Virus record (IMG/VR): IMGVR_UViG_3300015202_000003
Coordinates: 1-64,000 of that record
DNA: 64,000 nt
From: a virus
Reading direction: 5' to 3' (one strand)
Positions 1 to 64,000 of the stretch are shown here, one piece after another. The position numbers and the translations under genes are program-made. How positions within the stretch are numbered: position 1 is the first letter of the stretch; each line of letters begins with the position of its first letter. The notes below the pieces were generated by a model that had not been told where the DNA came from, did not search any database, and was given only the letters and a program-made list of their open reading frames with translations.

Positions 1-15
1 AGGGACACTGCGTAG
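1..15 (+). pseudogene. tnpB: 3' end of a tnpB copy, cut by the window edge
   Basis: The first 15 bases read RDTA-stop, the same last codons as the full tnpB that ends at 4905, and the next 84 bases match the DNA after that gene without a difference. The window therefore begins inside the last codons of another TnpB gene. Whether that copy is intact cannot be seen. Confidence 0.75.
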
Positions 16-99
16 CTCGTGGAGAGATTGTCAGACTTTTTTCGGAAAGCATATCTCAGTGAAGCAAGAATCCTGCTGCTTTAGCAGTGGGAGTGTCAA
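1..99 (+). ncRNA. IS200/IS605 right end / TnpB guide (omega) RNA scaffold, copy 1
   Basis: Identical over 99 bases to 4891-4989. It ends in the hairpin around tgctgctttagcag followed by gggagtgtcaa. The TCAA end is typical of IS200/IS605 right cleavage sites, and in this family the transcript of the right end plus the adjacent flank forms the guide RNA of TnpB. The guide would start at 100 (gaaactataaaaaacat). Function is inferred from the family. Confidence 0.7.
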
Positions 100-191
100 G
101 AAACTATAAAAAACATTTAGGGGAATTTGGTGTTAAATAGACGTTCAATAAAAACGAGGTTAAATTCAAACAGAATTTTTAAATACGAGAA

Positions 192-250
192 AAAAGACCT
201 ATTAAAAAAAGAATAGGAACGAACAGTCTTCTTTTTTTAATAGGTCTTTT
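192..250 (+). terminator. Long hairpin terminator upstream of the DGQHR gene
   Basis: aaaagacctattaaaaaaag pairs with the inverted copy ending aataggtctttt around an apical loop that contains gaacgaacag. About 20 pairs are followed or preceded by T/A runs, so it may work in both directions. Confidence 0.75.
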
Positions 251-299
251 ACGAAAAACTCCCTTGTTTCTTCTTCGTTGAGGAGTTAAATTATTATCT

Positions 300-1214
300 A
301 TGGTTAATTCACCTATTCAGTCCATTCAGTCCGAGCAGGTTGTTAGAGTTTTTATTACACCTGCCTTTGCAAAACGTTTATTGCAATTTAACACAGAAAA
401 CCGTCCTTTCAAAAAAAATCATGGAAGCCAAATCAAAGACTGTTTGGAAAACGACGAGTATTTTTTTAATGGTCAGACTATACAGCTTGGTCATGCAACT
501 ATTCCCGGTTTACAAAAGGGTCAAATTTTAGATGAAAACACAGAGATTGTTTGTGTTGATTCTATAAGAGTTCCTATTTTAATCGATGGTCAGCATCGTT
601 TAATAGCCTGTGTAGAAGCCGGGGTAGCTTTGGAAACTCTTCTTTTTTGCAACCCTTACCCTGATAAAAGAGCTTTAGCAACTATTGACAATACACGTCA
701 GAGAGGGGGAGCCGATCATTTGGCTATGATGAGAGAGAAAAATTACACTTTAATTTCGGCGTCTTTACGTGTTGTTTTGAACTTTAACAGTGATTTTATT
801 CTTTCCAGTAAAAATGCGTGGTCAAATAAAGAACTTGAAGAGGGTTTAAAAGCACATCCCGGAATCAGGGATAGTGTGGGATTGGTTGCAGTTATGAGAA
901 TCCCTGTAATGGTTGCTCCTCCGAGTCTTTTAGCAGCTTTTCATTATTTGTTTTCAAAGAAAGACTCTGTTTTAGCGAATAGATTTATATGTCGTTTGAT
1001 AGACGGCGTAGGTCTTCCTCAAGATTCTCCGATTTTGAAATTGAGAATGTCTTTGCTTCAAGGTAGATTGAACTCCAAACACAACATGAAAAGCAACCAT
1101 ATTTCTGCTTTAATAATTAAAGCATGGAATTACGAACGGAGAGGAAAAACGTTAAAAGTTCTTCGTTTTAATGAGACTGGAGATGCACCTGAATCTTTTC
1201 CTGTTATTCGTTAG
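300..1214 (+). CDS. DGQHR / ParB-nuclease-like domain protein
   Basis: A 304-aa protein with the motif LIDGQHRLIACVEAG at about residues 94-108. This is the signature of DGQHR-type proteins related to the ParB/sulfiredoxin fold, where the motif lies in the nucleotide-binding core. Such genes are frequent in phages and in DNA-modification islands; no precise role is established and none can be assigned here. The rest (residues 130-300) is mostly helical with no motif I recognise. It stands alone between two strong terminators (192-250 and 1235-1273), so it is probably transcribed singly. ATG start. Confidence 0.7.
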   Translation: MVNSPIQSIQSEQVVRVFITPAFAKRLLQFNTENRPFKKNHGSQIKDCLENDEYFFNGQTIQLGHATIPGLQKGQILDENTEIVCVDSIRVPILIDGQHRLIACVEAGVALETLLFCNPYPDKRALATIDNTRQRGGADHLAMMREKNYTLISASLRVVLNFNSDFILSSKNAWSNKELEEGLKAHPGIRDSVGLVAVMRIPVMVAPPSLLAAFHYLFSKKDSVLANRFICRLIDGVGLPQDSPILKLRMSLLQGRLNSKHNMKSNHISALIIKAWNYERRGKTLKVLRFNETGDAPESFPVIR

Positions 1215-1234
1215 TTTTTCTTTTTAAGAAATTA

Positions 1235-1273
1235 AAAGAAGAAGAGGTTTAAAAACCCCTTCTTCTTTTTTTA
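1235..1273 (+). terminator. Terminator after the DGQHR gene
   Basis: aaagaagaagaggttt pairs with ccccttcttcttt, followed by a T run. Confidence 0.8.
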
Positions 1274-1287
1274 AGGAAATACTAAAA

Positions 1288-1319
1288 CTCATCCCCACTG
1301 CTTATAGGCGGGGATGAAT
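1288..1319. mobile_element. IS200/IS605-end-like hairpin (scar)
   Basis: tcatcccc and ggggatga form a perfect 8-bp stem around a loop with gcttatagg. This resembles the end hairpins of IS200/IS605-group elements and is much richer in G+C than its surroundings. No transposase gene is next to it, so it would be a scar; the call is by resemblance only. Confidence 0.4.
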
Positions 1320-1412
1320 TTTAATTTTGTTAATTTTTCTTATAGTTTTCAAGCGGTTATAGCAAACACGTTAATATTTCAATTATTAGGTTAGAGGAGG
1401 TTTTAAATTAAA

Positions 1413-2072
1413 ATGAATTTAAAAGAATATTTGGACAAAAAAGAGCAGTTAAACAAAAAGGCTGAAAAAGTTAATTCTTTTATTAAACCTCTTGAGGAAA
1501 ACTTAGATTTTTTACATCGTGTGGAGGAACACAATATAGAGAAATTTAAATTGTCTAACATAGAGTTTTTTAATTTTATTTTCTTTCTTCCCGGCGATTT
1601 TTTAGTTTCCGAGGGGGCTAATTTTGTTTGGAGTTGTAATTACGAAGACACTCTTTTAAAGAAACTATCTCTTTTATCATTACAGGAGATAAAAATTTCA
1701 ATTGGTAAAGAAATTGAAATTTTAACTTTTGAATGGATAGACGATTACGACAAAGACTGGTCAGTTCAGTTGTCTCTTCCTTTGAGTTGGTTTGAAGTAG
1801 ACAACCCAATTGACAGTTTAAAAAATAAATTTGATTTGTGGGAAGCGGGAGAAACTAAGAAGAGAGAAAAGTTTTTAGAAAGTAAAATTAAAGTTTTGAG
1901 GGAAGAGTTAACAGGATCAAAAAACAGGTTTAAACCGGACACTACGAAAGAAAAAATTCAAGTAACACAAAAGAATATTGAAAAAGGTTTGAAAAACAAT
2001 TTTTTTAGTTGTCCATTAGTTTTAATTTTAATAGAAATTAAAAATTTAATTCTTGTGTCTCTTCGGATTTAA
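1413..2072 (+). CDS. Unknown protein, coiled-coil-rich
   Basis: A 219-aa protein I do not recognise. Residues 1-45 and 145-195 are rich in Lys/Glu with heptad-like spacing, suggesting coiled coils at both ends around a more compact Trp/Asp-rich centre (FEWIDDYDKDW). A good ribosome site, agaggaggttttaaattaaa, precedes the ATG; the same spacer is used by several genes in this window. The C-terminal 25 residues are hydrophobic (LVLILIEIKNLILVSL), which could be a membrane tail or a local frameshift. Confidence 0.6.
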   Translation: MNLKEYLDKKEQLNKKAEKVNSFIKPLEENLDFLHRVEEHNIEKFKLSNIEFFNFIFFLPGDFLVSEGANFVWSCNYEDTLLKKLSLLSLQEIKISIGKEIEILTFEWIDDYDKDWSVQLSLPLSWFEVDNPIDSLKNKFDLWEAGETKKREKFLESKIKVLREELTGSKNRFKPDTTKEKIQVTQKNIEKGLKNNFFSCPLVLILIEIKNLILVSLRI

Positions 2073-2104
2073 TTTACGTTGAAAGAAGTTAATAACTAAG
2101 AATT

Positions 2105-2138
2105 AAAAAAGAAAGGAGTCTTCGTTCTTCTCTTTTTC
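2105..2138 (+). terminator. Hairpin of the GAATCTTCGTTCTT family
   Basis: aaaaagaaaggagtcttcg and ttcttctcttttt form a stem with the family core (here ggagtcttcgttcttc) and a T run after it. It lies 33 bases after the stop of the preceding gene and 76 before the next start. Confidence 0.6.
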
Positions 2139-2214
2139 AATTTTTCTTTCCGTCCCTCAACCTTTTTTATCTTCTAAACCCAAATAAATTTTTTTAAAAC
2201 TCATAAAGATTTCT

Positions 2215-2724
2215 ATGGGTTTCATTAAACAAGGTTTTTTACAGGTTCAATTAAAACTGCAAGTCAACTCTTCTCGTAAAAAGGGTTTATATCAGTTAAT
2301 TCAAAACTGTTCAAATAAAAATAATTTATCTTTCTCTCTTTTATTAGCGTTAGCTTCAAGAGAAACCGGAATACGAAATATTTACGGAGATCGCAAATTT
2401 GGGCATGGGGCGTTCCAGATAGATTCCCATTCTTTTCCTGAAATTTGTAAACATAGTTTTTTAACGGAGCCAATGTTATTTTTAAATACGGGGGCGAATT
2501 TATTAAAAAATAACATTGAGTGGGCAGAGAAAACATGGCCTAAATTTTCCCCTCAGCAACATTTGAAGTGTGCTTTAGCAGCCTACAATTGTGGTAAGGG
2601 AAACGTTGTTAAAGCCGTAGCTGACGGCAATTGTGATTTATATACCGCTCATTCAAATTACGGTGTAGACATTTTAAATCGCAAGCAAACAATTGAGAAT
2701 ATGAGTTTGGATAAATTAAAATAG
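2215..2724 (+). CDS. Lysozyme-like / lytic transglycosylase endolysin
   Basis: A 169-aa soluble protein of the lysozyme-like superfamily. SRETG (residues 48-52) carries the probable catalytic Glu50, GHGAFQID (63-70) matches the substrate-cleft segment and LAAYNCGKGNV (121-131) matches the conserved AAYN.G motif of SLT/goose-type enzymes. It would cleave the beta-1,4 links of peptidoglycan at lysis. There is no signal peptide or cell-wall binding domain, so export would need a holin; the only candidate holin is far away at 56492. Length fits a single catalytic domain. Confidence 0.85.
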   Translation: MGFIKQGFLQVQLKLQVNSSRKKGLYQLIQNCSNKNNLSFSLLLALASRETGIRNIYGDRKFGHGAFQIDSHSFPEICKHSFLTEPMLFLNTGANLLKNNIEWAEKTWPKFSPQQHLKCALAAYNCGKGNVVKAVADGNCDLYTAHSNYGVDILNRKQTIENMSLDKLK

Positions 2725-2740
2725 CAGTTATTAAAAAAAC

Positions 2741-2800
2741 TTAGAATCTTCGTCTTTTTTGTTTCGTATGAATAAGGGTAAGAATCTTCCGCTTCTTACA
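2741..2800 (+). repeat. Two hairpins of the GAATCTTCGTTCTT family
   Basis: ttagaatcttcgtctttttt directly after the endolysin gene, then taagaatcttccgcttctta (about 2779-2798), which folds into a 6-bp stem. The second is a variant core. Confidence 0.5.
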
Positions 2801-2840
2801 GCTAAAGTGACGTTTAGGGGAATCGTCTAAAAAACCTTTT

Positions 2841-2880
2841 GCAGGTGTGGTGAAATGGCAAACACAGAGAGTTTAGTTTA
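2841..2880 (+). tRNA. Possible 5' half of a tRNA-Leu
   Basis: gcaggtgtggtgaaatggca followed by aacac reads like a tRNA acceptor strand, T8-G9 and a D arm (gtg/cac). It continues into gagagtttagtt, which could be an anticodon stem and loop with TAG. No matching 3' half (ctctc ... cacctgc) follows. It is therefore a remnant or interrupted gene, or a chance match. Confidence 0.3.
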
Positions 2881-2935
2881 CGGTAGGAAAGTAAAATTTC
2901 GATTTTGATATTTTTATTTGGGGTATACTCTTTGT

Positions 2936-3050
2936 ATGAAAAGAACCACATCCAAAAGAACATAAAAATGGGGTGAAGAATGATAATAGGTTAGAGAATT
3001 TAGAACTTCTTTGTCCTAATTGCCATTCTTTTACACTAAATTGTATTTGA
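2936..3050 (+). pseudogene. HNH endonuclease, C-terminal remnant
   Basis: An open frame without start reads KEHKNGVKNDNRLENLELL, then CPNCHSFTLNC and a stop. DNRLENLELLCPNCHS is the classic C-terminal half of phage HNH homing endonucleases (NRLENLE.LC..CH). The N-terminal half is missing. It lies between the tRNA-like fragment and an IS-type hairpin, consistent with a decayed mobile element. Confidence 0.65.
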
Positions 3051-3053
3051 AAG

Positions 3054-3073
3054 CCCGTTCCTTTAGGGACGGG
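3054..3073. mobile_element. IS200/IS605-end-like hairpin at the left side of the HNH-TnpB element
   Basis: cccgttcctttagggacggg folds into an 8-bp stem with a TTTA loop, preceded by ttgaaag. The context (gaaag-hairpin-ggg) copies the right-end hairpins at 4957-4989, 15041 and 21381. It may be the left boundary of the element at 3198-4989 or the right-end scar of an older one. Confidence 0.5.
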
Positions 3074-3197
3074 ATGAAAAATTTATCGTTGCGAAGCAGC
3101 GAAACTAATTAAAATTTGAAACTTATTTCTCCCATGTCCGTTTATAATAAGAAAGAAGTTGTTATAAAATGTTAATTGCCTCAATAACTTTAAAGTG

Positions 3198-3815
3198 ATG
3201 ATTACTACAACAAAAAAGCGGGAGATGGCTGATTATTATTTGAAAGGTTTCTCCCTTACAGAAACAGCTAAGGAATTTGGAATTAATTCAGCAACTGTTC
3301 ACAATATTCTCAAAAAGTTAGGGATACCCCGAAGAACTGTGTCAGAGGGAAATTCTCTAAAATGGTTGAATTCTGATTTTCGTGATAATCAGGTAGATAA
3401 GAGGGTTGGAGTTTCATCAGGGGCTAAAGGTAAAAGTTGGAAATTAAAACATAGGAAATACTCCCCAAAAATGATAGGTGCAGGTAATCCTCAATGGAAA
3501 GGTGGGGTTACTAAACTAAGTTCTTTAATTAGATCTTTACCAGAATATATATTGTGGAGAGAAAAAATATTTAAGAGGGATAATTGGACTTGTCAAATCT
3601 GTTCTGATAGAACTTGCGTAGGTAATAAAGTTATTCTTCATGCTGATCATATTTACCCACTTCATAAATTAATTGAGGAGAACCAGATTAAATCCGTTCT
3701 AGAAGCTATTTTATGTGAACATCTATGGGAAATAGATAACGGAAGATGTCTTTGTATAGATTGCCATAAAAAGACAGATACTTTTGGGAAAAATGCTAAA
3801 AAGCTTTCGATATAG
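3198..3815 (+). CDS. HNH endonuclease with N-terminal helix-turn-helix
   Basis: A 205-aa protein. Residues about 5-50 form a helix-turn-helix (YLKGFSLTETAKEFGINSAT), as in DNA-binding domains of homing endonucleases. Residues about 125-200 carry the HNH nuclease: RDNWTCQICSDR, LHADHIYPLHK (His-Asp-His catalytic/metal site) and CLCIDCHKK, giving Zn-binding C..C pairs. It should nick or cut double-stranded DNA at a target site. The ATG at 3198 is preferred to the GTG one codon earlier. Its last 32 bases overlap the start of tnpB in another frame, so the two are translationally linked. There is no TnpA transposase nearby. Confidence 0.85.
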   Translation: MITTTKKREMADYYLKGFSLTETAKEFGINSATVHNILKKLGIPRRTVSEGNSLKWLNSDFRDNQVDKRVGVSSGAKGKSWKLKHRKYSPKMIGAGNPQWKGGVTKLSSLIRSLPEYILWREKIFKRDNWTCQICSDRTCVGNKVILHADHIYPLHKLIEENQIKSVLEAILCEHLWEIDNGRCLCIDCHKKTDTFGKNAKKLSI

Positions 3816-4905
3816 GATATACCCAAATAAAATACAACAAGATACGCTAAACAAAACGTTTGGGTGTTCTCGTTTCATTTATAACTGGGGCCTATCTCTT
3901 AAAATAAGCAGTTATATGAATACTGGTAAAGGATTGTCACGGTTTGCTCTTGACAAAGACCTTCCTAAATTAAAAGCAGAAAACCCTTGGCTTTCGGAAG
4001 TTCCTTCCCAAGTTTTACAACAAAGTTTGGTTGACCTCGATAAAGCCTTCACTAACTTTTTTAGAAAAACTACCAAATTTCCAAACTTTAAGAAAAAAAG
4101 AACAGATGCGTCTTGTAGATTTCCACAGGGTATCAAGGTTGATTTTGAAACTAACATAATATCTTTACCCAAACTGGGAAAAGTAAAAATTAAACTTAGT
4201 CGTAAATTTGTAGGCACAATTAAATCTTGCACAGTATCAAGAGGTTCTACTGGAAAGTTCTACGTATCAATTTTAGTAGATGATGGGGTCGGAGAAATTC
4301 CGAAACTTCCAATTCACCAAGACAGAGCAATTGGTGTTGATGTGGGACTTATTGATTTTATTACGACCTCTAAGGGAGAGAAAGTTAAAGCTCCTAAGTT
4401 TTATCGCGGTTTAGAAACTAAACTCAAGGAGGCCCAAAGGTTTGAGTCGAGAAAGAAGAAAGGTAGTAACAACAGAAAAAAAGCGAGACAAAGAGTAAAC
4501 CTTATTCACGAAAAGATTAAGAATTTAAGGTCTGATTTCCTTCATAAAACAAGCACTCGATTAGTTAATGAAAACCAAGTTATTTGTATCGAGGATTTAA
4601 ATGTGAAAGGAATGATGAAGAACCGAAAATTGTCTAAGAGTATCGGAGATGTGGGTTGGTCTGAATTTTTTAGGATGTTGGAATACAAATCTGAAAAAGT
4701 TGGAAAAACAGTTTTGAAGATTAATCGTTTTCAACCGAGTTCAAAAATATGTTCTTGTGGGGAAGTTAACAAAATCCTGACTCTTTCTGATAGAAAATGG
4801 ACTTGTTCTAATTGTAATTTGACTCACGATAGAGATGTATTAGCAGCACAAAATATTCTCAAGTTCGCTTTTTTAGAAAATTTAACGCGCAGGGACACTG
4901 CGTAG
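3784..4905 (+). CDS. tnpB: TnpB, RNA-guided nuclease of an IS200/IS605-type element
   Basis: A 373-aa protein, usual TnpB length. The N-terminal wedge/REC part (FRYRIYPNKIQQDTLNKTFG) is followed by a RuvC-like nuclease with all three acidic residues: Asp186 (GVDVGLIDF), Glu270 (ICIEDLNVKG) and Asp351 (THDRDVLAAQNI). A zinc finger, CSCG ... CSNC (323-344), lies between the last two. The protein therefore looks active. TnpB uses the right-end RNA as guide to cut the donor site after excision and so keeps the element in place. ATG at 3784 overlaps the HNH gene; the ATG at 3793 (MLKSFRYRIYPN) matches the usual TnpB N-terminus equally well. The last codons lie inside the guide-RNA scaffold. Confidence 0.93.
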   Translation: MGKMLKSFRYRIYPNKIQQDTLNKTFGCSRFIYNWGLSLKISSYMNTGKGLSRFALDKDLPKLKAENPWLSEVPSQVLQQSLVDLDKAFTNFFRKTTKFPNFKKKRTDASCRFPQGIKVDFETNIISLPKLGKVKIKLSRKFVGTIKSCTVSRGSTGKFYVSILVDDGVGEIPKLPIHQDRAIGVDVGLIDFITTSKGEKVKAPKFYRGLETKLKEAQRFESRKKKGSNNRKKARQRVNLIHEKIKNLRSDFLHKTSTRLVNENQVICIEDLNVKGMMKNRKLSKSIGDVGWSEFFRMLEYKSEKVGKTVLKINRFQPSSKICSCGEVNKILTLSDRKWTCSNCNLTHDRDVLAAQNILKFAFLENLTRRDTA

Positions 4906-4989
4906 CTCGTGGAGAGATTGTCAGACTTTTTTCGGAAAGCATATCTCAGTGAAGCAAGAATCCTGCTGCTTTAGCAGTGGGAGTGTCAA
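4891..4989 (+). ncRNA. IS200/IS605 right end / TnpB guide (omega) RNA scaffold, copy 2
   Basis: Starts inside the last tnpB codons and ends gggagtgtcaa after the hairpin around tgctgctttagcag. It is identical to bases 1-99. The predicted guide segment is the flank starting at 4990 (aaggcaatggacggcagt). The 5' end of the RNA is not defined by sequence and probably lies further upstream in tnpB. Confidence 0.75.
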
Positions 4990-5051
4990 AAGGCAATGGA
5001 CGGCAGTATTTCTTGGAAAGCAATTTCCAATAAGTTTTTGCTAAAAGAAAA

Positions 5052-5396
5052 ATGATAAATTTCACAAGAGAGCAGTTTTTTGAAAAATATAAAAACGATC
5101 ATGCTTATGCTAAAAACCAATGGAGACAACTTATTAAATTGACCAAAGAAGAAATTGATAAGTTTAGAGAATTAAAAAAGAAAGAAGGAGAGGTGGTAAT
5201 AATCACCAGATGGGAAAAAAATATTCTTTGTGTTCTCACGGCTGTTATTTTAGATGATTTAGAAAATGATTCCGTGGGACGATACTCTTCCTATCCGTTT
5301 GATATTCGTCTTAACCCATTAGATAAAAACAAACTTGGTTTTTGGACAAGAAAAATAAATAATATAGAACTATATCAAATTATAACAACGAGTTAG
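5052..5396 (+). CDS. Unknown protein next to the TnpB element
   Basis: A 114-aa protein, ATG start 62 bases after the TnpB right end. Sequence begins MINFTREQFFEKYKNDHAYAKNQW and is charged, with helices followed by beta-prone stretches (EGEVVIITRWEKNILCVLTAVIL). I do not recognise it. It could be the gene next to which the element inserted. Confidence 0.6.
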   Translation: MINFTREQFFEKYKNDHAYAKNQWRQLIKLTKEEIDKFRELKKKEGEVVIITRWEKNILCVLTAVILDDLENDSVGRYSSYPFDIRLNPLDKNKLGFWTRKINNIELYQIITTS

Positions 5397-5410
5397 AAGT
5401 TTGTAAAATT

Positions 5411-5636
5411 ATGTTAGATATGTCTGAGGCAATAAAAACACACAATAGACAAATCACTTAAAGACCTTAAAAGCGGGTTAATTTACGTTGAAAGAAAGAA
5501 ATGCAATAGCGAAACAGGGGGCAACTTAAAAATTTGTGTAAGAACAGCGCAAAGGTTCGTTTTTCTCTTTCCTTATTTAGGACAAACTATTTGGAAATTC
5601 TATAAATTATTTTCTTCAGCATCCCCTTTAGCGTAA
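5411..5636 (+). pseudogene. Frameshifted small phage gene, cut at the GC-rich island
   Basis: ATG at 5411 gives MLDMSEAIKTHNRQI and then stops. From about 5452 another frame continues SLKDLKSGLIYVERKK ... LKICVRTAQRF to 5636. Joined, they resemble small phage proteins of the type HNRQI..L..GK.YVERK.....RT..RF. One base change near 5450-5460 would restore the gene. Its end runs into the border of the GC-rich island (about 5620), so both a frameshift and a truncation are possible. Confidence 0.5.
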
Positions 5637-6715
5637 CGGAACGCGCTTGAACGGCAAGCGTATGTATCAGGGAGGGCGCCCTGTGCGCCCCTGTTGAAAC
5701 ACCATGCAAAACACACACTCCGAAATCAAGGCCCAAATCAAGATCATCATGGCTCGCCAGACGGCGCTGACGCTTGACCCGCAAAGCCTCGCGCCACGCG
5801 GTTCGTTCTATCTTTTCACCGACGAGGCTCGCTCCCAGATGTGCGCGATTCGAGGCGAGGCCCGCCCGCTTTACGAGCGACTTTCGCGCGGCGATTTTCT
5901 TCGCGCTTAAACCTGACGGAAAACATTGTGACACAAACCAAACTACTCGCCTTTCATGGCGACCCGGCTATCAAAGCCAAATACGTTTCGCGACTGCGCG
6001 CCCATCATGCGCAAGACCAAATTGTTCAGGGCTTTTATTGTGTTGGCGACCCTGAGAAGGGCACGTTTCGCGGATGTGCAGTCGGCTGCACTCTTAACGG
6101 TAGTGATCACAGTGCCTATCCTGACGAAATTGGCTATCCCACCGTGCTGGCTCACTTGGAGGACTCAATTTTTGAGGGATTGCCCGCGTCCGAGGCGCCG
6201 CAGTTTGCGGTAGATTTTCTTGACGTGGTGGCACCGCGCGCCGACCTGTCTCTCGTGTGGCCTCACTTCGCGCTGTGGATGCTATCTGACAAAAAACACG
6301 GCGTGCTACGCTTGGCAAATGAGGGCACCCGCCCCTCTATTGAAGGAGTGATTGCGCTTTTTCGTCGCGTTGTGGAGGGGGAGGTTGTTCACGGGTATGA
6401 GTGGCAAAATGCTGCTTCCTTCGCCTCTGCCACCGCCTACGCCACCGCCCGACGCGAAGACACCGCCGCCAACCTTGCCTTCACCGCTCACGCCACTGCC
6501 TTTTCCTCTGTCTACGCCTACGCCGATTTCGCCGCTCCCGCCTCCGCTCACGCTGCCACCGCCGACGCTGCTTTCGCCGCCTACGCCACCGCCCACTTCG
6601 CCGAAGACACCGCCGCTGCCGTTGCCCGCGCTCGCTCCGCCTACGCCCGCTCCCGTCAGAGACAAGCGTCGCAGCTGCTGCAATTTCTAAGGACGGCTCC
6701 TGTGTGTTTAGAATT
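5615..6715. other. GC-rich horizontally acquired island
   Basis: Base composition jumps from strongly AT-rich to clearly GC-rich (gcgccacgcggttcg, cgccgctcccgcctccgct) and back again at about 6715. Third positions are mostly G/C, unlike any other gene in the window, where AT-ending codons such as TTA and AAA dominate. It contains the next two genes. No integrase, repeat or tRNA marks the borders. Confidence 0.85.
5704..5910 (+). CDS. Small unknown protein of the GC-rich island
   Basis: 68 aa beginning MQNTHSEIKAQIKIIMARQT; an internal ATG at 5749 is an alternative. Not recognised. It is followed 17 bases later by the GTG of the larger gene, suggesting a two-gene operon that moved as a unit. 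Other long frames here in either strand are side effects of the high GC content. Confidence 0.5.
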   Translation: MQNTHSEIKAQIKIIMARQTALTLDPQSLAPRGSFYLFTDEARSQMCAIRGEARPLYERLSRGDFLRA

Positions 6716-6719
6716 TTAA
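5928..6719 (+). CDS. Conserved phage-type protein with alanine-rich C-terminal half
   Basis: 263 aa from GTG. The N-terminal part (MTQTKLLAFHGDPAIKAKYV, then RLRAHHAQDQIVQGFYC and GCAVGCTL) resembles a family of uncharacterised proteins I recall from phages and bacteria, with HGDP.IK.KY..R...H and G.GCAVGC motifs. Residues about 155-245 are an Ala-rich stretch with many AYA/AFAA repeats, probably one long helical repeat region. No enzymatic motif is evident. The in-frame upstream region (from an ATG at 5841) overlaps the small gene and lacks the conserved start, so I chose GTG at 5928. Confidence 0.7.
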   Translation: MTQTKLLAFHGDPAIKAKYVSRLRAHHAQDQIVQGFYCVGDPEKGTFRGCAVGCTLNGSDHSAYPDEIGYPTVLAHLEDSIFEGLPASEAPQFAVDFLDVVAPRADLSLVWPHFALWMLSDKKHGVLRLANEGTRPSIEGVIALFRRVVEGEVVHGYEWQNAASFASATAYATARREDTAANLAFTAHATAFSSVYAYADFAAPASAHAATADAAFAAYATAHFAEDTAAAVARARSAYARSRQRQASQLLQFLRTAPVCLEF

Positions 6720-6748
6720 AGGAAACTTTTTTTAAATTTTAATTTTAG

Positions 6749-6790
6749 TTATTAAAAAAACAAAGAATCTTCGTTCTTAGTTTTTTGTCT
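6749..6790 (+). repeat. GAATCTTCGTTCTT-family element
   Basis: ttattaaaaaaacaaagaat followed by cttcgttcttagttttttgt, just after the island and before the next gene. Typical arrangement of this family: AT-rich lead, core hairpin, T-rich tail. Confidence 0.6.
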
Positions 6791-6798
6791 CATAATTT

Positions 6799-6969
6799 AT
6801 GAAATACAAAGTGAGCGGAACTGTTGAAATTAATTGGGAAAAAGTAGTCACTGCTGATTCTCTCGAAGAAGCGGAAGAGTTGGCAATTAGTTATGTTGAG
6901 GATGGTGATTGTGAATTTTCGGGTTTAGTGGGAAAAGTTGATTTTTCTGGGCTTATTTTGGAGGATTAA
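6799..6969 (+). CDS. Small DpnD/PcfM-like protein
   Basis: 56 aa, ATG start: MKYKVSGTVEINWEKVVTAD and so on. The pattern K-[YV]-x-V-x-[GF]-x-v, then an acidic helix (SLEEAEELAISYVE), is typical of short phage proteins with a beta-alpha fold such as the one at 26244. Role unknown. The 20-base lead after the hairpin element is the probable 5' leader. Confidence 0.6.
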   Translation: MKYKVSGTVEINWEKVVTADSLEEAEELAISYVEDGDCEFSGLVGKVDFSGLILED

Positions 6970-7124
6970 AAAATATGAGGGAAGAAAAGAACATTTACCT
7001 TCAACTTTTTTTGAAGTTTTGGAACCTTCCAAAAAATTAATTTGCAAAAGAGGTTTAAATAGAAGATTTGAAAAAGCAATTGAGGATGAAATTGCACAAG
7101 CAGGAGGTTTTTTTTAATAGATAT

Positions 7125-7643
7125 ATGACAGAGACTTTAAATGAAAAAGAGGATATAAAGTTTGTTTCTTCCGAGGAACACCTTTTAGATTTATTGGCGG
7201 GCTGGGGTAATTTTGTGATGACAAAGGGGCATACTTCTAAAATCGAAGGGGGTCATCAGCCTTTTAATTTTTATCAATTGGCGGGTTCTTTAATGGGGGA
7301 GTGGGAGAATTTAACAAAAGAACAAAGAGATATTAAGGTAAGAGAGTTTTTTGATGAAAATATTTTTCCTTATATTTTTAAAGGGGAAACCCGTGTTCCT
7401 CATAAATTTGTTTTAAATACTTTTTATTCTGATGGTGGCGTTTACGAAAGAAAAACTTTTCACACTGTCGAAGAAGCAGAGTTGTTTTTGGAAACGACAC
7501 ACGGCTATAAAAATTTAGTTAAGAAGGAAGAGGAGGGCACAATTCAATTTTTCGATCCTAATTCCGAGCCTAATCCTTGGGCACAATCTTACGACACAGA
7601 CGAGTTGGGCTGTTTAGTTGGAAAATTAAAGACAAAGTTTTAG
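7125..7643 (+). CDS. Unknown protein
   Basis: 172 aa from the ATG at 7125 (MTETLNEKEDIKFVSSEEHL); a strong aggagg lies at 7102-7107, rather far upstream. In-frame ATG 7086 and TTG 7068 are alternatives. The product has a WGNFVMTKGHTSKIEGGHQPF region and a helical GEWENLTKEQRD segment. I do not recognise it. Confidence 0.65.
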   Translation: MTETLNEKEDIKFVSSEEHLLDLLAGWGNFVMTKGHTSKIEGGHQPFNFYQLAGSLMGEWENLTKEQRDIKVREFFDENIFPYIFKGETRVPHKFVLNTFYSDGGVYERKTFHTVEEAELFLETTHGYKNLVKKEEEGTIQFFDPNSEPNPWAQSYDTDELGCLVGKLKTKF

Positions 7644-7665
7644 GTTTTTAAAAGATTTCTTTTCT

Positions 7666-7935
7666 ATGGTTTCTCCTTTAGTTTTTTGTGTTCCAGAAAT
7701 CTTCACTGAGTTTAGGTGTTCTCCCAGTAATTTTTGGTTGGGGGAACACTGTGCGGTTTTCAATTTCTCCTTTAAAAATCGAAAAGCGGATTTAGAGTTT
7801 TATAAGAGTGGGGAAATATCACTAAAGTTATATGTTTTAAATGACTATAACGAATCCGTTGTAAGGGAAATAGAAGAAAATGAATTTTCAATAAAAGAGG
7901 CAGTTAAAGAAGCAATTTCTTTTCTAAGTTTTTAG
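7666..7935 (+). CDS. Unknown small protein
   Basis: 89 aa, ATG start 22 bases after the preceding stop, same operon. Alternating hydrophobic beta-type segments (HCAVFNFSFKNRKADLEFYK) and a C-terminal helix. No recognised domain. Confidence 0.6.
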   Translation: MVSPLVFCVPEIFTEFRCSPSNFWLGEHCAVFNFSFKNRKADLEFYKSGEISLKLYVLNDYNESVVREIEENEFSIKEAVKEAISFLSF

Positions 7936-7971
7936 ATGTAAATCATTTCTTTTTAAGGCTTCTTTTTTTCT

Positions 7972-8121
7972 ATGTTTTCTTTATACGAATTTAAAAAACT
8001 AACTTGGAAGCAAGCTTTTTGTTTGCATAGATTTTTCGGTATAAAATCGAACGATTATTTTGGAACACAGAGAATCTGTAGCAAGTGCGGTTTAGAGAAA
8101 TACGAGAAGTTTAAATTTTAA
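7972..8121 (+). CDS. Very small zinc-ribbon-half protein
   Basis: 49 aa: starts MFSLYEFKKLTWKQAFCLHR and ends with CSKCGLEKYEKFKF. One CxxCG knuckle plus Cys/His earlier (FCLH) could bind a zinc ion. Its TAA is followed at once by the ATG of the next gene (no spacing), a sign of translational coupling and that this small gene is real. Confidence 0.65.
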   Translation: MFSLYEFKKLTWKQAFCLHRFFGIKSNDYFGTQRICSKCGLEKYEKFKF

Positions 8122-8442
8122 ATGAAAAAAACAGCTAAATTTATTAAAAAAATAGAGGGTGGTCAAAGCGACGCGCGTTTATATTTTTTGTCGGAACCCG
8201 TTTTATACGATTCCGACAAGGAAACTTCTTATGTTTATGTTTCTGCCGCAAATGTAGATGATAACCCTGCTCTTGAAATTTTTCCTAAAAGCATAAGGGG
8301 AAGTGGTGATGAAACTTTTATTTTTCCTTGCGATAAAAAAGGAGAGGTTTTAAGTTGGTATGAATTAGAAGGTTCAACAAAGGGGATTTTAAGTCACAAA
8401 ATTTCTTTAAATAAAATGGGTTTTGAAACAGATTTAGATTAG
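8122..8442 (+). CDS. Unknown protein
   Basis: 106 aa, begins directly after the stop of the preceding gene. Beta-rich sequence (ARLYFLSEPVLY, SYVYVSAANVDDNPALEIF) without a motif I recognise. In an operon with the following dNMP-kinase-like gene (18-base gap). Confidence 0.65.
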   Translation: MKKTAKFIKKIEGGQSDARLYFLSEPVLYDSDKETSYVYVSAANVDDNPALEIFPKSIRGSGDETFIFPCDKKGEVLSWYELEGSTKGILSHKISLNKMGFETDLD

Positions 8443-8460
8443 CATTTCAATTTTAAAAAT

Positions 8461-9060
8461 ATGACGGAAAATAATAGTTTTTTAAAGGTGATAGGAATAT
8501 TTGGCTTCTGTAATTCTGGTAAAGACGAAAGTTTTTTGCAAATCCAACGCATACTTTACGAAGCTAAAAAAATAAGAGTTCATAGAATCGCTTTAGCGGA
8601 CGAATTAAAAAGAGAGTTTTGTTTAGAGACTGGTTTAGAATTTGAAGAGTTAGAAAAAAACAAAAATTCATACAGAGTTGAACTTCAAAAATTAGCAGAT
8701 TTAAGAAAAAAAGAAAACTCGAATTACTGGGTAGATAAAACCTATGAAAAATTAAATTTTCTTTGTGTTCCCAACCAAGAAAACTATTTTGTGTTTACGG
8801 ATGTTAGATATAAAAACGAATATAATTTTTTAAAATCTGTTTCTCTCAACACAAAATTTGTTAGAATACATAGACCTTCTTCTAAACCTTTTAATTCTCA
8901 TTCAAGTGAAACAGAATGGGCTTATCTCCCTGTAGACTACATATTAGACAATTATAAAGATAAACCTCATCTTTACGGAGAATGGCAAAAAGTTCTTTTT
9001 TATTTCGAGTGGTTGAGAAACAGTTTTTCTATTGTGAAAACAAAGAACGAAGATTCTTAG
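8461..9060 (+). CDS. Deoxynucleoside monophosphate kinase-like protein
   Basis: 199 aa. A P-loop GIFGFCNSGKDE at residues 12-23 has the GKD[ES] ending typical of phage dNMP kinases of the AAA/adenylate-kinase type. LADELKREFC (about 45) and FVFTDVRYKNEYNFLK (about 118) match the helix after the NMP lid and the DVR/N segment of that group. It would phosphorylate dNMPs to dNDPs for phage DNA synthesis. The last codons (KNEDS) are read from an aagaacgaagattctt hairpin of the repeated family, so coding and the terminator-like element overlap. Confidence 0.75.
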   Translation: MTENNSFLKVIGIFGFCNSGKDESFLQIQRILYEAKKIRVHRIALADELKREFCLETGLEFEELEKNKNSYRVELQKLADLRKKENSNYWVDKTYEKLNFLCVPNQENYFVFTDVRYKNEYNFLKSVSLNTKFVRIHRPSSKPFNSHSSETEWAYLPVDYILDNYKDKPHLYGEWQKVLFYFEWLRNSFSIVKTKNEDS

Positions 9061-9144
9061 TTTTTTAATTAAAATGAAAAAAGCAATTTTTTGGTTTGTG
9101 AAAGGTTTGAAAATTTAGGTGTTAAAGAGATTTCTAAACGGGCT

Positions 9145-9237
9145 GTAGGTGTTTAATTACATGACGTTGAATACCTCGTTGCGGGAATCCCCGCCACGGA
9201 TTAGCGCAGTAGGTGTTTAATTACATGACGTTGAATA
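9145..9237. CRISPR. Two-copy CRISPR-like repeat (mini-array candidate)
   Basis: A 29-base unit (starts gtaggtgtttaattacatga, ends cgttgaata) occurs exactly twice, at 9145-9173 and 9209-9237, separated by a 35-base unique segment (9174-9208). Repeat and spacer sizes fit a minimal CRISPR array, and phages are known to carry such mini-arrays. The spacer is richer in GC than its surroundings (gcgggaatccccgcc). There are no cas genes in the window, and two copies alone do not prove CRISPR. Confidence 0.4.
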
Positions 9238-9261
9238 GACCCACAGATTTTCTTATAACTG

Positions 9262-9305
9262 AAGTTAAAAAAACTAAGAATCTTCGTTCTTAGTTCTAAG
9301 TCTTT
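9262..9305 (+). repeat. GAATCTTCGTTCTT-family element
   Basis: cttataactgaagttaaaaa leads into actaagaatcttcgttctta, a 7-bp stem (ctaagaa/ttcttag) with the conserved loop. Here it is directly preceded by the cttataa box. Confidence 0.6.
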
Positions 9306-9366
9306 AAATCAACTTCTTAAAAAGAGAGGGGGTTGGTAAAAAACGGAATCAAATTCGGTTTGGGTA

Positions 9367-9537
9367 GTGATAGCTCAAAGTTATCCTGATAGTTCAAACA
9401 TAAGGGCTGTTTTCAAAGCAGAAGAAGACGCAAAATATTATGTAACAAAACAGCAAAAAGAAGAAGAGGAAAAAAAGGTTAAATATTTTTTGTATCACTC
9501 TTATTCTTTTTATGTTGAGAAGTGGGATGTTGATTAG
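9367..9537 (+). CDS. Small protein, start codon uncertain
   Basis: From a GTG at 9367 reads VIAQSYPDSSNIRAVFKAEE, DAKYYVTKQQKEEEEKK and KVKYFLYHSYSFYVEKWDVD. The open frame extends a few codons further up (NSVWV) without ATG. The layout (beta strand VWVVI, acidic helix, YxVEKWDVD end) is that of short phage proteins I have seen annotated as hypothetical. Either GTG is used or the start was lost. Confidence 0.45.
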   Translation: MIAQSYPDSSNIRAVFKAEEDAKYYVTKQQKEEEEKKVKYFLYHSYSFYVEKWDVD

Positions 9538-9718
9538 GGTTAAATTTAATTTCAGTTATTAAATAAACCAAGAAACTTTTCCTCTCTTCAAAACGTATGA
9601 ATAATCGGAGGCTTTCCAAGAAGGGTTTAAATTTCATAGGGGGGAGATGCGCCCGATGTCGGACGTTTGTTTCTCCTATTTGACTTATAATTTAAATTTT
9701 CTTTGGACTGCCTATTTT
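9538..9718 (+). other. Non-coding stretch before tRNA-Arg
   Basis: Contains a box like the other leader regions (tttcagttattaaataaacc) and a GC-richer segment with the small hairpin ccgatgtcgg inside gggggagatgcgcccgatgt. No gene seen; possibly the promoter and leader of the tRNA. Confidence 0.4.
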
Positions 9719-9790
9719 GGCCTGTTAGCCTAACGGATAAGGCGACAAACTTCTAATTTGTTGATAGAGGTTCGATTCCTCTACGGGCTA
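9719..9790 (+). tRNA. tRNA-Arg (anticodon UCU)
   Basis: Full cloverleaf: acceptor ggcctgt/acgggct (two G-U pairs), D arm gcc/ggc, anticodon arm acaaa-cttctaa-tttgt with anticodon TCT, T arm agagg-ttcgatt-cctct, discriminator A at 9790. CCA is not encoded. It reads AGA, a very common Arg codon in this AT-rich window, so it likely supplements the host pool. Confidence 0.93.
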
Positions 9791-9992
9791 TTGAAAAACT
9801 TAGTGGCAAAGAGATGTATTTAGCATCGTCCTATCTTTTCGGGTTTAACCTTCAACTTTTAGTCTGAAACGGAAAAGATAAGTTTTTCTTCTTTTAAAAC
9901 CAAACCTAAATAAAAAATTTGATACTTTATAACAAAGGGATAAAAGACGGGGAAGATTCTATGTTTATCTTTTACTCTTTTTTTCAAACACC
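9791..9992 (+). other. Non-coding leader between tRNA-Arg and the DIP1984 gene
   Basis: About 200 bases without a frame; contains an imperfect hairpin near 9938-9980 (ataaaagac ... tttatctttta) shortly before the next start. Probably tRNA trailer, terminator and promoter. Confidence 0.35.
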
Positions 9993-10514
9993 ATGAAATT
10001 ATCTGAAGCATTAATTCAAAGAAAAGATTTAACTAACAAAATCAACGATTTACAAAACCGTTTAATTTCCAATTCTACGGCTTACGAGGGTCAAGCGCCT
10101 TCAGAAAACCCGTTAGAGTTGTTAACAGAGATGGGAAATTGTGTGGAAGAACTTTCTCTTCTAATTAAAAGAGTGAATCATACGAACAATGTTTCTTTAA
10201 TAGAAGAAACAAAAGAAACTATTTCGGATGCTGTTGTTAGACGGGACATGTTAAAAATGAGAATGGGCCATTTGGAAACGGCTTTACAACATTCTTCTAA
10301 TACAAAGAGAAGTCGTTATAGTGCTTCTTCTGATGAACCTAAGTTAGTTTCTGTAATGGAACCAAAGGATTTAAGAAAAAGTTTGGATTCTTTTTATAAG
10401 TTGTATCGTGAATTAGATTTGCTAATTCAAGCGGCGAATTGGAAATATGACTTATTAGAGTTAAAAGGAGAGGTTAAAATTAAAGAGACAAAGAACTTTG
10501 CACCTTTGTTTTAA
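9993..10514 (+). CDS. DIP1984-family protein
   Basis: 173 aa. The pattern MKLSEALIQRKDLTNKINDL, LISNSTAYEGQAPSENP, LIKRVNHTNNV, AVVRRDMLKMR and LDLLIQAANWKYDLLE is that of the DIP1984 family (all-helical, coiled-coil forming, found in bacteria and phages). Function is unknown; a structural or adaptor role is usually assumed. The whole family pattern including the C-terminal IQAANW is present, so the gene is complete. Forms a pair with the next gene (13-base gap). Confidence 0.85.
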   Translation: MKLSEALIQRKDLTNKINDLQNRLISNSTAYEGQAPSENPLELLTEMGNCVEELSLLIKRVNHTNNVSLIEETKETISDAVVRRDMLKMRMGHLETALQHSSNTKRSRYSASSDEPKLVSVMEPKDLRKSLDSFYKLYRELDLLIQAANWKYDLLELKGEVKIKETKNFAPLF

Positions 10515-10527
10515 ATTTTAAAAAACT

Positions 10528-10980
10528 ATGTCTTTAGATGTTTATTTAAATAGAAAAGGGGTTCAAAACTTAGAGCCTAAGGAAGCTATTTTCATTAGAG
10601 AAAACGGTTCTACAAAAGAAATTAGCAGAGAAGAGTGGGATTTAAACTATCCTAACAGAGAGCCGATTATGGTAACAATTCCTTCTGATAACGAACAAGT
10701 TTTTCAAAGAAACATAACTCATAATTTGGGAAGAATGGCTTCTCAGGCGGGGATTTACGAGCATCTTTGGCGTCCAGAAGAGTTGAGCATAACAACAGCT
10801 AACGAGTTAATTTCTCCTTTAGAAAAGGGTTTAAGACAGTTGAAAGAAGACCCTGAACACTTCAAAAAAAATAATCCTGAAAACGGTTGGGGCGATTACC
10901 AAGGTTTATTAGATTTTGTTGAGGAATACTTGGAAGCGTGTAAACTTTATCCAGATGCTTCAGTAGAGGTTTCAAGGTAA
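10528..10980 (+). CDS. Conserved phage hypothetical protein
   Basis: 150 aa: MSLDVYLNR..., then NITHNLGRMASQAGIYEHLW, RPEEL, KNNPENGWGDYQGLLDFVEE and YLEACKLYPDASVEVSR. This is a widespread small phage/bacterial protein family with THNLG.MA..AGIY..LWRP and NGWG.Y motifs, with no assigned function. The sequence is full length and ends with the typical V.VSR. Confidence 0.75.
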   Translation: MSLDVYLNRKGVQNLEPKEAIFIRENGSTKEISREEWDLNYPNREPIMVTIPSDNEQVFQRNITHNLGRMASQAGIYEHLWRPEELSITTANELISPLEKGLRQLKEDPEHFKKNNPENGWGDYQGLLDFVEEYLEACKLYPDASVEVSR

Positions 10981-11332
10981 ATAAAATAAGTTAGAAGTTA
11001 CTTTTTAAAAACCAATCAATTTAAAATTCTGAACTAAAATTCAGAGGTAGTTTTCTTTTTTGTTCGAGAATATTCTTCTTGTTTAGGAGAAGTTAAATCT
11101 TAAACCGTTTGAATGAAGCGTTATTTATTCACCCGATTAGGAACGAAAGTTTCTTTATCATCAAATACATCTGCTTTTATTGCACTATTGATTGTGTAAA
11201 ATTTAAAATGTAAAGAGTAACTTCGGGTAAAATTTAATAAGTAAAAGGTAAAACCTTGATATTAAAACAAAAAAGAAGATGAGGGTGAGGCAAGGGGCAA
11301 ATTTTAAATTGAATTGTTTGAAAAAACAAATT
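10981..11332 (+). other. Intergenic region without recognisable gene
   Basis: About 350 bases. Contains an imperfect hairpin (aattctgaactaaaattcag, about 11024-11043) and a 28-codon frame from ATG 11112 that I do not trust. Otherwise nothing seen. Confidence 0.4.
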
Positions 11333-11593
11333 ATGAAAAACACAGAAAATACTGAAAACACAGAAAATACTGAAACAGAAGATTACACTCACTATTTTGA
11401 AATTGGTGATGTGGTTACGTTGAAATCGGGCGGTCCAAATATGACGGTTTTAAAATTGAACGCTTCAACGGATTCAAGATGTTTAAATCCTAACAGTAAA
11501 AATTACCTTTATTGTATTTGGTTTGACAAAGAAAACACTTTCATTGGAGAGTATTCTTTCCATTACGAAACTGTGGAAAGAGTTAGAAATTAA
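11333..11593 (+). CDS. YodC / DUF2158-family protein
   Basis: 86 aa from ATG 11333. After a short low-complexity lead of NTE repeats comes FEIGDVVTLKSGGPNMTVLK, then YLYCIWFDKENTFIGEYSF. The core GD.V.LKSGGP.MTV and C.WF are the signature of the small YodC (DUF2158) family, which folds as an SH3-like barrel; function unknown. The frame is open to a GTG/ATG-like start further up (11279), but the internal ATG gives the normal family length. Confidence 0.75.
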   Translation: MKNTENTENTENTETEDYTHYFEIGDVVTLKSGGPNMTVLKLNASTDSRCLNPNSKNYLYCIWFDKENTFIGEYSFHYETVERVRN

Positions 11594-11604
11594 AAAACAT
11601 TAAG

Positions 11605-11958
11605 ATGCAACAAATTAAAATTCCATCGGAGACTCTTTTAGAGAAGTTAAAAGAGAACAGACATAAACACGAAACAGATTATTTGAAAGCTGTTGAGGGT
11701 TTTCAAGAAGATTTGCTTCAGACTTTATCGGCTTTGTTAAAGAAGGCTAAGACTAAAGTAGAAGATGTTCCGTTATTTATTCCTTTAGAAAAACCAGTTT
11801 CTTATTTGAAAGAATATGATAAAGTAATTCAAATGTTAGAATTAACAGAAGAAACCCATGTTGTTTTAAGTTCAATCGAGTTTTCTCATTTCGTATTAGA
11901 TGATTGGCATTGGAAACAGCAATTTGCAATATCTACTGCTAAATATTTAGGTAAATAA
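11605..11958 (+). CDS. Conserved phage hypothetical protein
   Basis: 117 aa, 11 bases after the previous stop. Helix-rich: LLEKLKENRHKHETDYLKAV, then KPVSYLKEYDKVIQMLELTE and DDWHWKQQFAIST. The pattern H...Y..AVEGY, P..YL..YD..I.ML..., D.W.W..F is known from many phages without function. Operon member. Confidence 0.65.
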   Translation: MQQIKIPSETLLEKLKENRHKHETDYLKAVEGFQEDLLQTLSALLKKAKTKVEDVPLFIPLEKPVSYLKEYDKVIQMLELTEETHVVLSSIEFSHFVLDDWHWKQQFAISTAKYLGK

Positions 11959-11982
11959 AACCTCATAAATTAAAAAAATACC

Positions 11983-12615
11983 ATGGAAAACATACGTTCA
12001 AAATTTGATACTTTGTTAGATTTTAATTCTGAAAATCTAACGCAAGAAAAACTGAAAGAACTAAAGTTGCTTTTAGAAAAAAGAGATGAGAAAGAAATTG
12101 TTTTCGTTCATTTTTCTATTGGCGATGGTGGGGTTTCTTTTTCTATGACAGATTCTTACGGCCCGACTTTAACAATTTCTTCTTCTCATTTTGGAAATAA
12201 CAGTCGAAAACAGGTTTTACATTTAAGCAGAGAATCTTTGTCTCAATTAAGACAGTTTTTTGAAGTTGCCGACAAAGCTGACTATTCTGAAGAGTATGTT
12301 TATCCTTTAAGATGCTCTGAGATGAAGACACCAGAACAAAAAAGAGAGGGGGATATTTATTCTGCTGTTTCTTCAATAAACTGTTGCGAAAAGTTTTTAA
12401 AAGCACTCCAAGACGGTGATTTTAGTTTATATCCTCTTCTTCAATCAAACCCAGAAATGCTTTCTTCTATGTTAGAAGAACAAAAAGATGATTTGGCCAA
12501 GAAGCAGTTTAATTTACTGTTTCTAAATCCTTCAAACGAAGAGTTGGAAAAATCCAGTTTAAAATTAAAAGAAGACTCTGAAAATCCATCCCGTATAAGA
12601 CACATCTTTGGGTAG
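11983..12615 (+). CDS. Unknown protein
   Basis: 210 aa, ATG start. N-terminal helices, a beta-rich centre (EIVFVHFSIGDGGVSFSMTD, YGPTLTISSSHF) and a C-terminal helical half. Not recognised. Followed by a strong terminator, so it ends the operon that begins near 9993. Confidence 0.6.
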   Translation: MENIRSKFDTLLDFNSENLTQEKLKELKLLLEKRDEKEIVFVHFSIGDGGVSFSMTDSYGPTLTISSSHFGNNSRKQVLHLSRESLSQLRQFFEVADKADYSEEYVYPLRCSEMKTPEQKREGDIYSAVSSINCCEKFLKALQDGDFSLYPLLQSNPEMLSSMLEEQKDDLAKKQFNLLFLNPSNEELEKSSLKLKEDSENPSRIRHIFG

Positions 12616-12640
12616 AGGTAGAGAATTAAATGGGAATTTA

Positions 12641-12682
12641 AAAGTTAAGCAAAAAATGAAGGTTATTTGCTTAACTTTTTTT
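12641..12682 (+). terminator. Terminator
   Basis: aaagttaagcaaa pairs with tttgcttaacttt, followed by T8. Confidence 0.85.
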
Positions 12683-12703
12683 TAAAAGACCTTAAATTAT
12701 CCT

Positions 12704-12943
12704 ATGAAATTAAAAACAAAAATATACGCTTTTATCTATCCTATTTTAAAAATTCTTCCTAATAGCGATAAATGGGGAAGAAAGGTTTCTTTTATGTTTT
12801 TATCAAGGGAAAAAAGAAAGTTAGGATTTGATATTTTTTGTCACTTCATGGAGGATGTAGAAAAAAAAGAAAGGCACAGTAGCGTTACATCTTGCACTAA
12901 GGGGAGTTTCAACGAAGAAGGGGTAGGAGACAATTTAAATTAG
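12704..12943 (+). CDS. Unknown small basic protein
   Basis: 79 aa, begins MKLKTKIYAFIYPILKILPN, then basic (WGRKVSFMFLSREKRKLGFD). The N-terminal hydrophobic stretch (residues 6-18) could be an anchor or signal. Bounded by terminators on both sides. Confidence 0.55.
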   Translation: MKLKTKIYAFIYPILKILPNSDKWGRKVSFMFLSREKRKLGFDIFCHFMEDVEKKERHSSVTSCTKGSFNEEGVGDNLN

Positions 12944-12982
12944 TTTTACGAGAGATTAAAAAAAGCCTTAAAACTTTAAATT

Positions 12983-13020
12983 AAAAAGACCTTAATCTTT
13001 CTAAAGACTAAGGTCTTTTT
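12983..13020 (+). terminator. Terminator
   Basis: aaaaagacctta pairs with taaggtcttttt. Confidence 0.85.
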
Positions 13021-13135
13021 AATTATCAGATAAAGATTAAATAGTAAAGAGTTAAGTTTTAAATGTTGTTTTATTTTCGCAAGCTATTAGATTTTTTTAA
13101 AAGTAAAACTTCAGCAAACTTTTTTTACAAAAACT

Positions 13136-13507
13136 ATGACAACAGCAGAAGCCTCCGTAATTTTAGTAAATTTGGACAAGTTTTTTTCTTCTAATCAAAC
13201 TTTTATTAAATCTAAAAAGCCTTATGAATGGTATTTATATTTATGTCCTTTCATTCACAATTTAATTCCTCAAGCCATTCAAACTTATGATTTATGCCCT
13301 TGTGAATGTGGTTGTGGTTTTACATTTGATCCTGATGAATGTATTGCTCCTTTATATAGTTTTAAAGGGGGTTTAGAGCAGGTTTACGGCGTTCAAATTA
13401 GGGTTGTTTCTGAGTGGAAAGGTTTAACTGAGGGCAGAATGGTTTTATTGCCTAAAAATCAAAACTTAAACTTATTTCTACGGAAACATTTTGCTTATTT
13501 AAATTAA
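13136..13507 (+). CDS. Unknown protein with Cys cluster
   Basis: 123 aa. PCECGCGFTFDPDEC (about residues 59-74) has four or five cysteines that could bind zinc; the same CECGC motif occurs at 20022. Flanks are hydrophobic/aromatic (YEWYLYLCPFIHNLIPQA). Not recognised. Confidence 0.6.
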   Translation: MTTAEASVILVNLDKFFSSNQTFIKSKKPYEWYLYLCPFIHNLIPQAIQTYDLCPCECGCGFTFDPDECIAPLYSFKGGLEQVYGVQIRVVSEWKGLTEGRMVLLPKNQNLNLFLRKHFAYLN

Positions 13508-13623
13508 AAAAATATTTCTTCTTTTATAATTTTAGGTAGGGGTGAGAGATCACAGGGTTCGGTTACGGAAGCCTATGGAGAGGCGGGAAGAGGGGTTTAT
13601 TGTTGGATAGAACCTAACTCTTA
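13508..13623 (+). other. GC-richer non-coding segment
   Basis: About 13538-13600 (ggtgagagatcacagggttc and on) is G-rich compared with its surroundings and has no frame. Could be a structured leader; no known motif matched. Confidence 0.3.
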
Positions 13624-13784
13624 ATGAAAAAATACTGTGCTTCTCAAGGACAGAGAGTTGTTTATTTTACTCTGAATTTTCTGTTTACGTTGTTCTACAT
13701 AGCGGTGCGGGAATCCCGGCTTCAAAGCAGGCTATTATTAGAGGTTTAGATGGGGTTCAAGATATAACAGCAATCGAAATATAA
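13624..13784 (+). pseudogene. Frameshifted small gene
   Basis: ATG 13624 reads MKKYCASQGQRVVYFTLNFL; another frame reads SVYVVLHSGAGIPASKQAII and RGLDGVQDITAIEI to the stop at 13784. The second part looks like genuine protein but has no start. A one-base change near 13675 would join MKKYCASQGQRVVYFT to EFSVYVVLH. Called as a frameshifted gene or sequencing slip. Confidence 0.45.
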
Positions 13785-13885
13785 ATTAAATTAGAATCTT
13801 TGTTTTTTGTTTCAATTTATTTTTATATCTCTGTTATTTTTTTTAGTTGCTTTTTAAGATTTCCAATTTTTGTAAACTGTTTTAA

Positions 13886-14239
13886 ATGGAAAATACAAGT
13901 GTTTCGGAAGAAGAGTTAAATCTTCTTTTATGTGATTGGCTAAATGGTAAAATTAAGGATAACTACGGTTATAAATATTACATTGTTCAAGATATTAAAT
14001 CACGCAGTTGTTTAATTTATTCTAAAGAACTTCGTTATCCTTATGAAAACGAGCAAGAAACCATTTTTACAGAATCTTCAAATAGTTTAGGAACAGTTTT
14101 ATATTATATGGCCGAAGAAGAGAAAAATAAATTTTTAAATTCTATGTTAGAATTTTTTAAACAGAGTTTTTTCAGGGTATTTTTTTCTTCTGTTGAAGAC
14201 AAGGCTTATTTCTGTGCTAAGTCTTTAAATTTGTTTTAG
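13886..14239 (+). CDS. Unknown protein
   Basis: 117 aa, ATG start. Acidic N-terminus (SVSEEELNLLLCDWLNGKIK), then aromatic/beta (DNYGYKYYIVQDIKSRSCLI). Not recognised. Confidence 0.6.
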   Translation: MENTSVSEEELNLLLCDWLNGKIKDNYGYKYYIVQDIKSRSCLIYSKELRYPYENEQETIFTESSNSLGTVLYYMAEEEKNKFLNSMLEFFKQSFFRVFFSSVEDKAYFCAKSLNLF

Positions 14240-14266
14240 TTTTTTTAATTAACCTTTAAATCATAA

Positions 14267-14596
14267 ATATTAAAAATAAGCAAAGGAATAGAAGTTTATT
14301 TTATTGTTTGTGGCTCTTCTCCCCGCTCGCCCGTTGAATCCCACTCCGTTATATATTTTGATGGTAAACTAATCTATGACCTCCATTTTTCCAAGGGTGG
14401 TTTAGTAGTTCCTAAATATGTTTTTATTGAAAGGGGCGTAAAACCTCCATGCTTGTCAGATGGGCAATTCACTGCGGAGAAGATATTTATTTTGTCGGTT
14501 AAAACTGCACAAGCTCTTGTTTTCTTTTTGGAGAAATTGATAAGAAACATAGAAAAAACTAATAGTCAAAAAAACAACAGTTATGAAAAAATTTAA
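14267..14596 (+). pseudogene. Open coding frame without start codon
   Basis: About 110 codons with protein-like sequence (GIEVYFIVCGSSPRSPVESH, VIYFDGKLIYDLHFSKGGL) but no ATG, GTG or TTG at its beginning; the frame opens at a TAA near 14264. It contains, in frame, an IS200/IS605-end-like scar (14451-14472). Overlaps the next gene by 14 bases. Either the start was lost or a rare start (ATA/ATT) is used. Confidence 0.45.
14451..14472. mobile_element. IS200/IS605-end-like scar (cttgtcag...caattcac)
   Basis: gcttgtcagatgggcaattc followed by ac. Same core as 15358-15378, 21339-21359 and 31092-31113 (gcttgtcagaggggyaattc). These are similar to right ends of IS200/IS605-group elements ending in ATTCAC. 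No transposase nearby. Confidence 0.4.
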
Positions 14597-14753
14597 TTTT
14601 AATTACGTCGCTCTTTTCTTAGGTGTGTGGGCTTTAACTCGCTTTTTAAGTGAGTTTTATTATCACACAGAAGACAAACACACTTTAGTTTTGTGCATTT
14701 ACATAAGCTATTTTTGTGTTAGATGTTTTAGAGATATTTTAGAATCTAAATAA
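14583..14753 (+). CDS. Small two-helix membrane protein
   Basis: 56 aa from ATG 14583: NYVALFLGVWALTRFL (residues 6-21) and TLVLCIYISYFCVRCF (about 34-49) are two transmembrane segments. Overlaps the frame before it. No family recognised; small phage membrane proteins of this kind include holin partners and superinfection factors, but nothing points to either. Confidence 0.6.
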   Translation: MKKFNFNYVALFLGVWALTRFLSEFYYHTEDKHTLVLCIYISYFCVRCFRDILESK

Positions 14754-14779
14754 GAAGATTCCTAATAAAAACATAAATC

Positions 14780-15001
14780 ATGCCCTTATTTGAAATTACT
14801 GAAAAAGAATACGAATTTATTTTAAATGAAAGAGAGGAAAACTCTTTTTATGAAAAAGAACATAAAATTAAAAAGTCTTCAGGTCGCACCATAGTAAATT
14901 ATTTGACAGGAGAAGAGTGTCCTATTAAATGTCCTGAGTGTGGTAAAGATGCTATGCAAGCTAACCGTTGCGATTTTAAATGTGGTAATTGCGACTGTTA
15001 A
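14780..15001 (+). CDS. Small zinc-ribbon protein
   Basis: 73 aa. TIVNYLTGEECPIKCPECGKDAM then CDFKCGNCDC: paired C..C knuckles forming a zinc ribbon near the C-terminus. The pattern YE.I...RE...., RTIVNYLTGE.C..KCP.CG is shared with small conserved phage/bacterial proteins. Probably nucleic-acid or protein binding. Confidence 0.7.
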   Translation: MPLFEITEKEYEFILNEREENSFYEKEHKIKKSSGRTIVNYLTGEECPIKCPECGKDAMQANRCDFKCGNCDC

Positions 15002-15040
15002 AATTATGATTCAACCAGATTTTACAGAGGAGGTTTAATT

Positions 15041-15074
15041 TGAAAGCCTCCTGCTTTAGCGGAGGGAGTGTCAA
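15041..15074 (+). mobile_element. IS200/IS605 right-end scar
   Basis: tgaaagcctcctgctttagc then ggagggagtgtcaa: the hairpin (cctcctgc/gcggagg) and gggagtgtcaa tail match the TnpB element ends at 1-99 and 4891-4989. No tnpB precedes it. Confidence 0.65.
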
Positions 15075-15078
15075 TTAA

Positions 15079-15213
15079 AATAGAAAAGAGTTTAAAAAAT
15101 ATGAATTTTCTTCGGGTTTTAAAACAATCTATACTCAAACCTCTAAACACGCAATTCTCTTCTCTTACGCTTCTCCTAAAGCAGGTTTTAGAGTCTTTAG
15201 AGAAAGCAAATGA
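15079..15213 (+). pseudogene. Gene remnant starting at the IS scar
   Basis: Open frame without start: EFKKYEFSSGFKTIYTQTSK then HAILFSYASPKAGFRVFRES and stop. It begins almost directly after the IS200/IS605 right-end scar, so it looks like the 3' part of a gene cut by an element that later decayed. An overlapping ATG frame (15101, 40 aa) looks less natural. Confidence 0.4.
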
Positions 15214-15231
15214 ATTGGGGTAATTCGCTTC

Positions 15232-15305
15232 CGAGGAGGAGCCATTTGGTTAAGGGCAAAAAGCTTATAACTTTTCATAAACTGATTCGATTTCAGTCTC
15301 CTCGA
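15232..15305 (+). tRNA. tRNA-Ile (anticodon UAU)
   Basis: Cloverleaf: acceptor cgaggag/ctcctcg (7 perfect pairs), D arm gcc/ggc, anticodon arm aaaag-cttataa-ctttt with TAT, variable cataa, T arm actga-ttcgatt-tcagt, discriminator A. CCA not encoded. It reads AUA, frequent in these genes. A direct UAU tRNA avoids the lysidine-dependent CAU form. Confidence 0.92.
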
Positions 15306-15338
15306 TTTTATTTTTCTTATAGTATGTTTAACGAAACA

Positions 15339-15378
15339 CTAAAATAATTTTCTTCTGCTTGTCAGAGGGGTAATTCAC
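15339..15378. repeat. 40-bp direct repeat with IS-end-like scar, copy 1
   Basis: Forty bases starting ctaaaataattttcttctgc and ending ggggtaattcac are identical to 21320-21359. The right half is the cttgtcagaggggtaattcac-type scar with a small stem (tctg/caga). Confidence 0.6.
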
Positions 15379-15431
15379 TTTCTCATCTTTACTACAATTG
15401 CCTCGGAAAATTTTATTTTCTAAAATAAAAA

Positions 15432-15456
15432 AATAAAGAGCGAAGACTCTTTATAA
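15432..15456 (+). repeat. Inverse-type GAAGA hairpin before the helicase gene
   Basis: aaagagcgaagactctttataa: stem aaagag/ctcttt with loop cgaaga, the complement of the common tcttcg loop. Located in the leader of the SF2 helicase gene. Confidence 0.5.
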
Positions 15457-15472
15457 AATTAATTAAATTACT

Positions 15473-17566
15473 ATGTTAGAACAAGAAGAAAATTTTCCTG
15501 AAATTCCTTTAGCAATAGAGATAGAAGATAAAATAGAAGAGACTAAAGCAGAGACAGAAACTCCAAAACCTAAATTGCACGAAAAAGATAATTTTAATTT
15601 AATTCCTGAAATTACGCTCACTGAATTGCAAGAAAAAGGTATTCGTTTTTTATTAAGTAGAAAGGGTGGTATTTTAAATCTCTCAACTGGGTCAGGGAAA
15701 TGTCTCGGTTTTAATACTCCTGTTTTAATGTTTGACGGGACAGTTAAAATGTCCCAAAACATCGAGGTTGGTGATTTATTGATGGGGCCGGACTCTAAGA
15801 AAAGAACTGTTGTTTCTTTGGGTAGAGGTAGAGAAATAATGTATGAAGTAAGACCTTTTGATAAGGGTATAATTTGGAGTTGCAACGAATCTCACATTTT
15901 ATCTTTAATAAGGCCCTTGACGGGGGAAGTATCTAATGTTTCAATTGTGGATTTAAAAAAAGAGTGCGATGAAATAGAGGATCAAGTTTTTACAGGGTGG
16001 CGCTCTCCTGTTTTTGTTGAAGGACAAGAAAGAGTTTTAGGAGAAAAGAGATTTTTCAATTTTAGTTTGGTTTCTTTAGGAGAAGGGGATTATTACGGTT
16101 GGACATTAAAAGAAGACCCTTTATTCCTTTTAGGCGATTTTACTGTTACACACAACACGTTTTTGGCCGCTCATGCAGGGATTCATTTTATGGATTCTTA
16201 TGAAAATACGAGGTTCGTTTGTTTTGTTCCCGCAGAAGCCAATAAAGTATGGAGAAAAACATTTAGAGCATTAAAAGAACCTTACGTTTTATTTGAAGCT
16301 AAAGGGGTTGAAAAATTCGATTGTTCTTTTATAGAAGACGCGAGAGTTTTCATTTTTAATTTCAGCAGCATGGAAAAATTTGAAGCTGAAATAATAGAAA
16401 GACTAAAAAATTACGAGTGTATTTTTCTGGTAGATGAAGCGCACGCTTTGAGCAATTCGACTTCGAGGCAATCTCGTTCTCTGAAGTATTATAGAAAATA
16501 TGCACGTTTAACATGGCTTCTTACGGCAACAAGTGTTCGTTCTTTACCTGCTATTAGAGGTTTATTTAATTTAGTTGATTTTGTTTTACCGGGTTATTTA
16601 GGTTCTTGGTCTAAATTTAAAGACGATTTCTTAATCTGGCGCTGGAATATCATTAGAAGTTCTAATGGAAAAACAATAAAAACAGAGGAAATAATTGCTC
16701 TCAAAAACGAGAGTGTTTTAAAAGAAAAATTATCTCTTTTAATGTTTGTAGGAACTGTTAATTACAACGTAGATTTTCATTATCACACATGCTCTTTGTC
16801 GGAGGAGGAATTTTCTTATTACAGGGAAGCGGGGGCGGGACTGTTGAAAAATTTCGAGCGCAAAGAATTTGCGAGCCGCTTGCACGATTTACAAAGAGTA
16901 GTAGATAATTCGATGGATGGTTTGCCCGAATCTTTACAAAAGAAAATTTCATCTAAAGAGCGATTATTATTAAAAGTTATAGAAGAAAAGATTTTAAGTA
17001 AAAATGAAAGCGTTATACTTTTTGCGGAACATATATCTACTCTTCAAAGATTGGAGTTTATTTTAAATATTGCTAAAAATAGAGGCTTAATAAACTTTTC
17101 TCAGATTTTAAAAATTACGGGTTTAGAGAATAAGAAAGACAGGGATAAAGCGGAAGACAGTATTATTCCCGGCACAATATTGTTGGCTTCACGCGCCAGT
17201 TCTCAGTCTCGAAATCTGCAAGCAGCGTCTCATGTAGTTTTTTACGACTTGCCTTTCTCTCTTTCGGTTTTTCTTCAATCTTGTGGCAGGATCACGAGAA
17301 TAGATTCAAAACATGAAAGACAATCAATTCACATTTTTACTGCATTAGAAACAGTAGATTTTTACAAGTTGCTTTTAGTCAAAGAGAACGCCCATGTTTT
17401 TACTCAAATAATCGAGGGAAATTCAAACCTCCCCGAAGTTGCTCAGATTGACAGGACATTCATAGGAGATTTAAGAAAGCGCCTTCTTTGGGGTTTTAAA
17501 CATAAAAAAATTCTCTCTTTAAAAGAATTGAGTGAACAAGCCGCACAAAAAGATTTAAAAGATTAG
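15473..17566 (+). CDS. SF2 (SNF2-like) helicase with a mini-intein in Walker A
   Basis: 697-aa precursor. Host protein: Walker A STGSGK/T split by the intein (residues 71-76 and 229), DEAH box FLVDEAHALS (about 320-329), motif III LTATS, motif V/VI LLASRASSQSRNLQAASHVV and QSCGRITRID. This is an ATP-driven DNA translocase/helicase of superfamily 2. The intein is residues 77-228, from CLGFNTPVL to VTHN, with Thr as +1 residue. Once spliced out, the mature protein would be about 545 aa. It probably helps origin opening, fork restart or recombination. Stands alone after tRNA-Ile. Confidence 0.88.
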   Translation: MLEQEENFPEIPLAIEIEDKIEETKAETETPKPKLHEKDNFNLIPEITLTELQEKGIRFLLSRKGGILNLSTGSGKCLGFNTPVLMFDGTVKMSQNIEVGDLLMGPDSKKRTVVSLGRGREIMYEVRPFDKGIIWSCNESHILSLIRPLTGEVSNVSIVDLKKECDEIEDQVFTGWRSPVFVEGQERVLGEKRFFNFSLVSLGEGDYYGWTLKEDPLFLLGDFTVTHNTFLAAHAGIHFMDSYENTRFVCFVPAEANKVWRKTFRALKEPYVLFEAKGVEKFDCSFIEDARVFIFNFSSMEKFEAEIIERLKNYECIFLVDEAHALSNSTSRQSRSLKYYRKYARLTWLLTATSVRSLPAIRGLFNLVDFVLPGYLGSWSKFKDDFLIWRWNIIRSSNGKTIKTEEIIALKNESVLKEKLSLLMFVGTVNYNVDFHYHTCSLSEEEFSYYREAGAGLLKNFERKEFASRLHDLQRVVDNSMDGLPESLQKKISSKERLLLKVIEEKILSKNESVILFAEHISTLQRLEFILNIAKNRGLINFSQILKITGLENKKDRDKAEDSIIPGTILLASRASSQSRNLQAASHVVFYDLPFSLSVFLQSCGRITRIDSKHERQSIHIFTALETVDFYKLLLVKENAHVFTQIIEGNSNLPEVAQIDRTFIGDLRKRLLWGFKHKKILSLKELSEQAAQKDLKD
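15701..16156 (+). other. Mini-intein (152 aa) inside the helicase
   Basis: Begins Cys-LGFNTPVLMFDG (block A) at Cys77, has block B CNESHILSL, and ends GDFTVTHN followed by Thr. There is no LAGLIDADG or HNH endonuclease, so it has lost or never had homing activity. It sits between Lys and Thr of GSGKT, so the helicase cannot bind ATP until splicing is done. Confidence 0.9.
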
Positions 17567-17680
17567 TTTAAATAGGACGTTTTAAAAACAACTCAATTAA
17601 AAGTTAAAGACTTTATAAAATCCCACACTTAAAAAACATCAGAAAACATAAAACCTCTTATAGTTATTAAAAACATTAAA

Positions 17681-17923
17681 ATGAATACAAAACACAATCG
17701 ATTAAAAATAGAGTTGTTAAATTACGTTAAAAATCAAGAGGGTGTATTAAAAACCAAAGAGTTGCCTGATTATTTTCTTTTAATTCAAACGAGAGATAGA
17801 CTTTATGACGTTGACATTAATTATTACGTTGTAAACGGTTATGTTGACTACGCTGAAATTTTGGGTGCTTCTGTTGTTTATTCTCACAGTTCAATGTCGG
17901 ATTATTTAGAGCATTTAAATTAG
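17681..17923 (+). CDS. Unknown small protein
   Basis: 80 aa, ATG start; begins MNTKHNRLKIELLNYVKNQE; the C-terminal half is Tyr/Asp-rich (VDINYYVVNGYVDYAEILGA). Not recognised. The leader has rttataaaatccc-type boxes. Confidence 0.55.
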   Translation: MNTKHNRLKIELLNYVKNQEGVLKTKELPDYFLLIQTRDRLYDVDINYYVVNGYVDYAEILGASVVYSHSSMSDYLEHLN

Positions 17924-18017
17924 AGATTAAAAAGAGCATTTTTAATCTCCAATTTTCTCATTATTATAATAAATAAAATCAAGTAAATCTTTGATATACC
18001 TCAGCGTCTTTTTCAAT

Positions 18018-18455
18018 ATGACACGAAAAGAAAAAGAGAATCCTGAACGTCCTACTCTCCAAGATTTCACAAGGGGGGATAAGATTACGTGGGAAGAGTA
18101 TCTTAACACTCTCTGTAATTTTATTAAGGAGGAGAACGGAGTTAAAGCTTATACTCTTTGTAACATCCATTACACGGTTTATAACAACCTTGTTTACATA
18201 GGATATGGCTATGGCGGAATGTCTTTAGCTTCTAAATTTATTGATAATCCTCCAGAGATGAAGAATAAAATTAAAAAGCAAGACGATGAAATTAAACGTG
18301 TTTTGAGAGAAGACATTTTTAAAAAATTTGGTTTTAAATATCGTTCTGTCAATCTTCTTTCCTACTTAAAAGAAATGAAAGAAAGCAAGTTTTCTTTAGA
18401 TTTAAGGTCTGCGAATATGCGTTCTTTGATTAAAAAAAGAACTTTAAATTTTTAG
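18018..18455 (+). CDS. Unknown protein
   Basis: 145 aa from ATG 18018; the frame opens earlier at TTG 17991 but the ATG follows the cctcagcgtctttttcaat leader found before other starts. WEEYLNTLCNFIKEENGVKA, then TVYNNLVYIGYGYGGMS. Helical C-terminus. Not recognised. Confidence 0.6.
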   Translation: MTRKEKENPERPTLQDFTRGDKITWEEYLNTLCNFIKEENGVKAYTLCNIHYTVYNNLVYIGYGYGGMSLASKFIDNPPEMKNKIKKQDDEIKRVLREDIFKKFGFKYRSVNLLSYLKEMKESKFSLDLRSANMRSLIKKRTLNF

Positions 18456-18477
18456 TTTAAACCTTAAACATTTTAAC

Positions 18478-18816
18478 ATGGAAGAAAAACACCTTTATCT
18501 CTCTCGTTTTTATTCTGAGAAATTTATTTCTTCTTTAAATATTAGTAAAAGAAAGAAGAGATTGCTTTCTATTCGTTTTGATTCTCTTCCTCAAACTTCT
18601 ATTGTTTTTAGAGAAGACACTCAAGAACTATTAGAAAACGTAGAGTGGAGAAAAGGACAGAGAAAAATAGCTTTCAAACATTTTAAGAGTGGCGATTGTT
18701 TTTTTGCAACTTCTTCTGCATTAGCTTTAGAAGGCAGAGATTTTACGATAGGTTTTCCTTATAAAATAGTGGGGTTTATTTTCTCTCAAAAATTATATGT
18801 TTTGAGGAAAATTTAA
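18478..18816 (+). CDS. Unknown protein, paralog of the next gene
   Basis: 112 aa. Shares with the next product R..SLP...I.F.ED, L...VEWR.GQ.KI....F..G.CFF and GFPYK[IV]VGFI....YVL. The C-terminal GFPY.VVGFI strand is the most conserved. The pair looks like a tandem duplication. Function unknown. Confidence 0.65.
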   Translation: MEEKHLYLSRFYSEKFISSLNISKRKKRLLSIRFDSLPQTSIVFREDTQELLENVEWRKGQRKIAFKHFKSGDCFFATSSALALEGRDFTIGFPYKIVGFIFSQKLYVLRKI

Positions 18817-18898
18817 TTCACAAAACTGACAGTCTTTTTTACACTTCCTCTTTGTGGTTTTTTTTATAAAATTTAAAGTGGATTAAATAAAGAAAGAA

Positions 18899-19183
18899 GT
18901 GAAGCGATTTCAAACCAGACTAAGTTCTCTTCCGGTTTTACAGATTAGTTTTTCTGAAGACGATGATTTACGAGATTTGCTAAAAGAGGTTCGTTGGCGT
19001 GAGGGACAGAAAAAAATAAGGCAGAGAGATTTTTTGGAGGGCATTTGTTTTTTTTGTTCCAACTATGTTTTTTCCAAAGAGGGAATAGATCACAGTTTTG
19101 GTTTTCCTTATCGTGTTGTGGGTTTTATTCCTGAGAGAGAAATCTTTGTTTTACAAAGAATTTTCAATCGAAGTTTTATTTAG
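18899..19183 (+). CDS. Unknown protein, paralog of the preceding gene
   Basis: 94 aa from GTG 18899, preceded by ataaagaaagaa. It lacks the first 20 residues of its neighbour but keeps all of the core (KRFQTRLSSLPVLQISFSED, VRWREGQKKIRQRDF, SFGFPYRVVGFIPE). Ends before a hairpin of the repeated family at 19206. Confidence 0.6.
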   Translation: MKRFQTRLSSLPVLQISFSEDDDLRDLLKEVRWREGQKKIRQRDFLEGICFFCSNYVFSKEGIDHSFGFPYRVVGFIPEREIFVLQRIFNRSFI

Positions 19184-19205
19184 AAATTTTTATAATTTAA
19201 ATTAT

Positions 19206-19236
19206 AAAAGAGAGGAATCTTCGTTCTTCTCTTTTT
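19206..19236 (+). terminator. GAATCTTCGTTCTT-family hairpin, extended stem
   Basis: aaaagagaggaatcttcg then ttcttctcttttt: one of the longest stems of the family plus T run. Together with 39122 it shows best that the family can act as terminator. Confidence 0.7.
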
Positions 19237-19288
19237 CGTTTATAAATATGAGGTGCTTCACTTTAGTTTAAAATTTCAAGGTTTTACA

Positions 19289-19444
19289 ATGCAAGAACAA
19301 ATCAAAGAGAATGGGAGAAATAATCCCTATAAGGGTAACTCAAAAGCTATTAAAAAAATAACAAGTAAACAATTTAGACTTCAACAAAGAAGATTGTTAG
19401 AAGATGCTTATACGAAAATAAAATTTAAGGGTTGGTCTTTGTAA
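19289..19444 (+). CDS. Small basic protein
   Basis: 51 aa from ATG 19289 (an upstream GTG at 19253 would add 12 residues). Lys/Gln/Arg-rich: NPYKGNSKAIKKITSKQFRL then QQRRLLEDAYTKIKF. Likely nucleic-acid binding or a peptide partner; no family. Confidence 0.5.
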   Translation: MQEQIKENGRNNPYKGNSKAIKKITSKQFRLQQRRLLEDAYTKIKFKGWSL

Positions 19445-19486
19445 TTTTTAAATTTACAATTTAGGTTAAATTTACAGCCGTCGTAA

Positions 19487-19520
19487 ATGAAAGGTTTTTT
19501 GTGAACAACAAACCTTTCAT
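19487..19520 (+). terminator. Terminator hairpin
   Basis: atgaaaggttt pairs with aaacctttcat. Confidence 0.75.
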
Positions 19521-19522
19521 AG

Positions 19523-19556
19523 AAAAAAGAAAAGAACGAAGATTCTTTTCTTTTTT
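19523..19556 (+). terminator. Perfect 14-bp hairpin of the inverse CGAAGA type
   Basis: aaaaaagaaaagaa-cgaaga-ttcttttctttttt: perfect stem of 14 bp and the conserved six-base loop; symmetric, so it could terminate from both sides. Confidence 0.8.
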
Positions 19557-19614
19557 AATTTCTCTTATAAGTCAAACCCGTCAAATTTCTTTCTTTCTCA
19601 AGCGTCTTTTAAAG
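19557..19614 (+). promoter_or_regulatory. TTATAAG ... AAGCGTCTTTTAA leader module
   Basis: taatttctcttataagtcaa ... tttctcaagcgtcttttaaa right before the ATG at 19616. Close relatives stand before other genes (46351, 58786 minus, 63921, 41108 minus). The ttataag box could be a -10 element or part of a phage-specific promoter; the gcgt box would lie in the leader. Confidence 0.5.
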
Positions 19615-19615
19615 C

Positions 19616-19822
19616 ATGATTAAAAATATTCAAGTTACAAAAGAGCAGTTGAAGTTGGTTTCTATTGAAGTTGGCTCTTTGATTTCCACTGAAGATGTTT
19701 TTTTTGGGATGACGGAACAAGAGGAATCTGAATGGATTCTTGAAAACGCCCCTAACTGTGAGTTTGAGTTTGGGTCTTTAGCTTTCAAGTCTGATGTTTT
19801 AGAGGGGGGGTTTAATTTGTGA
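19616..19822 (+). CDS. Unknown small acidic protein
   Basis: 68 aa, ATG start, acidic (FFGMTEQEESEWILENAPNC). Stop TGA overlaps the GTG of the next small gene. No family. Confidence 0.55.
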   Translation: MIKNIQVTKEQLKLVSIEVGSLISTEDVFFGMTEQEESEWILENAPNCEFEFGSLAFKSDVLEGGFNL

Positions 19823-19938
19823 ATTATTTCGTGGTTTTTTCTATAATTTGTGGGTTTTCATTTCTGGTAAACTTTTTTATAGTTGTATATAAAATTTGGA
19901 ATGAATTTGAATCTTCCAAAGCAAAAAAGAAAAGGTAG
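19819..19938 (+). CDS. Very small single-span membrane protein
   Basis: 39 aa from GTG 19819: NYFVVFSIICGFSFLVNFFI (one transmembrane helix), then a charged tail ending AKKKR. The GTGA overlap with the preceding stop argues for translational coupling. Confidence 0.5.
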   Translation: MNYFVVFSIICGFSFLVNFFIVVYKIWNEFESSKAKKKR

Positions 19939-20021
19939 AAGAACTCCACTAAGTGAGATAAGCAAGCGTTTGATTTTTTTTAAATTTCCAAGTGTTTTGT
20001 TTAAATTTTTTTAATAGAACT

Positions 20022-20264
20022 ATGTCAAAAATAATTTTTTGGGATTCAAAAGAACTGCATCCATTAGAGGTAAAAAGACCGTGTGAGTGCGGCTGTGATT
20101 TTAGAGATGGGGATATGGGAGTTGGTTATTTAATAGGTTCTTTAGTGGTAGGAAAAGGTTTTACGGTTTGGTTGGGAACGGAAGAGCAGTATCAAAAAAT
20201 ATGTGGTTGTTTGGGGCAAGAAGTAGAACCTTCAAATAATTACGAAGATTGGGTAATTGAGTGA
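20022..20264 (+). CDS. Small Cys-rich protein
   Basis: 80 aa from ATG 20022 (the frame opens at 19992). RPCECGCDFRDGDMG near residue 20 resembles CECGC of 13136; later CGCLGQEV. Possible zinc site. Beta-rich remainder. Unknown. Confidence 0.55.
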   Translation: MSKIIFWDSKELHPLEVKRPCECGCDFRDGDMGVGYLIGSLVVGKGFTVWLGTEEQYQKICGCLGQEVEPSNNYEDWVIE

Positions 20265-20348
20265 GGAGAAAGAGATAGAAATTCACTTAGAAAAAAAGAG
20301 AAAAACGAAACATTATGACACCTCCTAACATTAGGTTTAAATCAATCA

Positions 20349-20480
20349 ATGTTAGAAGATTTAAGTTTTATTTCAGATTTTTGTGTTCCTTTAAACACTC
20401 TCATTTGGTCTTGTGATGTTCAGAGTGTTGGTTTTAACCGTCAGTGTGGTTATTACGATTTCGGAAAAATTGCTAAATGA
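20349..20480 (+). CDS. Very small protein
   Basis: 43 aa: MLEDLSFISDFCVPLNTLIW then SCDVQSVGFNRQCGYYDFGK. The last bases ATGA overlap the next start, a coupling signal that supports it. No family. Confidence 0.45.
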   Translation: MLEDLSFISDFCVPLNTLIWSCDVQSVGFNRQCGYYDFGKIAK

Positions 20481-20821
20481 ATATCAACCAAAAGAGTGTT
20501 AATATGCTTAACAACAAATATAAACTTTTTTATTCGGATAGAGGTTTTCCTTTAATTTTTACAGGCTCCTGTGTTAAAGGGAAAATAGTTTTAACAGTAG
20601 AAAACTATTTGAAGTGGTATTCTATCTATGGGGTTACAGAATCGGGAGAAGTTATAAAAATTAATGTAGAGCTGTGGGATCATAGAATCCCTCCCGATGA
20701 AGTTTCTCGTTTATCAAAAATAAACGGTTATATTTTTGATGAATGTTCTTTGGAAGTAATTATTGGTAGGTGGCATTTAGAGTCTTACGAGGAAGAGAGC
20801 GAAAAGTGGGGTTTAAATTAA
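20477..20821 (+). CDS. Unknown protein, followed in frame by a start-less open region
   Basis: 114 aa, ATG overlapping the preceding stop. Beta-rich (YKLFYSDRGFPLIFTGSCVK). It ends HLESYEEESEKWGLN at TAA 20819-20821; the same frame continues open for 160 codons with a similar E/S/Y-rich helix. See next entry. Confidence 0.6.
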   Translation: MNINQKSVNMLNNKYKLFYSDRGFPLIFTGSCVKGKIVLTVENYLKWYSIYGVTESGEVIKINVELWDHRIPPDEVSRLSKINGYIFDECSLEVIIGRWHLESYEEESEKWGLN

Positions 20822-21301
20822 GAGGAAAGATGTGTCTTTGAAAAACGTTTCTCTCATTTAGAAAGTTACGAACAAAAAGTAGAGTCTTACGAGTTAGAGA
20901 GAAGGGAACAATTAAAAACAATTACAAATTTCATAGAAATTTGCAAATTACATCCGTATTTATTAGGTAGAGTCACAACTTCTGTTGTTGAGAATTTATT
21001 ACAAGAAACTGAAAGAGAGAAAAAGAAAATTTATAATTTAACAAATTTAGTTTCTTCATTGGTAGAGAAAATAGATTTCAACAAATTTAAAACGTCCAAA
21101 AACAAAGCGTGGCTTTATTATCTTATAGCTCAGGAAATGGGTAGAGTCATAGACTGTTTCTCTGATTTTTTTAAAGAAGCAGAAAAGAAAATGAGAGACT
21201 TAATAGAAGAAGCAAAATTGTATAAAGACGGAGATTTAGAGTCTCACATAAAATCTGAGATTTTAAAGAGTGAGAGCGTCAAGGAAGCTCTGGAAATTTA
21301 A
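20822..21301 (+). pseudogene. 160-codon coding region without start, in frame after a TAA
   Basis: Reads EERCVFEKRFSHLESYEQKV, ELERREQLKTITNFIEICKL, then HPYLLGRVTTSVVENLLQET and the tail KNKAWLYYLIAQEMGRVID. Helical throughout, very protein-like, yet the first in-frame start of any kind is TTG 21059. An ATG at 20830 preceded by aagaggaaag is out of frame by one base: removing one base of atgtgtc would give MVFEKRFSHLE. So either a frameshift right after the start, or readthrough of the TAA. Confidence 0.5.
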
Positions 21302-21319
21302 TTTCTTTTATAGAAAATG

Positions 21320-21359
21320 CTAAAATAATTTTCTTCTGCTTGTCAGAGGGGTAATTCAC
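21320..21359. repeat. 40-bp direct repeat with IS-end-like scar, copy 2
   Basis: Identical to 15339-15378. Lies 19 bases after the stop at 21301. Confidence 0.6.
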
Positions 21360-21380
21360 AAGATTTACAAAAGAATTTGA

Positions 21381-21410
21381 TTTGAAAGACTTCTGCTTTA
21401 GCAGTGGGAG
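21381..21410 (+). mobile_element. IS200/IS605 right-end-like scar
   Basis: tttgaaagacttctgcttta then gcagtgggag: the same gctttagcagtgggag as in the 1-99 copy, decayed on the left arm. Right next to the 40-bp repeat. Confidence 0.5.
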
Positions 21411-21419
21411 TTTAAAAAA

Positions 21420-22136
21420 ATGCAAACCGAAAATTCAACAGAGATCAATTTAGAATTGGTTTTAAAACACATAGAAGAAATTAAAAAAAAGAAAGGGGGT
21501 TTAAATAAAACTAAGGAAGGTTCAGATAAAGGCTTAGGATTTGGTTTTGAGCATGGAGAAGAAGGTCAGTCCAATGTCTGGCTTACCCCTCCTAATTTAA
21601 TAGAATCTTTGGGGGATTTTTCTTTAGACCCTGCATCTCCTATTTTTAGGCCTTGGGACACTGCTAAGAGGCATTTAACCGTTATAGAAGACGGTTTGAA
21701 AACTGATTGGGGTTTGGGTTCAGAGCGTGTATATCTTAATGCACCTTACGGCAAATTATCCGGCCCTTTCTTGAATAGATTAGTAGAACATGGTAACGGT
21801 GTAGCTCTTACATTTGCAAGAACCGAGACTTTGTGGCTTCAACAATGTGCCCCGTATGCCTCTGGTTTTTTATTTTTAAAAGGGAGACTTAAATTTTGGC
21901 AAATAGTAGAAGAAGAGTTAAATGAACAATTGGAACTTTTCAAAGAAGAGAAAAACAAAATTTTAATTCATAACATAAGCCCAACAAAAAGATTGGTTGC
22001 AAAAGAAAGACAGTGTGCAACTGCTCCCAGTGTTTTAATTTCTTTTGACAATGAGTTTTCTAACGGTCAAAACAGAAACTCTCTTTTAAACTCTAATTTA
22101 AAGGGTTTGTTTTTTGAAACTTGTTTGAAAATTTAA
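21420..22136 (+). CDS. Phage N6-adenine DNA methyltransferase (Dam type)
   Basis: 238 aa. VWLTPPNLIESLGDFSLDPA (54-72) and VYLNAPYGK (104-112) are the substrate/SAM-binding and catalytic (N-x-P-Y, here NAPYG for NPPYG) motifs of the phage Dam family; FARTETLWLQQCAPYASGFL and FLKGRLKFW match the conserved C-terminal part. It transfers a methyl group from SAM to adenine N6, most likely to protect phage DNA or time its packaging. Residues 1-45 are a charged, non-conserved lead. The Ala in NAPY is a common variant in this family. Starts just after IS-type scars. Confidence 0.85.
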   Translation: MQTENSTEINLELVLKHIEEIKKKKGGLNKTKEGSDKGLGFGFEHGEEGQSNVWLTPPNLIESLGDFSLDPASPIFRPWDTAKRHLTVIEDGLKTDWGLGSERVYLNAPYGKLSGPFLNRLVEHGNGVALTFARTETLWLQQCAPYASGFLFLKGRLKFWQIVEEELNEQLELFKEEKNKILIHNISPTKRLVAKERQCATAPSVLISFDNEFSNGQNRNSLLNSNLKGLFFETCLKI

Positions 22137-22214
22137 AGTGGTATTATTTTGTTTCTTAAAAAGGAAGGAAAAATAATATGAAAGTTTTTGGGGGTGGAGG
22201 CTCTTTTTAACTGG

Positions 22215-22245
22215 AAAAAACCAATCTTTAAGGAGATTGGTTTTT
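22215..22245. terminator. Bidirectional terminator between convergent genes
   Basis: aaaaaccaatct-ttaagg-agattggttttt, with A and T runs on the two sides. Serves the methyltransferase side and the minus-strand regulator, whose stop lies in the stem. Confidence 0.85.
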
Positions 22246-22737
22246 ATTTAATTTAAAGCCTAATTCTTCTAATCTTTTTAAGACTGTGGCTGAGATAGGT
22301 TTTCTGTTTTCAAATTGAGAAACAGACCCTTTTTTAATTTTTAATAGTAAGGCTATTTCTTCTTGAGTAAGACCTTTAGACTTTCTAAAATCTCTCAGTT
22401 CTTTTCCTATAAAAATATATTTTTCTTTTTCTATGTCGGGAAGATTTTTAATTTCTAAGATTGTCTTTCTTATTTTTTCTGCCTTTTCTTCTCTTATAGG
22501 CTTTCCTATATTGGCATTATAGAAGTCTACTGGGTTAATTTCAGCGCGTTTGCAAAAATCTTCTTGAGTAAGACCTTTTTTAGAAACAAAATAATTTAAG
22601 TCAGTTTCGTTTTTTTCCAACATAAAAGAAATCTTTTTTAAGGTTGATTCTCTTTTTCTTAGCTTCACTCTTTCAGATTTAGGCTTTACATACTGAGTAG
22701 AAGCCGAGAAAATTAATTGTCTTCTCAAATCGTTCAT
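22228..22737 (-). CDS. Double helix-turn-helix (XRE/Cro-CI) regulator
   Basis: 169 aa. Two XRE-type domains: SKKGLTQEDFCKRAEINPVD (about 52-72) and RKSKGLTQEEIALLLKIKKG then SVSQFENRKPISATVLKRL (about 116-158). Both keep the TQE..... pattern; the second also has the recognition helix SVSQFE. The first 45 residues are basic. It is transcribed against its neighbours, and the region 22738-22880 is a divergent promoter region, so it is a good candidate for a repressor or a switch of lytic genes. Confidence 0.8.
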   Translation of the reverse strand: MNDLRRQLIFSASTQYVKPKSERVKLRKRESTLKKISFMLEKNETDLNYFVSKKGLTQEDFCKRAEINPVDFYNANIGKPIREEKAEKIRKTILEIKNLPDIEKEKYIFIGKELRDFRKSKGLTQEEIALLLKIKKGSVSQFENRKPISATVLKRLEELGFKLNKNQSP

Positions 22738-22880
22738 GCTTATTAGAACGATTTTGTAAATTTTAATTTACAAACTTTACCACAATACACTTATAAGTTT
22801 CTTAGCGGGAATCTTTCCCTTCTCTTTCGTTTTACTGTGTGGGATTGAAAGATTCGATCTCAAGAAGGAGGTGTAGAAAA

Positions 22881-23210
22881 ATGGAACAAACACAATGGCT
22901 TTTAGCCTTGAAAGAAGGGGATTTGGTTGTAGTTGCACCTTGGCGAAGCCGTGAATACACGCAGAAGGTGGAAAGAGTGACCAAAACTCAAATCATCCTC
23001 GGGGATAGCGCCAAATTCAACAAACAAGGTTTTGAAGTGCCTTATTCAATGACGGGTTCATGTATAGAAGAGCCGACGCCAGAGAAAATGGCTGTTGTCA
23101 AGCATAAAGTCTCAGTAGAAAAAGTTTTTAGACTGGCGACAAAAGAAAATTTTGCAAAACTGACTATAGATGAACTGTTAGAAATTCAAGCCCTTCTTCA
23201 GAAGAATTAG
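22881..23210 (+). CDS. Unknown protein with a more balanced codon use
   Basis: 109 aa from ATG 22881, with a strong ribosome site gaaggaggtg 9 bases upstream. LKEGDLVVVAPWRSREYTQK then VERVTKTQIILGD is SH3-like (barrel). The G+C content and codons (GTC, GGC, ATC) are higher than in its neighbours, suggesting recent transfer together with the following broken gene. A short RNA/DNA-binding role is possible but unproven. Confidence 0.65.
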   Translation: MEQTQWLLALKEGDLVVVAPWRSREYTQKVERVTKTQIILGDSAKFNKQGFEVPYSMTGSCIEEPTPEKMAVVKHKVSVEKVFRLATKENFAKLTIDELLEIQALLQKN

Positions 23211-23220
23211 GGCTTGAATT

Positions 23221-23444
23221 TTGGCATCCTACATAGCGACGACATCTCTGGAAGGTGTCGAAGCAATCGCCAGAAAAATTAAGAGAGATTGGCAAAAGAA
23301 ACAAAAAAGAGAGAAGGGCGTGGCTATAAGGCGTCCTATACAAACGACGTGACGGCAAGTATTTACTTCTGGAACGGCAAACGATACACAAACCCTCGTT
23401 TGCGCGCCCAACTCAAGAAACATTTTGAAGATGCTTACGAGTAG
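23221..23444 (+). pseudogene. Frameshifted small gene, GC-richer
   Basis: TTG 23221 gives LASYIATTSLEGVEAIARKI and KRDWQKKQKREKG, stop 23352. From about 23325 another frame gives GYKASYTNDVTASIYFWNGK then RYTNPRLRAQLKKHFEDAYE to 23444. Together they read as one protein with a slip near 23325-23335. Codon use matches the preceding gene, not the surroundings. Confidence 0.5.
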
Positions 23445-23468
23445 CGGGTTTCTTGAGTTGAGAAATTA

Positions 23469-23507
23469 AAAAATCCTTGTGTCTAAATTAAAAACACAAG
23501 GATTTTT
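23469..23507 (+). terminator. Terminator
   Basis: aaaaaatccttgtgt pairs with acacaaggattttt. Confidence 0.85.
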
Positions 23508-23575
23508 AATTTCTTTTATAAGCCAAAAAAGGATATTCACCTCTATTTAATCCGTCTTGGTAGAGGATTAAAAAA

Positions 23576-23845
23576 ATGAAATTAAAACGTGCGACACTGT
23601 ATATTTTTCATACTCCTAAAAACTATAATGGAAAGTTCCTTGGGTTTAAATGTAACAATGGAATGGTAGAACTTGTTCCCGATAAAGGAGACGGTATTTT
23701 TCATTCTTCTTCCTATTTTATCGGCAGTAAGAAGAAGAAAAATGCTTGGGAGAAATTTTATTTTTGTCCTGAAGGGACTGTTTTAAAGGAGTATTTTTTG
23801 ACTAACAAAGGGCGTATTTTAAAATCTGTCTGGGTTCACACTTAA
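23576..23845 (+). CDS. Unknown small basic protein
   Basis: 89 aa, ATG after a ggtagaggattaaaaaa ribosome site. Beta-rich with many Lys/aromatic residues (KLKRATLYIFHTPKNYNGKF). No family recognised. Confidence 0.6.
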   Translation: MKLKRATLYIFHTPKNYNGKFLGFKCNNGMVELVPDKGDGIFHSSSYFIGSKKKKNAWEKFYFCPEGTVLKEYFLTNKGRILKSVWVHT

Positions 23846-23868
23846 AAAAATAAGAGGGAAGTTATAGA

Positions 23869-24108
23869 ATGATTAAAACAAAATATGTAAATTTAACAGA
23901 TCAACAAATTTGTTTATCTAAAAAACAATTCGCATTAAAAGAAGCGAGAGAAAGGATTAACGTTCATAAAAAAACGAGGTTTGGAAAAAACAAGGGTACT
24001 GGTTATAGAGTTTATCAATGTCCTGTTTGTAATTTCTGGCATTTGTCTACTATTGATAAACCAGAAAGAGAAAGAGGTTTAGATAGAAGACCTTTGAAAT
24101 TTATTTGA
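23869..24108 (+). CDS. Small basic zinc-finger protein
   Basis: 79 aa. GYRVYQCPVCNFWHLSTI (about 46-63) is a compact C-x2-C-x2-WH finger seen in short phage/bacterial proteins (YxCPxCxxWHLT). Basic N-terminal helix (KEARERINVHKKTRFGKNK). Nucleic-acid binding likely. Confidence 0.65.
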   Translation: MIKTKYVNLTDQQICLSKKQFALKEARERINVHKKTRFGKNKGTGYRVYQCPVCNFWHLSTIDKPERERGLDRRPLKFI

Positions 24109-24128
24109 AAGAGGTTTAAATTAAAAAA

Positions 24129-24548
24129 ATGACAAAACAAGAGATAGTAGAGAAAACAATGGAAGCAACAAAGTTAGGTTCTACTTTAACGGGGGGTTTT
24201 TGGGGGGTTTTTCACGGCTCTCCTGTAGAATTTACCCTTATAGATAAAAAGAAAAGTCTCTTCGGCCCTCTCGCTTCTTTTTTAGTTTCTCCTAATACAG
24301 AGGACAGTTTTTTTCTAACAACCAATTTTTCAAATTTAAGTCAAGCATTAAATTTAAAACCTTCTTTTGTTTGCGGTTTTCAAAATAGTTTTGACAACAT
24401 CAACTCTAAAGAATTTTCGGACAAAACCGACAAAATAAATTCTCAACTATACTTAGAAGGGGTTGCACAGGGTTTGTGGGTTAGGTATAAGCTAATACAA
24501 CTTAATCAAATAGACCCTGATGAATTGTGTGCAAATTATTTCAAGTAG
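24129..24548 (+). CDS. Unknown protein
   Basis: 139 aa; start preceded by agaggtttaaattaaaaaa, the typical lead of this phage. Contains GGFWGVFHGSPVEFTLIDKK and FLTTNFSNLSQALNLKPSF. Not recognised. Confidence 0.6.
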   Translation: MTKQEIVEKTMEATKLGSTLTGGFWGVFHGSPVEFTLIDKKKSLFGPLASFLVSPNTEDSFFLTTNFSNLSQALNLKPSFVCGFQNSFDNINSKEFSDKTDKINSQLYLEGVAQGLWVRYKLIQLNQIDPDELCANYFK

Positions 24549-24636
24549 GAACTTAAAAACAATTTCTCTTATTTAATTAGAGGGGAAAATTCTTTTTTTG
24601 TGTTCGTTTATATTTTTAGAGGATTAAATTAAAAAA

Positions 24637-25014
24637 ATGTCAATTTATTTTTATGTCGGCCCTTATGTTAAAGCTGTCTCAAATGTAAATTCTGAAAATC
24701 ACCGAGAGGCTTTTGAGGTTTTTGAGGATGTAGATTTCAATGAGGATTTGGCTCTTCACAATTTCAATCATCGAAAAGAAAACGCAGATGAATTTTGGTT
24801 GCCTAATAAAACAAATAAATATACTTCTTCTTATGCTACACAAGTAGAAAATTTAGTTGAGAGTAGAGAAAACGGCGATGTCTGTTTAGATAATTTAGAT
24901 ATGGACAAAGAGTGCGATGCTTTTGAACTATCTTACGCAGAACCACTTAAGTTTTTAGAATCTTGCGGGAGAAAGATAGAAGTTTGTTATGGGGTTTTAG
25001 TTTCTTATGCCTAA
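24637..25014 (+). CDS. Unknown protein
   Basis: 125 aa; same ribosome-site lead (agaggattaaattaaaaaa). Acidic, FYVGPYVKAVSNVNSENHRE and ending YGVLVSYA. Overlaps the next start by 8 bases. No family. Confidence 0.6.
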   Translation: MSIYFYVGPYVKAVSNVNSENHREAFEVFEDVDFNEDLALHNFNHRKENADEFWLPNKTNKYTSSYATQVENLVESRENGDVCLDNLDMDKECDAFELSYAEPLKFLESCGRKIEVCYGVLVSYA

Positions 25015-25375
25015 AAACTTTGAAGTTGTTTTTCATTTAGAAATTATTAAAATAGATGAACACTTAACTAAAGAGCGTATTTGGGCAATGGAATATCCTT
25101 ATATGAAATCTTTGGAACCTATCTACGAAAAGGATTCTTTGTTTTTTTTCTCTGTTACAGAGTGTAGAAAAAAGTGGGAGAAAATAGGTTTTATTTTTTG
25201 TGAATTAGAAGACGAAAATCGTTTTGGAGATTGGTGTGTTTACAAGGACACTATAAAGGGTATTTCAGAGTGGTCTTTTTCATGTTCTCTTTCACAACAT
25301 GAAAAGTTGGAGGTTTGGAGTATATTTAAATTATTTTTAAACGAAGAAGAATTTAAAAAAATTTTTTTAAATTAG
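25007..25375 (+). CDS. Unknown protein
   Basis: 122 aa; starts inside the preceding gene. Acidic/aromatic; ECRKKWEKIGFIFCELEDEN, SLSQHEKLEVWSIFKLFLNE. Ends with the same (F)xxFLNEEEFKKI pattern as the product of 28077 (FLKNFISSEEFDKIL), so they may be distant paralogs. Confidence 0.6.
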   Translation: MPKNFEVVFHLEIIKIDEHLTKERIWAMEYPYMKSLEPIYEKDSLFFFSVTECRKKWEKIGFIFCELEDENRFGDWCVYKDTIKGISEWSFSCSLSQHEKLEVWSIFKLFLNEEEFKKIFLN

Positions 25376-25398
25376 ATAGAAGTGAAAAACAACTTAAA

Positions 25399-25614
25399 AT
25401 GACATTAGAAGCTTTGTTAGAATTGAAGTCGGAACTGAAACGTTTTGAAAGCCGTTTAGAACATTGCATAGAAGACGAGGTAGAAGAGAAAAGACGAAAG
25501 GAAAAAGGTCTTAAATATCCTCATACTCAAACGTCTTTCAAACACAATAGAATAGCGGCTCTCAAACGTTCTGGTTTGGATTTAAAATTTAAGATAACCG
25601 AGACATTAAAATAA
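25399..25614 (+). CDS. Small helical protein
   Basis: 71 aa; long amphipathic helix (LEALLELKSELKRFESRLEH) and a basic end. Coiled-coil likely. Unknown. Confidence 0.55.
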   Translation: MTLEALLELKSELKRFESRLEHCIEDEVEEKRRKEKGLKYPHTQTSFKHNRIAALKRSGLDLKFKITETLK

Positions 25615-25631
25615 GAGATTAAAAACTTACG

Positions 25632-25748
25632 ATGAAAAAATTTAAAGACATACCACGGGGTAAATTGAAAAGTTTTTCTTTTTTAAATTTTGTTCCTTTT
25701 TCAATATTAAAAGCACGGAGTTCATTTAAAAAATGTTTAAAAAATTAA
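25632..25748 (+). CDS. Very small basic protein (doubtful)
   Basis: 38 aa from ATG 25632 (MKKFKDIPRGKLKSFSFLNF). Overlaps the next gene by 16 bases. Could instead be leader sequence. Confidence 0.3.
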   Translation: MKKFKDIPRGKLKSFSFLNFVPFSILKARSSFKKCLKN

Positions 25749-26182
25749 GTTTGTGTTCTCATCCTCCCGATAAATTGGTAGTTCAAAAAGTCCATAAAGA
25801 ATCTAATTTAGGTTTATTGTATTTTGATTTGAAGATTCCTTTTTATGGCTGTGAAGAGGGTGACACTTGTATTACTCTTTTACGATGTTTAAATTGCGGT
25901 GAGATTTTAACTCTTTATAATGCGGATATAAAGGGGTTTAATTCTCATAAAAACATTATAAAATATGATGAGGTAGCTTTTAAAGAAACTTCTTTTCTTA
26001 GAACTCAGGTTTGTTCCAATTCTGAAATTAAACCGGAAGATTCTACTCTCATTGTAAATTATCTTTGGAATGAAAAAAGAATGAAAAGAGAATCTCGTAA
26101 CGGGGCTTTTATAATTTTCTACCGTTTTTTAATTGTCTTTCTTTCTGTGATATTGGTTTATGTAATAGACCATAAATTTTAA
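25733..26182 (+). CDS. Membrane-anchored protein with Cys motifs
   Basis: 149 aa. CSHPPDK near residue 8 and LLRCLNCGEIL (about 48-58) may share a zinc ion; one C-terminal transmembrane helix IIFYRFLIVFLSVILVYVID (about 127-146). Probably an inner-membrane protein with a cytoplasmic zinc domain. Unknown family. Confidence 0.6.
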   Translation: MFKKLSLCSHPPDKLVVQKVHKESNLGLLYFDLKIPFYGCEEGDTCITLLRCLNCGEILTLYNADIKGFNSHKNIIKYDEVAFKETSFLRTQVCSNSEIKPEDSTLIVNYLWNEKRMKRESRNGAFIIFYRFLIVFLSVILVYVIDHKF

Positions 26183-26183
26183 A

Positions 26184-26236
26184 TTTCAGTTATAAGTTTT
26201 CGTGTGAATCTCTTTTTTCCCCGTAGGCGTTTAATC
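26184..26236 (+). promoter_or_regulatory. TTATAAG ... AGGCGTTTAATC leader module
   Basis: tttcagttataagttttcgt ... ccgtaggcgtttaatctata before the ATG at 26244. Confidence 0.45.
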
Positions 26237-26243
26237 TATAACA

Positions 26244-26444
26244 ATGAAAAAATACGCTGTCACTTTTAGGGTCTTAGGTCAAAAATCCAGCACGCTTAAT
26301 TTCTGGGCTTCTAATCAAAAAGAAGCGACGGATGGTGCCATAAATTTTATGTTTCGTATTGGCGTTTTGACGGAAGAGAATTTGAGAATGATTTCTTTTT
26401 CAGAAGCCACTGAAATTAAAGAGGAGGTTTTTGAGATTGTTTGA
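26244..26444 (+). CDS. Small DpnD/PcfM-like protein
   Basis: 66 aa: KKYAVTFRVLGQKSSTLNFW, ASNQKEATDGAINFMF. Beta-strand plus helix organisation as in the product of 6799. Overlaps the next gene. Unknown role. Confidence 0.55.
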   Translation: MKKYAVTFRVLGQKSSTLNFWASNQKEATDGAINFMFRIGVLTEENLRMISFSEATEIKEEVFEIV

Positions 26445-27003
26445 AAAACAATTTCCTGATTTAAAATCCTCTTATCAACCTCGAAAACAAGATGGTTGGC
26501 TTTATAAATTTCTTCTTAAAGCGACACAGCCGGAATTTGACGCTTTGAAAGAAGAAGGAGAAAAGACAATAGCTCCTTCTCTTCGGAATTGGCTTTTGTC
26601 TTTAACTCCTGTTTCGGACTTAGAGATTTTAAGAAAATATGATTTAACAGAAATCCGACAGGGAATTTCTGTTAGGCTTTACGAGAATGGAACGTCCTAT
26701 TTTCCGGAATCTTTTTATCTTTCTTTTGAAGAATCAATAGAAGTTCCTCGCATACACGTTTCATATTATGCGATTGGAGAAAAGGACAAAGGAAGATTTT
26801 TTGAAGATATTTTATCTATTCCACAGAAACACTACTCTTTTTTTGAAAGAGTGTCTATTTTTTCGGCTCTAAGAAAAGAAAGTTTAAAACTAAGTTTTCA
26901 ATGGTTAGATGAAAGAATTAAAGACAAGTCTAAACCTAAACTAACTTGGGGAGAGATAGTGGAAAAGTTTCCTATGCTAAAAGTTTTGGTTGTGGAGAAT
27001 TAA
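26437..27003 (+). CDS. Unknown protein (TTG start)
   Basis: 188 aa from TTG 26437; a perfect gaggagg at 26421-26427 sits 9 bases before it, deciding this start (TTG 26431 is too close; no ATG nearby). LFEKQFPDLKSSYQPRKQDG then WLYKFLLKATQPEFDALKEE; C-terminal LTWGEIVEKFPMLK. Helical; not recognised. Confidence 0.6.
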   Translation: MFEKQFPDLKSSYQPRKQDGWLYKFLLKATQPEFDALKEEGEKTIAPSLRNWLLSLTPVSDLEILRKYDLTEIRQGISVRLYENGTSYFPESFYLSFEESIEVPRIHVSYYAIGEKDKGRFFEDILSIPQKHYSFFERVSIFSALRKESLKLSFQWLDERIKDKSKPKLTWGEIVEKFPMLKVLVVEN

Positions 27004-27007
27004 AAAA

Positions 27008-27214
27008 ATGAAAAAGACATCTAAAACGACACTGTTAACTCTTCAAGGGTTATATTTTCTCTATTATTTTGCAGTAGCTTTTGCAGCCCAACTTTTCTTT
27101 CCGTCCCCTCATTCTACCCTAACAAAAGCAGTTTTAATTTCTTTCTTTTCGGCTATTTTAGCAACTTTTGTGGTGTGGGTTTACGGTTTGATTTCACAGA
27201 AAAAAAAGGTTTGA
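27008..27214 (+). CDS. Small two-helix membrane protein
   Basis: 68 aa from ATG 27008. TM1 LLTLQGLYFLYYFAVAFAAQ, TM2 AVLISFFSAILATFVVWVYG; positive C-terminal tail SQKKKV. Two-span, short, positively charged end: could be holin-like, but no family motif. Confidence 0.6.
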   Translation: MKKTSKTTLLTLQGLYFLYYFAVAFAAQLFFPSPHSTLTKAVLISFFSAILATFVVWVYGLISQKKKV

Positions 27215-27250
27215 TTTTATCTATTTCTACGAATTTTGGGAGGTTAGAGA

Positions 27251-27568
27251 GTGATTAAAGAGCTTGAAAATGTAAAAGGTTTTCGCTGTGAAACCTCGTA
27301 TCAAAGAAAAATGAATTTGGATTTAAAAAACCCTGTTCGTTATTATTCTTTAGATAACGGTTACAATTTAGTAACCAGTTTATGCGGCACTTATGGGGAA
27401 TTTGTCTACCATGTTGATTGGGGAAAAGAAAGGCTTTGGAGTGCTTGTAAGGGTTTATACGATCTTCCGGATTGCTTTTTTTCTTGGGTAGACGAAGGAA
27501 ATTTAGTAAGACTTAAATTTGAACTTGTAGACGATACACGTTGGTTAGACTACTTTTTAACTTTGTAA
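27251..27568 (+). CDS. Unknown protein (GTG start)
   Basis: 105 aa; GTG after gggaggttagaga. RCETSYQRKMNLDLKNPVRY then LVTSLCGTYGEFVYHVDWGK. Beta-rich. No family. Confidence 0.55.
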   Translation: MIKELENVKGFRCETSYQRKMNLDLKNPVRYYSLDNGYNLVTSLCGTYGEFVYHVDWGKERLWSACKGLYDLPDCFFSWVDEGNLVRLKFELVDDTRWLDYFLTL

Positions 27569-27579
27569 AGAGAAATAAA

Positions 27580-27978
27580 ATGAATATTTTAATTTTAGAA
27601 CCCAAAGACGGGACACGTTATTACTTCTCTTTTGCGGAAGTTGAGAGTGAGTTTATTAAAAAAAATTTAGGGTTTTATCTTACGTCTGTAATCCGTCAAA
27701 TTTCTTTTGCTCCTGTCAATTCCCTTTTAATCTCTGTGTTGTTAGAACACAATCAAGAAGAAAACCTTTGCTTATATTTATCTTTTCCTTATTTTGTTGA
27801 GAAAATAAAAGGAAGAAATTTTTCTGTGGAAGATGCCCGCAAAGACTGGGGATTGAAATTGTTTTACGGTTTGTGTTTGTTTTGTTTGCACAGAAGCGGA
27901 GATTTATTAATTCAAGAAGAGCTAAACTCTAAATTAGGGGTTGATTGGCAAAAGAGGTCTTTGGAGAGGCTATTTTAA
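27580..27978 (+). CDS. Unknown protein
   Basis: 132 aa from ATG 27580 (after a 27541 opening). LILEPKDGTRYYFSFAEVES, NLCLYLSFPYFVEKIKGRNF; mixed alpha/beta. Unknown. Confidence 0.55.
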   Translation: MNILILEPKDGTRYYFSFAEVESEFIKKNLGFYLTSVIRQISFAPVNSLLISVLLEHNQEENLCLYLSFPYFVEKIKGRNFSVEDARKDWGLKLFYGLCLFCLHRSGDLLIQEELNSKLGVDWQKRSLERLF

Positions 27979-28076
27979 ATCTTGTTAAAGCAATTGCTTG
28001 GTAAAGTGCTGTTTTGATTCCTGAAGGGGGTTACAAGAGATAAGTTTCTTTCTCCTGCTCTGTTTTTTGTGCTTTG

Positions 28077-28496
28077 ATGGAAAAATTTAAACCTAATTTC
28101 TTGATTTTTGAAGTGGCAATAAAAGCCTTAAAAGAAAACGATTTTGTCGTTAGATTTTCTATTTATAGAAGTTTGGAGGGTTTTAATGAAAAGGGGTTTA
28201 GAGAACTGAACTCTTCTTCAATTAAACTTTACAGTGGTTTTTTACCCGTTGTAAAAAATAATATCAAGCCTTTTCTTGAAAAACTTGGTTTTAAATTTTT
28301 ACAGCAAACAGAGGATGTTGAGACTGGTTTTAATACTACGGGCAAATGGTCAAATACTGGGGGTTGGTCAGAAATTGTTTTTCCTTTCCCCGCAAACCAA
28401 AAAGAAAAGACAAGGCTGTGGTATTTTTTAAAAAATTTTATTTCCTCAGAAGAGTTTGATAAAATCCTAACGTTTGAAAACACTCAATTAAAATGA
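28077..28496 (+). CDS. Unknown protein
   Basis: 139 aa from ATG 28077. Beta-rich N-term, Gly/Trp-rich centre (GFNTTGKWSNTGGWSEIVFP), helical end FLKNFISSEEFDKIL. The stop overlaps the next ATG (ATGA). See 25007 for a similar end. Confidence 0.6.
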   Translation: MEKFKPNFLIFEVAIKALKENDFVVRFSIYRSLEGFNEKGFRELNSSSIKLYSGFLPVVKNNIKPFLEKLGFKFLQQTEDVETGFNTTGKWSNTGGWSEIVFPFPANQKEKTRLWYFLKNFISSEEFDKILTFENTQLK

Positions 28497-28834
28497 AACA
28501 TTTATTTTTAGACGACACAAGAAACCCTGAAGATGTAATTTGGGTTAATTTACCAAAGAACGTAGAGTGGGATATTGTTAGAAATTACCGTCAATTTTGT
28601 CTTTACTTAGAAGAGAACGGAGTTCCTGATTTCATCTCTTTTGATTTTAACTTAGGGGATTCTTTAGACGGCTATCAATGTGCCAATTATTTAGTTGCAA
28701 AAGTAACTCAAAAAAAATTGAAATGGAATCCCAACTTTAAATTTGAGGTTCATTCTTCTGACTCTTTAGCGGTTAAGAAAACCTCTGATTTTTTAAATCA
28801 GCACATTAAGTTGTTTAATAGATTAGAAGATTAG
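28493..28834 (+). CDS. Cyclic-phosphate processing receiver (cPPR)-like protein
   Basis: 113 aa. LFLDDTRNPED (4-14), a centre IVRNYRQFCLYLEENGVPDF followed by ISFDFNLGDSLDGYQCANYL, and FEVHSSDSLAVKK. This is the pattern of the small receiver-like domain predicted to act in cyclic-phosphate (RNA repair) pathways: DDxR-P, S[FL]D.(D/N)LG, VHS. Often seen in phages and near RNA ligases/tRNA repair. Residue Asn in place of Asp in SFDFNLGD is noted. No ligase gene is in the window. Confidence 0.7.
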   Translation: MKHLFLDDTRNPEDVIWVNLPKNVEWDIVRNYRQFCLYLEENGVPDFISFDFNLGDSLDGYQCANYLVAKVTQKKLKWNPNFKFEVHSSDSLAVKKTSDFLNQHIKLFNRLED

Positions 28835-28840
28835 ACAATA

Positions 28841-28874
28841 AAAAACCTGATTAAATTTTGTAATCAGGTTTTTT
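28841..28874 (+). terminator. Terminator
   Basis: aaaaaacctgatta pairs with taatcaggtttttt. Confidence 0.85.
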
Positions 28875-28906
28875 AAGAGGTGTTTAAATATATGTGTTGT
28901 TGGCTT

Positions 28907-29254
28907 TTAAGTGTATTGTATAGCAACTTCCAAGTATTTTTTTATTTTAGCAATAGCTTCTTGGATTGTCTTATAAGAAGTTTTGCGAAAATTCAAAGGG
29001 ATTTTGTAAGATTTTTTGAATTGTTCTATTTTCCCGTTACTGTCTATTGAAAACATACTGTAACGAGAGTTTTCATAAATTTCGTTGTTCCAATTTTCAC
29101 GGGGATCAAGGGAGACAATAACCGATAACGAAGCCGTGTCTTTTCCCCCCAAAGTTGAGAGTTTAACTTGAACGACAGGAACGCTACCTTTAAGCCCGTT
29201 CAAAACTTCGATTCTATCTTCTTCTGTGAGTGGTTTGTCGATGGTTTTTTCCAT
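28907..29254 (-). CDS. Unknown protein
   Basis: 115 aa on the minus strand. MEKTIDKPLTEEDRIEVLNG; VKLSTLGGKDTASLSVIVSL; C-terminal KTIQEAIAKIKKYLEVAI. Beta-rich core. Leader contains gacgtttag on the minus strand. No family. Confidence 0.6.
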   Translation of the reverse strand: MEKTIDKPLTEEDRIEVLNGLKGSVPVVQVKLSTLGGKDTASLSVIVSLDPRENWNNEIYENSRYSMFSIDSNGKIEQFKKSYKIPLNFRKTSYKTIQEAIAKIKKYLEVAIQYT

Positions 29255-29345
29255 GTTATTCTAAACGTCCTATATTATCGAGATTTCCTTTTATTTTTTA
29301 ACAGAGTAATAAGCCCTTTCGGGCTAATTGTTTATAGAAAAGAAT

Positions 29346-29512
29346 GTCTTATACAGCTAAACAAACCATGAAAATTTACAGGGAGAAGATAAAAATTTAA
29401 ATGTTGGAAATTTGTTCAAAGTTTAGATTTAGGAGAAAAACAAGCTATTCAACAAACTAAAAGTGATTTTTGCTTGTTGAGATTAATTTTTAAAAACTCA
29501 ACAAGCAAAAAT
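29346..29512 (+). pseudogene. Probable gene remnant before a terminator
   Basis: MSYTAKQTMKIYREKIKI and, one frame away, KCWKFVQSLDLGEKQAIQQT KSDF-like sequence. The two read as one interrupted small protein. Ends in the hairpin 29466-29513. Confidence 0.3.
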
Positions 29513-29513
29513 T
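29466..29513 (+). terminator. Terminator
   Basis: tttttgcttgttgag pairs with ctcaacaagcaaaaa. Confidence 0.85.
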
Positions 29514-29564
29514 AAAAATTAAAACAGATAAAGAAGAAGATAACGACAGTTAAAAAATTAAAAA

Positions 29565-29906
29565 ATGAAAACTAACATAGATATTTCAGGATTAAAGAAA
29601 GCGGACGTATTGGCGGCTTTATATAACGGAGCCAAACCCGTTGGTAATGGAGAACTTCATTATCACCCCAAGCCCGCAACTTCTGCTGAGTTTCAAGAAG
29701 TTTTAAATAGAGTTGTTCAATCGTCCCTTTTGATTCCCGGTTCAGTTCCTTCTTATTACGTTGATTGGTATGAAGGAAGAGAATTAAAGGTAGATTTAAA
29801 TTCTGACACAGAGTTTGATTGTTTCCAATACGACAAAACTAACGGAGAGGGCGCTGCACAAAAAGCGGTAGATTCTCTGTTTTTTTACATCTCTCTTCTT
29901 ATTTAA
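29565..29906 (+). CDS. Conserved phage hypothetical protein
   Basis: 113 aa. DISGLKKADVLAALYNGAKP, GELHYHP, YYVDWYEGRELKVDL, YDKTNGEGAAQKAVDSL. I recognise the pattern L.KADVLAALYN.A.P.G.G.L.Y, F.Y..G..MKVDL and NGEGAAQ.A from many phage/bacterial proteins of about 85-115 aa; function unknown. Here the last residues (FFYISLLI) are unusually hydrophobic. Confidence 0.8.
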   Translation: MKTNIDISGLKKADVLAALYNGAKPVGNGELHYHPKPATSAEFQEVLNRVVQSSLLIPGSVPSYYVDWYEGRELKVDLNSDTEFDCFQYDKTNGEGAAQKAVDSLFFYISLLI

Positions 29907-29940
29907 AAGTTTAAATTCCATTAAAAGTCTTCTCTTAAAA

Positions 29941-29982
29941 TAAAACCCCTCTTAAAGTTTAAATTTTAAGAGGGGTTTTATT
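29941..29982 (+). terminator. Terminator
   Basis: taaaacccctctta pairs with taagaggggtttta. Confidence 0.85.
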
Positions 29983-30238
29983 TCATCGTAAAATTACGAG
30001 GATAAAATTAATGTTGTGGCATAGAACGGTTTTTTAAATAGAAATTTATGAAGTTGAATATGTCTATGTTTTTTTACATCTCTCTTCTTCTTCTTTTGAG
30101 TTAAAAGTTAAAAATATTTTTTAAGTTTGAAAGTGAAAATTTAGAGACTGTTATTAAGCATATAAAGGAGAAAACTTTTCAAAAACCTCTTTTAATTCTT
30201 CAATTATAGTCTTTAAATTAAAATAAAGAATATATACA

Positions 30239-30466
30239 ATGACAAAAAAATTAAAAATAAACCCTGTTAGGGGAGGTTATATTCAATTTGCAATTGTTCG
30301 ACAGGAGGAAAACTGGGAGGGTTTTTTAGAAGAGAAGGTTATTTTTTCACTTGTGTTGGACAACGAACAAGCTCGTTTTTTCATTATAAATTTTGAAGAA
30401 GCTGTTGAAGTTTCCGAAAACTATGAAAAGGATGTTTTACGATTCCGCACTTTGATAGGAGATTAA
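30239..30466 (+). CDS. Unknown small protein
   Basis: 75 aa. YIQFAIVRQEENWEGFLEEK; VIFSLVLDNEQARFFIINFE. Immediately precedes the paralog array; transcribed with it (7-base gap). Unknown. Confidence 0.55.
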   Translation: MTKKLKINPVRGGYIQFAIVRQEENWEGFLEEKVIFSLVLDNEQARFFIINFEEAVEVSENYEKDVLRFRTLIGD

Positions 30467-30473
30467 AATTTAT

Positions 30474-30971
30474 ATGAAAATGAAAGTAAAAGTAACAGGA
30501 CTAAGTTTAGTAAAAAAAGCTTTATATAATTTCGAGGATTATGTTGATTCTAAGTTTTTTAAAATTAAAAATTTAACAGAGCTAAGTTTTCTCTTCTCTT
30601 CTTATTTTAAGAGTTTAGAAGACGAAATTATTTCAAAAGTTGAACTTTCTGAAGCCGACTATAATTTTGATTATTCATCTCTTCTAAGACCCCGTCCTGA
30701 TTCCCCAGAATACATAGATTTAAGATTGTGGTTTAAAATTCCTCCTCCTTCAAAAACCACAGCTAAAAGTTCGACTTTTTGCATAGCTTTTAGCATTTAC
30801 GAAGATGCCGTTACTGTTAGCGAGTTAGATTTTCCTTTTGGGATGGATTTAGCCAAGAAAGACTTTGAATTTGAATCTGTTTCTTCTTATAGACCTTCTA
30901 TAAATCAAGTTATGATTTATATTGGGGGGCGTTTTAAGTTTATTTGTAGTAAAATTGATTCGTATGAATAA
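30474..30971 (+). CDS. Array paralog 1 (IYEDAI family)
   Basis: 165 aa. N-terminal helix, then a beta-sandwich-like region with the family centre AFSIYEDAVTVSELDFPF (about 100-118) and a C-terminal helix ending in GRFKFICSKID. Eight copies with this layout follow each other to 35142, each about 155-169 aa and rather divergent (family: R/KPxPxxPEY.[DE]L.L.F near 80, [LI].IYEDAI near 105, .GF..L...L at the end). No known family matched; repeated in tandem and fast evolving. Confidence 0.65.
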   Translation: MKMKVKVTGLSLVKKALYNFEDYVDSKFFKIKNLTELSFLFSSYFKSLEDEIISKVELSEADYNFDYSSLLRPRPDSPEYIDLRLWFKIPPPSKTTAKSSTFCIAFSIYEDAVTVSELDFPFGMDLAKKDFEFESVSSYRPSINQVMIYIGGRFKFICSKIDSYE

Positions 30972-31091
30972 AGAACAAATAAACTACATATCCGAGTTTT
31001 TAGGTTTTCCCACTATCAGATAAATAAATTATTTTCATATTTTTGACAATTTAATTCGTCTTCGGAGATGTTTGTGGAGTCACTTTGATAC

Positions 31092-31113
31092 GCTTGTCAG
31101 AGGGGCAATTCAC
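31092..31113. mobile_element. IS200/IS605-end-like scar inside a broken paralog
   Basis: gcttgtcagaggggcaattc then ac. Same core as the scars at 14451, 15358 and 21339. Confidence 0.45.
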
Positions 31114-31338
31114 TTGAAGTTAGTTTAGAACCCGACAGAGATAAAATTCACACATTCATTTAGCAATTTACGAAGATTGTATTGTTTTAATGCAGGGTTT
31201 TAATTTTCCTTTTGAGTTAAATTTAAGAGAACAAGACTCTTTTTGAAACTATGAAGGGAAAGATTTAAAAGATGTAATAAGTCATTTATTTCTTATTTTC
31301 AAAGAGTTAAGCGGGGGTCTAAGTAGGTTTTTAAAATA
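31114..31338 (+). pseudogene. Array paralog 2, broken
   Basis: After the scar the frame reads EVSLEPDRDKIHTFI, stop; one frame away it continues HLAIYEDCIVLMQGFNFPFE, the family centre, then stops; the family end (ELSGGLSRFLK) is still visible just before the next gene. The N-terminal third is missing. An insertion/excision at the scar plus frameshifts fit. Confidence 0.6.
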
Positions 31339-31340
31339 AA

Positions 31341-31838
31341 ATGCTCTCTTTAATTTCACCACACTATTCTGAATTGCTTGAAATACAAATCATAAAAGAT
31401 ATTTTCGGAAAATTTAAAAAAGAAAGTAGAAAATATCACTTAAACGATTTAAAACGTGTCAGAAATTTTTTCTATGGTTTTTTCAACGATGTAGAAATAG
31501 AAGAAATTGTTCGGGAAGTTCCTGTAGATTTTAGAAGTTTTTCTTACAGAGTCGATTTAAAACCTATTCCAGCAAAGCCGGAATATATGGAAATAGAATT
31601 AAAGTTCAATGTTCCCGATCTTTCTGATTCAAATAAAAAATACCCTCTTCATATCAAGTTGGCAATCTACGAAGATGCGATAGCGGTTATGTTGTTTGAA
31701 ATTCCACGAGCAGTTCATTTTTTAAAAACTGAGTTTGAATTTGAAGCAGACGAAGCAGAAAATGCGGATGAGCGTTCTTTAGACCAAGTTATAAAAAGTT
31801 TAGAAAAATCTTTTAAAGCTTTTTCTAAAGTTCTTTAA
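31341..31838 (+). CDS. Array paralog 3 (IYEDAI family)
   Basis: 165 aa. YRVDLKPIPAKPEYMEIELK, then LHIKLAIYEDAIAVMLFEIP and EKSFKAFSKVL. The best match to the family consensus together with paralog 8 (FSFDLKPTAHNPEYLDLQLV). Confidence 0.65.
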   Translation: MLSLISPHYSELLEIQIIKDIFGKFKKESRKYHLNDLKRVRNFFYGFFNDVEIEEIVREVPVDFRSFSYRVDLKPIPAKPEYMEIELKFNVPDLSDSNKKYPLHIKLAIYEDAIAVMLFEIPRAVHFLKTEFEFEADEAENADERSLDQVIKSLEKSFKAFSKVL

Positions 31839-31986
31839 AAGGCGTTATAAATAATCTGACAATCTTGTGTTAGAAGGGCATATTTTTTTAAAACTATTTT
31901 CAACGATGTTTCTTGTGTGTCTTCTTGGTTTCCTGATAGTTTAGAACTAAAGAATTATTTACAATTTTTAAAAGTCAACTATAAAA

Positions 31987-32481
31987 ATGTCAAACAATTT
32001 AATCCCGATTAAAAAATGTCTGAAGTGTAAAATTGAAAAAGAAAAAAGCGAATTAAATTTTAAATTAAACAAAAAAACAAATTGTTTATCTTCGAGATGT
32101 TTGGTTTGTTTAAAGAAGCAGTCTAAGAAATCTTCTTTAAAAAGGAGAAATAGAATTAGAAATCTTCCTTACGATTGGGATAAAAATAAATGGGAGTTAA
32201 CTAAAAAAGCTTTTGATTACAGATGTGTTTACTGTGGTATTACAGAGGAAGAATTAAAAGAGAAAAACCAAGTCCTACATCAAGACCATCTTTATCCGGT
32301 TTCTAAAAAAGGTTGTCCCGGCAGTGTTTTGGGAAACTTTGTAAGTTCCTGTTTATTTTGCAACTTGTCAAAAAAAAGTAAAAGTCCTTTAAAGTGGGTT
32401 AGAGACAAAGAGAAATTAAAATTTATTTTGGAAACATTAGAATCTTTGAAAGAAGACTGTGAACCTAATAAAGAAGATTAA
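31987..32481 (+). CDS. HNH endonuclease inserted in the paralog array
   Basis: 164 aa. Zinc-finger lead KKCLKCKIEKEKSELNF (C-x2-C) and CLSSRCLVCLKKQ, then HNH: FDYRCVYCGITEEEL, LHQDHLYPVSKKG and NFVSSCLFCNLSKKSK (about 75-128). His-Asp-His and two C-x2-C pairs are intact, so an active homing-type nuclease is likely. Flanked by non-coding remnants (31845-31986: TIFNDVSCVSSWFPDSLELK; 32484-32566) that suggest it interrupted an array member. Confidence 0.85.
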   Translation: MSNNLIPIKKCLKCKIEKEKSELNFKLNKKTNCLSSRCLVCLKKQSKKSSLKRRNRIRNLPYDWDKNKWELTKKAFDYRCVYCGITEEELKEKNQVLHQDHLYPVSKKGCPGSVLGNFVSSCLFCNLSKKSKSPLKWVRDKEKLKFILETLESLKEDCEPNKED

Positions 32482-32580
32482 TTGTTTATAGTTTAGTTAT
32501 AGAAAATAAAGAGATTAGAGATTATATTTTCGATACAGAAGACAATCTTAAACAAGAAGAAATTTAAAAAAACAAAAGCT

Positions 32581-33090
32581 ATGTCTAATATTGTTTTGTG
32601 TGTATATAAACCTTCTACTACTTTTTTTTATGAAGAAAAACTTCTAAAATCTTTTTTTCTAAAATCTTTTTTTGGAATTAAAGAGGTTTTCTTTTCTTTT
32701 TTTATGTCTTTTCCTAATAGTTTTTCAGGGGTGGGGCTTGAGTTTATAAACATACAAAAACAGTTGATAAAAAAGAAACTTCCTGTTTATTTTAAATTAG
32801 AAACAGACTGCGAAGAAAACCCTACGTATTTTAATTTGCGTTTGGAGTTCGTTACTTTTGAAAGAAGCGTTGCTTTTGAGTTGGATATTTATGAAGATGC
32901 CATTGTTTTAACTCCTAAAAAAGAATCTTTATTTTATTTTCCTCGGACTCTTATAGAGTTAAGTCCTCATGTAGCTAACAGTTTTGATTACGAATTTAAA
33001 AAAGGAGATGGATTAGATGAAATTACTCTTCAATTAACCAGAGGTTTTGTTGCTTTGTTCAGTGAAATAAAACCTTATTATATAAAATAA
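32581..33090 (+). CDS. Array paralog 4 (IYEDAI family)
   Basis: 169 aa. PVYFKLETDCEENPTYFNLR, VAFELDIYEDAIVLTPKKES, end RGFVALFSEIKPYYIK. Its last 39 bases plus spacer are duplicated in tandem right after it. Confidence 0.65.
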   Translation: MSNIVLCVYKPSTTFFYEEKLLKSFFLKSFFGIKEVFFSFFMSFPNSFSGVGLEFINIQKQLIKKKLPVYFKLETDCEENPTYFNLRLEFVTFERSVAFELDIYEDAIVLTPKKESLFYFPRTLIELSPHVANSFDYEFKKGDGLDEITLQLTRGFVALFSEIKPYYIK

Positions 33091-33150
33091 ATTATGAAGT
33101 TAAAAATAAAACCTTATTATATAAAATAAATTATGAAGTTAAAAATAAAA
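33066..33150. repeat. 39-bp tandem duplication at the end of paralog 4
   Basis: The unit aataaaaccttattatataa ... gaagttaaa occurs at 33066-33104 and 33105-33143, followed by a partial third (aataaaa). It contains the last codons and stop of paralog 4 and the lead to the next gene, a fresh duplication. Confidence 0.8.
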
Positions 33151-33151
33151 A

Positions 33152-33656
33152 ATGTTACAAACTAAAATGGTTTCAAGTGAAGCAGTTATAGATAAGTTTA
33201 GGGGGGGGTTCGGGTTTTTCAAAAATAATTCATTTTTTTGAAAATTTTTTTAAACTGGGTTTTTTAAGCACAAAAGAGTCTCCAAATAAGTTTTCAGGGT
33301 TAGGTTCAGATTTATTTGTTTTAGTAAGTTCTTTTCAAGGTAAACAGCTTCCAATTTCGTTGCGACTGGGTTTATACGACAGAGATAAGATAGAGTGTTA
33401 CGAGTTACAAACCTTCTTTTATATGGGGGTAGATAGCTACGCTTTTTCCCTTGAAATTTACGAAGATTCTATTGTTGCCAAAGAGATTTTAGAATCTGAA
33501 TTTCCCCATACGGGAGGGACAACAATTCACAATTTAAAATCTCTATCTAAGTTTAATTACGAATCTAAATCTTCAACGTCTAATTTTGAAGATTTAACTA
33601 CACATATAGAAGAAGGTTTCAAAAGTTTATTAGCGGAATTAAAACATAAATTTTAA
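33152..33656 (+). pseudogene. Array paralog 5 with a frameshift at a G8 tract
   Basis: ATG 33152 reads MLQTKMVSSEAVIDKFRGG and runs off frame at eight G (33201-33208). With seven G the frame continues SGFSKIIHFFENFFKLGFLS and on into the long open part ending at 33656: 167 aa, exactly the family size, with the centre AFSLEIYEDSIVAKEIL. The frame from TTG 33360 (98 aa) is only its second half. Either a slippage-prone switch or an indel error. Confidence 0.75.
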
Positions 33657-33661
33657 AAATT

Positions 33662-34153
33662 ATGGTTACTATAATAGAGGCTGAATCTAAAAATAGAGGT
33701 TGTGTGGATTTAAAAACCTACTCCGAAATCTCTGGTATTTTTAACAAGTTTTTCAAAAGAGAAGCGTATTTTTCTTTAAAGAGAGTGGAAGAAAACAATA
33801 ATTTTAATTTCTTCGTATCGGTTTTAATTGGTTTTGTTGCATCTTTTAAGGGTAACAACGTAAACATTCCAATTCGTTTTAAAGTGGAAGTTGATAAAAC
33901 ACTAAAACCTGACTACTGTTCATTGTTTTTAGAGTTCTTTTTTAGAGAAGGTTCTTATCAATTAACCTTAGAAATTTATCCTGATTCTATTTTTGCTAAA
34001 AGCGAAAGTAAAAATTGTCCTTTTATTTCTTCTGATTTTTTTAATTTTGAATCTAAAAAAGAAACATTTAGTATTAAAGAAATGATAGATAGTTTAGAAT
34101 CAGGTTTTCAAAATGTTTTGAAAGAATTGAAAGTTTGTTATAAGAGTAACTAA
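33662..34153 (+). CDS. Array paralog 6 (IYEDAI family)
   Basis: 163 aa. VDKTLKPDYCSLFLEFFFRE, YQLTLEIYPDSIFAKSESKN, end SGFQNVLKELKVCYKSN. Spacing of 5 bases to the gene before it. Confidence 0.65.
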   Translation: MVTIIEAESKNRGCVDLKTYSEISGIFNKFFKREAYFSLKRVEENNNFNFFVSVLIGFVASFKGNNVNIPIRFKVEVDKTLKPDYCSLFLEFFFREGSYQLTLEIYPDSIFAKSESKNCPFISSDFFNFESKKETFSIKEMIDSLESGFQNVLKELKVCYKSN

Positions 34154-34164
34154 ACAGTAAAACC

Positions 34165-34671
34165 ATGTTAAAAGATTTAATACTTAAAGTCCAAGCTAAT
34201 CGAAGTCTTTATACAGGAGAAAAGGCTTTTCACAAAATAAACTCCGTTTTCGTTGTTTTTTTTGATGATGTATTTCCTTCGGCTACCCAAGAAAAAAAGA
34301 AATTTTATCTTTTTGGTTCTTGTTTGTCTGATTTGGGCGTATTAATTTCATCAAATGATCTACCTGTTTCTTTTGTTTTAAGTTGTGATAACGACATAAA
34401 TCCTGATTGTTATCTGTTAGAAATGGAATTTTTCTCTGGTAAAGAGAGTCTTTTTATAGAAATCTCAGTTTATTCTGACTTAATAGAAGTCTCAAAACCT
34501 AATAATTTAGTTAGCTATTCTCCTTCTCGTATTAATTTAAAATCTAATGTTATTGACTCTTTTAAATATGAAAGCAATAAACCAGAACCTGATTATAAAG
34601 AATTAGAAAATACGTTGAAAAACGGTTTTTCGGATTTGTTAAACCAATTAAAACCTTATTACGTTAAATAA
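34165..34671 (+). CDS. Array paralog 7 (IYEDAI family)
   Basis: 168 aa. CDNDINPDCYLLEMEFFSGK, LFIEISVYSDLIEVSKPNNL, end NGFSDLLNQLKPYYVK. The most diverged centre (VYSDLI), same overall layout. Confidence 0.65.
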   Translation: MLKDLILKVQANRSLYTGEKAFHKINSVFVVFFDDVFPSATQEKKKFYLFGSCLSDLGVLISSNDLPVSFVLSCDNDINPDCYLLEMEFFSGKESLFIEISVYSDLIEVSKPNNLVSYSPSRINLKSNVIDSFKYESNKPEPDYKELENTLKNGFSDLLNQLKPYYVK

Positions 34672-34677
34672 GCTAAT

Positions 34678-35142
34678 ATGGAAAGACAAGAATTTATCTC
34701 TTTGAGAGACGATTTTTCGACTATGAAAGGAGACTCTGAGATTTTAAAAGCCGGGGATTTAAAACAGCTAAGAAGTTTTTTACTTTCTTATTTTGGTGAA
34801 ATTAAATTAAAAATGAAAACTTTATACAGCTCTGATTTTGATTTTAGTTTTGATTTAAAACCCACAGCACATAACCCCGAATACTTAGATTTACAATTGG
34901 TTTTTAGCGTAGATACTGGACATCATTTTTATCAACAACCATTCGTTTTAAATTTAGCAATTTACGATGATAGTATTAGTTTAGGCCCGGAAAATAGTTT
35001 TTCTAATCTCAGTAAGTGGCTCAACTTCGTTTACGGTTTCGAGTGGGATTTTGAAGCTGAGGAAACACCTTCGTTTTCTTCCGTTAAAGAACATTTAATT
35101 GACTGTTTCAAAGAACTAAGCAAAATTTTGTCTTTAAATTAA
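34678..35142 (+). CDS. Array paralog 8 (IYEDAI family)
   Basis: 154 aa. FSFDLKPTAHNPEYLDLQLV, FVLNLAIYDDSISLGPENSF, end DCFKELSKILSLN. Last member of the array. Confidence 0.65.
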   Translation: MERQEFISLRDDFSTMKGDSEILKAGDLKQLRSFLLSYFGEIKLKMKTLYSSDFDFSFDLKPTAHNPEYLDLQLVFSVDTGHHFYQQPFVLNLAIYDDSISLGPENSFSNLSKWLNFVYGFEWDFEAEETPSFSSVKEHLIDCFKELSKILSLN

Positions 35143-35179
35143 AAAATGATAGAGAAAGAAAGTTAAAAAATTAAAAATT

Positions 35180-36616
35180 ATGGCTATCAAAACCGCAGAT
35201 AAGTTTGAGCAGGAACTATTACAAGAATGTTCTAATGGGGAAATCCCCTCGGATATTAATTTTTACTACAATTTGAAATTAGACAAGTGTTTAATAAATT
35301 TTTTACAGTGGCACTCTCCAATAGATAAAACCAATGCTAAAAAGTTAGCTTCTCAGTATTTCAAAAGAATTTCGGTAGCAACAAACAGTGCTTTACCGTC
35401 TTGGGTAGAAAAAACCGTGTCGGGAAATTCTTTAGGGGTAAGAAGTAGTTTTCTCCCTAATTACGGTTATACCCCTTATGGTAGAGGCAACGGTTTTAAT
35501 TGGGGTCAGAGTTCAGTTTTTGCAAACACAAATCCTTCTAATGGGGGCACAGGAGGCTCTAATTCGGGAGGAAATAGTTCTTCTTCGGGAAGTTCGTCTT
35601 CTGCCGCCAATAGCTTAGAAATGGCGGATATGGGTGTTTCTACGGGTGTAGGAAGTGGTAGTGATGCTGCGGGGGGAGTTTACGAATCTGTTAAAAAACC
35701 TAAAAAATTTAAAAATAGTTTTGAGAAGGAATTGTTCTCTTGTTATGAAAATAAAACAATTCCAACGGATGTTGTTTTTTATTACAATTTTGATTTAGAC
35801 AAGTGTTTTGTTAATATGGGAGATTGGCATATCAATGAAGAGTTTGACGCTTGTGAAAAATTAGCTGAAAATTACTTCTCTGATGTAGACATTGAGAGTG
35901 AAGCGGGAACACCTTCTTGGGCAACGGAAAAAGACAAAGTAAGCGGGTATGATTTTGGTTTTCCAACTCAGAATTTATCTAACGAAGAGAGAGAAGAATA
36001 TCAGAAAAACAAAGCTTCTAAAATTTTAAAAGAAAACGGAGGCACGACAAGTAAAATTAAATTTACAGGGCCGGATGGAAAAGTATATGGAGGAAAACTA
36101 CTTCTTATAGAAAATAAAGGAACAAAATCCAATCCTAATTTTTACATTGAGTGGGAATCAAACAGCAACAAAAAGTATTCTGTTCAAGAAAAAGAACATA
36201 AAATTAAAAACATTGAAATTTTAAGGGAAGGAAACGGAGCGGAAGGGGATGAAATCATAGACGGCTACACTCAAAAACAAGCAATTGAAGATGGTTTATT
36301 AATTGAAGTTTCAAAAAACTATCCGGAAGAAGCTAAATTTTATAAATACCCTGTTTTATTTTTAAAATCTTTGTGGGATGTTGTTGTGAAAGTAGCGGGT
36401 TCAAAAACAAACATGTCGGATATGAATGGGATTTTGCGGGACATTTTATATCTCACTTCCAAACATCCTGTTCAAAAACCAAATGCTGTTACCCATATTA
36501 CGATAGTTAAAATAGGGAAGAAAAATTATAAGATTAAAGCTGTTGTTACGGGTGATGATATGGGAGAACCAGTTGTCTTAGTCGGGGAATTAAACGATTC
36601 AATGTTCGACCAGTAA
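35180..36616 (+). CDS. Modular protein: duplicated domain, Gly/Ser linker, DUF6573-like end
   Basis: 478 aa. Two copies of one domain: residues 8-77 (FEQELLQECSNGEIPSDINF ... LPSWVEK) and 176-246 (FEKELFSCYENKTIPTDVVF ... TPSWATE), both with FYYN...LDKC.[IV]N...WH. Between them is a low-complexity G/S/N linker (about 95-170). Residues 275-345 are a separate region with a beta-rich ECEF-like pattern, and residues 350-470 hold EIIDGYTQKQAIEDGLLIEV and FYKYPVLFLKSLWDVV, the DUF6573 pattern known from phages. Biological role unknown; linker and duplication suggest a multivalent binding protein. Follows the paralog array with 37 bases. Confidence 0.7.
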   Translation: MAIKTADKFEQELLQECSNGEIPSDINFYYNLKLDKCLINFLQWHSPIDKTNAKKLASQYFKRISVATNSALPSWVEKTVSGNSLGVRSSFLPNYGYTPYGRGNGFNWGQSSVFANTNPSNGGTGGSNSGGNSSSSGSSSSAANSLEMADMGVSTGVGSGSDAAGGVYESVKKPKKFKNSFEKELFSCYENKTIPTDVVFYYNFDLDKCFVNMGDWHINEEFDACEKLAENYFSDVDIESEAGTPSWATEKDKVSGYDFGFPTQNLSNEEREEYQKNKASKILKENGGTTSKIKFTGPDGKVYGGKLLLIENKGTKSNPNFYIEWESNSNKKYSVQEKEHKIKNIEILREGNGAEGDEIIDGYTQKQAIEDGLLIEVSKNYPEEAKFYKYPVLFLKSLWDVVVKVAGSKTNMSDMNGILRDILYLTSKHPVQKPNAVTHITIVKIGKKNYKIKAVVTGDDMGEPVVLVGELNDSMFDQ

Positions 36617-36698
36617 AAAAATCAAGAGAACATTAGAAATTATTTTTTAGGTTAGCTATTAAAATCTTTTTCTTGGACAATAAAATAAAATTTAAAAT

Positions 36699-36734
36699 TA
36701 GCCTTTGTCTTTTTTCGGACAAAGGCTTTTTTTT
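36699..36734 (+). terminator. Terminator
   Basis: tagcctttgtc pairs with gacaaaggct, followed by T8. Confidence 0.85.
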
Positions 36735-36861
36735 ATCTAATAAACAATTTTTTAAATTTTTCTGACTTCAATTTACAAATAATTTATTAGATAGATGAGT
36801 TAAACCCCCATTAAAATTTGTTTGTAAATCTATTAAACTCTTTTTTAATCATTGTATTCTC

Positions 36862-37581
36862 ATGTTAAATTTACAAGAAAAACTTTCGGAAAACGAACTT
36901 CTCAAAATTTTCTATTTAAAATACCCTTTGCTTAAACCAACGTATAACATAACAAAAGAATTATACGAACAGACTGTAATAAAATTTCAACAGTCTAATT
37001 TCGATTTTAATTTGCCAACACTGTTTATTTCCCCTCACGATTTATCCAAATTGTGTTTTACCTTAGCATTAAGTAAAATGGGGTATGCTTATTCTTTAGA
37101 ATTTCTTTCTTTAGGGGATGTTTTATCTATTTGGCTCTCTCAACACGAACAATATAAGTCTTATCGGGAAGTGAGAAAAGACATTGTTTCCATTTCTTTT
37201 GGGTGTGCTGATTTGCCAAACAAAGAGTCAGGAACAATTTTAGAAAATTCTTTGGACGTAACTCTTCAGAAAGGTAGGTTAGAGAAAACAAAAGAGTATG
37301 GGATAGATAAAATAACGGGTCAAAACATTTGGTTTTATTTTCGAGGCACGGCGCCAGAACTTTCTTTAAAATATCCTCGTTTAGTCCAAACTTTAAAGGA
37401 GAATAAAATTCAAGTTTTGTCTATCGGAGGTTTTGCTCATCAAATAGAAACCTCAATAGAAAACAATAGAAAGATTACAAGAGAAGAAAAACAAGAAGTG
37501 CCTGATTCTGAAGATTCTATTCAAACCAACGATTCCAGTCCCAAATTAAAAAGTAGAGAAGTTCCTTTTCCTATTTTTTAA
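36862..37581 (+). CDS. Unknown protein upstream of the replicative helicase
   Basis: 239 aa. Helical start (LQEKLSENELLKIFYLKYPL), then YSLEFLSLGDVLSIWLSQHE and a C-terminal disordered acidic tail (EVPDSEDSIQTNDSSPKL). It is the gene before a DnaB-like helicase (83 bases) after a strong terminator, so it could be a helicase partner, but nothing in the sequence proves it. Confidence 0.6.
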   Translation: MLNLQEKLSENELLKIFYLKYPLLKPTYNITKELYEQTVIKFQQSNFDFNLPTLFISPHDLSKLCFTLALSKMGYAYSLEFLSLGDVLSIWLSQHEQYKSYREVRKDIVSISFGCADLPNKESGTILENSLDVTLQKGRLEKTKEYGIDKITGQNIWFYFRGTAPELSLKYPRLVQTLKENKIQVLSIGGFAHQIETSIENNRKITREEKQEVPDSEDSIQTNDSSPKLKSREVPFPIF

Positions 37582-37664
37582 TTTGACTTACAATCTTTTT
37601 TCATAAAGTTGAAAAAATTAAGTTGTCTATTTTAACTTTAAAATTACCGTTCAAAATATAACTA

Positions 37665-39101
37665 ATGTTCATAGTATTAAAATCATTATTCGACAAGCCT
37701 TTAAGCGAAGTAGAAACTGTTTGGTCTGTTTTAGGAAATGTTTACAATCAAGTTTTGTTAGAGGATTCCGAACTAAGACATGTTAAGTTTTTCAAACAGT
37801 GTATTGAATTAACGGGCTATTCTCCAACTGAAGTTTCTTTTTTAGAAGAGTTTGGAGAAGATGAAAAAATTTATTTAAACGCTGTAGAAGCCGTTTCTAT
37901 CTCGGATGCTCGTTTAAGAGTTTCAAGAATTTTTCAAGAAAGAAGAAATCTGTTACAGGTTCAAAATTTACAGGGTTTACTACCTCAAATTTTAGAAGAG
38001 GGTTTTTCTCCTGAAGTAGAAAGAGAGTTTTTAAAAATTAAATCTCAGGGTATTACAAGCAACAAAGTAAAAGAAGTTTCTTTAGATTACCAAGAACAGT
38101 TTGAAAAAGTTTATGCTGAAAGAAAAGCCAATCCAGATGGTATTTTAACTTTCATTCCAGAAGTAGACGACTATGCGGGCGGTATTACGGATGGAAGTTT
38201 GACAACTATTGGGGGCTATAGTTCGCATGGAAAAAGCGTCTGGGCAGTGAACATGGCTTATTGCAACTGTTTTTACGCCCATAAAAAAGTATGTTTTTTA
38301 TCTTTTGAATTAACTAAAAATGAGATGTTGTTTAATTTGTTGTGTAGACATTCTGCTGATAGTAAATTTACCAAATACGAATACATTTCTCACGACAAAC
38401 AAAGAAAGGGAAGATTGACGGCAGAAGAAGAAGATTATTTATATAATGTTGTCGCTTCGGACTTTATGGAATTTGGAGGTAACGGGGGATGTTTTATTTT
38501 ATTGGACGGCTCTGACTTTGTAGATATGTCTTTTTCCTCTTTACAAGCTAAAATGGAAGAAGTAGATGAAAAATATGGCCCTGTAGATGTTTGGTTTTGG
38601 GATTACATTCAAATTTTTGGAGAAGTGACTTTACCAGAATTTAGAGGTTTAGACATAAGGTCTAAAGTAGATGCCTACGCTTTTAAAATCTTGAGTTGGG
38701 CATTAAATTTCAGAGGGAGAAAAACCTGTCAAATTCTTTTGGCACAAACGAACCGTGAAGGGGTAGAAAAAGCGGCGAAAAATGGAGGTAAGTATGAACC
38801 AAGTGCTTCTTGTTTATATTTTTGTAACGGGCCTTATACATGGGCCACAAGATTTATGACGGTTTTCTCTTCTCCCGGATCGAGAGAGACAAAAGGGGCC
38901 GTTATTTGTGTATTAAAATCCCGCAACGGAAGGTCAACAATTGATCCTTTAGATGTTTATTTTGATCCTGCTTCTTACGTTTTTGGACTAACTCCTGAAA
39001 ATTTAAAAGCTACTCCTTCTTTTAGCTCTATGGTAGGAGCTTTAGCTCCTGTGGTAACTGGTTCTAAAGTGGAATTAGATGAAAGTTTCTTGGGTTTGTA
39101 G
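37665..39101 (+). CDS. DnaB-like replicative helicase (RecA fold)
   Basis: 478 aa. N-terminal half helical (1-150); the RecA-type ATPase begins at about 160: GITDGSLTTIGGYSSHGKSV with Walker A GGYSSHGKS (183-191), then KKVCFLSFELTKNEML (motif 1a, SxE), and Walker B VDVWFWDYIQIFGE (about 299-312). ILLAQTNREG (motif 3, Q near the interface) and a C-terminal AVICVLKSRNGRSTIDPLDV as in DnaB H4/arginine-finger region. It should be the 5'-3' hexameric helicase at the phage fork. No intein here. Confidence 0.85.
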   Translation: MFIVLKSLFDKPLSEVETVWSVLGNVYNQVLLEDSELRHVKFFKQCIELTGYSPTEVSFLEEFGEDEKIYLNAVEAVSISDARLRVSRIFQERRNLLQVQNLQGLLPQILEEGFSPEVEREFLKIKSQGITSNKVKEVSLDYQEQFEKVYAERKANPDGILTFIPEVDDYAGGITDGSLTTIGGYSSHGKSVWAVNMAYCNCFYAHKKVCFLSFELTKNEMLFNLLCRHSADSKFTKYEYISHDKQRKGRLTAEEEDYLYNVVASDFMEFGGNGGCFILLDGSDFVDMSFSSLQAKMEEVDEKYGPVDVWFWDYIQIFGEVTLPEFRGLDIRSKVDAYAFKILSWALNFRGRKTCQILLAQTNREGVEKAAKNGGKYEPSASCLYFCNGPYTWATRFMTVFSSPGSRETKGAVICVLKSRNGRSTIDPLDVYFDPASYVFGLTPENLKATPSFSSMVGALAPVVTGSKVELDESFLGL

Positions 39102-39121
39102 GATTTAATAACTTAAATTAA

Positions 39122-39155
39122 AAAAGAGAGGAATCTTCGTTCTTCTCTTTTTGTC
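39122..39155 (+). terminator. GAATCTTCGTTCTT-family hairpin, extended stem
   Basis: aaaaagagaggaatcttcg then ttcttctcttttt, directly after the helicase gene. Same extended form as 19206. Confidence 0.7.
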
Positions 39156-39184
39156 TTTTAAACGAGAAGTATTTCAATTGAAAA

Positions 39185-39457
39185 ATGGAAAAAACAAATA
39201 AAGATTTAGACGCTCTTAGAGATGCTTTTCAAATTTTATCAATTGAAAAAGTTTTAGGTTTTTCTTTTGACTTGGAGATTCTTCTTTGTGAAGATATAAA
39301 TGTAAGAACAAAGGAAATTTTAATTGCTCTCTCTTATTTTTTAAAGGTTGGAGACTTTTCTTTGTTAAAAGATCAAATAGAACATACGTTGTCTTTACAT
39401 TTGGAGCAAGAAGAGATTCGTAAAGAAGAAAAAATAGAAGATTATTTGAGGTTGTAA
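39185..39457 (+). CDS. Unknown helical protein, paralog of the next gene
   Basis: 90 aa. LSYFLKVGDFSLLKDQIEHT then a charged end KEEKIEDYLRL. The next product has LYFHKGDYKKLVEAVEKNL...EKFLEV in the same place. Confidence 0.6.
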   Translation: MEKTNKDLDALRDAFQILSIEKVLGFSFDLEILLCEDINVRTKEILIALSYFLKVGDFSLLKDQIEHTLSLHLEQEEIRKEEKIEDYLRL

Positions 39458-39461
39458 TAAA

Positions 39462-39824
39462 ATGTTGGAAGCTAAGAAATATCAATTTTCTGTAGATTTA
39501 ACAGAGCATCAAAAAACTTTGTTAGAAATAGTTTTAGAAGATTTTAAAGAAGAAAACAAAGAGCAACAAACCAATTTAAATTTTATTTCAGCTTTTGACC
39601 CTTTTGAGTCTTTTCTTATTCCCAAAAGTTTTTCTTTACGGTTTTCTCACTGTAAAAACAAATCGAATTTAAATAAATGTGTAAGAGCTATTTTAGAAGA
39701 AATGCGTTTATATTTTCACAAAGGAGACTATAAAAAATTAGTTGAAGCAGTTGAAAAAAATTTAAATTCTTACGAAGGGACAGATGTTTTAGAGTCTCAA
39801 ATTGAAAAGTTTTTAGAGGTTTGA
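39462..39824 (+). CDS. Unknown helical protein, paralog of the preceding gene
   Basis: 120 aa, starts 4 bases after the preceding stop. VDLTEHQKTLLEIVLEDFKE; an insert with FLIPKSFSLRFSHCKN; end KFLEV. Tandem duplicates of unknown role. Confidence 0.6.
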   Translation: MLEAKKYQFSVDLTEHQKTLLEIVLEDFKEENKEQQTNLNFISAFDPFESFLIPKSFSLRFSHCKNKSNLNKCVRAILEEMRLYFHKGDYKKLVEAVEKNLNSYEGTDVLESQIEKFLEV

Positions 39825-40015
39825 ATTAAGAGAAAACCCTTATTTTTAAAAATGGGAGACCTTTATATGGTGAGAGATAGAATTGGGATGTTACGTTTAA
39901 ATTTTTTGGAAGAGATACTGAAAAGAAAACTAACAGTTGAATTTTTATGGAAATTTATTTAAGTAAGGGTCAGTCCTAAAAATTAAAAAATAGATTGAGC
40001 AAATAAAAAACTAAC

Positions 40016-40441
40016 GTGAAAATTAAATTTAAAAAATTAGACCTTAAAGCTACATTACCTCAAAGACAAACAGAGGGGAGTGCGGGCTATGATTTAGCAA
40101 CGATTGAGTCTGGCATTGTGGCACCTAACCAATCTATAACTTTAAAAACAGGGTTAGCTATACAAATCCCTGAAGGTTATGCGGGATTTATTCTCTCTCG
40201 TTCAGGGCATGGTTTTAAACACGGTTTAAGACTATGTAATTCTGTTGGTTGCACAGATAGCGATTATATTGGGGAAGTTAAAATTAAGATTCATAACGAC
40301 TCTCAAATAGCTTACGAAATAAAAGAGGGAGAAAGAATCGCTCAGTTAGTTGTTGTGCCTTATTTATCTTTCGATTGTGAATGGGTAAAAGAATTAGATA
40401 AAACAGAAAGAGGAGAGAATGGTTTTGGAAGCACAAACTAA
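40016..40441 (+). CDS. dut: dUTPase (trimeric Dut family)
   Basis: 141 aa from GTG. All five motifs: I AGYDL (23-27), II SRSGHG (61-66, HG in place of the common LA), III GCTDSDYIGE (78-87, the catalytic Asp in DSDY), IV EGERIAQLV (104-112) and V RGENGFGSTN (132-141). It hydrolyses dUTP to dUMP and PPi, limiting uracil in DNA and supplying thymidylate synthesis. Normal length. Located between helicase and small genes. Confidence 0.95.
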   Translation: MKIKFKKLDLKATLPQRQTEGSAGYDLATIESGIVAPNQSITLKTGLAIQIPEGYAGFILSRSGHGFKHGLRLCNSVGCTDSDYIGEVKIKIHNDSQIAYEIKEGERIAQLVVVPYLSFDCEWVKELDKTERGENGFGSTN

Positions 40442-40444
40442 AAA

Positions 40445-40660
40445 ATGTTTTTTAAACCTCCTTGGCCTCAAAGAAAAGGAGGTTTAAAAAAAGTTCGTCT
40501 CAATCAAACCAGAGAATTAGATTGTAAAACAATGTCTGTTGTTGAAATTTTCAATTTAATGGAAAACGAAACTGAAGAACAATTAAAACAAAGAATAGAT
40601 TTAATCAAAGAAAAGTTTTTATTGTTTTTTAATTTATTTTCGGGTTGGGATTCAATTTAA
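40445..40660 (+). CDS. Unknown small protein
   Basis: 71 aa, 3 bases after dut, so probably coupled. FFKPPWPQRKGGLKKVRLNQ then a helix (VVEIFNLMENETEEQLKQRI). Not recognised. Confidence 0.55.
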   Translation: MFFKPPWPQRKGGLKKVRLNQTRELDCKTMSVVEIFNLMENETEEQLKQRIDLIKEKFLLFFNLFSGWDSI

Positions 40661-40661
40661 C

Positions 40662-40690
40662 TTAGAATCTTCGTTCTTTGTTTCTTTTAA
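40662..40690 (+). repeat. GAATCTTCGTTCTT-family element
   Basis: cttagaatcttcgttctttg right after the stop. Confidence 0.5.
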
Positions 40691-40734
40691 TTTTTAGATT
40701 GTAAATCTAAGATTTGGAAAGTAAAACTTAATGT

Positions 40735-40773
40735 AAAAAAAGAGCCTTTAATTAAGTTTAAAGGCTCTTTTTT
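40735..40773. terminator. Bidirectional terminator
   Basis: aaaaaagagcctttaa and ttaaaggctcttttt, between + strand genes and the minus gene. Confidence 0.8.
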
Positions 40774-40795
40774 ATGGGTTTTTTTAAGTCTTATC

Positions 40796-41050
40796 TTATT
40801 GTCTTGTGGCTTCTTCCATTTTCATTTCTAATTCGGCAACGTTTTGCAGACTTGTAAGGTAATAAGACGCCGCCCATGTCATTTTAATGAGAGTTTCTTT
40901 AGATGGTTTTACATCGAAATGAGAGCGTGTTTTTTCCACTTCCTTTTTATTGGGGAGAAGTTGGTTTTTGGCGAAACTAAGTTTTTCTTCTAAAGAAGCA
41001 AAGGGTTTTTTGTCGGTTTCCCTGTTGTTTTTGTTGGTGTAGTTTTCCAT
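40796..41050 (-). CDS. Small protein on the minus strand
   Basis: 84 aa: MENYTNKNNRETDKKPFASL, EEKLSFAKNQLLPNKKEVEK, then YYLTSLQNVAELEMKMEEAT. Helical. Lead with the GGCGTTTAAATTAG box 3 bases before ATG. Unknown. Confidence 0.6.
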   Translation of the reverse strand: MENYTNKNNRETDKKPFASLEEKLSFAKNQLLPNKKEVEKTRSHFDVKPSKETLIKMTWAASYYLTSLQNVAELEMKMEEATRQ

Positions 41051-41108
41051 GCTAATTTAAACGCCTCTTCGGGCTTGAAGTTTCCCACAAAAATTTATAA
41101 CTGATATA
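41051..41108 (-). promoter_or_regulatory. TTATAA ... GAGGCGTTTAAATTAG leader module
   Basis: On the minus strand: tcagttataaatttttgtgg, then cttcaagcccgaagaggcgt and ttaaattag before ATG. The stem aagcccgaagaggc is partially self-complementary. Confidence 0.45.
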
Positions 41109-41173
41109 AGCCCTCAAGGGCCACTCTCCGTTATAATTTTCGTTTGTATAAGAAAAGGGTAAAAATAGATAGA

Positions 41174-41443
41174 ATGTCAAATCAAACACAGGAAAGAACA
41201 AAGAAACTTTATGTTCCCCGCCACGATATTTTAGAGCCTAATTTGTTGTGGGAAAACCGTTTTCAAATCAAGTCTACTTCTTCCGATAGACTTTATATAA
41301 TAGCCCAAAACAAGGCTAAAAGGCATTGCGCCTGTAGCTGCCCAAGTTACAGAACGAGAAGATATTGCCGTCACTTAAAAGAACTGGGTCTTGGAGAAAA
41401 GGAAGAGTCTTTAAATTTTAAGTTACAAATTATTCCGGTTTGA
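41174..41443 (+). CDS. SWIM-type zinc-finger protein
   Basis: 89 aa from ATG 41174. HCACSCPSYRTRRYCRHLKE (about 57-76): C-x-C-x(n)-C-x-H, the SWIM finger pattern. Likely binds DNA or protein. Short; the rest (LLWENRFQIKSTSSDRLYII) is beta-rich, as in SWIM domain fronts. Confidence 0.7.
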   Translation: MSNQTQERTKKLYVPRHDILEPNLLWENRFQIKSTSSDRLYIIAQNKAKRHCACSCPSYRTRRYCRHLKELGLGEKEESLNFKLQIIPV

Positions 41444-41565
41444 TAAACATTAAGGCTTTTATTTTATATTTGTCTTATTAATTTTATTTGCGAATTTTTC
41501 ATTTTCCGAACGTTTTGGTAATAGAAAATAAAAACACTCTTCTTTAATAGGAGTTTAAATTTAAG

Positions 41566-42078
41566 ATGACCACAAAAACACCTAAACCCAAAAAACCTTT
41601 CATGGATTATCCCGTTTATGAAAGCACAGAAAACGTCCCTTATTCTTCGGGTATAGATTTATCTGGCTATTTAACCCCTCCAAAGGTTTTTTCAGATGAA
41701 ACAAAAAGAAAAGACGAAAAAAATAACAACTCTTCGGTTTTCATATCTGAACCAGTTACTTCAAATTCTTTTCCTGTAATTCTTCAAGCTTCTTTTTTGA
41801 ATATCTTGAATTTGATTGCTTTAGAAAAGACAAAAGAGCAACCTTACGAAGTTTTACATTTAAAAGAAGGTGCGACTCTGCCTGAAATCAGGTGTTCTTT
41901 TAGAAGGCTTTCAAGAAAATACGATCCTTCTTGGAATCCCGAACAAAAAAAGGAATGTGAGCAAAATATTCTACAATTGAACACAGCATTAGTGGAGTTA
42001 GAATCTAAGTTGGAAACCACTAAAGAAGAGGGTGTAGAAGATTTAGACCTTAAAAACTCTGACCCCTTTGGGGATTGA
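41566..42078 (+). CDS. J-domain-like protein
   Basis: 170 aa. Residues about 100-150 look like a J domain: EQPYEVLHLKEGATLPEIRC then SFRRLSRKYDPSWNPEQKKE. The HPD tripeptide needed to stimulate DnaK is YDP here, so it probably does not drive Hsp70 ATP hydrolysis in the standard way. The N-terminal 90 residues are Pro/Ser/Lys-rich and likely disordered. Confidence 0.65.
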   Translation: MTTKTPKPKKPFMDYPVYESTENVPYSSGIDLSGYLTPPKVFSDETKRKDEKNNNSSVFISEPVTSNSFPVILQASFLNILNLIALEKTKEQPYEVLHLKEGATLPEIRCSFRRLSRKYDPSWNPEQKKECEQNILQLNTALVELESKLETTKEEGVEDLDLKNSDPFGD

Positions 42079-42100
42079 TTAAGTCAAAATAAAAACTAAG

Positions 42101-42445
42101 ATGATAAAAACAACTGTGTTAGAAGAAAAGGAAATTTCCAAACCAAGTTTGGATTTGGATTATCGTTCTTGTTTACTTCAAAATAGAAAACCAGAAACGG
42201 AGTTAGAAAAAGAGCAAATAAAATTAATTTCTTATTCTTGCTTTAAAGACCCTAAATGGGTTTTAAAAAGTCTTTTGCTTTATTGGGTTTTGTTCGCACA
42301 CATTTGTTTTGCTGACATAATAAGTTCAAATCACATTCTTTGGATAGCCAATCTTTGTTGTGCGGCTATTGAATGGGGTTTAATTAGATTAATTTATTTT
42401 TCTTTGAAAACCTTTTGGGGTTTCATTTCAAATCTTAAAAAATAA
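42101..42445 (+). CDS. Two-helix membrane protein
   Basis: 114 aa. LKSLLLYWVLFAHICFADII (about 64-83) and ILWIANLCCAAIEWGLIRLI (about 88-107) are transmembrane. N-terminal 55 residues are charged. No family. Cotranscribed with the next small gene. Confidence 0.6.
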   Translation: MIKTTVLEEKEISKPSLDLDYRSCLLQNRKPETELEKEQIKLISYSCFKDPKWVLKSLLLYWVLFAHICFADIISSNHILWIANLCCAAIEWGLIRLIYFSLKTFWGFISNLKK

Positions 42446-42446
42446 C

Positions 42447-42608
42447 GTGGAAAACACTTACGATTATTCTAACGGAGGAGATTTTTGTTTAAAACACCTT
42501 AATGATTTAAAAGAAGCGTTTTTAGCTTCCAATGTTTTAAATTCTGAAAGTTGCAAAAAAGTTTTAAAGTTTTTGGAAATTGAAAACCCAGAAGAGTGGG
42601 AAAGTTAG
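42447..42608 (+). CDS. Small acidic protein
   Basis: 53 aa from GTG 42447: NTYDYSNGGDFCLKHLNDLK then FLEIENPEEWES. Immediately after the membrane protein stop. No family. Confidence 0.5.
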   Translation: MENTYDYSNGGDFCLKHLNDLKEAFLASNVLNSESCKKVLKFLEIENPEEWES

Positions 42609-42622
42609 AAGAATTTTAAATG

Positions 42623-42659
42623 AAGAACCTCCTGTTAAATTAATAACAGGAGGTTCTTC
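42623..42659 (+). terminator. Terminator
   Basis: aagaacctcctgtta pairs with taacaggaggttctt. Confidence 0.85.
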
Positions 42660-42818
42660 TCTTTCTTCGTGAACAACTTTTTTATTTTCTAATCTCACCA
42701 AATTCTATAAACATTAGACAAAGAGATGTTTCCAACTTTTCTTTCGGGATGTAGATTAAATTCGTCCGCTTTTTATTTTTTCTGTTTCATATTTTGTAAT
42801 AGAAGTTTGATTTTCTAT

Positions 42819-42851
42819 AAAAAAACATCTATAATTTAACAGGTGTTTTTT
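42819..42851 (+). terminator. Hairpin just before the GIY-YIG gene
   Basis: aaaaaacatct and aggtgtttttt with one mismatch, only a few bases before the TTG start; could act as attenuator. Confidence 0.45.
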
Positions 42852-42855
42852 TATT

Positions 42856-43167
42856 TTGATTTCTAACTCTCGTAATTATGTTCTTTATGTTTTAAGAACT
42901 CCGTCCAATAAATTTAAAGTTGGAATTTCTTCAAATTTTAAAAGTAGGTTGAGGAGTTTCCACACAAACTGTTCAGAATCTTTTGAAATTTATCTTTGTA
43001 TTGAGGTGGGAGATTCTAAGTCTGAGGTTTTAAAATTAGAAAGAAGAATCCATAACAATTTACGTCATAAAAAAACACATGGTGAATGGTTTCAAAATTT
43101 GAACGAATCAGAATTAAATTATTTAAAAGATTTAGAGCAGTTATATTTTTTCTCTTTTGATTTTTAG
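42856..43167 (+). CDS. GIY-YIG-type (T5orf172-like) nuclease domain protein
   Basis: 103 aa from TTG. YVLYVLRTPSNKFKVGISSN (8-27) is the GIY-YIG core (YVL ... KVGIS), RLRSFHTN holds the Arg, E in LKLERRIHNNLRHKK and GEWFQNL near the end match the T5orf172/MUG113 pattern. A stand-alone nuclease domain, possibly a homing-type enzyme. No ATG is available in frame. Confidence 0.75.
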   Translation: MISNSRNYVLYVLRTPSNKFKVGISSNFKSRLRSFHTNCSESFEIYLCIEVGDSKSEVLKLERRIHNNLRHKKTHGEWFQNLNESELNYLKDLEQLYFFSFDF

Positions 43168-43179
43168 AGTTTTATTTAT

Positions 43180-43217
43180 AAGTCTTATCTAAATAAGGAT
43201 AAGACTTTTTCTTTTTT
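43180..43217 (+). terminator. Terminator
   Basis: aagtcttatc pairs with gataagactt, then T-rich. Confidence 0.8.
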
Positions 43218-43333
43218 CAACTTATAAATTTTTCTAATTTAACTCTTTCAAATTAAGGGCTTGTTTCTTTTTCTTCCATACGTTAAATTCTAATCGTGCT
43301 TGAAGAGAAGTAAACAGAGGAAAAAATTCCACT

Positions 43334-43894
43334 ATGACAGAAACAAAAAAGAAACCGTTCGAGAAAATTGATTGGGAGCCGCTGCTTCCAAAAATGAACT
43401 GGGAAAAGTCAAATCGTCAGTTGGCTACAGAAACGGGGTTTTCCCCCAGTGCGGTAGCAAGTGCCAGAACAAAGTTCGGCACAGAAAACCCTTTCGCGTC
43501 TAAAACTTTTACCCCTCAGCAAAGAATATCTTATCTTTATAAGAGAGGAAATTTAAACAAATACACTTCTATTGCCGACTGCGCCAAGGGTGTTAAGGCC
43601 TCTGTTTATGAAGTTCAAAATTTCATAAAAGAGAGAGATTTGGTATTTAGAAGTTCCAACGTCATAAAAATGAAAGAAATGAATTTTGATTTATCTAATC
43701 GTGACCTTTCTGAAATTTGGGATGTAAAGGAAACTATTTTAGGTTCTCACAGAGCTAAATACGGTTTGTATGTAAGATGGGCCGGGGGCTATGATTGGAC
43801 GCCTAAGCCAGAGTATAGGAAAGCGATTGAGGAAGAGGGGATGAAAGCGGCTAATTTTAAGCCTTGTTATTTAGTTCCTATTGGGAATAGTTAA
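43334..43894 (+). CDS. HTH-like protein, paralog of 44775-45383
   Basis: 186 aa. DWEPLLPKMNWEKSNRQLAT then ETGFSPSAVASARTKFG is a helix-turn-helix-type segment; DLSNRDLSEIWDVKETILGS and YRKAIEEEGMKAANFKPCYL are shared with the second copy downstream (DLNEVWGVDYQRIAS; YFKALEQEKRKHSNFKNICL). Probably DNA-binding; several HTH repeats resemble those in homing-endonuclease-associated or phage regulatory proteins. Confidence 0.65.
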   Translation: MTETKKKPFEKIDWEPLLPKMNWEKSNRQLATETGFSPSAVASARTKFGTENPFASKTFTPQQRISYLYKRGNLNKYTSIADCAKGVKASVYEVQNFIKERDLVFRSSNVIKMKEMNFDLSNRDLSEIWDVKETILGSHRAKYGLYVRWAGGYDWTPKPEYRKAIEEEGMKAANFKPCYLVPIGNS

Positions 43895-43906
43895 CACTAA
43901 ACAATA

Positions 43907-43947
43907 AAAAAAGAGACAGAGCCTTAAAAAAGTTCTGTCTCTTTTTT
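43907..43947. terminator. Bidirectional terminator
   Basis: aaaaaagagacaga pairs with tctgtctctttttt between convergent genes. Confidence 0.85.
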
Positions 43948-43958
43948 GTTTTAAATTT

Positions 43959-44177
43959 TTAGAACGGCCCGATAACACCATTATCCAAGGTAACTTTAGC
44001 GTTAGTAAGGGTTTCCTCGTCGCTCAAGCCTCTTTTACAGATGATTACGACGTATTCAACCCCTCCTTGTTTAAAGGCGGCTGCGGCTTCTAATTTCTTG
44101 TGTAGAATATTTGTAATGGCGCTAAACAAAGAAGAAAATTTCAAAAGTAAAGCGAGTTGTTGAAAAGTTTTGTTCAT
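43959..44177 (-). CDS. Unknown small protein
   Basis: 72 aa on the minus strand: MNKTFQQLALLLKFSSLFSA, KKLEAAAAFKQGGVEYVVII then GLSDEETLTNAKVTLDNGVI. Mixed helix/strand. No family. Confidence 0.55.
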   Translation of the reverse strand: MNKTFQQLALLLKFSSLFSAITNILHKKLEAAAAFKQGGVEYVVIICKRGLSDEETLTNAKVTLDNGVIGPF

Positions 44178-44258
44178 GGTTATTTCTCGTTCTCTTTATT
44201 TAATCTCTGTTATTTTTTTCAGGTGTTAATTTTCTAATTTCCAAGTGTCCATAAATTT

Positions 44259-44435
44259 ATGGAAAACGAACTTATTTTAGAGCCTGAAGAATCGGAGTGG
44301 TTTATTGGTATGCTTGAAAACGGGGTGTGGCAAACTTTTCAAAGTGCGGATATTTGGAATAGTGGTTTTTACAACGTTCAAGGCCCATTTGAGGCTCAAG
44401 AAGAGGCTCAAAACTGTTTGTCGTTATATCTTTAA
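44259..44435 (+). CDS. Small protein similar to the end of the next gene
   Basis: 58 aa. EESEWFIGMLENGVWQTFQS and GPFEAQEEAQNCL parallel FKWFIGIGFDAKFQIFSS and GPYDSEAEALSE in the next product: a partial duplication. Confidence 0.6.
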   Translation: MENELILEPEESEWFIGMLENGVWQTFQSADIWNSGFYNVQGPFEAQEEAQNCLSLYL

Positions 44436-44441
44436 CATAGA

Positions 44442-44774
44442 ATGAAAAAATTAAACCTAATCTCACCTCAGATATTAAAATTAAACCTGTTAGAAGAGAT
44501 AAAGTCTCTGTTGATGGAAAGAGAAGCAGAGGGTTTAGAAAGATTTTCGGCTCAGTTACAAAAAGAGAGTTTGGATAAAATTAAAAAAGAGATGGAACAA
44601 AACTTTAAATGGTTTATTGGGATAGGTTTTGACGCTAAATTTCAAATATTTTCTTCTCTTTTAACCCGTCTTGAAATATTAGAAGAGTTTGACACTTTTA
44701 AACTTTCCTGTGTTTTTGGGCCTTATGACAGCGAAGCAGAGGCCCTTTCAGAAACAAGCCCTAAAAACTGGTAG
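44442..44774 (+). CDS. Unknown protein
   Basis: 110 aa; helical first half (LLMEREAEGLERFSAQLQKE) and a WFIG...GPYDSEAEAL second half as above. Ends KNW at TAG 44772; the next frame follows in phase. Confidence 0.6.
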   Translation: MKKLNLISPQILKLNLLEEIKSLLMEREAEGLERFSAQLQKESLDKIKKEMEQNFKWFIGIGFDAKFQIFSSLLTRLEILEEFDTFKLSCVFGPYDSEAEALSETSPKNW

Positions 44775-45383
44775 GAAAACATTATTTCAAAACAATTTAA
44801 CATCCATTGGGAAGAAGAAATTAAAAAAATTGATTGGACACAGTCTCTTCAAGACATTGGAGACTTTTACGGGGTTTCGAGAGAAAGAATCAGGCAAATT
44901 AGAAATTTCTACAAGATTCCTGCGAGAACAAAAGAAAACAAGATAGGACATAATTCTCAAACATTCCATTTGAAAATTTTAGAAGAGAAGTTTGAACGGG
45001 GAGAATTTCTTCTTTTTTCTTCGATTGCGGAGTGTGGGAGAGAACTTAAAATTCCTTTCAGATTCATTTCTCTTTTTTTAAAAAAGAAAAAGGGGTTGGA
45101 ATATGTAGCTATCAAGGTTCAAAAATTAGAGCAGGTAAATTGGTTATTGCCTAATGCTGATTTAAATGAAGTTTGGGGTGTGGACTATCAAAGAATAGCT
45201 TCTTATCGTTATTTAAATCAAAAACCTTCTAAATGGAACCGGGAATACGGGCATCTTCCAAAAGACCCTGAATATTTTAAAGCCTTAGAACAGGAAAAAA
45301 GAAAACATTCTAATTTCAAAAACATTTGCTTGGTTAAAATTAAAAGAGGCAAGATTAGGAGTAATTTAATTAAAAAACCGTAA
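44775..45383 (+). CDS. HTH-like paralog of 43334, no standard start codon
   Basis: Open in the frame of the preceding gene right after its TAG: NIISKQFNIHWEEEIKKIDW, TQSLQDIGDFYGVSRERIRQ, IRNFYKIPARTKENK... to 45383. Homology to the product of 43334 begins well before the first in-frame TTG (44970), so the region must be or have been coding. The only starts are ATT 44781/44784 behind a taggaaaac ribosome-like site. Rare ATT initiation, coupling to the preceding gene, readthrough of TAG, or a lost start are the options. Confidence 0.55.
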   Translation, partial: ENIISKQFNIHWEEEIKKIDWTQSLQDIGDFYGVSRERIRQIRNFYKIPARTKENKIGHNSQTFHLKILEEKFERGEFLLFSSIAECGRELKIPFRFISLFLKKKKGLEYVAIKVQKLEQVNWLLPNADLNEVWGVDYQRIASYRYLNQKPSKWNREYGHLPKDPEYFKALEQEKRKHSNFKNICLVKIKRGKIRSNLIKKP

Positions 45384-45414
45384 TTTTTTAAGTTCTAAAG
45401 TCATAAATTAAAAT

Positions 45415-45627
45415 ATGACACAAGAAGAGAAATTAAAGGAATACAAATTAAAATTTCAAGAATCCAAAAGAATTTTAAATGAAAAGAGAACGATGTTTGA
45501 TGCTAACCCAACGAATTTAAATTTAAAAACAATGAAATTATCTTCTTTCTTTTTTCAAAAATGTTTTTTTGAGTTGGGAGATTTGACAAAAAATATAAAA
45601 GACAATGGAAACCCTAAAGCAGAGTAA
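45415..45627 (+). CDS. Small helical basic protein
   Basis: 70 aa; EEKLKEYKLKFQESKRILNE, coiled-coil-like. Unknown. Confidence 0.55.
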   Translation: MTQEEKLKEYKLKFQESKRILNEKRTMFDANPTNLNLKTMKLSSFFFQKCFFELGDLTKNIKDNGNPKAE

Positions 45628-45766
45628 AATTAAAGAGCCTTCAAAGTGTCTCAGGTTTTCGGGAGAATTTAAATTGAAAGAGTGTGGGATAATTTTCTAT
45701 GTTTTTAACAACTATTACTCAACAATTGCGGAACAACAGTTTCAATCAATTCTATTTACGATTTAG
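45605..45766 (+). CDS. Small protein overlapping the preceding gene
   Basis: 53 aa from ATG 45605, overlapping 23 bases. EPSKCLRFSGEFKLKECGII then FYVFNNYYSTIAEQQFQSIL. Plausible but unsupported by similarity. Confidence 0.4.
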   Translation: METLKQSKIKEPSKCLRFSGEFKLKECGIIFYVFNNYYSTIAEQQFQSILFTI

Positions 45767-45815
45767 GAAAACCATCTTCCTATGCATCTCATTTTTCAAC
45801 TAAACCCTAATTCAA

Positions 45816-46031
45816 ATGCCTTATAAATTTGACCGGATTGAATGGTGCATTGAGGTTTCTCAATCTTTGGAGTTAAAAAAAGAATTAATTGATTTTAAAA
45901 AGTATCAAGCCTCTTATTCCTGCAAGGAATTTATTAGTGGGTTGGATTATGTTTTAGATTTATGTGGTTTTGAAGACACGTTGATTGCATGGGAAATCGA
46001 ACATCAAATAAGTTTAATTGAGAATATATAA
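45816..46031 (+). CDS. Unknown small protein
   Basis: 71 aa; KFDRIEWCIEVSQSLELKKE, GLDYVLDLCGFEDTLIAWEI. Its TAATG junction overlaps the next start, so the two are coupled. Confidence 0.55.
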   Translation: MPYKFDRIEWCIEVSQSLELKKELIDFKKYQASYSCKEFISGLDYVLDLCGFEDTLIAWEIEHQISLIENI

Positions 46032-46291
46032 TGGGAAAAGAATATATGGATTGGCTATCTAACCTTAAAAAAGGGGATGAGTTTGTTTTTGAGCGGGGGA
46101 TCAAACCCAGTCAAATTTTATCAGTTGAAAAAGTTTTAGGTTCTTCTAAGAAGAAAATTAGAACTTCAGCAGGAGAGTTTCAAAAAGGAGGGGGTAGATT
46201 TTTAGGGGAGGAGTTTGGGGGGATGTTGCCTATTACGGTAAATTTAAAAAAGAGGTTGGAAGAAGCGGATAAATTAAAAGAAGAAGATTGA
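46031..46291 (+). CDS. SH3-like small protein
   Basis: 86 aa. LKKGDEFVFERGIKPSQILS VEKV-type beta strands (GDEF.. and KIRTSAGEFQKGGG) recall the short barrel proteins often found in phages, e.g. 22881. No precise family. Confidence 0.55.
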   Translation: MGKEYMDWLSNLKKGDEFVFERGIKPSQILSVEKVLGSSKKKIRTSAGEFQKGGGRFLGEEFGGMLPITVNLKKRLEEADKLKEED

Positions 46292-46301
46292 AATTAAAAA
46301 A

Positions 46302-46330
46302 CACTTAGAATCTTCGTTCCTTGTTTTAAG
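46302..46330 (+). repeat. GAATCTTCGTTCTT-family element
   Basis: cacttagaatcttcgttcct after the stop. Confidence 0.5.
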
Positions 46331-46350
46331 TTTTATTTCAATCAAATTTT

Positions 46351-46415
46351 TAATTTCTCTTATTAAATTTTAAAAGGCTATATCTCCTGTCTCAAGCGTT
46401 TAAATAAGGGACAAG
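46351..46415 (+). promoter_or_regulatory. Long leader module shared with 58729-58786 (minus)
   Basis: taatttctcttattaaattt, taaaaggctatatctcctgt, ctcaagcgtttaaataaggg. The first 56 bases differ at only two positions from the minus-strand copy at 58786-58729. Followed by aaaaggaggtgttaaatacatt and the ATG at 46452 (ribosome site aggaggtg). Confidence 0.65.
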
Positions 46416-46451
46416 GAAAAAATCAACGGAAAAGGAGGTGTTAAATACATT

Positions 46452-46793
46452 ATGAAAGCTATTTCTCCATTCGACGCATTAGGAGATAAAGTAAAAGTTA
46501 TTTTAGAAAAAGTAGATGAATTAGAGTCTAATATTTCAGAATACATGACAAAAAATTGGTGGGGGGAATTTGGGAATAACAATTGTATGGTTTATGTTCT
46601 ACCTAAAGTAGACAGCCCTTACAGTAGAAAGATTTTGAATAGTTGTTTAGAGCGTTTTGAAAATAAAGGTTGGGAGATTCAAATAGAAGATTCGGGAAGG
46701 GACAATAAGATTACTTTCTCTGAAAAATTAAAGCCTAAAAAAACCTCTTTGAAAACAAAACAAGAGTGGCAAGAAGAAAATAACCCTAATTGA
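46452..46793 (+). CDS. Unknown protein
   Basis: 113 aa. Contains a VYVLPKVDSPYSRKILNSCL segment and a C-terminal Lys/Thr tail. Strong ribosome site aaaaggaggtg. Not recognised. Confidence 0.6.
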   Translation: MKAISPFDALGDKVKVILEKVDELESNISEYMTKNWWGEFGNNNCMVYVLPKVDSPYSRKILNSCLERFENKGWEIQIEDSGRDNKITFSEKLKPKKTSLKTKQEWQEENNPN

Positions 46794-46822
46794 GAAAGAG
46801 ATTTAAGGAATTAAACTCGGAT

Positions 46823-46867
46823 TAAAAAAGGCTTCTTGGATTTCAAATTTCTAAGAAGCCTTTTTTA
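46823..46867 (+). terminator. Terminator
   Basis: aaaaaaggcttctt pairs with aagaagcctttttt. Confidence 0.85.
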
Positions 46868-46889
46868 ATTTTACAATCTAAAAAACCTA

Positions 46890-47294
46890 ATGTTTATTTC
46901 AAACAAAGAAAAATTAAATTTTTTTATGGAAGAATACTTTTCTCAAACCTACGCTATCGACAAAGTTTGGAGAGTGTGGGATAAAAAAAACGACATAATT
47001 TTTGAAGTTTCTGCTTTCGATGGAAAGATTAGATTAGGTTTCATCGGCAACATAGGAGAGGAGAGAAAAGGAAACGCCTCTTTAGCTTTAGATTGGCTAT
47101 GTTCTTTAGCTGACAAACATAAAGTTTCAATTTCTTTAGGTGTTGATCCCATCAAGTCTTTTGTTTTCAAAACAGGTTCAAAAAATTCAGGTCTAACTAA
47201 AACCCAATTAAAACAATGGTATGAGAAAAGAAGGTTTAAATCTGTTTCAAATAAACAAAATGAAATGATTAGAGATTTTCAAATCTTAATTTAG
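46890..47294 (+). CDS. GNAT-like acetyltransferase-fold protein (tentative)
   Basis: 134 aa. GNASLALDWLCSLADKHKVS then LTKTQLKQWYEKRRFKSVS copies the second half of small phage GNAT-like proteins (W[LM]C.LAD.H.V.L.L.V.P....GL...QL..WY.R.GF). The acetyl-CoA loop (Q/R-x-x-G-x-G/A) is not clearly present; GNIGEERKGNAS stands in its place. Enzymatic activity is uncertain. Confidence 0.55.
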   Translation: MFISNKEKLNFFMEEYFSQTYAIDKVWRVWDKKNDIIFEVSAFDGKIRLGFIGNIGEERKGNASLALDWLCSLADKHKVSISLGVDPIKSFVFKTGSKNSGLTKTQLKQWYEKRRFKSVSNKQNEMIRDFQILI

Positions 47295-47312
47295 CAAAGA
47301 ATCTTCGTAAGA
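47295..47312 (+). repeat. Hairpin gaatctt-cgt-aagattc
   Basis: A variant of the repeated family with a 7-bp perfect stem right after the stop. Confidence 0.5.
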
Positions 47313-47339
47313 TTCAATTCTAAGAACAAATTAAAAACT

Positions 47340-47729
47340 ATGAACGACTCCATGAAATTCTTTTTCGGTCAAAAAGACAGAGGAAATTTAGTTTTAAGTT
47401 TCTCTTTGTCTTTTCAAGATATAGCGGCTTGTATTTTAGATTCTCTTCCCAATCTAACTAATCTCCAAAAACAACTTAAAACTAAATTTCCTTCTTCTGA
47501 AGAATTGGAATCTTTTTTACGCCGACAAATTTCTTTAAAGGGAGATTTAAAAAACCAAGATTTTTGTTTTAAAAATTTAACTCAAGAGCAGTTAGATGCC
47601 AACCCTAATTGTATTAAAAAAATTCTAACATATGTTGAAAAACTATATGTAGGTAGGATTTCTTGGAAAACAGCAGAAGAAACGAAAAAGAAATTAGAAA
47701 ATGAAAAAATTAATTTAAGTTCAATTTAA
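47340..47729 (+). CDS. Unknown protein
   Basis: 129 aa. LTNLQKQLKTKFPSSEELES, YVGRISWKTAEETKKKLENE. Helical. Unknown. Confidence 0.55.
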   Translation: MNDSMKFFFGQKDRGNLVLSFSLSFQDIAACILDSLPNLTNLQKQLKTKFPSSEELESFLRRQISLKGDLKNQDFCFKNLTQEQLDANPNCIKKILTYVEKLYVGRISWKTAEETKKKLENEKINLSSI

Positions 47730-47848
47730 GTTCTAATTTCATCTATTAAATTAATTAGGAATCTTCGTTCTTCATGTTAAGTCTTTAATTTATCGCTCTT
47801 TCAAAAACAAGTTGTTTTTGAAAGAGTTGGGAGAGTTTCAATTAAAAA

Positions 47849-48814
47849 ATGGAAAAAACAAATAATAAAACCGTTACTGCAACTAAAATTGAGAAAAACA
47901 GAGGTTCTGCAACTATAAATCCTAAAGTTAAAAGAACAGTGAGAGGGGAAGTTAAGGATTGGTGGGGTAGGCACAGAGAAGGCTCTTTGATTGGTTCAAA
48001 CAATTTTAAATTTAACGAAATATCTTTAAGTGAATTAAACAGCTTCTTTGCCGGAGTTTTAAACAAGAGAGATGTTCTTTTAGACCTTAAAACTTCTGGT
48101 AACGGATATGACCGTGTTGTTTGGGCTGGCCCGGTTTCAAGACCTCTCTACAAATGGTTTACGGAAGATTTAAATTTATTTCACTTGTTAGAACAACGTC
48201 TAACAAATGAAGAGAAGAAGCAATACGAGAAATTTCTTCAAGAAAAAACAGGTTTAAATGAAAATCTTCTTTATTCTTCTTTAAATGATAGAATCCAACC
48301 TATGTTTGAAGTTTTAAAGAAAGAGTTACCTAAAGAAGTCAATTCTACCTTTCCAATTCATTTATTAGACAAAGATAGAAACAACGAAGACAATTTAATT
48401 TCTCCTTCTAATCCCGTTAAAGAAAATACAATTCCCGTAAAAGAGTCTATTCAACCTTTTAAAATAAATCTTGTTGAAATTAAAAAAGAAGAGTTGGAAG
48501 AAAAGGATGTAAAAAATATTCCGGTTCAGGATTCTAAATTTAAGACGGGGAGTAAAGTTAAATGGTCTTCTCAAGCCAGTGGATTTGTTAAAACAAAACA
48601 AGGTGTGATTCTTAAAGTGGTTCAACCTCACACTCCTGTTTTCGATTTTTCATGTATTGTAAACGGCTCTAAAATCAGAGTAAAAGATACAGGTAGCCCG
48701 CGCAACCATATTTCTTACATTGTTTTAGTTTCTTTTTCAGACGGTTCTAAATCTAAATTATATTGGCCCTTAGCGTCTAAGTTAGAATTAGATTCAGTTG
48801 ATTTAGTGTGTTAA
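47849..48814 (+). CDS. Unknown protein with a C-terminal SH3-like domain
   Basis: 321 aa. The C-terminal part (about 229-318), FKTGSKVKWSSQASGFVKTK, QGVILKVV and SKSKLYWPLASKLE, is a domain I know from small stand-alone phage/bacterial proteins (F..GD.V.W.SQ..G....K.G.I..V ... LYWP....L), probably an SH3-like barrel. The N-terminal part has DWWGRHREGSLIGSNNFKFN and is not recognised. Lies before the primase-like gene. Confidence 0.6.
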   Translation: MEKTNNKTVTATKIEKNRGSATINPKVKRTVRGEVKDWWGRHREGSLIGSNNFKFNEISLSELNSFFAGVLNKRDVLLDLKTSGNGYDRVVWAGPVSRPLYKWFTEDLNLFHLLEQRLTNEEKKQYEKFLQEKTGLNENLLYSSLNDRIQPMFEVLKKELPKEVNSTFPIHLLDKDRNNEDNLISPSNPVKENTIPVKESIQPFKINLVEIKKEELEEKDVKNIPVQDSKFKTGSKVKWSSQASGFVKTKQGVILKVVQPHTPVFDFSCIVNGSKIRVKDTGSPRNHISYIVLVSFSDGSKSKLYWPLASKLELDSVDLVC

Positions 48815-48819
48815 AATTA

Positions 48820-48854
48820 AAAAGCCCTTTGCCTTTAGTGGGCAGGGGGCTTTT
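48820..48854 (+). terminator. Terminator
   Basis: aaaagccctttgcc pairs with gggcagggggctttt (imperfect). Confidence 0.7.
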
Positions 48855-48877
48855 CAGTTTTGTTTTTCAATATAAAT

Positions 48878-49441
48878 ATGTTAGAAAATCGTTTTGAGTC
48901 GAACAATTTCTTTAAAAAACAAGAGCTTAAAAAACGAGTTGTTTCTCCTCCTGAAAATTTAAATTTGGAAAATCAAACATATTTTCGTTATTTTGTTTTA
49001 AATCAAGTCCTAAGTATTTCCAAATTAATGAAAAGTATAGGAATACAAATCTCTCTTCAAGGAGGTTGTCTGTGTTGTTTCCACTTGGACGAAAACCATC
49101 AATCGGGAAAGATTTATCTTAAAACGGAAACTAAAGAAGAACATTTATATTGTTTCTCAGAACACAGAAGTTTTAGAGCAACAGATTTTCTCAAAGATAT
49201 TTTAGGTAAAAATCCTTACGAAGAATTTGATTTAGTGTGGCCCAAAATTCCAGAACCTGTAAGAATTAAATTAAAACAACAATTCTCTTTAAAAAGAGTG
49301 GAAGATAGTTTCTCTTTGTGTGATAATTTTCATTCCTTGAAAGAATTGAATCCTCAACAAAATTATTTAAATCTCTTAAAACACATGGAAAGAGAAATTA
49401 AATTTAAAGAAGAAAAAGATAACCAAAAAGCAGTAGATTAA
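48878..49441 (+). CDS. Primase zinc-finger-like protein
   Basis: 187 aa from ATG 48878. GGCLCCFHLDENHQSGKIYL (about 62-81) then HLYCFSEHRSFRATDFLKDI (about 90-109) is like the CHC2 zinc finger of DnaG primases (C-x2-F/CH...H.S ... YCF......D.). The TOPRIM catalytic part is absent, so it is either a stand-alone template-binding subunit or a truncated primase. Next to polA, matching a role in priming. Confidence 0.65.
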   Translation: MLENRFESNNFFKKQELKKRVVSPPENLNLENQTYFRYFVLNQVLSISKLMKSIGIQISLQGGCLCCFHLDENHQSGKIYLKTETKEEHLYCFSEHRSFRATDFLKDILGKNPYEEFDLVWPKIPEPVRIKLKQQFSLKRVEDSFSLCDNFHSLKELNPQQNYLNLLKHMEREIKFKEEKDNQKAVD

Positions 49442-49610
49442 ACTTTCTGTTTTTAGTAGAATTAAAAGGGATTGGGGTTTAAAAGGGTTTTTTCTCTTCT
49501 TCAGTTTCTTTTTCCGCAAAGTTTTTTTGAATTGAGACTATAAAAAAAACAAAGAGAGTAAAAATAGAAAAACAAAGATTCAAATTTTAATTGAATAAAA
49601 ATCAAAAACC

Positions 49611-50618
49611 ATGAAAAAAATAGATTCAAAAAAACCTCAACTTAATATTTTTGAAGAAGAAAGTCCTAACATTGTTAAAAAAGAGGATTGGGAGTATGTG
49701 GGAGAAGCAGAAACAACCTTAGCCGATTACGAACACTATATTCCTAAAGTTCTTCCTGACCACGATTTTTTAGATAGACACCCTTTAGTTTGTGTAGACA
49801 CCCAAGAACATTTAATTAAAATTTTAAAAGAGCATGAGAATCAAACCCTATGTGCTTTTGACTTGGAAACAAATTCTTTAGACCCGGAGAAAGAGACTTC
49901 TTTTATAATTGGAGTTGCTTTGTGTATGGACGGCATAACGGGCTATTATGTGCCCATACAACACGAATGGGGAGGTTTAGGGAAAGAAGGTTTAGATTCG
50001 ATTTATGCCTATCTTATAGACGAAAAGAGAGAGAAAATTTTAACTTTCAACCAACGTTTTGATTTTAGATGGATGGAATTTAAGGGTTATGATATGAGCG
50101 TCATATCATTAAACAAAAAATCTTACGACATCCAAACAGGGATTTTCCTTTCGGACACAAATATTTCTTGGCCTTCTTTAAAAAAATCAGAGAAACATTT
50201 CTTAGGTGTTTATCGTTCCAATTACGAAGAGACTTTGGGGGATAATTTGATACTTTATTCAGTTGATGCCGCTACGGTTACACGTTATGCAGCTTGTTTA
50301 TCAGGGGACACTTTAATTAAAACTAATTTTGGCGATTTAACTATTTTAGAAATTAGAAATTACATTGAATCTGGTAAAAATATAAAAGTCAACACCTCTT
50401 TAGGAGAAAACAATGTATTGTCAGTGTTAAATCAAGGTTTTAAAGATACAATTGAAATCGAACTTGAAACTGGAAAAATAATAATTTGCACAGAAGATCA
50501 CAAGTTACTGGTTAGAAACAAAGATTTTTTTTATTGGAAGGAAGCTGGAAAAATTTCAGAAAACGACGAATTAGCTACAATAGAAGAGATTAAGTCTTTA
50601 GACCTAAATCTCTTATGA
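49611..50618 (+). CDS. polA: DNA polymerase A, part 1 (3'-5' exonuclease) fused to a split N-intein
   Basis: 335 aa. Residues 1-228 are the start of a family-A polymerase: Exo I CAFDLETNSL (Asp84, Glu86), Exo II FNQRFDFRWM (Asp151), and SVDAATVTRYAA leading to Exo III. At Cys229 an intein begins (CLSGDTLIKTNFG, block A; TEDHKLLV, block B) and the gene stops after 107 intein residues. The other intein half is at the start of the next gene. Trans-splicing is needed to join RYAA to CDALTTYLLY and so complete Exo III. Confidence 0.9.
   Translation: MKKIDSKKPQLNIFEEESPNIVKKEDWEYVGEAETTLADYEHYIPKVLPDHDFLDRHPLVCVDTQEHLIKILKEHENQTLCAFDLETNSLDPEKETSFIIGVALCMDGITGYYVPIQHEWGGLGKEGLDSIYAYLIDEKREKILTFNQRFDFRWMEFKGYDMSVISLNKKSYDIQTGIFLSDTNISWPSLKKSEKHFLGVYRSNYEETLGDNLILYSVDAATVTRYAACLSGDTLIKTNFGDLTILEIRNYIESGKNIKVNTSLGENNVLSVLNQGFKDTIEIELETGKIIICTEDHKLLVRNKDFFYWKEAGKISENDELATIEEIKSLDLNLL
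50295..50615 (+). other. Split intein 1, N-part (107 aa)
   Basis: From Cys229 CLSGDTLIKTNFGDLTILEI to SLDLNLL. Contains block A with the nucleophile Cys and block B with TEDH. No endonuclease. Confidence 0.88.
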
Positions 50619-50655
50619 AAACAATACATCCTTATTTTTCATTTAAAATAGGTTC

Positions 50656-50686
50656 AAGAAAGTGGAAGCACGACTTTCTTTTTTGA
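50656..50686 (+). terminator. Terminator between the two halves of split intein 1
   Basis: aagaaagt-ggaagcacg-actttctt followed by TTTT. It lies in the 99-base gap (50619-50717) that also has stops in the intein frame, so the halves are separate translation units and may also be separately controlled. Confidence 0.75.
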
Positions 50687-50717
50687 ATAGAAAAAAAGAA
50701 AAGGTTTTTAACAAACC

Positions 50718-50822
50718 ATGAAAATTAAAAATATTAAGAAAGGTTATAAGATAGAAGTTTTTGATTTATCTGTAGAAAATCAACATCATTTTGAGTTGTC
50801 TAACGGTGTTATTGCTCATAAT
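50718..50822 (+). other. Split intein 1, C-part (35 aa)
   Basis: Own ATG; ends GVIAHN before +1 Cys. Length and block F (VFDLSVENQHHFEL) are normal for a natural C-intein. Confidence 0.9.
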
Positions 50823-51908
50823 TGTGATGCACTAACAACTTATCTTTTATATCCCATAGCCTTAGAGTTTACGAAAGAAGCGAAGTTATCTGGCTTCTTA
50901 GACAATTATTTTTTATATCCTTTTCAAAAATGTGAAGAGCAAAAAACAGCAATAGATGTAGAATATCTATTAGGTTTTCAAAAAGAAGTGGACGATGCCT
51001 TAACAGAGAACACAAAGAAAATATTTGAATTGGCGGGAGAGCCTTTCAATATTTCTTCCACTAAGCAAAAATCTTTAGTTTTAGAAAAATTAAAAGTAAA
51101 ACTTCCCAAATCAGAAAAAACGGGTTTATTAAAAGCGAGCAAAGATTTATTGGATAAAATTAAATTAAAACATCCTATTATCCCGTTATTGTTAGAACAT
51201 TCGGAATTAAAACAGAATCGTAATTCTTATTTAAAACCTTTGCTTCGAGGTGTGGGATTAAACGAAGACCCTGAAAAAAATAAAGATGTTGATTTAACTA
51301 TTCCCAGAGGTGTTAGATTTTCTTATCAATTAACTGTAGCAAGCACTTCAAGATTATCTGGAGGTAAAGATTCTAACAATAGTTTTTTTCCTTCTAAAGC
51401 TAACATTCAAAATTTTCGTAAACCTAAATCTCAATTGTGGAGTTTTAGAAAATTGGAAGAAGATTTAGAATTAGCTTCGGATTCGGAATTAGTTTTAGGA
51501 TATGAATTTAATCCTAATTCTGAACTTTATGAATTTAAGTGTGAAGGTTTTAAACCTCAAGCTAACATTAGAAAAGCATTTAGAGCATCTTCTGATAATT
51601 CTTGTCTGTGGGTGGGAATTGACTTTTGCATTGACCCTGAAAGTTTAGTTGAGTTGAAAAACGGTTCAAAAACACCTTTAAAGAATCTAAAAAACAACCC
51701 TCAAGAAATTAAAACACCTAACGGATACCAATTAGCTCATTCTTATCGAGAAACGGGGAAAAAGGAAAAGTGTGTTCTTACTTTGAAATCAGGTAAAAAA
51801 GTAGTTTGTTCTCCTGACCACAAATTCAAAGTTTTAAATTTATTTGGAGAAGAAATTTGGAAACCTTTAAATGAAATTATTCCTTCAGATATAGTCGTTG
51901 AAATTTAA
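50718..51908 (+). CDS. polA: DNA polymerase A, part 2, between two split inteins
   Basis: 396 aa. Residues 1-35 are the C-part of split intein 1 (MKIKNIKKGYKIEVFDLSVE and NGVIAHN, blocks F and G), followed by Cys36-DALTTYLL (Exo III, +1 Cys). Residues 36-303 are polymerase: end of the exonuclease and the thumb/palm to LWVGIDF, i.e. the catalytic Asp of motif A. At Cys304 (CIDPESLVELKNG) split intein 2 begins and runs to the stop (93 aa). Ribosome site aaaagg before the ATG. No activity expected without splicing on both sides. Confidence 0.9.
   Translation: MKIKNIKKGYKIEVFDLSVENQHHFELSNGVIAHNCDALTTYLLYPIALEFTKEAKLSGFLDNYFLYPFQKCEEQKTAIDVEYLLGFQKEVDDALTENTKKIFELAGEPFNISSTKQKSLVLEKLKVKLPKSEKTGLLKASKDLLDKIKLKHPIIPLLLEHSELKQNRNSYLKPLLRGVGLNEDPEKNKDVDLTIPRGVRFSYQLTVASTSRLSGGKDSNNSFFPSKANIQNFRKPKSQLWSFRKLEEDLELASDSELVLGYEFNPNSELYEFKCEGFKPQANIRKAFRASSDNSCLWVGIDFCIDPESLVELKNGSKTPLKNLKNNPQEIKTPNGYQLAHSYRETGKKEKCVLTLKSGKKVVCSPDHKFKVLNLFGEEIWKPLNEIIPSDIVVEI
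51627..51905 (+). other. Split intein 2, N-part (93 aa)
   Basis: CIDPESLVELKNGSKTPLKN (block A) to SDIVVEI; block B CSPDHKFKV. The stop TAA at 51906-51908 is followed, in the same frame, by open sequence to the next gene. Confidence 0.85.
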
Positions 51909-51938
51909 CTACTCGGATTTTTACAAAAGAAATATACC

Positions 51939-52118
51939 GTGAACAGAACAGGGTATGGTTTAACAAGGAAAAAATTAAATTTGATGAACACTACGCTATA
52001 CGGGGATTCCCTGTCTAATATTCAATCTATAGAATTTTTAGAAGATGTAATGGAGATGTGTGAAATAACAGTTGAGAACGAACATTGTTATTTTGCTAAT
52101 GACGTATTAACGCATAAT
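51939..52118 (+). other. Split intein 2, C-part (45-60 aa)
   Basis: Block F MEMCEITVENEHCYFAND and block G VLTHN before +1 Cys at 52119. Start either GTG 51939 or ATG 51984. Confidence 0.85.
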
Positions 52119-54068
52119 TGCGGTCAAGAAATTCGTGTTATGGCTTTAATGTCTAAAGAGCCTACTTGGATAAAATCATTTAAAAACAATGAAGACCTTC
52201 ACAAACAAATGGCTATCAAAATGTGGGGAGAAGAAAATTATACAAGAGATTTACGCAAAAAAGCTAAATCTTTGAATTTCGGCCTGATTTTTGGCATGGG
52301 TGCTGGAACCTTAGCAGCCAGAGAAAATTTAACAAAGCAAGAAGCGGAGGAACAACATCGTTTATGGTGGAAAGCAGTTCCTAAAATTAAAGAGTGGTGC
52401 AATGCACAAGTTGGAGAATCTAAAAAAACAGGTGTTTTATACAATGCTTTTGGAAGACCTCGTAGATTGAAATGGTATTGGAAACAACAGTCTGGAATGA
52501 TTAAATCCTTTGCTAAAAGAACGGCTTATAATTGTAATATTCAATCATGTCTTCAAGCCCATACTTTGATACTTACAAATAAAGGGTATAAATCTATAAA
52601 AGAAGTTTTTGATAACCCTGCTAATTTAAAAGTTTGGACAGGCACTTCTTGGGAGTTTTTCACAGCTAAATATATGGGTAAAGCGAGGCCAATTAAAATG
52701 TTTTTGTCTGACGGTTCCTGTTTAGATTGTGATGAAAACCATCAGGTATTAGTTGTTGATGGTGAAAATTATAAATTTAAAAAGGTTTTAAATTTAGATA
52801 AAAACGATTTCGTTTGTCAAAGTTATCCCCGTCCTTTAAAATATGGAGAGTGCTTAAAAGGTTTTGAATTAAAAGGTAAAATACACAACTCAAATAAAAT
52901 TTCTGTAAAAGACGAGCAAATAACAGAGTTATGGTATTGGATAGGTCATTTGATTGGAGACGGTTGGATAAATGGAAAGGGTGACGGCATAGGCTTTGTT
53001 TTTGGCAGACATGAAAGAGACAGATTTGAAAAAATGAAGTTGTTTTTTACTTCTATTGGTTTTCCAGAAAAAGAGTGGGAAGAATTTAGTAATGAATTTG
53101 GACTTTATGCAAAAATAGATTATTATTCTAAGGGGTTTGTAGATTATTTAGTAGATATTTTTGGACTTAAAAGAGGTAAAACAGCACACACTAAAGAAAT
53201 GCCTTCTCGTTTATGGTCGGAAACTTTAAAAAATAGAACCTCTTTTATTAAAGGTTTATTTGACTCTGACGGCTCTAAATTGAAAACTGCTTTTCCTTCT
53301 TTACATCTATGTCAAAAACCTCTTTTGTTAGAAGTGCAAAAAATAGCAAGAACTTGCGGTTTGAAAAGCAATGTTTACGATTGTAATGAGGAAAAAGCAT
53401 ATATGTTACATCTAAAATGGACACCTGATTTCGCTAAAATTTTTCCTGAATGGACAGAAAGAAAGGTGCAGGATTCTTATAAAACCCCTTTAAATTTTGA
53501 AATGAAAAGTAGATTAATTGAGTCTTATAAAAAACCAATTAACTTTAAACCAAGAAACTATGCTATGATGTCTAAAGTAAAGACTGGAAGGTATGTTTCT
53601 TTAGCAGGTTCTGTATGTCTTGCAGAAAGAATGGGAGTTGAACGGAGAGATATAACTTATTCTACTTCTACCGTTAAAAATATTCTTATGGAAGAAACAG
53701 AAGTAGATACCTATACTTTAACTGTTCATTCCCCTTTACATAGATACGATTCTGAAGGAGTTATCTCTAAAAATTGTGGCGCTGATGTTTTAAAAATGGC
53801 GGTTATTCATCTTTTTAGAAATTTGTTAAATCATCCCGAATATAAAAACGATGTAAGGTTTTTATCTACTATTCACGATGAAATCAATTTTGGGGTTAAA
53901 AAAGAAAGAGCAATAGAAATCATCCCTCTTTTATTAAAAGACATGACAACACAACTTCCTGATTGGGAGTTTCCTTTAGAATGTGGTTTAAGTATTGGTA
54001 ATTCTTGGGGTTTAACATTTGATTTTAAAACGGAAGAAAACGGAGAAATTGCTCCTGTTCAGGCTTAG
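51939..54068 (+). CDS. polA: DNA polymerase A, part 3, with C-part of intein 2 and a full intein 3
   Basis: 709 aa from GTG; an in-frame ATG at 51984 gives 694 aa and a more usual C-intein of 45 aa. After DVLTHN comes Cys61-GQEIRVMALMSKEP (motif A completed: IDF-CGQEIRVMALMS), motif B LRKKAKSLNFGLIFGMGAG (105-123), and motif C STIHDEINFG (about 643-652). Intein 3 (residues 204-612) separates NCNIQS from CGADVLKMA. The mature polymerase would be about 736 aa from three genes. Confidence 0.9.
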   Translation: MNRTGYGLTRKKLNLMNTTLYGDSLSNIQSIEFLEDVMEMCEITVENEHCYFANDVLTHNCGQEIRVMALMSKEPTWIKSFKNNEDLHKQMAIKMWGEENYTRDLRKKAKSLNFGLIFGMGAGTLAARENLTKQEAEEQHRLWWKAVPKIKEWCNAQVGESKKTGVLYNAFGRPRRLKWYWKQQSGMIKSFAKRTAYNCNIQSCLQAHTLILTNKGYKSIKEVFDNPANLKVWTGTSWEFFTAKYMGKARPIKMFLSDGSCLDCDENHQVLVVDGENYKFKKVLNLDKNDFVCQSYPRPLKYGECLKGFELKGKIHNSNKISVKDEQITELWYWIGHLIGDGWINGKGDGIGFVFGRHERDRFEKMKLFFTSIGFPEKEWEEFSNEFGLYAKIDYYSKGFVDYLVDIFGLKRGKTAHTKEMPSRLWSETLKNRTSFIKGLFDSDGSKLKTAFPSLHLCQKPLLLEVQKIARTCGLKSNVYDCNEEKAYMLHLKWTPDFAKIFPEWTERKVQDSYKTPLNFEMKSRLIESYKKPINFKPRNYAMMSKVKTGRYVSLAGSVCLAERMGVERRDITYSTSTVKNILMEETEVDTYTLTVHSPLHRYDSEGVISKNCGADVLKMAVIHLFRNLLNHPEYKNDVRFLSTIHDEINFGVKKERAIEIIPLLLKDMTTQLPDWEFPLECGLSIGNSWGLTFDFKTEENGEIAPVQA
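52548..53774 (+). other. Intein 3 with LAGLIDADG-type endonuclease (409 aa)
   Basis: Begins Cys204 CLQAHTLILTNKGYKSIKEV (block A), block B CDENHQVLVV, dodecapeptide motifs WYWIGHLIGDGWINGKG and SFIKGLFDSDGSK, block F DTYTLTVHSPLHRYD, end GVISKN with +1 Cys. The penultimate residue is Lys rather than His, a known but less common variation that could slow splicing. The endonuclease would cut intein-free polA alleles. Confidence 0.88.
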
Positions 54069-54078
54069 AGAAACAAAG

Positions 54079-54112
54079 TTAAAAAGAACGAAGATTCTTT
54101 TCTTTTTAACTT
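54079..54112 (+). terminator. Terminator after polA (inverse CGAAGA-type hairpin)
   Basis: gttaaaaagaacgaagattc then ttttctttttaac. Confidence 0.75.
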
Positions 54113-54151
54113 CTTATTTTTTTATTATATCTTACGTTTTAATTAAGTGAA

Positions 54152-54197
54152 AAAAGAAAAGCCCTGTTGACTTAATTGAAACAGGGCTTTTCTTTTA
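54152..54197. terminator. Bidirectional terminator
   Basis: aaaagaaaagccctgtt pairs with aacagggcttttctttt between polA and a minus-strand gene. Confidence 0.85.
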
Positions 54198-54212
54198 TTC
54201 TGTCCCTCACTC

Positions 54213-54509
54213 TTAAAATTTAATTGAATTTAAAGCATTGGTAGCTTGAGAAGCCATATCTTGAGAGGGAGTTAACAAACTTAAATCTGCGTTAGGTGCA
54301 ATTGAATGTAAAGCTAATTCTCCCAATGGCAAACCTGTTTTTTTATCTATAGCGACAATTGTTTTTTCTCCTATTTGAACAGCACAATTTCTTAAAACTT
54401 GTCGGGCAACTGCTCTTCCAATATTTCCCCCGGGAAAATGTCTCCATAGATTTTCTATTTTCATATTAATCTTTATAGGATATTTAAAAGTAGCATCGTA
54501 AAACGGCAA
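54213..54509 (-). CDS. Unknown protein
   Basis: 98 aa: KIENLWRHFPGGNIGRAVAR, QVLRNCAVQIGEKTIVAIDK, LALHSIAPNADLSLLTPSQD. Start ambiguous (a second Met at residue 16). Ala/Asn-rich end. Not recognised. Confidence 0.55.
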   Translation of the reverse strand: MPFYDATFKYPIKINMKIENLWRHFPGGNIGRAVARQVLRNCAVQIGEKTIVAIDKKTGLPLGELALHSIAPNADLSLLTPSQDMASQATNALNSIKF

Positions 54510-54549
54510 AAAACCCCTTTTAGATTTCAGTTCTAAAAGGGGTTTTTCT
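54509..54549 (-). terminator. Terminator between two minus-strand genes
   Basis: aaaaaccccttttaga and tctaaaaggggttttt. Confidence 0.85.
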
Positions 54550-54558
54550 TGTCTTTAT

Positions 54559-54957
54559 TTAAGACAAAAAGGGATTATTCATTGGAATAACAGGAAAAAA
54601 AGGGTTTGTTGTTTTTTTGGGTTGACTTGATTGAAAAGAAATAAGTTTTTCCATGAGCGAAACAATTTCAATTAAACTCTCTGTTAGTTTGTTATCGCTT
54701 TCTTTATTTTTTTCCTCTTCTCTAAGAGCCTCTTCCATTTCATAGGCAGAAACATCGGATAAAACATAAGAAACTTTTTCAAAGAGTCTTAGTTGTTCCA
54801 ATTCGTTTGGCTCAAAAAAAGAGATTGCGCTTTCCATTTTTTCTTTTGAGAATTGAAGTATTTCTTCTTCCTCTGTTTGTTCAAGGGGAACAATTACCAT
54901 TTCAAAAAACTTTCCCGGCCCGTCGTCAATTGTGGCGACAACTTTTTTCGTGTTCAT
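54559..54957 (-). CDS. Unknown acidic helical protein
   Basis: 132 aa. MNTKKVVATIDDGPGKFFEM; EEEEILQFSKEKMESAISFF; EMEEALREEEKNKESDNKLT; C-terminal Pro/Asn-rich end. Coiled coil likely. A strong hairpin (54960-54994) lies only a few bases before its ATG. Confidence 0.6.
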   Translation of the reverse strand: MNTKKVVATIDDGPGKFFEMVIVPLEQTEEEEILQFSKEKMESAISFFEPNELEQLRLFEKVSYVLSDVSAYEMEEALREEEKNKESDNKLTESLIEIVSLMEKLISFQSSQPKKTTNPFFPVIPMNNPFLS

Positions 54958-54959
54958 AG

Positions 54960-54994
54960 GTTTTAGTGTTCTCTCTTTTTGAGAACACTAAAAC
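54960..54994 (-). promoter_or_regulatory. Hairpin touching the start codon of the minus-strand gene
   Basis: gttttagtgttctc-aaaaaga-gagaacactaaaac read on the minus strand, 14-bp stem, ending about 2-3 bases before ATG 54957. It may hide the ribosome site or act as attenuator. Confidence 0.55.
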
Positions 54995-55040
54995 AGACGC
55001 CTAAAGATTAAAAGAATCTTCTCTGTTTGGCTTATAACTA
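54985..55040 (-). promoter_or_regulatory. TTATAAGCCAAA ... AGGCGTCT leader module
   Basis: On the minus strand ttttagttataagccaaaca, gagaagattcttttaatctt, taggcgtctgttt: the same boxes as at 19557 and 26184. Confidence 0.45.
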
Positions 55041-55045
55041 AAATT

Positions 55046-55080
55046 AAAAAAACTTAGAATCTTCGTTCTTCGTATTTTGT
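55046..55080 (+). repeat. GAATCTTCGTTCTT-family element
   Basis: aaaaaaacttagaatcttcg then ttcttcgtattttgtctttt, 11 bases before the next ATG. Here, with the leader module on the other strand, both regulators share the divergent gap. Confidence 0.6.
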
Positions 55081-55090
55081 CTTTTAATCC

Positions 55091-55402
55091 ATGTTTGAAT
55101 CAAACAAAGAGAATTGGGATGAGGATGATATTTACGATGGACAACAAAAGACCTCTGAAATTGAAGTTTTAGTTTTTGAACCTAATAAATTCCCCATCAA
55201 TAAAATTATCCCCAACACGTTAAAAGCCATGCAAGAAGTCGTTGGAGGAACCATTTGTGTTTTTCAAACAGGGGTGGGCAAAACAGTAGGGGTTTGTAAC
55301 GACGATGGGATTGCCCTTCAATTGCCTTTAAATCGCTACATAGAGCATACAGGGGCGTTAATTTTTGGAGTTTTCTTTGTGACCCGAGACGGGGGTAGTT
55401 GA
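55091..55402 (+). CDS. Unknown protein
   Basis: 103 aa. EIEVLVFEPNKFPINKIIPN; GGTICVFQTGVGKTVGVCND; LQLPLNRYIEHTGALIFGVF. The GVGKT-like string is not a proper P-loop. Pattern P.......L...Q..VGG.I......D....... N.E.......N is typical of a DUF3846-like protein (EVVP......I.N.L..MQ..VGG.I......N..N.E). I favour this relation. Confidence 0.6.
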   Translation: MFESNKENWDEDDIYDGQQKTSEIEVLVFEPNKFPINKIIPNTLKAMQEVVGGTICVFQTGVGKTVGVCNDDGIALQLPLNRYIEHTGALIFGVFFVTRDGGS

Positions 55403-55412
55403 CTCTTTATCT

Positions 55413-55532
55413 TTGAAAGAACAAGAAGAATTAAAAATAAAATTAGGCTCTTGTGTCACCCAAAAAGAAATCAAAGAGGCACTTAAAAGAGAAGAAGAAA
55501 CGCACAAGATGATTGAAAGTTGGAATGTTTAA
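55413..55532 (+). CDS. Very small protein (TTG start)
   Basis: 39 aa: LKEQEELKIKLGSCVTQKEI then KEALKREEETHKMIESWNV. Charged helix. The frame is open to the preceding stop region; no ATG. Confidence 0.4.
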   Translation: MKEQEELKIKLGSCVTQKEIKEALKREEETHKMIESWNV

Positions 55533-55540
55533 AATTTAAT

Positions 55541-55600
55541 TGGAATCTTCGTTCTTTTTGTTTTAATTTATTTTTTACTGTAAGGAACGGAGATTCCTAA
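55541..55600 (+). repeat. Two GAATCTTCG-family hairpins in opposite sense
   Basis: ttggaatcttcgttcttttt (about 55540-55559) and aggaacggagattcct (about 55583-55598). A rare pair in the two orientations within one gap. Confidence 0.55.
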
Positions 55601-55634
55601 TTTTCTATCAAACAAATTTAGAATCAAACACAAA

Positions 55635-55994
55635 ATGAAAACATTTAAAATCAAGCGTTCGGAATGGTTAAAAGGAGAAGGTTCTAAAAACTCTTGTCTT
55701 CTTAGAAAAGAAGATAACAAAAAATGTTGTTTCGGGTTTTACGCTTTATCCTGTGGTTTAAAAGAAAAACAAATTATAAATTTGTCAGATCCGACAGAAA
55801 TTGAAAATTTGCCGTTGGAAATGGATTGGGTTATTAACCAGAACTGCCGCACTCGGCCTTGGCGGTGCTGTTCAAGACAAGTAAATCGTTTAATTTGTGC
55901 TAATGATGAAGAAAATGTTATTTCCTCTGAAAGAGAAGAAAAAGTTATCGTTCTGTTCAAAGAGCAAAATATTTTAGTTGAATTTGAGGATTAA
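55635..55994 (+). CDS. Conserved phage hypothetical protein, Cys-rich
   Basis: 119 aa. F.I.RSEWLKGEGSKNSCLL then KKCCFGFYALSCGLKEKQI matches a phage protein type (W..G....S.LL...G.CCLGF....G). CRTRPWRCCSRQVNRLICAN follows. Zinc or structural Cys possible. Function unknown. Confidence 0.65.
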   Translation: MKTFKIKRSEWLKGEGSKNSCLLRKEDNKKCCFGFYALSCGLKEKQIINLSDPTEIENLPLEMDWVINQNCRTRPWRCCSRQVNRLICANDEENVISSEREEKVIVLFKEQNILVEFED

Positions 55995-56008
55995 AAAACA
56001 ACTGGCTT

Positions 56009-56049
56009 TTAAACTCCCTTTAATTTTTTATATTAAAGGGAGTTTTCTT
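56009..56049 (+). terminator. Terminator
   Basis: aaactccctttaa pairs with ttaaagggagttt. Confidence 0.85.
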
Positions 56050-56088
56050 TGTTTTCTTATCCAATAAAGAATTAAACTACCTCCAACA

Positions 56089-56442
56089 ATGATCCGCAAA
56101 TTTCTCGGTTTGTTTTTTCATTTTCACGAAGAAAAGAAAAAAAAGAAATCTCCAATTAAATTTAAAAATAATGTAAATCCCAATTTAGTTGAAAAAGGTT
56201 TTTTCGGAGAAAGGGATATGAGCGGGCCTTTTTTCTATTGGACACCTTTTGAAATCAAAGGAAATCAATATGAAGTTTTCAACCGTAAATGGAAAGAAAA
56301 AAAGACATTGGAAGATTTAGTGGAAGATGAAAGCCCTGATTGGGTTTATTTAGTCAATGAACCCGTTTATTTTTCTAAAAGAGAATTGTTGTTTCAAAAA
56401 GATTTATCAAAGGAACCTCCTTTTAATTCCAATTGGTTTTAG
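56089..56442 (+). CDS. Unknown protein
   Basis: 117 aa. Basic N-terminus MIRKFLGLFFHFHEEKKKKK, then GPFFYWTPFEIKGNQYEVFN. Not recognised. Upstream of the holin-like gene. Confidence 0.55.
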   Translation: MIRKFLGLFFHFHEEKKKKKSPIKFKNNVNPNLVEKGFFGERDMSGPFFYWTPFEIKGNQYEVFNRKWKEKKTLEDLVEDESPDWVYLVNEPVYFSKRELLFQKDLSKEPPFNSNWF

Positions 56443-56491
56443 AAATTTAAATTTTCAATTAAATTGTCATAAAGAAAAATAGAAAAATATT

Positions 56492-56905
56492 ATGGCAATC
56501 GAAACTTTTAAAAAAACCGCCGTTAAAAACTATGTTTCAGGGTTTAAAACCTCCGAGTTCTGGCTATCTCTCGCGGTCATTGTTCTCCCCATCGGGATTC
56601 CATTGTTACAAGAAAGTGTGGGCAAACTTCCTACAGGGGGTTGGCAGGGAGCATTGGGAGCGTGCGTATTAGCCGGAGTTTACGCATTAAGCCGTTCATT
56701 AGTTAAAATTAAAGCACAAGAAGCGAGTGGTTCAACGGAATCTCTATTAAATTCTTTGCAGGACGTTTTACCTTCCATTATTGAGGCTACTATTAGTGGT
56801 TTAAACAACAAAGCTAATGTAGGAGTAGGAACAAATCTTTCTGCAACTTCTCCTGTTGTAACGTCTACAAACGAGAATCCAGTAATTCAACCTTTGAACG
56901 ATTAA
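56492..56905 (+). CDS. Holin-like membrane protein
   Basis: 137 aa. Two hydrophobic segments: FWLSLAVIVLPIGIPLL (about 22-38) and ALGACVLAGVYALSRSLVKI (about 54-73), with a basic linker/end and a long Ser/Asn-rich soluble tail. GFKTSEFWLSLA...(Y/A)..SR...K is a layout of small phage holins (KT.EFW......). GC content and codons are slightly higher than neighbours. Would form membrane lesions releasing the endolysin of 2215. The C-terminal tail (60 aa) is long for a holin. Confidence 0.65.
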   Translation: MAIETFKKTAVKNYVSGFKTSEFWLSLAVIVLPIGIPLLQESVGKLPTGGWQGALGACVLAGVYALSRSLVKIKAQEASGSTESLLNSLQDVLPSIIEATISGLNNKANVGVGTNLSATSPVVTSTNENPVIQPLND

Positions 56906-56920
56906 ATTTAAATCAAACAC

Positions 56921-56959
56921 AAAAAACCTCTTAGAAAAAAATTCTAAGAGGTTTTTTTA
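56921..56959. terminator. Bidirectional terminator
   Basis: aaaaaacctcttagaa pairs with ttctaagaggtttttt. Confidence 0.85.
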
Positions 56960-57006
56960 TTATATAGCTTTTATCTAAAAAATTTTTTCTATTTCTTTCT
57001 TTCTTT

Positions 57007-57291
57007 TTAGTTCTTTAACTTCATTTCTTTTCGATGTTCTAACCCTGTCATAAGAACATCGAAAAGAAAAGATTGCAAGTTTCCTTTGTTTCTGTCTTTG
57101 AACATAATCCAAATTTTAGAGCCTTTAATGTTAGATTCTTCCAAACAATTAAAAGTTTCTAAAATACTACTCTCTCTTTCTTTTTCGTCTTCCACGACTT
57201 CAAAATAAACAACAATTTTAGAAAGGACGCTTATAGCACCGGGATTTCCTTCTGTCAACTCAACAATTTTTTCGATGATGTTTTCTTCCAT
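57007..57291 (-). CDS. Unknown protein
   Basis: 94 aa: MEENIIEKIVELTEGNPGAI, SVLSKIVVYFEVVEDEKERE, WIMFKDRNKGNLQSFLFDVL. This reads like helix-strand of small phage proteins with a LTxGNPGA motif (common phage hypothetical: NPGA..V...). Function unknown. Leader has the AAGCGTCTTT box. Confidence 0.6.
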   Translation of the reverse strand: MEENIIEKIVELTEGNPGAISVLSKIVVYFEVVEDEKERESSILETFNCLEESNIKGSKIWIMFKDRNKGNLQSFLFDVLMTGLEHRKEMKLKN

Positions 57292-57354
57292 TTAAATTAA
57301 AAAGACGCTTAAATTTGGTCAGATTTACTTTTGAAAACTTATTTCTCTTATTAA

Positions 57355-57392
57355 AATAATTTAGGGTCTTCGCTCTTCATAGGAAGTCTGTT
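57355..57392 (+). repeat. GAATCTTCG-family variant (gggtcttcgctcttc)
   Basis: ttagggtcttcgctcttcat; directly before the small membrane protein gene. Confidence 0.5.
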
Positions 57393-57398
57393 AAAGAC

Positions 57399-57548
57399 AT
57401 GAAAAACTTTAAATTTCCTTGGCCTGATTTCTACTGTTTAATTTGTGCTTTTTTGGCAATTGTTTTTTTATTTTATGGAATTATTAACTCTCCTATTTCA
57501 AAAGCACAAATTCCCAAACCTAATCCTATTAATTTAAAAACAAAATGA
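57399..57548 (+). CDS. Small single-span membrane protein
   Basis: 49 aa from ATG 57399: FYCLICAFLAIVFLFYGIIN is the transmembrane helix, then a Pro/Asn-rich tail ending LKTK. The ATGA overlap with the next gene shows coupling. Confidence 0.6.
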   Translation: MKNFKFPWPDFYCLICAFLAIVFLFYGIINSPISKAQIPKPNPINLKTK

Positions 57549-57739
57549 AAATTAAACTTTCAAAACCTATTTGCGAAATAGAAGTGTCCGATTCTTATAC
57601 ATTAGAAGATTTAGCGAAATTGTCTTTGATTTTAGGGTTGAAAATTAAATTTAAAATTGAAGGAATAGAACCAGAAACTTTCAATTTTTTTGCTCAAGAT
57701 GTAAACTCTTTTAAAGAGGAAATTCAAATGTGCGCTTAA
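57545..57739 (+). CDS. Unknown small protein
   Basis: 64 aa: KIKLSKPICEIEVSDSYTLE DLAKLSLILGLKIKF-type beta-alpha. Unknown. Confidence 0.5.
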   Translation: MKIKLSKPICEIEVSDSYTLEDLAKLSLILGLKIKFKIEGIEPETFNFFAQDVNSFKEEIQMCA

Positions 57740-57840
57740 AAACAAAAGAGAAATTGAAAAATGAATCTAATAAATAACTTTAATTTTTAATTTTTAAATG
57801 TTTAGGATAAAGAAAAGTAGTAGATTTGAATAAAATTAAA

Positions 57841-58131
57841 ATGAGAACACACTATGCTGAATATTATCTTTACCGTCTACGGGTATCTTCTTCAATAGAA
57901 AAAGCTCCCAGAGTAAGAGGTTTAGAACTTCCCATAGAGAAAGGTTTAGCAAAATGCAGTGAATGTGGAGAGATTGGAATTTTAACAACTCAATTTCCTC
58001 AAGAAAGAAAAAATAAACAGTGTCCCGATTGTGGTCAACTTTGTTTTTCACAAATTACTCCTGAAGAGTTTGAAGCCATTAGAGAAGAAATAGAAGAAGA
58101 CGGGGAAGACAGTTATTTTGGATGGGGGTAA
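57841..58131 (+). CDS. Zinc-ribbon protein
   Basis: 96 aa from ATG 57841. CSECGEIGILTTQF...CPDCGQLCF (about 40-67): two C-x2-C knuckles about 20 residues apart form a zinc ribbon; acidic C-terminus (EEFEAIREEIEEDGEDSYFG). Possibly a small transcription or RNA-binding factor. Confidence 0.65.
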   Translation: MRTHYAEYYLYRLRVSSSIEKAPRVRGLELPIEKGLAKCSECGEIGILTTQFPQERKNKQCPDCGQLCFSQITPEEFEAIREEIEEDGEDSYFGWG

Positions 58132-58156
58132 GATATTAAACGTAAAAAACGAAAAG

Positions 58157-58194
58157 AGAAAACCCTTATTAGAAATCTAATAAGGGTTTTTTGT
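58157..58194. terminator. Bidirectional terminator
   Basis: aaaacccttattaga pairs with tctaataagggtttt. Confidence 0.85.
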
Positions 58195-58200
58195 ATCTTT

Positions 58201-58377
58201 TTATTCTTCAATTACCAATTGAATTTTTTTAAGTTCTGCATCGCTGTTATTAGTATCGTATGTATAACCTTCTACAGTGAAAAAATAATTTAAAGAAGAA
58301 ACTTTTAATCCGGTTGTTTTAGTGATGTGTTCAATTAATATTTTTTCAACTTCTTCTGGGCTAATTTCAATTTTCAT
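58201..58377 (-). CDS. Small protein on the minus strand
   Basis: 58 aa: KIEISPEEVEKILIEHITKT, TGLKVSSLNYFFTVEGYTYD, ending LVIEE. Helix followed by beta strands. This pattern (S.EEVE..I..H....G) is known in phage small proteins. It follows the next (upstream) minus-strand gene by 21 bases. Confidence 0.6.
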   Translation of the reverse strand: MKIEISPEEVEKILIEHITKTTGLKVSSLNYFFTVEGYTYDTNNSDAELKKIQLVIEE

Positions 58378-58398
58378 TTTACCTCTTTAAAAATATTT

Positions 58399-58713
58399 TT
58401 AGATTTCAATTTTTGAAAGAACACAATCTAAAGCATAATTTAATTTGTCTAATTCTTTTTTGTCGCTTTCATTTTTTTTCACCGCTTCAACAGCTATGTT
58501 TTTTAAAAAAGAAAAGAACTCTTTGGGTGTGTCCATCCCAGATTCATCAAAAATAAATTTGAGGGGTGGTGCGTTTCCTTTTACAACTTCCAAATAATTG
58601 TGGCCTTTGTAAATCCCAAATGTGTGTGGATGAAATTTAATAATAGAAAGAGCTATTCTTTCTAATCTGGTTAAATGTTCTTGTAAAGCGTTTGTTTTTT
58701 CTTGTTCGCTCAT
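58399..58713 (-). CDS. Unknown protein, divergent paralog of 58857
   Basis: 104 aa. IYKGHNYLEVVKGNAPPLKF then IFDES, PKEFFSFLKNIAVEAVKKNE. Its partner (58857) has IFKGHNYLEFSSISKKQSRK and LDNFFLFLDSLCEELIEKNE. Function unknown. Confidence 0.65.
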   Translation of the reverse strand: MSEQEKTNALQEHLTRLERIALSIIKFHPHTFGIYKGHNYLEVVKGNAPPLKFIFDESGMDTPKEFFSFLKNIAVEAVKKNESDKKELDKLNYALDCVLSKIEI

Positions 58714-58728
58714 ATTTTTCCCCTCTTT

Positions 58729-58786
58729 TATTTAAACGCTTGAGATAGGAAATATAGCCTTTTAAAATTTAATAAGAGAAATTAGC
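58729..58786 (-). promoter_or_regulatory. Long leader module (minus copy)
   Basis: Read on the minus strand: taatttctcttattaaattt, taaaaggctatatttcctat, ctcaagcgtttaaata. Two differences in 56 bases from 46351-46406. Confidence 0.65.
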
Positions 58787-58821
58787 CCAAAGCAGTCAAT
58801 TAAATTTTAATTGTTCGTTTA

Positions 58822-58842
58822 AATAAGGGACAAACAAAGTCA
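58822..58842 (+). promoter_or_regulatory. Half leader module (gtttaaataagggacaa)
   Basis: cgtttaaataagggacaaac, the 3' half of the module at 46398-46415, before the ATG at 58857. The two divergent paralogs thus share related leaders. Confidence 0.45.
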
Positions 58843-58856
58843 AAAGGAAAAAACAA

Positions 58857-59246
58857 ATGGAAATTAAAATCCCGATGCTAAAATCTCTCAAAGAGAAAAA
58901 CCAACAGCGTTTAGAAGCAATTGAAAAAAACCAAAAAGAAAGCAATAAATTTCAAGAAAACCTTTGTAGTTTGGAAAAAATGGCGCGTAACATTACGAAT
59001 CATTTTCAAGAAAACATTTCAATTTTTAAAGGTCACAATTATTTGGAATTTAGTTCAATTTCTAAAAAACAGAGTAGAAAATTTGTTTTTGAAGTTTCTG
59101 ACCAACTTGTTTTGGACAACTTTTTTCTTTTCTTAGATTCTCTTTGTGAAGAGTTAATTGAAAAAAACGAAAGAGAAGCATCTGAAAAAGAACTCCTCAA
59201 TTTTGCAATCGAGGTTTCTCTTAATTGTTTCAATTCTAAGGATTAA
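58857..59246 (+). CDS. Unknown protein, divergent paralog of 58399-58713
   Basis: 129 aa; longer helical, Lys/Gln-rich start (KSLKEKNQQRLEAIEKNQKE). Core as given for its partner. Confidence 0.65.
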   Translation: MEIKIPMLKSLKEKNQQRLEAIEKNQKESNKFQENLCSLEKMARNITNHFQENISIFKGHNYLEFSSISKKQSRKFVFEVSDQLVLDNFFLFLDSLCEELIEKNEREASEKELLNFAIEVSLNCFNSKD

Positions 59247-59258
59247 GAAACAATAGGA

Positions 59259-59312
59259 TTTTTGTAAGAGAATAAATTAGAAGGTTGTCTTAGATTTATT
59301 CTCTTACAAAAA
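59259..59312 (+). terminator. Long hairpin between genes
   Basis: ttttgtaagagaataaa pairs with tttattctcttacaaaa around a loop of about 20 bases; ends shortly before the next ribosome site. Confidence 0.75.
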
Positions 59313-59326
59313 GACAGATAAAAAAA

Positions 59327-59635
59327 ATGAAAATTTTACTTAGAGATAGTGTGGCTCTTCCAGTTGATAAAATAAATCTGAAAAATAAAATTGTTGTTGG
59401 TAAATCTAACAACAATTTTATCCTCCATAAACCAATTAGAGTTTTAATTATTGTTGTTTCCGATACTGAAAATTATTTCAGAGCAATTAACATAGATTCC
59501 CCCCTTTATTGGGGAAGTCAATACACAGGAGGAGGAAAAGAAAGTTTATCTTCTTTGTTAGAAAGTTTAAACGATTTCGATTTTGAAGTTTTTAATTCAA
59601 TGAAAGACGCTTTTGAATGGTTGGAAAAAGATTAG
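59327..59635 (+). CDS. Unknown protein
   Basis: 102 aa. Beta-rich: FILHKPIRVLIIVVSDTENY; GSQYTGGGKESLSSLLESLN; ends FEWLEKD. Unknown. Confidence 0.6.
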   Translation: MKILLRDSVALPVDKINLKNKIVVGKSNNNFILHKPIRVLIIVVSDTENYFRAINIDSPLYWGSQYTGGGKESLSSLLESLNDFDFEVFNSMKDAFEWLEKD

Positions 59636-59673
59636 GTTAGTTGGGAAATTTTAAACGATAAAGAGACAACACC

Positions 59674-59907
59674 GTGAAAAAATCTAAACAGGGAAAAATT
59701 CCAACTTTTCAAGAATTAGTGGTTAAAAGCAAAATCGTAACGCATAAACCAACTCAAACCCACGAAAACAAAAAACTAAAAATAGAACAAAAAACCCTCT
59801 TGCAACAAATAAAGCAAGAGGGTTTTTTTTATGGATTTAAATTAAATTTTTATTCTCGCTCTCTAAAACATATTTTTATTAAAAGAGAAGGTTTGTTTTT
59901 CCTTTAA
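59674..59907 (+). CDS. Small basic protein with a terminator inside its frame
   Basis: 77 aa from GTG: KKSKQGKIPTFQELVVKSKI, THKPTQTHENKKLKIEQKTL. A perfect terminator (59795-59834) lies at codons 41-54. Either the true product is shorter, the mRNA ends early, or the reading frame is not used to its end. Confidence 0.45.
   Translation: MKKSKQGKIPTFQELVVKSKIVTHKPTQTHENKKLKIEQKTLLQQIKQEGFFYGFKLNFYSRSLKHIFIKREGLFFL
59795..59834 (+). terminator. Terminator inside the frame
   Basis: aaaaaaccctcttgc and gcaagagggtttttttt. Confidence 0.85.
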
Positions 59908-60082
59908 GGGAGAGGTAGTTGTCGATCCCTTTCTGATGTTCTTTTAAATAAGAAATTGCGCCTCTCGAATTTGAAATCTATAAAGCATCTTTAGCTACAA
60001 ACCAAGGTTCATCAACAGTTACGTAAACAGGTATCGGCATAGATTCAAACTTTAAAATGCTTAAAGGGTTGTTTTTTAACAT
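59879..60082 (-). pseudogene. BRO-N (phage antirepressor) pseudogene
   Basis: On the minus strand from ATG 60082: KFESMPIPVYVTVDEPWFVA, KDAL-stop-ISNSRGAISYL, KEHQKGIDNYLSLKGK. PVYVTVDEPWFVAKDAL.ISN.RGAISYL is the BRO-N/antirepressor N-terminal domain. A TAG replaces codon 35 and the protein is cut short at 68 codons, without frameshift. It partly overlaps the end of the + strand frame before it. A decayed antirepressor. Confidence 0.8.
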
Positions 60083-60089
60083 AGAATCT

Positions 60090-60480
60090 TAGTTTAACAG
60101 TCTTGTAAAACCTGCTTTTCAATCTCTTTTCTATTTAAAAAAGTCTCTTCGGACAACTTTTCATAGAAAACCATCTAAACCCATTTGAACGTAACATTGT
60201 TAATAGAACTTTAGGAGTTTGAGTTTAACAATTGTTTTATTTTAAAGAGATAAAAACGAAATAAAGCCCTCTAAAACAGTCTTTTTAAAAGATAAAAACA
60301 TATAAAACCGTTCAAAAACACTTTTTCCAACCTTAAAATCCTTAATTTTATTAAAAACAGACTATTTTAACCCTCTTTTCTTTTTTAAAAACACCCTTAT
60401 AGTTATGTCAATTTAAAACCTCTCTCTTTTCTATTTTATTTAACCCTCAATAGTTATCTAAATTTTAAAATATCGATTTA
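60090..60480 (+). other. A-rich intergenic region without gene
   Basis: About 390 bases of low-complexity A/T with several runs like taaaacctc, ttaaaa and cccttatagttatgtcaa. A small perfect hairpin atatcg-attta-cgatat lies at about 60471-60487. No frame. It may hold the promoter of the following RNA or an origin. Confidence 0.4.
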
Positions 60481-61424
60481 CGATATGAATTAACAACAAA
60501 AATAGTTATAGCCCGCATCTCTAAATTGGGAGAAGGGGCTTCTTTTTTCATCAAAGAGTAGAGGGAAAAGAGGTCGTTAATCTCTTTTACATATCTCTCC
60601 AAGCAGATATTCACCTGAAGGTATCGGGATAGAACCCTTGAGCCTTTTTAAAATCGTTTTTAAGAAAAGATTAAATAGAACACTTAGCTTGCTGTTCGTT
60701 CTCTCTTCTGTTAAAACTAAGACCCGCTTTTGATTTGCAAGTCCCTTTTGGGATTACCAGTCCTATAAAGGGAGCAAACCAACGTCAAAAGCATGACGTT
60801 AATTTTCAGTAAAGCCGATGGGGATAGAAAAGATTGACGTCTAATCTACCCCCACTCAAAACTAACTAAAAACTAACATTAAAAATCTTACCACAAGAAG
60901 GTGAAAAATGCAAGTTTTACGAAACAACAGTCCTTGAAAATAAAATAAAAACGAGAAGAGACAGAAAATGAGCGTGAAAAACTCGTTGTCAGAGCTAACC
61001 AATGGGCCGAAAGAGATGGTTTTTAGAAATAAAAACCCTACAACGGAGGAGAGAGAATAGTTGTTTTCTCTCGGCTTTTACGGGCTTATTGAAAAGCACA
61101 TCAAACCGATTAAAGAAACTTAAATGGGAACCCTGCTTAAAAACCAAAAAAATAATCTCGATCTCACTATAATAAAAACCAATTCCGTTTCGTTCTTTGT
61201 GTGTAAAGAACCCCGTTCTTGGCTTTGTTTAAAAAGACAGACAACGCACCCTCCAGAGAGGAGAGGGAGTGAAACTTAGAGATTCGTTCAAAGAGTTTCC
61301 AAACTACAATAAAATAATCTTCCATGATTCGCGGGACTTAAAACATCCTCCTTAGAGAAGAATATGTTGGAAGTTACTAAAAAACCCTTTTAGTTCTTAA
61401 AAAAACAAAAGGGTTTTTTAGGTT
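60480..61424 (+). ncRNA. Large hairpin-rich non-coding region, candidate giant phage RNA (GOLLD/ROOL-like)
   Basis: About 900 bases without any usable frame, G+C clearly above the surroundings, ending in a strong terminator (61379-61420). Many local stems: aaaagag/ctcttt (about 60558), tcccttttggga (about 60748), aacgtc/gacgtt (about 60781-60802), aacgag/ctcgtt (about 60948-60986), gagagaa/ttctctc (about 61050-61072), aagaac/gttctt (about 61206-61222), ccctcc/ggaggg-type (about 61249-61268). This density of hairpins with gnra-like loops (gaaa) is expected for the giant ornate RNAs of phages. Class is not proven by any conserved core I can recall. Confidence 0.45.
61379..61420 (+). terminator. 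Terminator of the non-coding region
   Basis: aaaaaacccttttagtt pairs with aacaaaagggtttttt. Confidence 0.85.
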
Positions 61425-61443
61425 TTTCTTTTAAAAAATTAAC

Positions 61444-61578
61444 ATGAAAAATCTCAAACAAGAAATGAAAAGACAGCAAGAAAAAACGGAACTGAGGATT
61501 TTCACTCTAAATAACCGGGACTTAAACCCAAATTCAATCAGAAGATATAATAGGAATTTAAGAATAAAAGAGAAATAG
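61444..61578 (+). CDS. Small basic protein (doubtful)
   Basis: 44 aa from ATG: MKNLKQEMKRQQEKTELRIF, TLNNRDLNPNSIRRYNRNLR. Charged; no similarity known. Confidence 0.35.
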   Translation: MKNLKQEMKRQQEKTELRIFTLNNRDLNPNSIRRYNRNLRIKEK

Positions 61579-62078
61579 GAGAAATACGGGGAAAAATCCA
61601 AAAAGCTAATTTTTACCCATAATAAAAACTAATTCTGTTAGTTTTATAGATAGATATATATTCTGTTTATATATCTGATTTAATAAGAAATAGAAAATTA
61701 AAGAAAAATAATTAAAATAAAAACCTAATAGGAATTGGGAATAAAACCTAATATCTTTTAAATTCCGTTTATTTCTCTGGTTTGGGTTTTTTGGATTCTT
61801 GTTATAATTTCTTGTGTTGAGATTTAAAAAACTTTTTTACGATTTACGGGAATTGGAATTTAGTTTTTAAGTCCGCTATTTTCCACTCTTTTTTTTAAGT
61901 TGGAATTTTAAGAAAAAGATTCTGAGATTTCTTTTGATTGTGTTTCTCCCGTTCACGTTAATTCTTTGGTGAGAGAAAAGTCCGAAGAGACTTTTTCAAA
62001 ATTAAATTAAACAAGGAAAAAATTTGAAATTCTATCTCCCCCCAATTCCGCCTGTCCCCCTCTTTTCTTTTTTGGTTT
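61579..62078 (+). other. AT-rich region with palindromes, no gene
   Basis: Contains aactaattctgttagtt and agatatatattctgtttata-tatct palindromes near 61628-61680, and two aaacctaata motifs. Possible replication-origin features next to the iterons; no frame seen. Confidence 0.4.
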
Positions 62079-62199
62079 GAAATAGAGATTTAAAATTTAA
62101 AGATTGGAAATAGAGATTTAAAATTTAAAGATTGGAAATAGAGATTTAAAATTTAAAGATTGGAAATAGAGATTTAAAATTTAAAGATTGGAAATAGAT
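62079..62199 (+). repeat. 28-bp tandem repeats (iteron-like), 4.3 copies
   Basis: Unit gaaatagagatttaaaattt + aaagattg at 62079, 62107, 62135 and 62163, then gaaatagat at 62191. The copies are identical. Iterons of this size in an AT-rich non-coding region are typical of replication origins or partition/packaging sites. Confidence 0.85.
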
Positions 62200-62517
62200 C
62201 GTTTTAAACAGCCGAAAAACCTAGTAGACGTATCCAACTTCATTTTCGGGCTAAGAACGTCAGGAATCGGCTTTAGAACGAAAAAGAGCGTTATTTTTAA
62301 AGATAATCTAAGACCGTGTTTAGATTTTAGAGGTTTAGGTTTTGAAACAAGGGTTATTTTTTAAAACCCGTTAAGAAATTTAAAAAAATCAAGAATTTCT
62401 ACTTTAAATTTTGAGACTTGGTTTTTCCGTTGAAAATTAATTTTCTCAAACCCCTTGTAATTTTAGTTTCTATCTGTTAGAATTTTTCTTGTTCCTTTTC
62501 CCAATCAAAAAAAAATC
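62200..62517 (+). other. Region between iterons and the next gene
   Basis: Contains gccgaaaaacc ... ggttttcggg-type short inverted segments and a caggaatcggctttagaacg stretch. No gene seen; leader of the following operon. Confidence 0.35.
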
Positions 62518-62715
62518 ATGTCCGCAGAAATAACCATTGAAATTCCTCAAGTAGATTCACCCAATATTCAAAAGGGTTTAGATTCTCTTACTCCTGAACA
62601 AATTACACATTCGTTAGAAGTTGTTCCTCAGACTGGGCAAATTGGAAATTCTTCTCCGTCTTACGAAGAACCTGTAACTTTGATTAAAACCGTTGCAACA
62701 GAGATTTCGGAGTAG
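62518..62715 (+). CDS. Unknown small protein
   Basis: 65 aa, acidic, Pro/Ser/Thr-rich: SAEITIEIPQVDSPNIQKGL, DSLTPEQITHSLEVVPQTGQ. Probably disordered. First gene after the non-coding block. Confidence 0.55.
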   Translation: MSAEITIEIPQVDSPNIQKGLDSLTPEQITHSLEVVPQTGQIGNSSPSYEEPVTLIKTVATEISE

Positions 62716-62768
62716 GTTTTTAAATTGCGATGGTTAGAGAAAAATTAGTTGGATCATTTAATTAAATT

Positions 62769-62915
62769 ATGTTAGAAACAATTGCAATCGTTCTTTTTAT
62801 TCTTTGGATTTTAGGTTTAATCACTCATGTTGGTGGCGCTTTAATTCATATTCTTTTGGTTTTGGTTCTCCTTTCTTTTGTTGTTAAAATAGTTCGGGGC
62901 CGTTCAATTCTTTAA
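62769..62915 (+). CDS. Small membrane protein, lmo0937 type
   Basis: 48 aa: MLETIAIVLFILWILGLITH, VGGALIHILLVLVLLSFVVK, IVRGRSIL. Two transmembrane helices with G...H..G..IH.LL, the pattern of the lmo0937-like family of short bacterial membrane proteins of unknown function. A host-type gene in the phage. Confidence 0.75.
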   Translation: MLETIAIVLFILWILGLITHVGGALIHILLVLVLLSFVVKIVRGRSIL

Positions 62916-62981
62916 ATTAACAGAAGAATTTTCGTTCTTTTTAAGAGCCGTAAAAGACAGTTCAAATTTCGCTTTCCTATC

Positions 62982-63296
62982 GTGTCTAATTCCATTCAAA
63001 ATTTAAATGTAGAAGAAAGTTTTCAAGAGGTTGTTAATGACACGGAAAATCTTTCTCTTGAAGAATTATTAAAATTTCATTCTAAATCTGAAGAGGTAGG
63101 AAGAAGATTTAATAATTTTAAGGCGTGGTGGGGAGAGGATAGAAAGAAGAAAAAAGAAGAGGACGCTAAGTATAAAGAAATAGATTTGAGCGGTAGTAGA
63201 TACGACACTTACGGATATAGGGAAAGAGAGGAGCGCCAAATGGAAAGGGATTTTAATGGTGAGATAGAACCTCTTTTTCCAGAAGACGGTAGTTAG
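62982..63296 (+). CDS. Unknown charged protein
   Basis: 104 aa from GTG. Acidic/basic helix, FKAWWGEDRKKKKEEDAKYK, YGYREREERQMERDF. Intrinsically charged, probably a coiled coil. No family. Confidence 0.55.
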   Translation: MSNSIQNLNVEESFQEVVNDTENLSLEELLKFHSKSEEVGRRFNNFKAWWGEDRKKKKEEDAKYKEIDLSGSRYDTYGYREREERQMERDFNGEIEPLFPEDGS

Positions 63297-63312
63297 GTTA
63301 AAAATAAATAAA

Positions 63313-63353
63313 CAAAAAACCTTTTGATTTAAGAACATCAAAAGGTTTTTTGT
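63313..63353. terminator. Bidirectional terminator
   Basis: aaaaaaccttttgat pairs with atcaaaaggtttttt between convergent genes. Confidence 0.85.
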
Positions 63354-63356
63354 ATT

Positions 63357-63842
63357 TTAAGAATTTAAAAAATTAATTAGATACAGATTAGCTTTGATTA
63401 GGTTTTCTGGATTATCTTTAAATAGACCTAAAGCCAAGTTACATTTTGAACAAAGAACGCCTCGAAATTTTAGAGTTGAATGACAATGATCAATGGACAG
63501 CTTACGATTATTGATTTCTCGTTCTCCACAAATATCACATTGACCGTTATGTTCTAAAATAATTTTTTCAATTTCTTCTAAATTCAAACCATACCTTTTC
63601 CAATTTATTTTTCTTTTACGTTCATTTTCGCACTCTTTACATTTTGAACGTCTTTTGATTTTTCTATCTTCTTTTTTGTTTTCTTCATTATCTCTCAAAC
63701 TAAAATTTTCAATTGATTGTTTTAATTTACACCCATAACAAACTTTTTCTTCTGGTTCTTTTTTTCTACAGCTAAGACAATTTTTAGATCTGTATTCTTT
63801 CGGGCCAGAACACAGAGGACAAATTTTATTTGAAATTTCCAT
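63357..63842 (-). CDS. Recombination endonuclease VII-like protein
   Basis: 161 aa on the minus strand. Three N-terminal C-x2-C pairs (CPLC, CLSC, CYGC with CKEC) form zinc knuckles. The nuclease: CDICGEREINNRKLSIDHCH (102-121), GVLCSKCNLALGLFKDNPEN (129-147), matching the endonuclease VII core (IDHCH.T...RG.LC..CN..LG). Asp118, His119, His121 and Asn135 are the expected active-site/metal residues. It cleaves Holliday junctions and branched DNA before packaging. Homing-type relatives exist. Confidence 0.9.
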   Translation of the reverse strand: MEISNKICPLCSGPKEYRSKNCLSCRKKEPEEKVCYGCKLKQSIENFSLRDNEENKKEDRKIKRRSKCKECENERKRKINWKRYGLNLEEIEKIILEHNGQCDICGEREINNRKLSIDHCHSTLKFRGVLCSKCNLALGLFKDNPENLIKANLYLINFLNS

Positions 63843-63920
63843 TAAAAATTAAAAGAGTAAAAAAATAAAAACATAACAAATTAACGCAACTATTTTTATT
63901 TTAAAAACTCAGTTTAAGTT

Positions 63921-63980
63921 TATTTCTATAATAAGTCAAACCGAGTCAAATTTTTTTTCTCATGCTTCTGTATAGGTGTT
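63921..63980 (+). promoter_or_regulatory. TTATAAG-type leader module at the window end
   Basis: tttatttctataataagtca, aaccgagtcaaattttt, tttctcatgcttctgtat: close to the module at 19557 (tctcttataagtcaaacccg, tcaaatttctttctttctca). A gene beyond 64000 is expected. Confidence 0.5.
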
Positions 63981-64000
63981 AGATTGAAAGAGGGCGACGA

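Follow-up and report, generated by a model that had tools for sequence, protein, structure and literature searches.

A family A DNA polymerase of a T4-like myophage encoded by three genes with two predicted split inteins and one cis intein

The window analyzed here is the first 64,000 nt of a 198,095-base IMG/VR record (IMGVR_UViG_3300015202_000003) from a T4-like myophage. In this window, a family A DNA polymerase with a 3'-5' exonuclease was found to be spread across three genes on the same strand (49611-50618, 50718-51908 and 51939-54068, all on the plus strand and all in one frame), as an earlier sequence-only reading of this DNA had proposed. The features of the locus are listed below; a slash in a motif marks a splice point.

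49611..50618, plus strand: polA gene 1, an N-extein of 228 aa with Exo I and Exo II followed by N-intein 1
50295..50615, plus strand: N-intein 1, 107 aa (CLSGDT..), within Exo III and following YAA; TIGR01445 above the cut-off
50619..50717, plus strand: gap 1, 99 bp, non-coding by codon usage
50718..51908, plus strand: polA gene 2, C-intein 1 followed by a middle extein of 268 aa and N-intein 2
50718..50822, plus strand: C-intein 1, 35 aa (MKIKNIKK..VIAHN); TIGR01443, 27.3 bits
51627..51905, plus strand: N-intein 2, 93 aa (CIDPES..), within motif A and following GIDF; gene 2 matched PF14890 with 36.7 bits
51906..51908, plus strand: TAA, the sole in-frame stop between the halves of intein 2
51984..54068, plus strand: polA gene 3 from its likely start, an ATG (open from GTG 51939), C-intein 2 followed by extein, cis intein and C-extein
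51984..52118, plus strand: C-intein 2, 45 aa from ATG 51984 (..DVLTHN); TIGR01443, 14.3 bits, slightly under the cut-off
52119..52547, plus strand: gene 3 extein with the remainder of motif A and motif B (RKKAKSLNFGLIFG); PF00476 profile positions 160-303
52548..53774, plus strand: cis intein 3, 409 aa, carrying the LAGLIDADG motifs GHLIGDGW and GLFDSDGS; PF05204, PF14528 and PF14890
53775..54065, plus strand: C-extein with motif C (TIHDEIN); PF00476 profile positions 305-380

Pfam and NCBIfam profiles matched an exonuclease and then an N-intein in gene 1, a C-intein, a polymerase and an N-intein in gene 2, and a C-intein, a polymerase and a homing-endonuclease intein in gene 3. The exonuclease of gene 1 (DNA_pol_A_exo1, PF01612) scored 31.2 bits compared to a cut-off of 23.6, and PF00476 was tiled by three pieces (profile positions 2-122, 160-303 and 305-380), the sole PF00476 match in the 198,095-base record. 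The spliced exteins amounted to 736 aa with all exonuclease and polymerase motifs present, and this protein matched the Klenow fragment with an E-value of 1.3e-39, covering both the exonuclease and the polymerase domains. The motifs found in the alignments were DLET, NQRFDF and YAA/CD (Exo I, II and III, respectively) and GIDF/CGQEIR, RKKAKSLNFGLIFG and IHDE (motifs A, B and C, respectively). With both the palm-fingers and the exonuclease domain found, the product was assigned to the family A polymerases with exonuclease. No match to PF07733 (DnaE-type) or PF00136 (family B) was found in the 198-kb record.

The three splice junctions are YAA/CDALTTYLL in Exo III, GIDF/CGQEIR in motif A and NIQS/CGADVLK before motif C, and all three carry a Cys at +1. 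The predicted junction peptides of the 736-aa chain are RYAACDALTTYLL, GIDFCGQEIR and NIQSCGADVLK. All three junctions were spanned by the alignment of the spliced protein with 18 viral relatives and five outgroups, in agreement with the insertion points first proposed. The matches to TIGR01445, TIGR01443 and PF14890 coincided with these junctions, and the lengths claimed for N-intein 1 (107 aa), C-intein 1 (35 aa), the cis intein (409 aa) and the spliced product (736 aa) were confirmed. The C-inteins end in AHN (intein 1), THN (intein 2) and SKN (intein 3), and the intein pieces were found to be coding by codon usage.

Intein 1 has the features of a naturally split intein: its halves are in separate ORFs, blocks A, B, F and G align with those of inteins, and Cys1, TxxH, a terminal HN and Cys+1 are present. 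N-intein 1 matched TIGR01445 with 30.8 bits (33.1 bits in the genome scan), and intein 1 reunited from its halves with the gap between them matched PF14890 with 50.6 bits compared to a gathering cut-off of 35.8. The AF2 model of intein 1 (pLDDT 65.5) contained a disordered linker, and the best 50 PDB matches listed for it were all inteins, intein-like (BIL) domains or intein-containing precursors, with E-values down to 1.5e-7. C-intein 1 was 42-57% identical to the C-halves of other phage split inteins, and 54-57% identical to the C-inteins of the fractured uvsX genes in L003 and L007. The Cys at +1 of the Exo III junction was also present in one other relative (L283), where no intein was seen.

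Gap 1 contains an A/T-rich hairpin at approximately 50652-50688, whose 3' arm includes a run of T, and four in-frame stops (TGA, TAG, TAG and TAA). An assembly error at junction 1 is unlikely because these 99 bp hold several stops. An alternative genetic code bridging the genes was rejected, as TGA, TAG and TAA all occur in frame in gap 1 and TAA is the stop codon of 81 of the 126 ORFs counted. An RNA intron in the gaps was also rejected: no credible Rfam match was found in 50300-52150, a relaxed threshold included. As a control, the same relaxed settings detected the group I intron of the relative L185 at 95.5 bits, an intron that was missed by the broad Rfam scan at the gathering threshold.

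The halves of intein 2 are parted by a single in-frame TAA. When reunited, they matched PF14890 with 39.7 bits compared to a cut-off of 35.8, and the intein blocks were present: Cys1 and the His of block B are in place, and a His-Asn end precedes Cys+1. The AF2 model of the reunited intein 2 was poor (pLDDT 50). N-intein 2 was closest to the motif-A split N-intein of L185 (38% identical). A Cys at +1 in motif A was found only in the window enzyme and in the relatives L319 and L273, both of which have an intein exactly there, and intein-free relatives carry other residues at this position. The gene 3 ORF claimed from GTG 51939 is present, and this start would give a C-intein 2 of 60 aa. However, ATG 51984 is the more likely start, with an SD-like energy of -5.4 compared to -0.9 for the GTG. 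The start stays uncertain since SD signals are weak across the whole genome of the record. The stretch from the TAA to ATG 51984 has no clear in-frame coding signal by codon usage and this, together with the best start signal at ATG 51984, favors a real split with a 45-aa C-half.

Junction 2 hinges on one codon, and an assembly error is therefore less firmly dismissed there than at junction 1. If only intein 1 were truly split and intein 2 were a contiguous mini-intein of approximately 164 aa, the polymerase would be encoded by two genes, two of its three inteins would be in cis and one split, and the TAA at 51906 would be a consensus error, a nonsense variant in the population or a site of readthrough. 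Genes 2 and 3 do share a frame, with a single stop between them and no further stop in the linker, and the charges of intein 2 are cis-like (N-half +3, C-half -8), unlike those of the other natural split inteins measured. In contrast, an erroneous consensus at one particular codon would be a rare event, the break falls where inteins are usually split, directly behind the N-terminal part of Hint (the motif-A split intein of L185 is broken likewise), the codon usage of the linker is not clearly coding in frame, and ATG 51984 is preceded by an SD-like site. A two-gene arrangement is considered unlikely, and three genes with two split inteins remain the preferred reading, in which intein 2 looks to be the more recently split of the two.

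Intein 3 has Hint blocks and two LAGLIDADG motifs (at residues 336 and 439 of gene 3) in one ORF, as in LAGLIDADG-bearing cis inteins. PF05204 and PF14528 were above the cut-off, and PF14890 scored 19.7 bits, below the cut-off. The intein ends in SKN/C, without the penultimate His of block G, and is also without the block F Asp. The penultimate His is usual but not universal, and some active inteins are without it. The two usual catalytic residues missing from intein 3, and a polA packed with elements throughout the clade of relatives, would fit a decaying, non-functional locus overrun by selfish elements in a phage that relies on the host replicase. Decay is very improbable, however, as the catalytic residues of both the exonuclease and the polymerase are all intact, the +1 Cys residues suit splice junctions, the codon usage of the intein pieces is that of coding DNA, and no other polymerase was found in the record. 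Although the relative L281 has a two-ORF polA with no recognizable intein at the break, it is also very improbable that the three pieces join non-covalently as a multi-subunit polymerase with vestigial intein parts, since both breaks fall within active-site motifs and inteins 1 and 2 retain Cys1, the His of block B and a final His-Asn ahead of Cys+1.

The record was found to hold nine inteins in five genes: three in polA, two in thyX, two in terL (TerL was named from the look of its sequence, without a profile hit), one in the portal gene and one in an SF2 helicase gene. HNH domains were found on the second ThyX intein, the second putative TerL intein and the portal intein. The inteins outside polA, or their loci, are as follows.

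15701..16156, plus strand: 152-aa mini-intein after Walker A (GSGK/C..THN/T) of the SF2 helicase
91509-92474, 92562-93329, 121813-123141, 124636-125823 and 133561-134283: the other inteins or their loci

The portal protein is T4-like (PF07230), and among named phages the major capsid protein was closest to those of Listeria phage LIS04 (42%) and Bacillus phage SP-15 (39%). By the look of their sequence, TnpB-like ORFs are present at 3784-4905 of the window and at 107870-109030 and 192496-193680 of the record.

Relatives of the polymerase were collected by profile scans of IMG/VR, and a tree and an alignment were made with 18 viral relatives and five outgroups. The window enzyme fell in a phage PolA clade of 18 rows, itself included, with a support of 97/98, within which the tree did not resolve its position, and the nearest polymerase found was approximately 38% identical over its length. 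Single-protein scans of viral contigs gave only intein matches for gene 2 (L002-L004) and no matches for gene 3 or the portal protein. L005 and L006 were rejected as intein-bearing relatives, as each carries an intact bacterial-type PolI, and the matches in the genome-contig scan were apparently ordinary bacterial PolA genes.

Intein-free and differently split homologs, which the sequence-only reading had suggested searching for in metagenomes, were both recovered. Intein-free clade members included L178, L179, L180, L274 and L313, among others. Cis inteins were found in the polA of L319 (four, in a 2154-aa frame), L273 (four), L318 (three) and L099 (one); in the first three polA is contiguous, with no intein at the Exo III or the NIQS site. 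The C-terminal residue of the motif-A inteins of L319 and L273 is apparently Gln (NVHQ/C) and not Asn. The polA of L185 (IMG/VR contig 3300035497_000162, 2146-7693) contains a motif-A split intein and also has a group I intron in motif B (Rfam, 95.5 bits) and, at DVHKS, a cis intein. The C-half of its split intein bears a LAGLIDADG endonuclease, and the two genes overlap, with a GAGG-type start signal. The upstream exon of L185 seems to be one base out of frame just before the intron (TGC T AAT).

Other breaks of polA were also observed. In L176, L177 and L277, an interruption of 1.7 to 3.2 kb lies close to the SGR motif of the gene, and Rfam found no intron in that of L176. In L281 (7767-10313), the break between the two ORFs follows SGRYAGGKF, with no recognizable intein, and the second part has an apparent TAA in a short leader. 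The two polA ORFs of L324 (3614-8297) are approximately 1.75 kb apart and their ends look intein-like but are without distinct blocks A and G; this may be a split intein of atypical form. L182 (7095-7120) and L183 (2320-2350), which come from different metagenomes, both have a +1 frame break at one and the same place, IAIW/c/GEENY (TGG CGG), which may be due either to programmed +1 frameshifting or to an indel common to the two. Many inteins in polA are usual for this clade (up to four in cis), and the clade is a hot spot for mobile elements, which is new here. Two tandem split inteins were seen in the window only and in no resolved relative. The arrangement had been called rare, and among the relatives inspected this holds for two split junctions in one protein, which stand out, but not for the presence of three inteins, which is not rare in the clade.

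The layout of the locus, the intein blocks, the extein fit and the lack of another recognized polymerase are evident in the sequence. The profile matches, the fit of the exteins, the +1 Cys residues and the Hint fold predicted for intein 1 support the claim of two split inteins and one cis intein in one PolA, and suggest that the replicase is probably built from three polypeptides through two trans-splicing reactions and one cis reaction. N-intein 1 of gene 1 would pair with C-intein 1 of gene 2 and join YAA to CDA, which would restore Exo III. N-intein 2 of gene 2 would likewise pair with C-intein 2 of gene 3 and join GIDF to CGQEIR, which would restore motif A. The LAGLIDADG cis intein would excise itself from gene 3 and join NIQS to CGADV ahead of motif C. 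Three separately translated polypeptides would in this way become one replicative polymerase by tandem protein trans-splicing. As the exonuclease or the polymerase site is broken until each junction closes, no complete enzyme would be present before splicing. We infer translation of all pieces, splicing, its order and a preference for cognate pairs. The fractures probably arose in inteins that had earlier lost their endonucleases.

A C-intein, extein and N-intein layout, as in the gene 2 product, is a laboratory route to cyclized proteins. If inteins 1 and 2 cross-reacted, the gene 2 product could cyclize or gene 1 could be joined directly to gene 3. The N-halves of the two inteins were 30% identical and the C-halves 39%. 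The charges of N-intein 1 and C-intein 1 were -7 and +1, matching the other natural split inteins measured (N-halves -6 to -14, C-halves +1 to +2), compared to +3 and -8 to -9 for N-intein 2 and C-intein 2, respectively. Opposite charge patterns in this small sample would favor cognate pairs. However, the charges of the cis inteins of the same genome were also mixed and the split intein of L185 (-7 and -3) followed neither pattern, so that the contrast may reflect only a recent split of intein 2. It is only tentatively proposed that this is natural tandem trans-splicing with two orthogonal inteins, in which charges prevent cyclization and skipping and assembly gates polymerase activity.

If the pieces splice, the locus would be a natural case of two serial trans-splicing reactions in one essential enzyme, with a built-in orthogonality, a property that protein engineers currently must screen for. 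In this clade a single gene, polA, shows repeated fractures, a group I intron and no fewer than eight different intein sites. It is a good setting to test the route from contiguous to split inteins and to ask if the fractures are neutral, selfish or regulatory.

Fractured phage genes with split inteins, as described by Dassa et al. in 2009, reportedly have a free homing endonuclease gene between the intein halves. The window shares the adjacent intein halves, but an endonuclease gene is absent from its gaps (99 bp, and 30-75 bp), which makes it a variant of the fractured genes and not a plain member. The literature searched, which did not include the 2009 text of Dassa et al., yielded no natural protein that is put together by means of two split inteins, and priority for the double split is therefore not established. 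The dnaE gene of Trichodesmium erythraeum is said to combine a split intein, at a single split junction, with further inteins (Liu and Yang, in 2003). Like the window gene, it encodes a replicative polymerase with split and other inteins; unlike it, it is of family C and on a bacterial chromosome.

The polB gene of Pseudomonas phage MIJ3 is a split-intein phage polymerase gene (PMC6892783), and uvsX and gp43 of Vibrio phage vB_VmeM-32 (L007) are fractured with split inteins. As in the window, these replication genes are broken in conserved motifs with N- and C-intein ends, and C-intein 1 begins with MKIKNIKK, the same as in the uvsX examples. The fractured genes examined have one split junction per protein, often with an endonuclease gene between, whereas the window has two junctions, no gene between and an additional cis intein. 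L185, of the related PolA clade, has a motif-A split intein with a matching break point, but its insertion lies three residues upstream (WVS/CDF), its endonuclease is at the N-terminus of the C-half and it has no Exo III split. L319 and L273 have an intein at precisely the same motif-A site as the window, but in a contiguous form. In the parts of the reports considered, crAss-like and Jug phages have a high density of introns and inteins (PMC7886860, PMC12363816), with several elements in core genes, two inteins in TerL and split DNA polymerase genes; the elements described in those parts are mainly group I introns and cis inteins, with no double trans-splicing polymerase among them. Fractured genes with split inteins are known, and what stands out here is the predicted presence of two split junctions in one protein. 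Engineered tandem protein trans-splicing joins three segments with two orthogonal split inteins (PMC12707363), and its middle segment, like gene 2, lies between the C-intein and the N-intein of two different split inteins; that system is man-made, and the window holds a natural candidate.
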